A stretch of DNA of 24,605 bases, taken from IMG/VR virus record IMGVR_UViG_3300018077_000050, positions 1-24,605 of that record; one strand, given 5' to 3'. The DNA is from a virus. The position numbers and the translations under genes were made by a program. Positions 1-24,605 of this stretch are shown piece after piece; the stretch's first letter is position 1, and every line of letters begins with the position of its first letter. Below the pieces are notes generated by a model, which ran no database searches, was not told the origin of the DNA, and saw only the letters and a program-made list of their open reading frames with translations.

Positions 1-444
1 GATGACTTTCAAATGCAGGATGAAAAAGTTTGTCCTGAAATTCCTCTAGTTCCTCCACTTCCTCCACCAATTCCTCCACTTCCACCAAATAGTAATCCTT
101 TAGATATTATTAAATCAGTATATAATACTGGACTATATAATCTTGCCACTAAAGATGGATGTGGTAAGTTCACTGAATCATGTTGTATGTCATTACATGT
201 AATACATTCTGGTATGTGGGGTCATATTAGGAAGATTCCACCACAAAATCATTATCCTGAAGAACCTTACGTTCCTGGTGGTAAGGTTCATGCTGTAGAT
301 GCTATTATGTTACTTGAAGATGCAGATGATGGAACTTTTGCCGGTGTCTATGATATTATATTTAGTAGTGAAAGTCTAGATGCGAAGCCTGCATTTAACT
401 TTAAAGGCTCTCCAGAATTACATCTTTGGTATTACCCGGCATGA
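1..444 (+). CDS. Partial phage protein with proline-rich N-terminus and Cys/His motifs, function unknown
   Basis: The frame is open from the first base of the window to a TGA at 442-444, so the gene is cut at its 5' end. The ATG at 13 has no visible ribosome binding site and may be internal. Counting from that ATG, a proline-rich stretch (PPLPPPIPPLPP, about residues 14-25) precedes a compact C-terminal domain with a Cys pair at 57-58 (TESCC) and a KVHAVDAIML motif (His 93). From memory, a Cys followed by (G)HAVDA recurs in phage proteins near lysis or tail genes. A papain/NlpC-like hydrolase fold is a guess from that spacing and is not shown here. The stop overlaps the next start as ATGA, implying translational coupling to the holin-like gene. 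Confidence is good that this is coding and low on function. Confidence 0.75.
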   Translation, partial: DDFQMQDEKVCPEIPLVPPLPPPIPPLPPNSNPLDIIKSVYNTGLYNLATKDGCGKFTESCCMSLHVIHSGMWGHIRKIPPQNHYPEEPYVPGGKVHAVDAIMLLEDADDGTFAGVYDIIFSSESLDAKPAFNFKGSPELHLWYYPA

Positions 445-644
445 GTAAACTAATGTGGCACGTTGGACTAATTGCTTCAGTATCTGGAGCATTAGTAGGA
501 CAGGCTGAATTGCTAGATGAACCTTGGCGTCATTATGTAACTATTATATTTATTATTGCTACGGCTATTAGTGGATATATGATAGAGAAGCCAAGGAAAG
601 TTTGGTCTGAAGAAGATAGAAAGAATGCCAACAGCAATCATTGA
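441..644 (+). CDS. Holin-like two-TM small membrane protein
   Basis: A 67-residue product starting at the ATG at 441, which overlaps the upstream stop (ATGA). A TTG at 426 lies further upstream in the same frame but is less attractive. Two hydrophobic segments are visible, about residues 6-20 (WHVGLIASVSGALVG) and 33-49 (YVTIIFIIATAISGYMI), joined by a short acidic linker and followed by a highly charged tail (KPRKVWSEEDRK). Two membrane spans with a charged hydrophilic tail, under 80 residues, is the usual architecture of class II phage holins, which permeabilise the inner membrane to release endolysin. No endolysin is visible in the window, though one could lie upstream. It could instead be another small phage membrane protein. 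Confidence 0.6.
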   Translation: MSKLMWHVGLIASVSGALVGQAELLDEPWRHYVTIIFIIATAISGYMIEKPRKVWSEEDRKNANSNH

Positions 645-777
645 ATTAGTTTTGCAAATAGTGTTAGAAGCAATCAAGGGTCAACCTCCAGAAGTTAAAG
701 CTGAACTCTGGAAGATGTATGTGGAAGACATCAAAGCTTGGAGAGAGTTTTGGTCTAAGGTGTTCCCAAAGGAGTAG
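625..777 (+). CDS. Small 50-aa phage protein next to the holin-like gene
   Basis: The ATG at 625 opens a 50-codon frame ending in TAG at 775-777, starting 20 bases before the holin-like stop. The N-terminus is hydrophobic and probably helical (IIELVLQIVLEAI), followed by GQPPEVKAELWKMY and a Trp-rich charged end (AWREFWSKVFPKE). Very short proteins with a GxPPE...W pattern are, as I recall, frequent beside phage holins, but no function is established to my knowledge. The N-terminal helix could associate with the membrane, so a role in lysis or membrane association is conceivable. The overlap with the upstream gene suggests coupled translation. It is credible because it fills the gap exactly and its end (AAAGGAG) supplies the ribosome binding site of the next gene. 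Confidence 0.6.
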   Translation: MPTAIIELVLQIVLEAIKGQPPEVKAELWKMYVEDIKAWREFWSKVFPKE

Positions 778-783
778 AATGAA

Positions 784-1008
784 ATGTCTTCAGCTAACTT
801 AACACTCACAGGAAAGACTGGTCCAAATCAGCAAATAACAGCAGGCTCATTTCCTGGTGTTAAAAGCATTACATTTGATATTGATAGAAATGTTATTAGT
901 CTCAGATATGGTGGTTCACCAGAGAGGGTTCTTGATTTTGATTATGCTATTACAGCTACAGTTACTTACGTAATTACGGCTGGTGTAGCTACGATTACAA
1001 TTACTTAG
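784..1008 (+). CDS. Small beta-rich protein, probable virion or accessory structural protein
   Basis: 74 residues, starting at the ATG at 784, about nine bases after an AAAGGAG site that overlaps the previous stop. The sequence is dominated by alternating small and beta-branched residues (SANLTLTGKTG, VKSITFDIDRNVISLRYGG, YVITAGVATITIT), suggesting an all-beta fold, and it contains no cysteines. Nothing in it points to an enzyme. Proteins of this kind often decorate phage capsids or tails, but that role is inferred from composition and context only. It is one of several small beta-rich Thr/Val/Ala proteins scattered through the virion genes (see 9043, 10665, 19051 and 19701). Confidence 0.7.
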   Translation: MSSANLTLTGKTGPNQQITAGSFPGVKSITFDIDRNVISLRYGGSPERVLDFDYAITATVTYVITAGVATITIT

Positions 1009-1022
1009 TAAGGAGAATATAA

Positions 1023-1265
1023 GTGGCCGAAGGATTATCAGCTAGCGGATTCTATGTACTAACTCAGAATGTAGCATATGCCTTACCAGTGAAACGATGT
1101 TTGTTGTTTACTGATGGAACGGCTCCAACACTTCAACAGTCAACAACTGAAGCATTTACTGCTAATGTTGTAATGCCATTAGTGAATGGGCAAGCTGAGT
1201 TAGCAGGTGGATTTATTCGCTGTACTAATCTTGCAACATTGAATATCTTTCTTAAAGCAACATGA
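1023..1265 (+). CDS. Small beta-rich phage protein, function unknown
   Basis: 80 residues from a GTG start at 1023, chosen because AAGGAG at 1010-1015 lies seven bases upstream and no ATG fits. The protein begins MAEGLSASGFYVLTQNVAYA and continues with alternating hydrophobic/polar residues, suggesting a compact beta sandwich. It has two Cys residues (KRCLLFTDG and FIRCTNL). Its TGA stop overlaps the ATG of the glycine-rich gene, so the two are probably translated together. That coupling, with the similar small gene upstream, suggests a virion surface or fibre-associated protein, but no specific family is recognised. Confidence 0.7.
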   Translation: MAEGLSASGFYVLTQNVAYALPVKRCLLFTDGTAPTLQQSTTEAFTANVVMPLVNGQAELAGGFIRCTNLATLNIFLKAT

Positions 1266-2023
1266 TGCAAGATAATATATTTGTCCCCCATGGTGTTACT
1301 GTTGATATATTTGCTATTGATGGTTTATGGAGCAAGCCGATTAATTGTAGGGCTGTTTATGTTTTTTGTATAGGTGGAGGTGGCGGTGGTGGTTCTGGAA
1401 GAAAAGGTGTAGCTGGTTCTAATCGTGGTGGTGGAAATTCTGGAATTATAGGAAGTCATCCATCATCTGCTACATTAACATTTTTCTTTGGGATACTGCC
1501 AGCAGATATTTTAGGTGCCATAGAAGAAGTTACCATTGGATTGGGAGGCTCTGGAGGTGCCTCACAATCATCAAATAGTACAAATGGCATTCCTGGGGTA
1601 TCTGGAGGGAATAGCAGATTTGGAGTGTGGATTACTGGTGCAGGTGGAGCAGGGGGTAGTGGTGGGGTTGCTTCTATCTTCGCTGGTGCTGGTAATGGTG
1701 GTGGTATTAATACTAGCAATGTAGCAGCTAATGGTACTGCTGGTCTTACTATTAATTCTAGTATTGGAGGTCCTGGTGGAATAGTTGGTGCTGGTCAGAA
1801 TGGTAATGATGGTTCTAATTCGGTGTTAGATTCTCCTATTCATGGCGGAGGCGGAGGTGGAGGCGCAGCTAGTATAACTGGAAATTCAGGTCGTGGCGGT
1901 AATGGTGGTAAATATGGTGTGGGTGGTGGAGGTGGGGGAGCATCTGTAAATGATGTAGGAGATTCTGGAGCTGGTGGTAATGGTTCAAATGGAGTTGTAA
2001 TTGTGATTGGCTTATGTGGATGA
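1262..2023 (+). CDS. Glycine-rich adhesin-like protein (polyglycine helix type)
   Basis: 253 residues; the ATG at 1262 overlaps the previous stop, with a second in-frame ATG at 1265. After a beta-rich N-terminus (about 1-36, ending AVYVFCI) comes a poly-Gly run at 38-44. Long Gly/Ser/Asn-rich segments with repeated GGxGG clusters follow, ending in a hydrophobic strand (NGVVIVIGL). This order, a strand running into GGGGGG, then mixed glycine blocks, then a final G.V.I.I strand, matches a family of glycine-rich phage proteins. Related glycine-rich adhesins such as the gp38 type of T-even phages use packed polyglycine helices to carry receptor-binding loops. A receptor-binding or fibre-tip role is therefore plausible. 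It lies in the lysis-side accessory block rather than among the tail genes. Low-complexity GGT/GGA repeats make the DNA prone to slippage and copy variation. Confidence 0.75.
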   Translation: MMQDNIFVPHGVTVDIFAIDGLWSKPINCRAVYVFCIGGGGGGGSGRKGVAGSNRGGGNSGIIGSHPSSATLTFFFGILPADILGAIEEVTIGLGGSGGASQSSNSTNGIPGVSGGNSRFGVWITGAGGAGGSGGVASIFAGAGNGGGINTSNVAANGTAGLTINSSIGGPGGIVGAGQNGNDGSNSVLDSPIHGGGGGGGAASITGNSGRGGNGGKYGVGGGGGGASVNDVGDSGAGGNGSNGVVIVIGLCG

Positions 2024-2072
2024 TACAAATAGTATTACTCGGTAGAAAAGTTTAGGATTCAGGACGGTAAAT

Positions 2073-2444
2073 GTGAAAAGATTCCTATTTACTCTTACAA
2101 TCATTCTTACACCAATTATTGTATTTGCCCAGGCAACAAATACAGTTAGGTGGGAATACATTGGTGCTACTCCAACTGTTGTAGCAACATACACTCAGAC
2201 TCTAGAGGTGGATAATAGTAATGTGACTATTCCATCTGGCTCATGTATAGAAAAGCTTACTACTGATACATCTTGTTCTGTTGTAATTCCTGCATTGGCA
2301 GCAGGTAATCATATACTTAGAGTAGCTGCTACTCTTAATGGCCTAACTTCAGAGTCTATTCTAACTGGTGTGAATCCAGCTAACTTTCCCAAAGTTCCTG
2401 GTAATTTGAACATCAAGATTACAATTACTATTACTGTTCCATAG
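2073..2444 (+). CDS. Exported small Ig/FN3-like protein with signal peptide
   Basis: 123 residues from a GTG start at 2073. The overlapping ATG at 2071 is followed at once by TGA, and AGGAC at 2061-2065 is a plausible ribosome binding site. The N-terminus is a classic type I signal peptide: MKR, a hydrophobic core (FLFTLTIILTPIIV), then FAQA, with likely cleavage near residues 19-21. No lipobox Cys is present. The mature part reads like one FN3/Ig-like beta sandwich (RWEYIGATPTVVATY, strands, then PALAAGNHILRVAATLNGLTSES). Cys 58 and Cys 68 bracket a loop and could form a disulfide after export. Signal-peptide proteins are uncommon in phage virion blocks. This one sits between the adhesin-like gene and TerL. 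Export to the periplasm or surface is strongly suggested; the function is unknown. Confidence 0.75.
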   Translation: MKRFLFTLTIILTPIIVFAQATNTVRWEYIGATPTVVATYTQTLEVDNSNVTIPSGSCIEKLTTDTSCSVVIPALAAGNHILRVAATLNGLTSESILTGVNPANFPKVPGNLNIKITITITVP

Positions 2445-2452
2445 TAAAAATT

Positions 2453-4093
2453 GTGCCATTCGATAAAGAAGGAAATTGGCGAGCAAATCCTAAGCAAGAG
2501 ATATTTCTTGCTTTGCCAATTACTATTAAAGAAGCTTTGCTAGGTGGAGGTGCTCAGAGTGGAAAGTCTGAGGTTCTCCTTATTTATCCATTAGTAAGAC
2601 AATGGTATAAGAATCCTAGGTTCAAGCAAGTATTCATGCGTAGAACATTTCCTGAACTACGCAATGAGATTATACCACGAAGTAGGGAGTTTTATAATAA
2701 GTTCGGAGCTACATTTAATAAGACAGACATGTGTTGGACATTCCCTAGAGAAGACCAGTATGGTGGTACAGGAATGACCAATGATGGAGCAATGATATTC
2801 TTAGGACATTGTGAAACTGAAGATGATGTTCATAAGTATGATACTATGGAAATTAACTTATTCACTCCAGATGAATTAACATCAATGACAGAGTGGATTT
2901 ACTTATATATAGGATTTGAACGAGTTAGAGCACCAAAGAATTCAGATTTACCAGCCGTTATCAGAGCGGCTGCAATGCCTGGAGGTATTGGTCACACATT
3001 TGTTAACAAAAGATTTGTTAAACCATATCCCTCTGGTGGTAAGGTTCTCGTTGGGAAAGGTGGAAATAAACGAATTTATATTCATGCTACATTAGTTGAT
3101 AATGAACAATATGGAGACCCTAAGTATGCACAATCTCTTGAAGGTTTGCCTGAAGCAGAAAAGAAGGCAAAGAAATATGGAGATTGGAATGCATATTTAG
3201 GACAGGTATTTGATGAGTTTAGAGATAAGCGTTATCCTGATGAGCCAGATAATGCACTGCATGTAATAGAACCAGTTGAAATACCGGCTTGGTGGCCACG
3301 ATTGTTGATTGGTGATTGGGGATTTAGAGCAATGACCTGGATTGGTTTTGCTGCTATTTCTCCTAATAAACGTCTTTACATTTACAGAGAACTTCACTGG
3401 ATTAAGACTAGAATTGAGGAATGGGCACCTTATGTTAAAGATTACTTGGATAAAGAAAATCCTCGCGTTGTCAAATTCTGCAAAAGTGCAGGGCAAGATA
3501 GAGGACAAGAACATACAATCCAACAGCAAATAAGTTCTGCATTAGGTAGAAGTGTTCAGTTGACTAATAATACTTCTGGCAGCCGAGTTGCTGGTAAAAT
3601 GTTGATTCATGAATATATGAGGTGGAGGCCAAAGCACATTGTTCCTAAAGAAGCATTAGTTTATAATGAAGAATATTCAATGTGGTTAATGCGTAATAGA
3701 GGAATTGAAGAGTATAAAAAATATCTTACTTCATTCATGCCACCAGAGCCTGAAGATAATATTCCTAAATTACAAATTACTAATGACAATCCAGTTCTAA
3801 TTGAAGCAATCAAAGCTTGCTCTTATGATAAACCTAAAGATAATAAACCGGCTGAAGACATTGCCGAATTTGAAGGTGATGACCCTATTGATGGTCTTCG
3901 TTACATTGTAGATGCTGCTGAAGCATTCTTTGATGAATCTAAAGAAGAATTTGAAAGAATTCAAAAACAAGAAATATTAGTTCAACATTTGCAAAATACT
4001 GGAGACTGGACAGCTTTTTATCGTAACATGAGAGTAGTGGAATCTGGCTCTGGTGTTCAACCAGTTAAGAGATTTCATTCTCATGCTGGCTAA
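2453..4093 (+). CDS. terL: Terminase large subunit (DNA-packaging ATPase/nuclease)
   Basis: 546 residues from a GTG start at 2453. TerL is the motor that pumps DNA into the prohead through the portal and cuts the concatemer. The ATPase half has a Walker A motif at 31-40 (GGGAQSGKSE, Lys 38) and a Walker B-like segment ending in Asp-Glu at 140-141 (INLFTPDE). The C-terminal RNase H-like nuclease half shows the expected acidic positions: Asp 288 in LLIGDWGF, Asp 349 in SAGQDRG, and the C-terminal DDPIDGLRYIVDA with Asp 477/480. Length is typical of the family. No small terminase subunit is recognised in the window. Gene order (TerL, small genes, portal, scaffold, capsid) is the standard late-phage arrangement. 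The 3' end overlaps the next gene by 11 bases. Confidence 0.95.
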   Translation: MPFDKEGNWRANPKQEIFLALPITIKEALLGGGAQSGKSEVLLIYPLVRQWYKNPRFKQVFMRRTFPELRNEIIPRSREFYNKFGATFNKTDMCWTFPREDQYGGTGMTNDGAMIFLGHCETEDDVHKYDTMEINLFTPDELTSMTEWIYLYIGFERVRAPKNSDLPAVIRAAAMPGGIGHTFVNKRFVKPYPSGGKVLVGKGGNKRIYIHATLVDNEQYGDPKYAQSLEGLPEAEKKAKKYGDWNAYLGQVFDEFRDKRYPDEPDNALHVIEPVEIPAWWPRLLIGDWGFRAMTWIGFAAISPNKRLYIYRELHWIKTRIEEWAPYVKDYLDKENPRVVKFCKSAGQDRGQEHTIQQQISSALGRSVQLTNNTSGSRVAGKMLIHEYMRWRPKHIVPKEALVYNEEYSMWLMRNRGIEEYKKYLTSFMPPEPEDNIPKLQITNDNPVLIEAIKACSYDKPKDNKPAEDIAEFEGDDPIDGLRYIVDAAEAFFDESKEEFERIQKQEILVQHLQNTGDWTAFYRNMRVVESGSGVQPVKRFHSHAG

Positions 4094-4298
4094 TAAATTA
4101 CCAAAGTGTAGGTTTGGTTGTCATAATGCAGTATTATTAGTAGAGCTAGATGAAGGTTGCTTTTGTTTTCCTAATGACAAAAAACAATGGTTGTGTATGC
4201 AACACTTTGTAAAGCTAGAACAATCTTATAGGGTTATTGCAGATGTAATAAGTCTAGGATGGGTAAATCCATGCTTAAGTGGATTCATCAATTACTAA
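4083..4298 (+). CDS. Small Cys/His-rich putative zinc-binding protein
   Basis: 71 residues from the ATG at 4083, which overlaps the TerL end. A GTG at 4053 in the same frame would add ten residues inside TerL and is less likely. The Cys/His spacing is striking for so short a protein: CRFGC at 9-13, GCFC at 25-28 and LCMQH at 37-41. This suggests a single bound zinc ion and a small zinc-ribbon or treble-clef-like fold. The rest is short and mixed, ending NPCLSGFINY. No enzyme motif is visible. It overlaps the next gene by 40 bases, so both are read from the same stretch in different frames. The packaging-region position suggests a role in head assembly or host takeover, but this is unproven. 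Confidence 0.65.
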   Translation: MLANKLPKCRFGCHNAVLLVELDEGCFCFPNDKKQWLCMQHFVKLEQSYRVIADVISLGWVNPCLSGFINY

Positions 4299-4666
4299 AT
4301 CCCCACTGTGAACAGTGTCGAGATGAAAAAGAAGATTCTTCTATTTGTAAAACTTGTGAGATACTGAAAGTTCAGCTTGAAGTTTCTAATAGTGAGAAAC
4401 GATTATTGCTTGCCGCTATTATTCCTCAACCAAAAGTTGAAACTACAACTAATCCTGTTAATCCAGAAGCAATTAGAGGAAGACATATTCCTTTTAATGT
4501 TCGCAGGCAGATGCTAGAGGCCGAAGATAGAAGAGAAGCTGCATTGATAGCTGCTAAACAGAAAGAAATTGCAGAAGTTCCAAAGGATGCTTCTATTAAA
4601 ACTACAATTTCAATTCCGCAGTCTCAGAGTGTAGAAGAATTAGAGAAGGAGTTAGAAATTGGCTAA
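4259..4666 (+). CDS. Zinc-ribbon plus coiled-coil phage protein, function unknown
   Basis: 135 residues starting at the ATG at 4259. The N-terminal part has two CxxC knuckles (HCEQC at 16-20 and ICKTC at 29-33), a likely zinc ribbon. It runs directly into a helical, Glu/Lys/Leu-rich segment (EILKVQLEVSNSEKRLLLAAI, about 34-54) that could form a coiled coil. A second charged helix (NVRRQMLEAEDRREAALIAAKQKEIAEV) and a Ser/Glu-rich tail follow. I recognise the pattern CxxC, C.TCE.LK.QL, EK..LL as recurrent in uncultivated phages beside TerL and portal, but no function is known to me. Its 3' end contains the AAGGAG site for the next gene, coupling their translation. Confidence 0.72.
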   Translation: MGKSMLKWIHQLLNPHCEQCRDEKEDSSICKTCEILKVQLEVSNSEKRLLLAAIIPQPKVETTTNPVNPEAIRGRHIPFNVRRQMLEAEDRREAALIAAKQKEIAEVPKDASIKTTISIPQSQSVEELEKELEIG

Positions 4667-5021
4667 TAGGATGACATCACCTTCTGATTCTGCAATGAAT
4701 AGAATGTTTAATATGTCAATGATGAATCCTAGAATGCAGCAGGGAGTCAGAGGTGGAACAGTATCACCTACAGGGCAAATGGTTATGCCACCTACACCTA
4801 CACCTACGCTTAAGCCTACTAATACAATCTTTGACCAATCACAACAGCCTGTATTGGGTAATATTGCAAGGCCGCCTATGCCTCAACAGCAACAGATGCC
4901 AACGCAGGAAGAAGATATTAATAGATTGAGATTACCAAATCAAATGATTTCTCCATCTCCTGAAATGATGGCTAAATTGCTTGCACAGATAATGTTTCCA
5001 AGTGTAGGTAATAGGAGATAA
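4659..5021 (+). CDS. Met/Pro/Gln-rich low-complexity phage protein
   Basis: 120 residues. The TTG at 4659 is the preferred start because AAGGAG at 4646-4651 lies exactly seven bases upstream; the in-frame ATG at 4671 is 19 bases away from that site. The start overlaps the previous stop. The protein has no hydrophobic core. It is rich in Met, Pro, Gln, Asn and Thr (NMSMMNPRMQQG, PPTPTPTLKPT, PPMPQQQQMP), ending in a short helix-like piece (PEMMAKLLAQIMFP). It is probably intrinsically disordered. Lying between TerL and the portal it may be an assembly or linker factor, but the sequence gives no direct clue. Confidence 0.7.
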   Translation: MANRMTSPSDSAMNRMFNMSMMNPRMQQGVRGGTVSPTGQMVMPPTPTPTLKPTNTIFDQSQQPVLGNIARPPMPQQQQMPTQEEDINRLRLPNQMISPSPEMMAKLLAQIMFPSVGNRR

Positions 5022-5023
5022 CA

Positions 5024-5179
5024 ATGCCAGTTAAGAGTAAAAAACAGTATAATTTTATGCAGTTAATGGCTCATAATCCTGAGAAAGCTAGAAAAGGTGC
5101 TGGACCATCATCTGAGGTAACTCGTGAAATGATTCATAAAACCAGTAAAGAACAGAGAAAGAAGTTTGCCAAGAAATGA
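5024..5179 (+). CDS. 51-aa basic DUF3008-like small protein
   Basis: The ATG at 5024 opens a 51-codon frame to TGA at 5177-5179, preceded by a GGAG site (5013-5016). The protein begins MPVKSKKQYNFMQLMAHNPE and ends in a lysine-rich helix (TSKEQRKKFAKK), giving a strongly basic character. The opening MP.KSK.Q..FM resembles small phage and bacterial proteins of the DUF3008 type, which often sit near portal genes; this link is from memory of the motif and is tentative. A nucleic-acid-binding or assembly role would fit the charge, but no function is established. The stop overlaps the ATG of the next small gene (ATGA at 5176-5179). Confidence 0.6.
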   Translation: MPVKSKKQYNFMQLMAHNPEKARKGAGPSSEVTREMIHKTSKEQRKKFAKK

Positions 5180-5352
5180 TTTACAAAATAACTATAAAAC
5201 ATAGTACAAATTATGAGAATAGAACTAATAAGATATTAGTTGGTGCCAAAGAAATTGGTGAATCTGTTGGAGTTGCCCTTAAAAAAGCTAGAGATTTAGG
5301 TTGGAAAGAAGCTGTAGTAATTAGCTCGATTGAACTTAATGCCAAAAAATAA
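5176..5352 (+). CDS. 58-aa small phage protein, function unknown
   Basis: The ATG at 5176 overlaps the previous stop as ATGA and the frame runs 58 codons to TAA at 5350-5352, overlapping the portal start by 14 bases. The protein reads as a short beta-alpha-beta unit: MIYKITIKHS, a basic loop (NYENRTNKILVGAKEI), a helix (SVGVALKKARDLGW) and a strand (KEAVVISSIEL). No motif links it to a named family. Coding is supported because it fills the gap between two genes exactly, with coupled start and stop on both sides, and has plausible protein-like composition. Confidence 0.58.
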   Translation: MIYKITIKHSTNYENRTNKILVGAKEIGESVGVALKKARDLGWKEAVVISSIELNAKK

Positions 5353-7795
5353 AGAAGTCTCTGAAGATATTCAGAATCTTCTAAAACAAGTTGCTGACCA
5401 CTTCGATAATGAGGACAAGTCCGTTCGTGAGAGACAGATAAGGGTATGGAGGCAGATTAAGCTATATTGGAATAATATTAGTAACATTTGGTATAGTGAG
5501 GTTGCTCATGATTGGCGCATCTGGCAAAACGATGGAAATAATACTGATGATGAATCAGCCTACTATGATAAGAATGTCAATGTATTCAGAGCATATCTGG
5601 AATCAATCATTGCAGCATTATCAGTTAGCGTTCCAGCAATTAAATGTTCTCCAGATGATGCAGATGAGCCTCTTGACATTCAAACTGCTAAAGCTGGAGA
5701 TAGAATTGCAGAGTTAATTTCAAAGCATAATGATGTAACTTTACTATGGCTTCATGCTCTTTATATCTTCTGCACAGAAGGAATGGTAGCTTGTTATTCG
5801 TATCCTAAGTCTGATGAGAAGTATGGAACTTATGAAAAGAAAGAGTATAAGGAAGAATCAGAAGAAACATATCTCTGTCCAGAATGTGGTGATAGAATTG
5901 AAGACCAACTAATTGAACAAGCAAGACAGCAATCATTAATTAACCAAGAACAGCAGCAAATGTTTCAGGCTCAAGAAATTCCACTAGGAGGACAAGGGCA
6001 ACTAAATCCTGAGCAACAGCAACAACAGATTATTCCACAGCAGCCAGCAGACCAAGATTTCACAAATCAGATACTAGATGAGTACATGCCAGATGATTCT
6101 GATATTGATTTACAGAATATAGTCTTAAATGAAGATGAGATTATTTGTCCTGCTTGTGGTGCATGGCTTGACCCAAATTTAGAAAAAGAAACTGTAGTTA
6201 TTACACGTCTTGTAGGAGTTACTACTAAGCCAAAGAGCCGTCAATGTATGGAAGTATATGGTGGCTTATATGTAAAAATTCCATGTTATGCAATGAAACA
6301 GGCTGATATTCCATATTTAAGATTCTCATATGAAACTCATTTTGCTAATGTAATTGAGACTTATCCTGAATTGTATGATAATATTAGAGGTCAAACTAAA
6401 TCAGCTCCTAATACTGGAGTATATGATGTTTATGAAGCATGGGGTAGATTATCTCCACAATACTATGGTGAATTTCCAATAAATAATGTTACTGTCAATA
6501 ATTATTGGTTTAGGCCAGCCGCTTTTAATGTTCTTCAAGAGGAAGAAGCAGAAAAATTAAAAAGGAAATTTCCTAATGGTTGTAAGTATGTTAAGGTAAA
6601 TGAATGCTTTGCTGAAGCAGAAAATGAAGCTTTGGATGATTGTTGGACCCTTACTCATAATCCTCTTTCTGATTATTTGCAGCATGACCCTCTTGGCCTA
6701 TTGCTCGTATCAGTTCAAGATATTACTCAGGAAATTATCTCATTAGTTCTTCAGACTATTGAGCATGGTATTGGCCAAACATTTGCTGACCCTGCTGTGT
6801 TAGATTTTAATGCTTATAAGCAAGCAGAAGTTAGACCCGGAGATATTTTTCCAACTAAACAAGCAACTGGAAAGAATATTGGTGAGGGTTTTTATGAAAT
6901 GAAAACTGCTACTCTCTCTGGCGAAATTTTGCCATTTGGGCAGAAGATTCAAGAGATGGGACAATTAGTTTCTGGTGCTACACCTAGCTTATTTGGTGGT
7001 CAGCTAGAGGGTTCAAGAACAGCCAGTGAATATTCAATGTCTCGTGCTCAAGCACTTCAGAGGCTTCAGACACCTTGGAAGATGTTAACGGCTTGGTGGA
7101 GACAAATATATGGAAAAGTAATTCCATCATTCATTAAGAATGTTCAAGAAGATGAGCGATTTACTAAAAAAGATAAAATGGGGAATTATTTTAATGTATT
7201 TATTCGTAAAGCTGAACTTCAAGGTAAACTGGGAGATATTGAATTAGAAGCTAGTGAACAACTACCTACAATGTGGAGTCAACAAAGAGATATTATTATG
7301 AAATTATTAGAAGCTGGTAATCCAGTAATTATGGAAACTATTAATTCTCCTGAAAATCGTTTACAGATTGCTCAAGCTTTGGGCTTATCTCAGTTTGTTA
7401 TTCCAGGTGAGGCTGATAGAGAGAAACAGTATGAGGAAATTAAAATCTTACTAAATTCTGAGCCAATGCCCAATCCGGAATTTAATCCTGAATTAGCAGC
7501 AATGGGAGAACCAATACAGCAAGAAATATCATCTGTTGAAATTGACCCATTAGTAGATAATCATCAGATAGAGGCTGAAATCTGTAAAATTTGGGCTGTA
7601 TCTGATGCTGGTCGTTTAGCAAAACTTGAAAATCCAATGGGTTATAAGAATGTATTATTACACATGCAAATGCATATGCAACAACTTATGATGATGGCCC
7701 CTCAAGCTCCTGTTGCTAGCAATGAGGAAGAGAAGAAACCAAAGCCAAAACAAGCAGCACAAAGAGGTTCTAATGTCGCTCAATTCTCTACTTGA
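5339..7795 (+). CDS. Portal protein with inserted split zinc ribbon
   Basis: 818 residues from the ATG at 5339; a TTG at 5330 is an alternative nine bases upstream, and neither has a clear ribosome binding site. Portal proteins form the dodecameric ring through which DNA enters and leaves the head. Support comes from the size, the place between TerL and scaffold/capsid genes, and typical helical and aromatic segments (RERQIRVWRQIKLYWNNI near the N-terminus; GGQLEGSRTASEYSMSRAQA with a following RLQTPWKML helix in the wing/stem half). The unusual part is a pair of CxxC knuckles, CPEC at 180-183 and CPAC at 270-273, separated by about 86 mostly Gln-rich residues. This looks like a zinc ribbon with a low-complexity insertion. 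The C-terminus is Met/Gln-rich then Lys-rich and may be disordered. Large portals are usual in podoviruses. Confidence 0.88.
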   Translation: MPKNKEVSEDIQNLLKQVADHFDNEDKSVRERQIRVWRQIKLYWNNISNIWYSEVAHDWRIWQNDGNNTDDESAYYDKNVNVFRAYLESIIAALSVSVPAIKCSPDDADEPLDIQTAKAGDRIAELISKHNDVTLLWLHALYIFCTEGMVACYSYPKSDEKYGTYEKKEYKEESEETYLCPECGDRIEDQLIEQARQQSLINQEQQQMFQAQEIPLGGQGQLNPEQQQQQIIPQQPADQDFTNQILDEYMPDDSDIDLQNIVLNEDEIICPACGAWLDPNLEKETVVITRLVGVTTKPKSRQCMEVYGGLYVKIPCYAMKQADIPYLRFSYETHFANVIETYPELYDNIRGQTKSAPNTGVYDVYEAWGRLSPQYYGEFPINNVTVNNYWFRPAAFNVLQEEEAEKLKRKFPNGCKYVKVNECFAEAENEALDDCWTLTHNPLSDYLQHDPLGLLLVSVQDITQEIISLVLQTIEHGIGQTFADPAVLDFNAYKQAEVRPGDIFPTKQATGKNIGEGFYEMKTATLSGEILPFGQKIQEMGQLVSGATPSLFGGQLEGSRTASEYSMSRAQALQRLQTPWKMLTAWWRQIYGKVIPSFIKNVQEDERFTKKDKMGNYFNVFIRKAELQGKLGDIELEASEQLPTMWSQQRDIIMKLLEAGNPVIMETINSPENRLQIAQALGLSQFVIPGEADREKQYEEIKILLNSEPMPNPEFNPELAAMGEPIQQEISSVEIDPLVDNHQIEAEICKIWAVSDAGRLAKLENPMGYKNVLLHMQMHMQQLMMMAPQAPVASNEEEKKPKPKQAAQRGSNVAQFST

Positions 7796-9041
7796 TTCTA
7801 GTAAGCCAGAAACTAGAGGCCCCGGTGGTACAAATGATTTATCAAAAGAAGATATTGTAGATTTGCTTTCTGTTGAAGATGAAGAAGAAGTTAAAGATGA
7901 CAAGGATGAAAAAGTAGAGAAAGAAGAAAAGGTAGAAAAAGAAGCTAAAGAAAAAGAAAAAGAGGAAGCAGAAGATGAAGAAGAGGAAGATAAAGAAGAT
8001 GATGAAATTAAACTAAAAGATGAAGATGAAGAAGTAGATGATAAAGTTGATTTAGTTATTCCTCCTAGAAGGCAAGAGATTCTTAAAAAGTATCCTACTG
8101 TATTCAAAGATTTTCCATTTCTTGAGACTGCTCTTTTTAAGAGTAAACAATATACTGAACTTTTGCCTACTATTGATGATGCTAAAGAAGCCGTTGATAA
8201 GGCTGAAATATTAGATTCATTTGATAGAGATTTAGCAAGTGGTGATATTGGAAATGTTCTTAGTGCTGCTAAGAAGAATGAGAAGGCATTTAGCAAGATA
8301 GTGGACAATTATTTGCCTGCACTAGCTAAAGCAGACCAACAGGCTTATCTTCATGTCATTGGAAATGTAATGAAACATACGATTATAAACATGGTTCAGG
8401 AAGCTAAAACTTCTCAGAATGAGGCTTTGCAGGAAGCGGCTCAAATACTTAACCAGTTTGTTTTTGGAACTAGCAAATTTACTGAGCCAAAGAATTTAAG
8501 CACTCAAGACACTGAGGGTGATAAGCAAAGAACTGAGATTCAGCAAGAACGTGCCCAATTCATGAAAGAGGCATTTGAATCTAAACGTGACGATTTGAAT
8601 GTGAAGATTAATAATGTATTGAAATCTACTATCGATGGTCATATTGACCCGAAGAGTTCAATGACTGATTATGTCAAGAAGAATGCAACACGAGATGCTC
8701 TTGACAATTTGGATAGTTTGATTCATCAAGATAAAAATTTTGTGAAGACTTTAGATAAGCTTTGGGAAAAAGCGTTTCAGACTAGATTCACTGAATCATC
8801 AATAAAGACTATTCGTTCAGCATATCTCTCGAAGGCTAAAACTTTGCTACCATCTGTAATTCAGAAAGCCCGTAATGATGCCTTGAAGGGCTTAGGCAAA
8901 AGAAAGACAGATGATGATGAAGGAGAACAGCCAAATCGTGGAACAGTAACTCCTGGTAGAGCATCTACTACCAATCGTTCTAGTAAAAAAGATGAAATAC
9001 CAAAGGGAATGAGTAACAGAGACTTTCTCATGCAGGACTAG
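7773..9041 (+). CDS. Probable capsid scaffolding protein
   Basis: 422 residues from the ATG at 7773, preceded by AGAGG; earlier in-frame ATGs lie inside the portal gene. The protein begins MSLNSLLDSS and has an extreme acidic/lysine low-complexity block at about 35-91. A long helical, Ala/Glu/Lys/Gln-rich middle follows (LASGDIGNVLSAAKKNEKAFSKI and onward), then a basic, disordered-looking tail (GLGKRKTDDDEGE, TTNRSSKKDEIPKGMSNRDFL). An acidic N-terminus, helical body and basic C-terminus between portal and major capsid gene is the standard profile of scaffolding proteins, which template capsid assembly and then leave. No protease domain is visible, so it is not an obvious protease-scaffold fusion. 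The family assignment rests on position and composition. Confidence 0.75.
   Translation: MSLNSLLDSSKPETRGPGGTNDLSKEDIVDLLSVEDEEEVKDDKDEKVEKEEKVEKEAKEKEKEEAEDEEEEDKEDDEIKLKDEDEEVDDKVDLVIPPRRQEILKKYPTVFKDFPFLETALFKSKQYTELLPTIDDAKEAVDKAEILDSFDRDLASGDIGNVLSAAKKNEKAFSKIVDNYLPALAKADQQAYLHVIGNVMKHTIINMVQEAKTSQNEALQEAAQILNQFVFGTSKFTEPKNLSTQDTEGDKQRTEIQQERAQFMKEAFESKRDDLNVKINNVLKSTIDGHIDPKSSMTDYVKKNATRDALDNLDSLIHQDKNFVKTLDKLWEKAFQTRFTESSIKTIRSAYLSKAKTLLPSVIQKARNDALKGLGKRKTDDDEGEQPNRGTVTPGRASTTNRSSKKDEIPKGMSNRDFLMQD
7875..8045 (+). repeat. Purine-rich low-complexity tract encoding an Asp/Glu/Lys block
   Basis: About 170 bases that are almost entirely purine on the + strand (GAA, GAT and AAA codons), encoding residues about 35-91 of the scaffold-like protein. 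The DNA is irregular at the base level and not an exact tandem array. The long minus-strand open frame across it is a by-product of the codon bias. Confidence 0.7.
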
Positions 9042-9042
9042 T

Positions 9043-9396
9043 ATGGCAACCACTTCTATTAGAACTATATCTATATCATTTACTGGGGATGTTTCTGCCG
9101 TAGTGCCGGCAAATGAAGCTAATAATGCACTTAGCCCTGGTAAAATAGATATAGTTACTTTAGTAATTGGTGCTAATACTATAACACCTCCAACTGGGGG
9201 AAGTACTCCTGTAGCCTGCACAATTATTCCTCCAACGAGTAATACAGCTACTATTACTCTTAAGGGAGTAACTGGAGATACTGGGGTAGTCTTACATAAG
9301 ACACACTCAACAACAATAGCATTGAATTCTCCTACTAGTACTTTTGTACTTACAGTGAGTGCAGAAATTATTGGTGTGAGATTGATTTGGAGTTAA
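9043..9396 (+). CDS. Small beta-rich head protein, possible decoration protein
   Basis: 117 residues; the ATG at 9043 is one base after the scaffold stop. The sequence is almost free of charged residues in its second half and is dominated by Thr, Val, Ile, Ser and Ala in alternating pattern (IRTISISFTGDVSAVVPANEAN, NTATITLKGVTGDTGVVLHKTHSTTIALNSP, FVLTVSAEIIGVRLIWS), consistent with an Ig-like or jelly-roll beta fold. One Cys (PVACTII) is present. Its place directly before the major capsid gene suggests a capsid decoration or stabilising protein, as lies there in many phages. This is inferred from position and composition; no family is recognised. Confidence 0.7.
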   Translation: MATTSIRTISISFTGDVSAVVPANEANNALSPGKIDIVTLVIGANTITPPTGGSTPVACTIIPPTSNTATITLKGVTGDTGVVLHKTHSTTIALNSPTSTFVLTVSAEIIGVRLIWS

Positions 9397-9397
9397 C

Positions 9398-10648
9398 ATG
9401 GCTGTAACAGAATCTCAAGTTCAGGCTTTAGAGCTTGAAAGAGTTCTGCCTAGGATTCGTTTAGTCTTTGAACGAGACGACAAATTCTATGCCAACATCA
9501 AGAAGCGTGATGTTGAAAAGATTTCTAATAGGCAGATGCGCATTCCATTAGAATTGAGACCTGGGGGTAGCTTCCAGTATTTCAATCCTGATGGTGGCGA
9601 TTTGGGACGTGGTGGTGGACCAACCTTTGATAAGGCTGTTCTTACTGCTGTATTCGTTAGTGAGAATATTGAGTTTACTAAGCTAACTCAATGGGCTACT
9701 GACGATAATCGTAAGGCAATCGTTAATTCTGTCCGCAGATTAACGGCTACTGCATTAGATGAATTGCGTCGCCAATTGGACGCACAAATGATGCAGGCTG
9801 GTGATGGTGTTATTGGTACAGTTACTACCGATACACCGGCTGGTGGTTCAAACGTTATTACTCTAACCACAGATGGATTTGGCGCTCGTCTGATGCGATT
9901 TGGTCAGACAGTTCAAATCTTTGATACTACTCTTGCTACGAATAGAGGAAAGGGAGTAGTTACATTCTGGGATGTGGAGAATAAGACCATCAACATAACT
10001 CCACAGGTTGCTGGTGTAGTAGCAACTGATAAAGTTGTTACTGACGGCATTAGCAGCCCTGCTTCTCTACCTGCATTGTTTGGTGTGCCATATCATCACT
10101 CAAATGCTAGTTCTGGAACTTGGCTGGGGTTCTCACGAAGCACGACACCTGAAATTCGTTCCAATCGTGTTAATGGTAACGCTTCAATGTTGACGTTGCC
10201 ACTTCCACGATTGGCAATGAATAAGATTGGTAATCGTGTTGGAATTGATAATAGTTTCAAGCCGAAGGCATGGTTGCATCCAGCTCAGATGCAAGCATAT
10301 GAAGAAATTGGTCAGTTTGTTTCTATTATTCAGAAAGCAGCCAAAGAAGAGAATCTGAATCTTTACTTTGGTGACAACATGCAATTGGCTGGCGCACCTG
10401 TAATGCCCAGTTACAATTGGAATCAGAAGAGAATCGACTTTGTTATAGATGAACTATGGGGAAGAGGAGAAATCCTTCCTGTTGGTTTCTATACAACTGA
10501 TGGAAGGAAAATCTTCGAGATTCGTGGTGCATCAGGAGGTGTCACAACGGCAGACATCTTCTACATGGTGTGTGGAATGCAAACCTTTGTTGGAAATCCT
10601 GCTGGTACGTCATATATTGACAACCTTCAGGTTCCAGCAGGATATTAA
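9398..10648 (+). CDS. Major capsid protein (probable HK97 fold)
   Basis: 416 residues from the ATG at 9398, with GGAG at 9389-9392. The N-terminus is helical (TESQVQALELERVLPRIRLVFERD), followed by an extended Gly-rich loop (RPGGSFQYFNPDGGDLGRGGGP) reminiscent of an E-loop. A central helix (NRKAIVNSVRRLTATALDELRRQLDAQMMQ) resembles the spine helix of HK97-type capsid proteins. The C-terminal half contains LPRLAMNKIGNRVG, then KAWLHPAQMQAYEE and a closing domain (GYF-type: LPVGFYTTDGRKIFEIRG) as in many phage major capsid proteins. Position right after scaffold and a small head protein supports the call. Codons here look richer in C/G endings than in neighbouring genes, as expected of the most highly expressed gene. 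Confidence 0.88.
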   Translation: MAVTESQVQALELERVLPRIRLVFERDDKFYANIKKRDVEKISNRQMRIPLELRPGGSFQYFNPDGGDLGRGGGPTFDKAVLTAVFVSENIEFTKLTQWATDDNRKAIVNSVRRLTATALDELRRQLDAQMMQAGDGVIGTVTTDTPAGGSNVITLTTDGFGARLMRFGQTVQIFDTTLATNRGKGVVTFWDVENKTINITPQVAGVVATDKVVTDGISSPASLPALFGVPYHHSNASSGTWLGFSRSTTPEIRSNRVNGNASMLTLPLPRLAMNKIGNRVGIDNSFKPKAWLHPAQMQAYEEIGQFVSIIQKAAKEENLNLYFGDNMQLAGAPVMPSYNWNQKRIDFVIDELWGRGEILPVGFYTTDGRKIFEIRGASGGVTTADIFYMVCGMQTFVGNPAGTSYIDNLQVPAGY

Positions 10649-10664
10649 GGAAGGATGAAATACA

Positions 10665-10979
10665 ATGTCTGACCTTAATTTTCAGCAATTCAGCGATGTC
10701 CAGAGTGATAAGCAGCCGAGTCCTGTTACTATGGCATCGGCTGCTACTATTGCTCCTACTACTCGTCTGACGTTTGTAACAGGAACAGTAGCAGTAGCTA
10801 CTATTACTGCTCCAGTTACAGGCTACCATGAATTGGTGTTTATCTTTACTGATGTTGCTCCAGCCGCTCTAGCTACGACTGGAAACATCAAGACAGCATA
10901 CACACCAATTCAAAACCAAGCCTTTAGTTTGCATTATGACCCAACTACTGCAAAGTATTGGCGAGAGGCAGTAACGTAA
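10665..10979 (+). CDS. Small beta-rich head-associated protein
   Basis: 104 residues from the ATG at 10665, behind AAGGAAGG. An out-of-frame ATG lies at 10655. After a polar N-terminus (MSDLNFQQFSDVQSDKQP) comes a beta-type region, VTMASAATIAPTTRLTFVTGTVAVATITAP, then TGYHELVFIFTDVAP and a closing YDPTTAKYWREAV. The 'ATIAPTT.L.FVTGTVAVATI.AP' pattern is one I associate with small phage structural proteins that lie after the major capsid gene. A capsid-surface or head-completion role is likely, but not specific. There is no hydrophobic membrane segment or Cys. Confidence 0.72.
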   Translation: MSDLNFQQFSDVQSDKQPSPVTMASAATIAPTTRLTFVTGTVAVATITAPVTGYHELVFIFTDVAPAALATTGNIKTAYTPIQNQAFSLHYDPTTAKYWREAVT

Positions 10980-10997
10980 GAAGGAGAATACTCCAGT

Positions 10998-11573
10998 ATG
11001 GAATTAGTTGAGACAATTAATCGTAGACTTCAAGAAGACTATGGTAAATTGGACGATTTAAGGCCATACTGGCGTATTTCTTGGTCAGAAGATGAATATG
11101 AAAAGCGTCTTACTAATTACACAGATGAAGGTTTTGAACTCATTTATCCTGAAGTTAGAACATTACCAAAGTATAAACAGTGGATTCAGAATAAGTACAT
11201 ATTAGAGAGATTGACGGCTGTTCCAGTTGATAACATGGTTGAGTTACCTTCTAGCGACTTGTCATATGAACCTGTTTGGGTGTTTGAAGATAAACATGGA
11301 AATGCCCTGCCCCCCCGTTGGGATGTTATTCAATTAATTATTAAATCTGTGCATGATGCACAAGGATATAAAGGTGTAAGATATAAAGACCCATATTCAG
11401 ACCCAAAGACTGCATTAGATGTTAAAAAGAAAGAGATATTGGATATGGAAACTGCATTATTTGGTAATGAGTCAGCAGTAGGGGATGCACTAGCTTACAG
11501 AGAAGGTGTAGGATATACGGGTCCAATAGCATTACCCAATTCTGAAAATGCTACAAAGACAAAAGGAAACTAG
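10998..11573 (+). CDS. Conserved-type phage protein of the head-completion region, function unknown
   Basis: 191 residues from the ATG at 10998 with AAGGAG at 10981-10986. The protein is acidic/aromatic and starts with a helical segment (ELVETINRRLQEDYGKLDD) followed by PYWRISWSEDEYEKR, then EVRTLPKYKQWIQNKYILERLTAVP. This string of motifs recurs, as far as I recall, in environmental phages next to the capsid gene, without an assigned role. The C-terminal third is Lys/Asp-rich and ends in a polar tail. It is probably a virion or assembly protein from its position. The ribosome binding site can form a short hairpin, GGAG(10983-10986) with CTCC(10991-10994), which could dampen translation. Confidence 0.75.
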   Translation: MELVETINRRLQEDYGKLDDLRPYWRISWSEDEYEKRLTNYTDEGFELIYPEVRTLPKYKQWIQNKYILERLTAVPVDNMVELPSSDLSYEPVWVFEDKHGNALPPRWDVIQLIIKSVHDAQGYKGVRYKDPYSDPKTALDVKKKEILDMETALFGNESAVGDALAYREGVGYTGPIALPNSENATKTKGN

Positions 11574-11575
11574 CA

Positions 11576-12271
11576 ATGCAGAACCCATTTCAGTTTTTAA
11601 ATCGGCAAACTGTTCGTGCTCCTTCTAATCCTTTGGATAAATGTACAATTATAAGTATTTATCCAAAAGATATTCATGAAGAGAAATGTACCATTCAGCC
11701 TGGAGTATTTGATATTAAAGGTGGAACTTATGAAAAGCCTTCAGTTCTGATTGTTGGACCTAGTTCTTGGTGGAAAGAATTAGATGATTCTCAGCCGCTT
11801 TTAGAAATTCCACAATCATCTATTCAGATTGCGGATAGTATTGTACGAGATTATGCAAATGGCTTATTGGCTTGCAATATGGGTGATTGTATGCCAGGAT
11901 TGTTTTATGTTCCTGGTGAACATTCAGTAGAAACAGTAAAGAAACTTTCAAATCTTGGCGGATTCAAACATTTATTAGATGTTGCATATACGAAACAAAG
12001 AAATTGGTTTTTTGCATTAGTTAAGATTGGTGATGTTCTTTGGAGCCGCACTAATGGTAATCCATTAAGTATTTCTGATGATATGAGATTAGCTGCAAAA
12101 GAATTAGATTTACATAATAAAGAGTGGTTAAAGGATTTCCAAAGTATTGATTTGGTTCGTTGTGTTGCGTGTGGTGCATTGAGGAATCCATCATTCCCAG
12201 TTTGCCAAACCTGCAAAGCAATTGCTGACCCTGTCAAGGCTAAAGAACTCAATCTGACATTTGCGCAATAG
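11576..12271 (+). CDS. Phage protein with C-terminal zinc ribbon, function unknown
   Basis: 231 residues from the ATG at 11576 with AAAAGG eight or so bases upstream. The body is mixed alpha/beta (FDIKGGTYEKPSVLIVGPSSWW, helices around 81-98, NWFFALVKIGDVLWSR). The C-terminus has two CxxC knuckles (RCVACG at 195-200 and VCQTC at 209-213), a likely zinc ribbon, followed by a Lys/Ala helix. Two more Cys (residues 100 and 105) lie centrally. Zinc ribbons are common in nucleic-acid-binding or structural roles, but nothing here fixes a function. Position between head genes and the connector suggests a virion or assembly protein. Confidence 0.72.
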   Translation: MQNPFQFLNRQTVRAPSNPLDKCTIISIYPKDIHEEKCTIQPGVFDIKGGTYEKPSVLIVGPSSWWKELDDSQPLLEIPQSSIQIADSIVRDYANGLLACNMGDCMPGLFYVPGEHSVETVKKLSNLGGFKHLLDVAYTKQRNWFFALVKIGDVLWSRTNGNPLSISDDMRLAAKELDLHNKEWLKDFQSIDLVRCVACGALRNPSFPVCQTCKAIADPVKAKELNLTFAQ

Positions 12272-12277
12272 AATTAT

Positions 12278-12520
12278 ATGTTAATACAATCTTCTTACGT
12301 TTTAGGAAAGCTAAAAAAGATAATAGATGAAACTAATATCTTAATCGAAAGTGAATTAGCTATTCCTACTGATAAGTTTACTACTGTAAAAGAGGCTTAC
12401 GATTTAATAAAAATCCTATCTAGCTTAAATGAGAGGTATGAGAGAATCTTAGTAGAGTGGCTAAATAATTCTAACAAATCAAATATAGAAATTATTATGG
12501 AAGAGAAAGATAATAAATAG
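12278..12520 (+). CDS. Small alpha-helical phage protein, function unknown
   Basis: 80 residues from the ATG at 12278, six bases after the previous stop. It reads as helix-rich (SSYVLGKLKKIIDETNILIESEL, then TTVKEAYDLIKILSSLNERYERILVEWLNN) with an acidic/basic tail. No Cys, no membrane segment and no recognised motif. Its TAG stop shares its last base with the GTG start of the connector gene, so translation is probably coupled. A chaperone or assembly role for the neighbouring connector is possible but not shown. Confidence 0.65.
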   Translation: MLIQSSYVLGKLKKIIDETNILIESELAIPTDKFTTVKEAYDLIKILSSLNERYERILVEWLNNSNKSNIEIIMEEKDNK

Positions 12521-13212
12521 TGTCAAAGCCATCTGAGATAATTGATATGGTTGCTAGCCTACAAAATGATACAGCGCAACAACTGTATACAGATGCAGCA
12601 TGTTTACCATATCTAAATATGGCTCTTGATGAATTGCAAGAGTTATATGAACTTAATAATATACCAGTAACAGATGTTGTTTCTGGAGTTCTTGACGTTC
12701 CAATAGCTGCTACTAGAATAGCTTATATTGGAACTTTACCAACTCTTCCACCTGATTTAATAGAAATTAGACAGTTATGGGAAAGTGATGATGGAACTTC
12801 TACATTCATTCCTATGGCTAAGAAAGATTTCATTCCACATAATTTGGAAGGAACTGATAGAAGTAGTTTTGGTATATGGTCGTGGATTGGCAATGAAATT
12901 AGATTGCTACCATGTGTCACACCGAAAGACTTGAAGTTAGATTATATTAGAACTTTATTTCTTACTCCATTGTTAATGACTCAAATAGAAATTGACATTC
13001 CAATTAAAGGAATTAAGTCTTATTTAGGATATAGAACTGGTGCTCTTTGTGCTGAGTTTATTGGTGAAAATAAAACAAGGGCTGATTCTCTAAATGTAGA
13101 TGCAACTATGGCATTAGATAGGGCATTAGGAATTAATGTAAAAGGTAAACAAGCAATTACTACACGTCGTAGACCTTTCATGGCCTCATTTAAGGCACGT
13201 AGACAATGGTAA
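12520..13212 (+). CDS. Head-tail connector/adaptor protein
   Basis: 230 residues from a GTG start at 12520. These proteins close the portal and link it to the tail. The sequence shows the helical opening typical of the family (LPYLNMALDELQELYELNNIPV), then a beta segment with LPTLPPDLIEIRQLWES, an FGIWSWIGNEIRLLP motif, YIRTLF, and the late helix region SYLGYRTGALCAEFIGENKTRAD followed by TTRRRPFMASFKARRQW. The combination of 'ALDEL...NIP', 'LPPDLIE...LWE', 'AEFIGEN.TRA' and a closing TRRRPF is one I recognise from adaptor/connector proteins of phages with short tails. Position right before the tail genes agrees. A gap of 58 bases follows, one of only two long gaps in the array. Confidence 0.78.
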   Translation: MSKPSEIIDMVASLQNDTAQQLYTDAACLPYLNMALDELQELYELNNIPVTDVVSGVLDVPIAATRIAYIGTLPTLPPDLIEIRQLWESDDGTSTFIPMAKKDFIPHNLEGTDRSSFGIWSWIGNEIRLLPCVTPKDLKLDYIRTLFLTPLLMTQIEIDIPIKGIKSYLGYRTGALCAEFIGENKTRADSLNVDATMALDRALGINVKGKQAITTRRRPFMASFKARRQW

Positions 13213-13217
13213 GCCTC

Positions 13218-13247
13218 TGGTTCTTATTCAATTCCGAATAAGGACTG
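13218..13247 (+). other. Intergenic hairpin downstream of the connector gene
   Basis: Arms 13220-13229 (GTTCTTATTC) and 13236-13245 (GAATAAGGAC) pair over ten positions with one G-U wobble and a six-base loop (AATTCC). It starts just after the connector stop. No T-run follows, so a classic intrinsic terminator is unlikely; an mRNA processing or stabilising hairpin, or partial attenuator, fits better. Sequence complementarity is directly visible; function is inferred. Confidence 0.6.
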
Positions 13248-13264
13248 GTCACTGGTGACTGGAG
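13244..13264 (+). repeat. Three tandem heptamers upstream of the tailspike-like gene
   Basis: ACTGGTC, ACTGGTG and ACTGGAG lie end to end at 13244, 13251 and 13258. The third contains most of the GGAGG ribosome binding site (13261-13265) for the start at 13271. The repeat may reflect slippage or a protein-binding array; its length is short enough that chance cannot be excluded. Confidence 0.5.
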
Positions 13265-13270
13265 GATAGA

Positions 13271-14182
13271 ATGACTATGCAAGGTTATTGGCGTGAAAAC
13301 AGACAAGAAAATAGAAGGGTAATTTTATCAGATTTTGGTGTTATTAACAATGTTTGGTATTTATTTCCTCAAGGTGGTGGACCACGAGGTTCATTTCTTA
13401 CATTTGCTGATTTAGCACAGAATTTGAAGAGTAGAGATTTATTTTATTTGTCTGGTGTATTAAAAGAACAGGCAGTTACACCACAGGATGTATTTGATGT
13501 AACTATTATGGGAGCCGCTAATAGGCCAAGACAAGCTACCGATGGTGGTGTTCCTACAGGTGGCGGAGCTTCTTGGTTAGCTCCTGCTTCACCAGTTGCT
13601 CTTACACCATTGCTAAAGATTAGAGAACAAGGTTGGACAATTGCTAATATTCAATTTGCTCCAGTTGCATCTTCTGCATGTGTTAGATTATCACGAGCTG
13701 AAATAGCAAGTGATATGGATGGTTCACATGCTACATTCTTGGAATGTTATTTCCTTGGTGGTGGTTCATCTGGTATTGGAATTGAAGATGTAGGAGGATG
13801 TGGCCAAGTACTGATTGATAATTGTAGATTTCAGTTACTCACTGGACATGCAATTAAAGGAATTAGTACTGGAATTGATGTTCCTACTGGTTGGAGAATC
13901 ACTAGGAATAGATTCTATGATAATACCAATGCAATTGGTATGTCTCTAAAAGAAGGTCTAGTAGACCACAACTATATTAGACAAACTGCTAATACTGCAG
14001 ATGATAAAGTTAACCTTGTCAAGGTAGCCGCTCAGGGGTCGCTCAATCAAGTGATTAGAAATACTTTCCCCGATGTTGCTGCTAACGTAACTATTGCAAA
14101 AGGATACAAACCTGGAACTACAGACGCTTGGAGAAATTGGGTAACTGATACTGCTGCGGACATTGTGACTGTTCCTGCTTAG
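13271..14182 (+). CDS. Beta-helix tailspike-like protein (pectin-lyase fold)
   Basis: 303 residues from the ATG at 13271 with GGAGG five bases upstream. The middle and end read as right-handed parallel beta-helix turns: GWTIANIQFAPVASSACVRLSR, GSHATFLECYFLGG, GQVLIDNCRFQLLTGHAIKG, GWRITRNRFYDNTNAIGM, EGLVDHNYIRQT. Turns of 20-30 residues with 'I.NC.F' and 'I..N.FYDN' are typical of the pectin-lyase-like fold used in phage tailspikes and fibres, which bind or cut host polysaccharide. No catalytic residues can be assigned with confidence, and the protein is short for a full tailspike. It is the only gene flanked on both sides by structured intergenic DNA (13218-13264 and 14191-14284), so it could be an exchangeable host-range cassette. 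Confidence 0.75.
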   Translation: MTMQGYWRENRQENRRVILSDFGVINNVWYLFPQGGGPRGSFLTFADLAQNLKSRDLFYLSGVLKEQAVTPQDVFDVTIMGAANRPRQATDGGVPTGGGASWLAPASPVALTPLLKIREQGWTIANIQFAPVASSACVRLSRAEIASDMDGSHATFLECYFLGGGSSGIGIEDVGGCGQVLIDNCRFQLLTGHAIKGISTGIDVPTGWRITRNRFYDNTNAIGMSLKEGLVDHNYIRQTANTADDKVNLVKVAAQGSLNQVIRNTFPDVAANVTIAKGYKPGTTDAWRNWVTDTAADIVTVPA

Positions 14183-14184
14183 TT

Positions 14185-14190
14185 AAAGGA
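14185..14190 (+). promoter_or_regulatory. Shine-Dalgarno site separated from its start codon by a structured element
   Basis: AAAGGA at 14185-14190 is the only good ribosome binding site before the start at 14290. The bases just before that ATG (14285-14289, ATAAT) and the 15 bases before them carry none. The intervening 94 bases fold on themselves, which would leave a five-base spacer. It also lies four bases before an ATG at 14195 that opens a nine-codon frame, so a leader-peptide role is an alternative. Confidence 0.5.
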
Positions 14191-14284
14191 ATTAATGGGG
14201 CTAGAGTCTGTGGGAAGCTATTAATCTGATAATTCTGTCAGATTAATATTGGCTATGTAGGAAGCCGTCTCTAGCTCCATTAAT
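14191..14284 (+). ncRNA. Structured intergenic RNA element (16-bp closing stem, inner hairpins)
   Basis: Positions 14191-14206 pair with 14269-14284 over 16 consecutive base pairs with a single G-U wobble. Inside, 14219-14229 pairs with 14238-14248 over 11 bases with an eight-base loop. A further GGCT/AGCC pairing (14251-14254 with 14263-14266) can form a small third hairpin or compete with an extension of the inner stem. The internal region holds two near-copies of GUNGGAAGC (14210-14218 and 14257-14265). It could be a cis-acting translation element, an RNA processing signal or a small inserted palindromic element. It does not match the core of the self-cleaving ribozymes I can recall. The pairing is directly visible; the function is inferred. 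Confidence 0.6.
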
Positions 14285-14289
14285 ATAAT

Positions 14290-15807
14290 ATGAGTCCATT
14301 AAGGGACCATGAACCAATCGTTATAGATAGCTTCAATGGCCTTTGGCAGCAAGGGGACATAGATAATACTCCTATAGACCATTTTACTAATACACGCAAT
14401 CTTAAGTCTGTTGGTTTATCAGCTATTGGAACTAGAGATGGTATTGGAATACATCAGAGTGTAGTAGTTCCATTATCTAACGTCAAAAGAACTTATAATT
14501 TTCCTACTGCTATTGGTAATACATTAATTGTTTTAGTAACAAATATTATTACTGGATTTGGTGAAATATACCATGTAGTAAATGAAAATACAGTATTTGG
14601 TCCATTATTAACTCTTAATGGAATGGAAGATTTCGCATTTTTACCATATGCAGGTAGAGGTTATATTTCTCCATTTAAGACATATGTAGTTGGTGATTTG
14701 AATGTTGAAAAAGGATTGCAAAATGAATTTCTTTATGTATATTTAGGTAATGGAACGGCTGCACGTAAAGCCGCTGGTAATCCATTATCAGGTGCATTAA
14801 CCATTGCTAATGGTGCGGCTGGAAATACAGACCCCGGTTTTCATTTATTTGCATTTGTAGCTGAAACTAATACTGGATATTTAACTCCACCAGGTGCTAT
14901 TACTGGATTTACTACAGTAGCAGCATCATCTGTTAGTTTTACTACAGTTCCAACATCAGGTAGTCCTACTATAGTTCGTAGACATTTAGTAGCCACTAAG
15001 GTGATTGCTAGTTACAATGGTAATCCTACTGGATACCAATTCTTTTTTGTTCCTAATGCCATTATTGAAAATAATACAGATGTTTTCTTAAATAACATAT
15101 CATTCTTTGATGCTGATTTGCTCGATGATGCTTCACACTTATTAGATAATTTCTCTGAGATTCCGGCTGGAGTTTCTCTTTGTCTTTATCATAATAGATT
15201 AATTCTTACTACTGCATTTAATGATATTTCAGTAGGATTAGGGTCTGCAATTGGTGAACCAGAAGCTATTTCACAGATTGATGGATTAATTGTAGTTCCT
15301 CCTGATGGTAATCCAATTACTAACTGTCAAGAATTAAGAGATATATTATATGTAATGAAACGTGCCAAGACTGTTTCATTCGTAGATAATGGTGATGAAC
15401 CTTCCTCTTGGCCTATGAATATTGTAGATTATGCACTTGGTTGTTCTGTTCATGGAATTGCTACTGTTATTGATTCTGGTTCCTCTTCTGTTGATTATCT
15501 TATTATTTGTACTTATCAAGGTGTATCCTTATTTAATGGTCGCTATATCACTCCAGAGCTAAGTTGGAAAATAGAAGATTTCTGGACAAGTCAAGATAGA
15601 AATGAATCTCGTAAAATTCAGATACTTAATGCGTCTATTCAGAAAGAATTGTATATAATTCTTCCTGATAGAAGACTATTAGTAGGTAACTATTCTAATG
15701 GAATGGACCAGAAGAGAATTAGGTGGAATGTCTGGTTCTTTGTAATGGGTGTAAATACTATTTCAATTGTTAATATTGATGATTTAATTTTTGGGGCTGA
15801 TTTGTAA
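14290..15807 (+). CDS. Tail nozzle/hub-like protein (beta-propeller type)
   Basis: 505 residues from the ATG at 14290. The N-terminus carries a signature I recognise from phage tail stabilisation/nozzle-type proteins: FNGLWQQGDIDNTPIDHFTN at 15-34, then NLKSVGLSAIGTRDGIG at 37-53. The rest is an all-beta sequence with recurrent short blades (FLYVYLGNGTAARKA, HLFAFVAETNTGYLTPPGAIT, LCLYHNRLILTTAFNDI, LRDILYVMKRAKTVSFVDNG, VDYLIICTYQGVSLFNGRYI, KELYIILPDRRLLVGNYSNG), suggesting a beta-propeller. In short-tailed phages such proteins form the tail tube end below the connector and guide DNA ejection. Translation probably depends on the upstream structured element, since no local ribosome binding site exists. 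The stop shares a base with the next start (TAATG). Confidence 0.75.
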   Translation: MSPLRDHEPIVIDSFNGLWQQGDIDNTPIDHFTNTRNLKSVGLSAIGTRDGIGIHQSVVVPLSNVKRTYNFPTAIGNTLIVLVTNIITGFGEIYHVVNENTVFGPLLTLNGMEDFAFLPYAGRGYISPFKTYVVGDLNVEKGLQNEFLYVYLGNGTAARKAAGNPLSGALTIANGAAGNTDPGFHLFAFVAETNTGYLTPPGAITGFTTVAASSVSFTTVPTSGSPTIVRRHLVATKVIASYNGNPTGYQFFFVPNAIIENNTDVFLNNISFFDADLLDDASHLLDNFSEIPAGVSLCLYHNRLILTTAFNDISVGLGSAIGEPEAISQIDGLIVVPPDGNPITNCQELRDILYVMKRAKTVSFVDNGDEPSSWPMNIVDYALGCSVHGIATVIDSGSSSVDYLIICTYQGVSLFNGRYITPELSWKIEDFWTSQDRNESRKIQILNASIQKELYIILPDRRLLVGNYSNGMDQKRIRWNVWFFVMGVNTISIVNIDDLIFGADL

Positions 15808-17036
15808 TGAGAACATTTATTATTAGACCAACTCAATTAATCTCAGGTGGATTAAATTTCATTGGGGCAGCTCTACCACCTGTTGATTTTGCAGGATGGT
15901 ATTCTCCAGATTATGCTTCAATATTAGCAGCAATGCTTGATTATATAAATCCTGGTGGAGTTTTTTTTCTCGGGGCATATTGTGTAGCAGATACTGGAGC
16001 TAATGCATTAAATGATACATTAAGATTTCAATCTGTTGGTGCTTGTATTTATTTAGATGGTTCAGCTATTCCAATTGCATTTAGTTCATTACCATCTGGA
16101 TTTACACCAACTTCTGCTAACATTAGAATGTCACAAAATGGGGGATTAACTAATCTCGTGACTGAAAGTGGTAGTGCTGATTATTTCTTACAGCAGGCAA
16201 GCGGAAATAATGGGCCAATTAATACTGATGTTTTTGCATATAATTTCAGCTTTCCAGCACCATCTATGTTGGACATACAAACTAATGGAATGGGACTTAA
16301 AGTTATTATTTCGGTTGGTGCTCCTTCACCAGGTCCTAGTTTTGGTCAGATAGGTTCTACTTATGGCCTTTTTATTGAAGGAACATATGATATAGTATCT
16401 ACACAATTTGCTATAGAAAATCCTTCTCCTGTAAGAATAGGTGATGAAGTAAGAATAGTTCCTAGTATAGTTGGAGCAGGTGGATTATCTGGAGTATCTT
16501 CTATTACTATTACTTTTAATAATGGAACTCAAAATATAACTAAAACTGTAATTATAGATACTCATACTGATGATTTAATTACATTTTTAATACCAAGTGG
16601 ATTAGGATTCTTTGTAGGACCAGTTCCTTTAACTATAACCTTAATTGGTGATGGAATTCAATTCTCTGGTTCTGTTATACTTACTGCTGCATTACAGCTT
16701 CTATTTTTTGATGGTTCTGGTATATATACATTAGAAATAGGAAAGAAATCTGATACCATTTATGAGAGAACTACAGTTGAGGTAATTAATAGTATTCCTG
16801 GAGAATATGTAATTGATGAGCTAACTAATGAAGAGGAAATAGATTTAATTAATCAGTTTAATACAGTCAATGGTATTCAGGGACTTCTAGGATTAGCTGG
16901 GTTATTAGAAGTTGAATCTGATTGGGAAGTAAATCCATATCAATTATTTTATGAAAATATAACTACAGTTGACATAGATACTCTTGACGTTAAAATTCCT
17001 AATCCATACGGTAGAACGGCTTTCATAGGTGGCTAA
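15807..17036 (+). CDS. Large beta-rich tail structural protein with Ig-like region
   Basis: 409 residues from the ATG at 15807, coupled to the nozzle-like gene. N-terminal part (to about 200) is beta-rich with turns such as GGVFFLGAYCVADTG and IRMSQNGGLTNLV. A segment at about 205-295 (NPSPVRIGDEVRIVPSIVG, SSITITFNNGTQNITKTVII, GPVPLTITLIGDGIQFSG) looks like an IPT/Ig-like domain. The C-terminal third has an acidic linker (DELTNEEEIDLINQF) and a closing beta piece. Ig-like domains are common in phage tail proteins as surface or carbohydrate-binding modules. A virion tail role is inferred from gene order and fold type; no family name can be given. Confidence 0.72.
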   Translation: MRTFIIRPTQLISGGLNFIGAALPPVDFAGWYSPDYASILAAMLDYINPGGVFFLGAYCVADTGANALNDTLRFQSVGACIYLDGSAIPIAFSSLPSGFTPTSANIRMSQNGGLTNLVTESGSADYFLQQASGNNGPINTDVFAYNFSFPAPSMLDIQTNGMGLKVIISVGAPSPGPSFGQIGSTYGLFIEGTYDIVSTQFAIENPSPVRIGDEVRIVPSIVGAGGLSGVSSITITFNNGTQNITKTVIIDTHTDDLITFLIPSGLGFFVGPVPLTITLIGDGIQFSGSVILTAALQLLFFDGSGIYTLEIGKKSDTIYERTTVEVINSIPGEYVIDELTNEEEIDLINQFNTVNGIQGLLGLAGLLEVESDWEVNPYQLFYENITTVDIDTLDVKIPNPYGRTAFIGG

Positions 17037-17322
17037 AAGTTCTGGACTCAATGGTGAATCTATACATTTTCATGCTGTTCGTTTGCGTGTTAATGGTGGT
17101 GGTAATTTAGATTTAACTCTACGAAGCCTTGATAGCATAAGAAATTCAAATCTTAATAGTGTAGTAATGACTAGTAAAACTAACATTGAACCAACTAAAT
17201 TGGCAAATTTCATTGAACAACGTGCTCAGTTAGAATTTGGAACTGATGCAATAGATGAAGTTTTTACCATTTCTAAAATAATTATATATATCAGACCTAT
17301 TGCAACTGGACTACCAGGATAA
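17029..17322 (+). CDS. Small tail-region protein, function unknown
   Basis: 97 residues from a GTG start at 17029, which overlaps the previous stop by eight bases. It reads as a small alpha/beta protein: HFHAVRLRVNGGGNLDLTLRSLD, a basic loop, MTSKTNIEPTKLANFIEQRAQLEF and KIIIYIRPIATG. The stop overlaps the start of the collagen-like fibre gene (TAATG), so it is made together with the fibre and could be an adaptor or chaperone for it. No motif confirms this. Confidence 0.65.
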   Translation: MAKSSGLNGESIHFHAVRLRVNGGGNLDLTLRSLDSIRNSNLNSVVMTSKTNIEPTKLANFIEQRAQLEFGTDAIDEVFTISKIIIYIRPIATGLPG

Positions 17323-18329
17323 TGGCACCTAATCAAATAAATTTAGACCGCCTTAAGGCACAATTACTGACAAGTGGACTGTCACAGAGTAATTCTGCTT
17401 TGTATCAGGTAATTAATCAATTAATTGATGCTACAAGACAACTACAATCTGAAATTAATGCAAGTATTAATACTATTAACCAAACTATTATAAATAATAC
17501 TACTAATTTGCCTCAGGCATTACAAGGAATAGATGGATTAGATGGATTAGATGGAGAAGTTGGGATACCTGGTCAACAAGGATTTAGAGGTATACAAGGT
17601 ATTCAAGGACAACCTGGATTTGATGGATTTGATGGAGAAGATGGATTAGATGGAATACCTGGTGTAATTGGAAGAGATGGAGCCGCTGGTGCTACTGGCC
17701 CTTCTGGTATATCTGGTAGTAATGGTATAAATGGTATTGATGGCGAAGATGGTGAAGATAGTTTAATACCTGGTCCTATTGGCCCATCTGGTAGTTCTGG
17801 TAGTGCTGGGGCTACAGGAGCTGCTGGTATTCAAGGATATAATGGATTAGATGGTGCTGATGGTGATATAGGTGAGCAAGGTATACAAGGTATTCAGGGA
17901 CTACAAGGTCCAGCAGGAAGTGGTGGTGGTTCTGCAACTACAGTAGAAGTAGATTTAGGTTCTACTCCTACCTGGAGGGGAAAATTTACTATTATCGATG
18001 CGTTAATAAGTTCAACTAGTAAAGTTAATACATGGCAAGCTCCTGGTCCTTACACTGGTAAAGGAACTAGAGCAGATGAAGCTGAAATGGACCCTTTATG
18101 GTGTGTTACTGAACCTGGAACTGGACAAGCTATAGTTTATTGGCAATCTCTTCCGATGCTGACACCTATTCTATATGGATTATCTGGTGGAAATGGTGGG
18201 AAGTCTGATGCCCCAGGAGGAACTCTTATTGGAGGAATAGGTAGATTAACTAGTTTTGATATTGTTGGTATAAGACGTCTTGGTAAAATAAAAGGTAATG
18301 TCAAATTTTCATATCAGGTATTGTCTTAG
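17322..18329 (+). CDS. Collagen-like tail fibre protein
   Basis: 335 residues from the ATG at 17322. Three parts are visible. Residues 1-68 form an Asn/Gln/Ile-rich helix (SALYQVINQLIDATRQLQSE), a likely trimerising coiled coil. Residues 69-199 are Gly-X-Y repeats, about 43 triplets (GLDGLDGEVGIPGQQG and onward) with one phase break near 144-151 (GEDSLIPG). Residues about 205-335 form a compact beta domain opening TTVEVDLGSTPTWRGKFTII and ending GNVKFSYQVL. Phage collagen-like repeats build trimeric rods. The C-terminal pattern, a 'VDLG..P...F.I.DA.IS..SK' opening and a final '..GNVKFSYQV', is one I know from fibre tips. It is the best candidate for a host-binding fibre besides the tailspike-like gene. 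Confidence 0.82.
   Translation: MAPNQINLDRLKAQLLTSGLSQSNSALYQVINQLIDATRQLQSEINASINTINQTIINNTTNLPQALQGIDGLDGLDGEVGIPGQQGFRGIQGIQGQPGFDGFDGEDGLDGIPGVIGRDGAAGATGPSGISGSNGINGIDGEDGEDSLIPGPIGPSGSSGSAGATGAAGIQGYNGLDGADGDIGEQGIQGIQGLQGPAGSGGGSATTVEVDLGSTPTWRGKFTIIDALISSTSKVNTWQAPGPYTGKGTRADEAEMDPLWCVTEPGTGQAIVYWQSLPMLTPILYGLSGGNGGKSDAPGGTLIGGIGRLTSFDIVGIRRLGKIKGNVKFSYQVLS
17526..17918 (+). repeat. Gly-X-Y collagen-like repeat region
   Basis: Imperfect nine-base repeats of GGN codons every third codon encode residues 69-199 of the fibre. Recurrent units include GATGGATTAGATGGA and GGTATTCAAGGA. Such DNA can expand or contract by recombination, altering rod length. Confidence 0.75.
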
Positions 18330-18336
18330 GTGAACT

Positions 18337-19041
18337 ATGGCAGTAATTGAAGGTGGGGTATCTGCTGCATTATTGGGTATAGGTGCCCAAGCTCAAAGTT
18401 CTGCACATTTTGAATCACGTCCAATTACATATGGGTCTTTAGGACACTATCGCATTCAATCTATGACAGGAACATTAGCCGCTGCATTAGCAGCAGGAAC
18501 TGCAACAGCAGGGCATGTATTTGCCTTTAGATGGGGTGATGCAACTAGATTAGCAGTTATTACTAAATTAAAAACACGATTTCTACCATTAACACCGTTT
18601 ACAGCAGCAACTTTAACTGACCATACATCATTTGATGCATTTATATTAAGAGCCTATACTGCTTCTCATGCAGGTGGTACACCACTTACTCCATCTGGTA
18701 ATAATGCTAAAATGAGAACGAGTATGGGTACATCACTTGTAACAGATATGAGAATTTCAACTACAGCAGCTTTAACAGCAGGAACACATACATTTGATGC
18801 TTTTCCCTTTTCACAATCATTAAGAAAAGGTAATCGTGTTAATCCAGCAGCAGCGACAGAGGAAACTATACAGCCAACTACAGATGGTATGGATTTAGAT
18901 TTTTCAATGGCAGATGGAGACCATCCAATAACTTTGGCACAGAATGAGGGCATTGCTATTCGTAATAGAACTGTATGGCCTGCCGCTGGAACTGGTATAT
19001 TAACTGTACTTATAGGTTGGGCTGAGGTATCAGCATTTTAA
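18337..19041 (+). CDS. Conserved-type phage structural protein
   Basis: 234 residues from the ATG at 18337 with AGGTGA upstream. The sequence is Ala/Thr/Gly-rich and beta-type: GSLGHYRIQSMTGTLAAALAAGTATAGHVFAFRWGDATRLAVITKL, then LTDHTSFDAFILRAYTASHAGGTPLTPSGNNAKMRTSMGTSLVTDMRIS and GILTVLIGWAEVSAF at the end. The motif series 'G.YR....G..AA.LAA', 'FRW....RLAVI', 'GGT.LT.SGNNAK.RTSMG' recurs, as I recall, in environmental phage virion proteins downstream of fibre genes. Its precise role is unknown; it is probably a fibre-associated or capsid-surface protein. Confidence 0.75.
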   Translation: MAVIEGGVSAALLGIGAQAQSSAHFESRPITYGSLGHYRIQSMTGTLAAALAAGTATAGHVFAFRWGDATRLAVITKLKTRFLPLTPFTAATLTDHTSFDAFILRAYTASHAGGTPLTPSGNNAKMRTSMGTSLVTDMRISTTAALTAGTHTFDAFPFSQSLRKGNRVNPAAATEETIQPTTDGMDLDFSMADGDHPITLAQNEGIAIRNRTVWPAAGTGILTVLIGWAEVSAF

Positions 19042-19050
19042 GGAGTTAAC

Positions 19051-19338
19051 ATGGTTAGGATAGCAGACAAGACAGTTACAGCAGTATTAGCTTTAATAGG
19101 AGACACAGATATTATTCAGTTAAGCCAACCATGTCAAACTGTTCAAGTTTATAATAGGTCTGTGTCATCACTATATGTTAGAATGGATGGAGTAGACCCT
19201 GTAGTAAATGGAGATGGTTCTTTCTATGTGGAACCAAATAAAATGAGATTGTTTGCTGTTCCAAATGTTGACTTTCCTGAAATTCGTGTTGTTGGTGCTG
19301 GATTAAACCTTGGTTACATAGTGGAGTGTTTCCAATGA
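19051..19338 (+). CDS. Small beta-rich virion protein
   Basis: 95 residues from the ATG at 19051, with TAAGGAG overlapping the upstream stop. Beta-type sequence: VRIADKTVTAVLALIGDTDIIQL, PCQTVQVYNRSVSSLYVRMDGVDPVVNGDG, VEPNKMRLFAVPNVDFPEIRVVGAGLN. This strand order with 'VYN.S...LYVRMDG..P' is common in small phage structural proteins with a jelly-roll-like fold. The stretch GGAGTTAACATGG around its start is identical to that of the major capsid gene, suggesting similar strong translation. Two Cys are present. Function is inferred from context. Confidence 0.7.
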   Translation: MVRIADKTVTAVLALIGDTDIIQLSQPCQTVQVYNRSVSSLYVRMDGVDPVVNGDGSFYVEPNKMRLFAVPNVDFPEIRVVGAGLNLGYIVECFQ

Positions 19339-19688
19339 ATAGGAAATTGGATATTTTGCCTTCAAGTCTTATTGTAGACCCTGTAGATATTGGACAGCTT
19401 CAGGTTCTTTTAGAAGGTGTTAATAAAATTATTAATTTAGATAAGATGGTATTTGAGTTAATCACCACAAGCCCATTGAAATTTCTTTATAGATTAATTG
19501 CAGTGGATACAAGAATTTGGAAACAAGATATTCATTTTGATAGCCCATCTAATCCGCTAATGACATTTAATGTAATTGATGAATGGAGATTATCTGAATT
19601 TTCAAGTCAACGTACATTAAGAAATCTGCTTATTAGTTTTGTTAATAAATATCCTGCAGTTGAGAATATCACTTACAAGTTTCAGTAA
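19335..19688 (+). CDS. Small phage protein, function unknown
   Basis: 117 residues from the ATG at 19335, overlapping the previous stop as ATGA, with GGAG at 19323-19326. A GTG at 19326 is in frame but overlaps the ribosome binding site. Mixed sequence: NRKLDILPSSLIVDPVDIGQLQVLL, then INLDKMVFELITTSPLKFLYRLIAVDTR and EWRLSEFSSQRTLRNLLISFVNKYP. It looks alpha-helical with conserved-looking hydrophobic faces, unlike its beta-rich neighbours. No family recognised. Confidence 0.65.
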   Translation: MNRKLDILPSSLIVDPVDIGQLQVLLEGVNKIINLDKMVFELITTSPLKFLYRLIAVDTRIWKQDIHFDSPSNPLMTFNVIDEWRLSEFSSQRTLRNLLISFVNKYPAVENITYKFQ

Positions 19689-19700
19689 GGAGAATAGAAA

Positions 19701-20045
19701 ATGGCAAGGATTCCGAAACGTCTCTATGGTCCAGCACAGATTGCAACTGGTCCAGCTACAGTTTACACAGTTCCAGCATTAACCAAGACTATTATTAGAC
19801 AAATTCACTTGTCTAATCCGTCTGGTTCACCAGTGACATTTACATTGTCAATTGGTGCAGATGCTGCTGGAACTAGATTATGGGCTACTTATAGTATTCC
19901 AGCCGCTGCTGCTGGAGTTACTGATTCAGTTCGTGATATTTTCATGTATGAACCTATGGAAGCTGCTGAGATTCTTACATTGTCAGCAGGAACAAATAAT
20001 ATTCTTGTTATCGCTATTTCGGGTGATGAAATCGTTCTTGGTTAG
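19701..20045 (+). CDS. Small beta-rich virion protein
   Basis: 114 residues from the ATG at 19701 behind TAAGGAG. The protein has a clear beta-sandwich look: MARIPKRLYGPAQIATGPATVYTVPA, TKTIIRQIHLSNPSGSPVTFTLSIGAD, then AAEILTLSAGTNNILVIAISGDEIVLG. The 'I..IHL.NPSG..VTFTLSIGADAAGTRLW' core is typical of small phage structural proteins found near fibres. Probably an Ig-like accessory virion protein. Precise role unknown. Confidence 0.72.
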   Translation: MARIPKRLYGPAQIATGPATVYTVPALTKTIIRQIHLSNPSGSPVTFTLSIGADAAGTRLWATYSIPAAAAGVTDSVRDIFMYEPMEAAEILTLSAGTNNILVIAISGDEIVLG

Positions 20046-20071
20046 TAGATAGTTTAGGCAAAGGGTGATGT

Positions 20072-20974
20072 ATGCCAATTAGTGTTGGTATGGACCCACG
20101 TAGAAAAGTTGGCTATGGTGCAATTGCTCCATCTGGATTTGGTTCAATGGGTTCTATGGCACCATCTGGGCTAGGTTCAATTTCATCTAGAACTGCATCA
20201 CCATCACCTACATTTATGAATGCTAATAATCTATATGGTGCTAGTGTACAACAAAATGCTGAGGATTATGATGCAATAATGAAAGGGTACCAGAATTTAG
20301 CATCTACTCCATCTCAGCAAATTCAACCACAGCAATATACTCCTTCTCAGTATCAGTATCAACCTTCGTCTAGTTTAACAGGAGCAATTTCTAATTTAGC
20401 AGGCTTAGCACAAACTGGTGGATATTCTGAAGGAGAAAAAGCCGATATTAGAGCACGAGGAATTTCTCCAATTCGCTCAATATATGCAGGAGCTATGAGA
20501 GATGTAAATAGACAACGTGGATTACAAGGAGGTTATAGCCCTAATTATGGTGCTGTAAGGGCAAAGATGGCTCGTGAGATGTCTGATTTAGTTAGTGGTA
20601 GAACTACTGATATTAACGCTCAATTAGCTCAGAGTATTGCTGGAAATAGATTAGCTGCTGCTTCACCTTATGCTTCTGCTGCTGGACAAGAATCTGCACT
20701 TGCAAGCCAATATGGTCAAGCAAATCAACAATTAATGAATGAAGCACAAAGATATAATATTGAATCACCAATTGAAGCACAGAAGTTTAATATATCTCAA
20801 GATTTACAAAGACAATTGGCAGCATTGTCAGGAAAAAGTTCCTTGTATGGAACTACTCCAGCATTAGCATCATTGTTTGGTAATCAAGCATTACAATCTG
20901 CCCAACTAAGAAATCAGCAAGGTCAAGGAAATCTTTCTCAGATTCTCAATATGTATAGAGGATTTAGAGGCTAA
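20072..20974 (+). CDS. Putative internal virion (ejection) protein, first of three
   Basis: 300 residues from the ATG at 20072 with AAGGGTG upstream. N-terminus (about 13-60) is Gly/Ser/Pro/Met-rich with a repeated APSGFGSMGS / APSGLGSISS. A Gln/Tyr/Pro-rich stretch follows (80-100). The rest is a helical Ala/Gln/Arg-rich region with GYSEGEKADIRARGISPIRS at 117-136, then GGYSPNYGAVRAKMAREMSD and NAQLAQSIAGNRLAAASPYA. The YSPNY.A..AKM.RE....NA.LA..IA.NRL pattern is one I associate with small ejection-type proteins. Together with the next two genes it resembles the three-gene internal-virion set of T7-like and P22-like phages (ejected with the DNA to form a channel). This is a positional inference, not proven homology. 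Confidence 0.68.
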   Translation: MPISVGMDPRRKVGYGAIAPSGFGSMGSMAPSGLGSISSRTASPSPTFMNANNLYGASVQQNAEDYDAIMKGYQNLASTPSQQIQPQQYTPSQYQYQPSSSLTGAISNLAGLAQTGGYSEGEKADIRARGISPIRSIYAGAMRDVNRQRGLQGGYSPNYGAVRAKMAREMSDLVSGRTTDINAQLAQSIAGNRLAAASPYASAAGQESALASQYGQANQQLMNEAQRYNIESPIEAQKFNISQDLQRQLAALSGKSSLYGTTPALASLFGNQALQSAQLRNQQGQGNLSQILNMYRGFRG

Positions 20975-20975
20975 A

Positions 20976-21932
20976 ATGCCATCTTCATTCGTAGAGAAAC
21001 TTAGAATGGGTAATATATTTTCACCTGATAATATTGGTGGTGATAATATAAATGCTGGTGAAATAAGTCCTGATTATATTACTGCAATTCTTGGAAGAAT
21101 GGCTCCTTTTAGGGAAAGAGAAGAAGATAGGGAAAGGGCATTTCAGAGAGAAATGCTTCAATTACAACAGAAAGGCCAATTAGAAAATATTGCTAGGCAA
21201 ATGCAAGGTAGGCAGGTTGAACAACAAGAAAGACCAATGAACTATGCTTATCAACCTTCTATATCTGAATATCAAAGAGGGACATTAGGATTAAGAGAAC
21301 AGGAATTAAGACAAAAAGGTGAATTAGGTCGTGGAAGTCTAGATATTAGACAGCAGCTAGCAGAAAATCCTGAATTGTTACAGAATATTCGTGGCAATCA
21401 AGCACTAGAACAAATAGCAGCTAGATTATTAGGACAAAAAGAAATGCTTGGAACTAGAGGTGAACAAGGAGTTAATTTACAGCAAATGCGTGGCATTCAA
21501 GGAATGGAACAGATTGGTGCTCGTGGAACTCAGCAAGAAAGCTTACAGAAGATGCGAGGTGAGCAAAGATTAGGTGAAATTGAAGCAACTGGTGGTCAGG
21601 CTAGAGAGACTCAAGCAGAAAAACCAATATTAGAATTGTCACCTACTCAAGAAAGAGCTAGACAAAATAATGCTATACGTAAATTAGTTAATACTAGACC
21701 TGAACTGTCACAATTTCTTAAAGCTAATTTTAGTGGTGGTTATGATGTAATTCCACCTTCAAGTAGAGGTGGGCCTACACAGGAGCAATTTAATGAAATT
21801 AATCAGATTATATTTGGGCGAACTGAAGATATTACATTAAAACCTCAAGGTACTAAACCAGCCACTGTTAAGACACCTGTTAAACCAGTGGTTGCTCCAG
21901 TTAAAAGTAAATATAAATTGAGTATACAATAA
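20976..21932 (+). CDS. Putative internal virion protein with 11-residue repeats
   Basis: 318 residues from the ATG at 20976, one base after the previous stop. It is very rich in Gln, Arg, Glu and Leu. After a charged helix (REREEDRERAFQREMLQLQQKG) comes an Arg-Gly-x-Gln motif recurring with exact 11-residue spacing: Arg at 139, 150, 161, 172, 183 and 194, with a variant unit at 205. Gly follows in most units and Gln lies three residues after the Arg in most. The C-terminus is basic and Pro/Lys-rich (KPQGTKPATVKTPVKP). Eleven-residue periodicity is typical of right-handed coiled coils or long amphipathic helices. Position suggests an ejected internal protein; no family is recognised. The stop overlaps the next ATG. 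Confidence 0.7.
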   Translation: MPSSFVEKLRMGNIFSPDNIGGDNINAGEISPDYITAILGRMAPFREREEDRERAFQREMLQLQQKGQLENIARQMQGRQVEQQERPMNYAYQPSISEYQRGTLGLREQELRQKGELGRGSLDIRQQLAENPELLQNIRGNQALEQIAARLLGQKEMLGTRGEQGVNLQQMRGIQGMEQIGARGTQQESLQKMRGEQRLGEIEATGGQARETQAEKPILELSPTQERARQNNAIRKLVNTRPELSQFLKANFSGGYDVIPPSSRGGPTQEQFNEINQIIFGRTEDITLKPQGTKPATVKTPVKPVVAPVKSKYKLSIQ

Positions 21933-24439
21933 TGCCAAAATATAATTATTCTTTAGTTAATGGAAAGACTCTTACATTAGAGGGTGATACGCAACCTTCT
22001 GATGAAGAAGTTGAATCTATAGCTAAAGAACAGAAAGTTGAATTGCAATCTGCTGATACTCAGCAAGAATTAATTAAGCCACAAGAAGTTGCTAAAGAGA
22101 TAATTCCTACAAAAAAGAAAGGATTCAAAGGCCCTTGGTGGAATCCTATTGAAATTCCTGAAGGAGAAGCACCAGAACGTATTGATAGAGCAATGTTTGG
22201 TATTAAACCAAAGCAAGCAGAAACTTGGTGGCGTGGCTTTGCTAATAGTGTATTAGAACAAACTGGAGAAATACTTGGCCCACCTGAAGTTATGCTTGGA
22301 GGATTTGGAACTACATTACTAAGAAGCAGACTTCCTAGCATAGCTAAACAGATAGAATCTAGAGATTTATCTAACCTGGCCGCTGTTGAGAAATGGGCTA
22401 AAGGAAAACAACCAAAGTTATTGGTGAAAGAGGATATTGCTATAGGCTCTCCTACTGTTTATCATGGAACACGAGATGTATTTGATACATTTAGTACTAA
22501 GCAAAATAAACCGTATGGCCTATTTCCAAATATGACTAGATTTACTGAAAATCCTGAGTATTCTCAGTTATATTCGCTTGGTGAAACTCCATCTGGAATG
22601 AAACGTTACATTGAAGGCTATGTAAATAGGCCAAATACTATTGCTGCTAAAATTGGTGCAAAAAATATATTAGATTTAACTAAGCCAATTCCCAGTCATC
22701 AATTGGCAGAATTGCAAAAAACTTTTCCAGAATTAATTGGAAACCCATCTAATGAATTTATTCAGGATATACTAAGTAGAACTAAAAATCCTATTCCATT
22801 TGACTCTATTCGTTACCTAGAACATGGTCAAATAAACTGGGCTGTTCCAGAAGGAGTTTCAATAAAGACTCCACAAGGGGTTCCACTTACTAAGCCTCAT
22901 TACACAGCGGCAGAAATAGCGGCTAACTTCAAACAATATGGTCAGGCATTTCCTCCTGCCTCTGAAAGAATAGAATCACAAGTACCATTAAATTGGAAGA
23001 CAGACCCACAAAAAGCTATAAATATGAAAAGAGCTATGCAGGAAAGGATAGCCAAAGGAAAAATTCCTACTGCTAAATTACAAGGAGAACCTCCAATACC
23101 TCCAAAAATTCAACAACAAATAGAAAAGGAACCAGGTAAATTGCAACAGTGGTACGATGTAACTCGTGGATTAATGTCTGTAGACCCACCATTTATGACA
23201 TCTGCTGCATTTAGACAAGCAGGTAAATATGCAGGAACTAAAGAATGGTTCAAAGCGTGGGCTAAATCAGCTCAAGCATTTGGTAGCAAAGCTACAGCAG
23301 ATTTGCAAGAGACTCTAAGATTACAAAAACCATTATTTAAGCCAACATTAGACCCAATTACTAATAAAATGACTGGACCATCATATGCTGAACAAGTAGG
23401 ATTAAGAAGAGGAAGTCTTGGTAGGTATAGTAGAAGAGATGAGGCTATTAGAGGGCAACTAGCTGAGAGAATCCCTATTTATGGACGATATATAGCTGGT
23501 AGTAATAGAGCTTATAATGCTTTCATAAATCATGTTTCCGATACTAAGTTAGAGTCAATGGTTGATACAGCCGTTAAGTTAAATAAAGCAGGTAAATTAG
23601 GTGGGATAACTGGTAATCTATTTAGTAAAGACGTAACTCCTAATCCACTAACAGATTTAACGGCTGGAAAGAAAATAGCTGATTTTATTAATACTTCTTT
23701 AGGAAGAGGAAGATTAGGAGTTGAAGTTGGCAAGCATGAAGTTAATTTAGAAAATAGTGCTAGATTATTATCAAATACGTTCTTTAGCCCACGTATGATT
23801 TCATCCCATACAAGAATGCTTAATCCATCTACTTATATAATGGCACCACCACAGATTAGAAGAGAGTATCTAGCTGCAATGATTCGCCAAGTTTCCTTGT
23901 GGTGGAGTATGGGTCAATTAGCTGAATTTGGTGGGGCACAAGTATCTAAAGATGCTACATCAGCCGATTTTGGGAAGATTAAGATAGGTAATATGAGAAT
24001 TGACCCACCAGGAGGACTACAACAGTATTTAGTATTGGGAGCACGTGATTTACCGGAATCTATGGGAGGTGGTGGAATTACTTCTACTACTACAGGTAAG
24101 TTTACTCCTTTTGGAGAAGGATTTAAGCCAGAAACTAGAGCTGCTCAAGCATTACAATTTGGAGTTAATAGATTACATCCAACTATTAAAATTGCTTGGG
24201 ATTTAGCTAATGTTCAGAAATCTGCTCCATTTCATGTAACTGATAGAGCTTTACAAGCTGTCCTTCCTATGTATGCTGATGATTTAGCTAATATTGCTAA
24301 GTACAATCCTGATATAGCTTCTTTTATATTAGGAGGATTAGCGGTTGGTTCTGGAATGGGAACTCAAGCATATGAACGTGGTTCTTATGGTAAACCTGTA
24401 TTTTGGCCTGAAGAATTAGATATTAATATTGGACGTTAA
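21932..24439 (+). CDS. Large virion-type protein with ADP-ribosyltransferase-like domain and polyvalent-protein domain
   Basis: 835 residues from the ATG at 21932. Residues about 172-320 resemble an ADP-ribosyltransferase fold: VYHGTRDVFDTFS (His 178), RFTENPEYSQLYS (Tyr 214) and FDSIRYLEHGQINWAVPEGVSIK (candidate Glu 297). These match the order H, Y, E of the ART class found in phage polyvalent proteins. Residues about 500-705 match a domain common in large phage proteins: GSNRAYNAFINHVSD, GRGRLGVEV, FFSPRMISSHTRMLNPSTY, TSADFGKIKIGNMRIDPPGGLQQYLV. This resembles large polyvalent protein-associated domains such as LPD38. A short Gly-rich hydrophobic stretch lies near 797-810. The gene closes the virion block after two ejection-type genes, so the product may be carried in the head and enter the cell with the DNA, as T4 Alt does. 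ART activity is inferred from motifs only. Confidence 0.75.
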   Translation: MPKYNYSLVNGKTLTLEGDTQPSDEEVESIAKEQKVELQSADTQQELIKPQEVAKEIIPTKKKGFKGPWWNPIEIPEGEAPERIDRAMFGIKPKQAETWWRGFANSVLEQTGEILGPPEVMLGGFGTTLLRSRLPSIAKQIESRDLSNLAAVEKWAKGKQPKLLVKEDIAIGSPTVYHGTRDVFDTFSTKQNKPYGLFPNMTRFTENPEYSQLYSLGETPSGMKRYIEGYVNRPNTIAAKIGAKNILDLTKPIPSHQLAELQKTFPELIGNPSNEFIQDILSRTKNPIPFDSIRYLEHGQINWAVPEGVSIKTPQGVPLTKPHYTAAEIAANFKQYGQAFPPASERIESQVPLNWKTDPQKAINMKRAMQERIAKGKIPTAKLQGEPPIPPKIQQQIEKEPGKLQQWYDVTRGLMSVDPPFMTSAAFRQAGKYAGTKEWFKAWAKSAQAFGSKATADLQETLRLQKPLFKPTLDPITNKMTGPSYAEQVGLRRGSLGRYSRRDEAIRGQLAERIPIYGRYIAGSNRAYNAFINHVSDTKLESMVDTAVKLNKAGKLGGITGNLFSKDVTPNPLTDLTAGKKIADFINTSLGRGRLGVEVGKHEVNLENSARLLSNTFFSPRMISSHTRMLNPSTYIMAPPQIRREYLAAMIRQVSLWWSMGQLAEFGGAQVSKDATSADFGKIKIGNMRIDPPGGLQQYLVLGARDLPESMGGGGITSTTTGKFTPFGEGFKPETRAAQALQFGVNRLHPTIKIAWDLANVQKSAPFHVTDRALQAVLPMYADDLANIAKYNPDIASFILGGLAVGSGMGTQAYERGSYGKPVFWPEELDINIGR

Positions 24440-24450
24440 CGTCTATTTTT
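24431..24450 (+). terminator. Possible weak intrinsic terminator at the end of the late array
   Basis: GACGTTAACGTC (24432-24443) is a perfect 12-base palindrome that contains the stop codon of the 835-residue gene and is followed by TATTTTT. It can form a five-pair stem (including one G-U) with a TTAA loop. The stem is short and not GC-dense, so termination efficiency is uncertain; its location at the end of the + strand array is right. Confidence 0.45.
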
Positions 24451-24471
24451 AGTAAATTTATGAGATTTTAG

Positions 24472-24554
24472 TGCGGGATGAGGGAGTCGAACCCCCACGG
24501 TATTTCTACCAAAGGATTTTAAGTCCTTTACGGCTGCCATTACGTCAATCCCGC
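24472..24554 (-). tRNA. tRNA-Leu (anticodon UAA)
   Basis: The minus strand folds as a class II tRNA. The seven-base acceptor arms are GCGGGAT and ATCCCGC (24548-24554 and 24473-24479). The anticodon stem is AAGGA/TCCTT with loop CTTAAAA, anticodon TAA at 24519-24521. A long variable arm has a GGTA/TACC stem, and the T loop is TTCGACT. The discriminator base is A (24472), as expected for leucine, and CCA is not encoded. It reads TTA and, by wobble, TTG. TTA is one of the commonest leucine codons in this AT-rich window, so it would aid late translation. It lies opposite to all the protein genes. Confidence 0.93.
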
Positions 24555-24605
24555 AAAATTACTTCCTATTGGTATATTACCTCTTCTTGGTGTTGGAATG
24601 CAGAC

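What the first reader, a model, noticed from the sequence alone, without database searches (positions are those of the whole stretch)
14183..14292. 94-nt folded RNA element splits a Shine-Dalgarno site from its start codon
The nozzle-like gene (ATG at 14290) has no ribosome binding site in its last 20 upstream bases. A good one, AAAGGA, lies at 14185-14190, and every base between 14191 and 14284 is enclosed by a 16-bp stem with one wobble. Folding the element, or deleting it, leaves AAAGGA plus five bases plus ATG, an ideal spacing. In T4, genes 25 and 38 use a hairpin to bring a distant Shine-Dalgarno site to the start codon. Here the insert is much larger and has inner hairpins, so it could also sense something (protein, temperature, metabolite) or be a palindromic insertion tolerated because it folds away.
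Basis: partly seen in the sequence, partly recalled or inferred. Interest (0 to 1): 0.72.

Follow-up and report, generated by a model that had tools for sequence, protein, structure and literature searches.

The report
RNA hairpin splitting a start signal
In an environmental phage, a 94-base RNA hairpin sits exactly between a gene's ribosome-landing signal and its start codon, and relatives keep similar but unrelated hairpins in the same spot, so the phage probably uses RNA folding to bring the two signals together.

Summary
AAAGGA (14185-14190) is followed at once by a 94-nt element closed by a 16-bp stem with one wobble (14191-14206/14269-14284; -42.1 kcal/mol, z -6.4). It ends 5 nt before the nozzle ATG, which has no other SD.

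In relative L091 the SD, stem and spacing persist. In the more distant L098, nine of 15 alignable outer-stem pairs differ on both sides yet still pair. Across about 190 junctions at two tail-gene sites in related contigs, most long gaps hold a stable hairpin, mostly unrelated in sequence, just before the ATG. Where the spacer after the hairpin lacks an SD, an SD core touches the stem's 5' foot in 8/34 independent cases (background 9/272, p 2.5e-5).

Best reading: a split ribosome-binding site working like T4 genes 25 and 38, but larger, branched and recurrent. Against universality: many sister hairpins have no SD core on either side and some look like terminators, so the hairpin may also serve an operon-level role. 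There are no expression data.

Side find: a covarying three-way-junction RNA in front of the upstream cargo gene.

The parts
14185..14190 (+). Shine-Dalgarno sequence AAAGGA directly 5' of the stem
   Evidence: sequence; identical and in the same place in L091
14191..14206 (+). 5' arm of the 16-bp outer stem
   Evidence: pair probabilities 0.6-1.0 in long contexts
14269..14284 (+). 3' arm of the outer stem
   Evidence: compatible changes in L091, two-sided changes in L098
14219..14248 (+). inner 13-bp hairpin (14219-14231/14236-14248)
14251..14266 (+). inner 4-bp hairpin (14251-14254/14263-14266)
   Evidence: stem kept and loop changed in L091
14285..14289 (+). A/U-only spacer ATAAT without SD; TATAAT spans 14284-14289
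14195..14224 (+). 9-codon ORF (MGLESVGSY*) 4 nt after the same SD, buried in the stem; probably incidental
   Evidence: sequence; its ATG is buried in the fold; ATG kept but ORF length differs in L091
14290..15807 (+). tail nozzle gene controlled by the split site
   Evidence: conserved start; low-confidence model matches T7, P22, SU10 and PhiM1 tail chains
13271..14182 (+). upstream beta-helix (tailspike-like) cargo gene, ends 2 nt before the SD
   Evidence: Pfam Beta_helix E 2.8e-4, below the curated cut-off; model and fold search
13214..13273 (+). three-way-junction leader RNA of the cargo gene; P1 contains its SD (separate element, bracketing the same gene)

Best explanation
The 94-nt element is a structured spacer in a split ribosome-binding site. 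In the polycistronic mRNA it folds as a branched hairpin just after the cargo gene's stop codon. Folding removes 94 nt between AAAGGA and AUG 14290, leaves a 5-nt spacing, and lets a 30S subunit bind the SD and the start codon on either side of the stem. Folding also buries the competing AUG at 14195. Shown: the sequence anatomy, predicted stability, lack of another SD, persistence in L091, re-made pairing in L098, and enrichment of SD cores at the 5' foot of unrelated hairpins in relatives. Inferred: that ribosomes use this SD for the nozzle gene, and that hairpins first came to these junctions for an operon-level reason (after acquired cargo genes), the next gene's SD then being placed before or after them.
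For: Fold z -6.4; no other SD; SD and 5-nt spacing identical in L091, with 6 of 7 changed positions in scored pairs still pairing; L098 orthologous-site match E 7e-4 with 9 of 15 outer pairs changed on both sides and all 15 standard. In relatives, SD cores lie within 8 nt of the stem's 5' foot in 8/34 independent SD-less-spacer hairpins versus 9/272 upstream windows, p 2.5e-5; 11/35 with hand-trimmed boundaries, leaving 5-9 nt in all but one after removing the hairpin. Clear cases: L043 AAAGGAGG|hairpin|AATTGA-ATG, L051, L044, L104 (second site) and L129. T4 genes 38 and 25 show the mechanism exists and that destabilising the structure lowers initiation (PMC3014915).
Against: Many sister hairpins have no SD core on either side (L104, L123, L125, L163 at the nozzle; L161, L170 at the second site). 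The contrast with hairpins that do have a following SD is only marginal (2/20, p 0.07). Energy-based tests with shuffled flanks or decoy anti-SDs were weak. AGGA is predicted partly paired with the cargo gene's end in longer context. W versus L091 alone has no two-sided change. No expression or probing data.
Confidence: 0.6

Rival explanations
1. The hairpin is an operon-level element placed after acquired cargo genes: an RNA-processing site, an mRNA stabiliser or a worn-down transcription attenuator. The nozzle gene is translated by re-initiation or SD-independent loading at the A/U-rich spacer, and AAAGGA next to the stem is not essential.
For: Hairpins track long gaps, mostly after cargo genes, whether or not an SD touches them. 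15 of 59 have a T-rich tail, some terminator-like. In the family the nozzle start is usually coupled to the gene before it, often without a strong SD. By recall, T7 has a terminator after its capsid gene, ahead of its tail tube genes.
Against: This element has no T-tract (ATAATATAAT), and no terminator-like site was called there. SD cores are enriched exactly at the 5' foot.
Confidence: 0.27
2. AAAGGA serves the short ORF at 14195 (a leader peptide or decoy start). The stem then switches between the decoy start (unfolded) and the nozzle start (folded), for example by temperature or by ribosome load.
For: AAAGGA-4 nt-ATG in both the window and L091; that ATG is buried in the fold.
Against: ORF length and sequence are not conserved (9 against 16 codons), and most other split cases have no ATG at a usable distance after the SD. 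The stem is very stable, which makes thermal switching unlikely.
Confidence: 0.07
3. A palindromic mobile element (MITE-like) inserted between SD and ATG and tolerated because it folds away.
For: A 94-nt near-palindrome with ATTAAT at both ends, which could be a target duplication.
Against: Single copy in the record. In viral contigs the stem pair occurs only in L091's contig, at the same site. The 20 stretches in the genome collection share no inner 8-mer with it. Relatives keep a stem there while its sequence changes.
Confidence: 0.04

Closest known systems
Split ('accommodated') ribosome-binding sites of phage T4 genes 38 and 25 (Nivinskas et al. 1999; Malys and Nivinskas 2009; reviewed in PMC3014915)
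   Same: An SD too far from AUG is brought to a functional distance by an RNA structure lying between them; the structure is kept in close relatives.
   Different: T4 spacings are 22 nt reduced to 5, and 27 reduced to 11; here 99 nt are reduced to 5 by a branched 94-nt insert. No sequence relationship detected. Here unrelated hairpins recur at two gene junctions across many phages. Function not yet tested.
Intrinsic terminators between late phage genes (for example T7 T-phi, from recall)
   Same: A stable hairpin between late structural genes; several relatives of this element do have a T-tract.
   Different: This element is followed by ATAATATAAT and the start codon 5 nt later, with no T-tract.
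SD-sequestering RNA structures (for example T4 gene e, I-TevI and mobE leaders, in PMC3014915)
   Same: Phage RNA structure at a translation start.
   Different: Here SD and AUG lie outside the stem. The cargo gene's leader at 13214-13273 is the part that resembles this kind.

Membership tests
T4-type split ribosome-binding site | SD separated from AUG by more than the usual spacing, with no other SD | tested here: met
   99 nt from AAAGGA to ATG; anti-SD energy +0.4 in the last 20 nt
T4-type split ribosome-binding site | stable structure between SD and AUG that restores a functional spacing | tested here: met
   predicted 16-bp closing stem, z -6.4, 5 nt left
T4-type split ribosome-binding site | structure conserved in relatives | tested here: met
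   L091 and L098; only a few orthologous copies known
T4-type split ribosome-binding site | destabilising the structure lowers initiation | not testable with these tools
   needs a reporter or toeprint
Intrinsic terminator | G+C-rich stem followed at once by a T-tract | tested here: not met
   ATAATATAAT follows; no terminator-like site called at 14191-14289 on the + strand
Known Rfam family | match above the family's gathering score | tested here: not met
MITE-like mobile element | further copies in phage or host genomes | tested here: not met
   only at the orthologous site in L091; the true host is unknown

The most novel reading that the evidence does not exclude
A whole group of environmental phages uses evolvable hairpins as structured spacers inside ribosome-binding sites at cargo-insertion junctions. 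Acquired tailspike-like genes are bracketed by RNA modules, a three-way-junction leader that holds their own SD and a 3' hairpin that splits or precedes the next gene's SD, so that cargo can be exchanged while neighbouring genes keep their expression.
Probability: 0.3. Interest if true: 0.75.

Novelty: new variant of a known kind. Interest (0 to 1): 0.62.

Why it matters
Split ribosome-binding sites are, in the literature I could reach, a curiosity described for two T4 genes. Here dozens of natural hairpins of about 19-125 nt, many unrelated in sequence, stand just before orthologous start codons, so the rules of initiation across a folded spacer become directly testable with ready-made natural variants. 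It also warns gene finders that an SD can be cut off from its start codon by a large structured insert.

Tried and rejected
No relatives in 50,697 phage records by DNA or protein. Exact pieces of the element are absent from viral contigs. A single-sequence nozzle search found nothing; terminase and nozzle alignments did. Energy-based SD enrichment with shuffled flanks or decoy anti-SDs was inconclusive because the flanks are purine-rich, so exact SD cores with a positional background were used. W versus L091 alone has no two-sided changes. Known RNA family, mobile element and terminator were considered and not supported for this element. A promoter inside the element was considered: TATAAT at 14284-14289 would start transcription inside the gene, and the promoter scan found no excess. 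Literature searches found no report of this arrangement in such phages in the open library.

Full report
WHAT IS THERE. The window is a 24,605-base virus record. Its tail-gene order is an adaptor-like gene (12520-13212; weak SU10_adaptor Pfam match), a beta-helix cargo gene (13271-14182), the element, and a nozzle gene (14290-15807; its low-confidence model matches tail chains of T7, P22, SU10 and PhiM1 phages). AAAGGA occupies 14185-14190; bases 14191-14284 are closed by a 16-bp stem with one G-U; five A/U bases lead to ATG 14290. The fold is far better than dinucleotide shuffles (-42.1 versus -21.3 kcal/mol, z -6.4) and persists in longer contexts. Among the 30 starts scored, this one has the weakest anti-SD pairing in its last 20 nt; other weak starts mostly overlap or abut the previous gene, or are doubtful calls.

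The same AAAGGA stands 4 nt before ATG 14195, the start of a 9-codon ORF inside the 5' arm, so the SD is not an orphan in the linear sequence. A TATAAT lies at 14284-14289, but as a -10 box it would start transcription inside the nozzle gene. In longer context AGGA is predicted largely paired, by inspection with UUCCU at the cargo gene's end; a ribosome finishing that gene would free it.

RELATIVES. The terminase found 62 IMG/VR relatives; nozzle alignments gave two overlapping sets of 80 loci. Of 97 distinct nozzle junctions, 61 have the upstream gene within 14 nt of the start, and only one of these shows a comparable inverted repeat. Junctions with long gaps, usually after a cargo gene, mostly hold a strong hairpin ending a few nt before the ATG, and the hairpins are mostly unrelated in sequence. 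The same was found in front of the orthologue of window gene 10998-11573, where 94 distinct junctions were read; the window itself has no such hairpin there. The median z of 55 hairpins is -6.2 (mononucleotide shuffles). Upstream genes were called mechanically, and doubtful junctions were set aside by hand.

CONSERVATION OF THIS ELEMENT. L091 (73% nozzle identity) keeps SD, stem, spacing and inner hairpins; six of the seven changed positions within the 33 scored pairs keep pairing, and one breaks at a loop end. A covariance model built from these two finds L098 at the orthologous site (E 7e-4), where all 15 alignable outer pairs are standard and nine differ on both sides. That alignment is fitted to the structure, so common descent of the arms is not proven, only that a stem is kept. 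At the second site, L129 and L140 differ on both sides at 8 of 15 pairs with full pairing.

IS THE SD REALLY SPLIT? For hairpins whose spacer has no SD, I counted exact cores (AGGA, GGAG, GAGG) in the 8 nt touching the stem's 5' foot. With automatic boundaries and close homologues collapsed this gave 8 of 34, against 9 of 272 windows further upstream (p 2.5e-5). With a few boundaries trimmed by hand it gave 11 of 35 (p 6e-8), with 5-9 nt left in all but one case after removing the hairpin. When an SD follows the stem, the 5' foot carries a core in 2 of 20 (a marginal contrast, p 0.07). Without an SD after the stem the foot-to-ATG distance is typically 4-10 nt (median 7); with one it is 8-23. 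Energy tests with shuffled flanks or decoy anti-SD sequences were weak, so base composition contributes. The background windows are partly coding sequence, which is an imperfect control.

WHAT IT PROBABLY IS. T4 genes 38 and 25 establish that a structured spacer can join a distant SD to AUG and that destabilising it lowers initiation (PMC3014915). This element works like those, by inference, but is larger and branched; no sequence relationship to them was detected. The important limit is that many sister hairpins have no SD core on either side and some have T-tracts, so a general reason for a hairpin after cargo genes (processing, stability, attenuation) probably also exists. I read the split as an accommodation: once a hairpin occupies the junction, the next gene's SD must lie before or after it, and this phage has it before.

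NEIGHBOURING RNA. In front of the cargo gene lies a three-way-junction RNA (13214-13273) whose closing helix contains the cargo gene's SD. Twenty-eight matches in 100 loci have 98.5% of cells paired, 9 of 15 pairs with two-sided changes, and a covariation score that none of 500 shuffles reached (independent MAFFT alignment). It also precedes genes with no detectable similarity to this cargo gene (L103, L105, L106, L156, L158, L165, L274). It has no Rfam match. A further short motif, GGGG-(N)GCGCAT-loop-ACGC, recurs near several tail-gene starts.

VERDICT. It is a new, larger and recurrent variant of a known kind.

Noticed in passing
window 13214-13273; model matches: A strongly covarying three-way-junction RNA (NCUCUGG-P2-CUGGU-P3-CUGGAG, then a short spacer and ATG) precedes the beta-helix cargo gene and unrelated cargo genes in relatives; its closing helix contains the SD. 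No Rfam match. It may deserve its own study as a new cis-regulatory RNA.
   Followed up: partly
L226:119, L231:207, L186:517, L216:250, L023:12454, L168:3964 and others: A short recurrent motif, GGGG-(N)GCG(C/T)AT-loop-ACGC, lies near tail-gene starts in many relatives, often as G-run, 5-6 bp hairpin, A/U spacer, ATG.
   Followed up: partly
L104 and L125 (nozzle), L135 (nozzle), L211 (second site): Several otherwise unrelated junction hairpins share the loop CTAATAA.
   Followed up: no
L110, L113, L116, L151, L107, L165, second site: A family of larger hairpins with an internal GGGAA-like loop and an SD after the stem; the window element also has GGGAA after its 5' arm.
   Followed up: no
window 24471-24554, minus strand: tRNA-Leu (TAA anticodon) at the end of the record.
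   Followed up: no
window 5330-7795: A large 821-residue ORF with zinc-ribbon-like CxxC pairs, weak Pfam matches only; its start codon call is doubtful.
   Followed up: no
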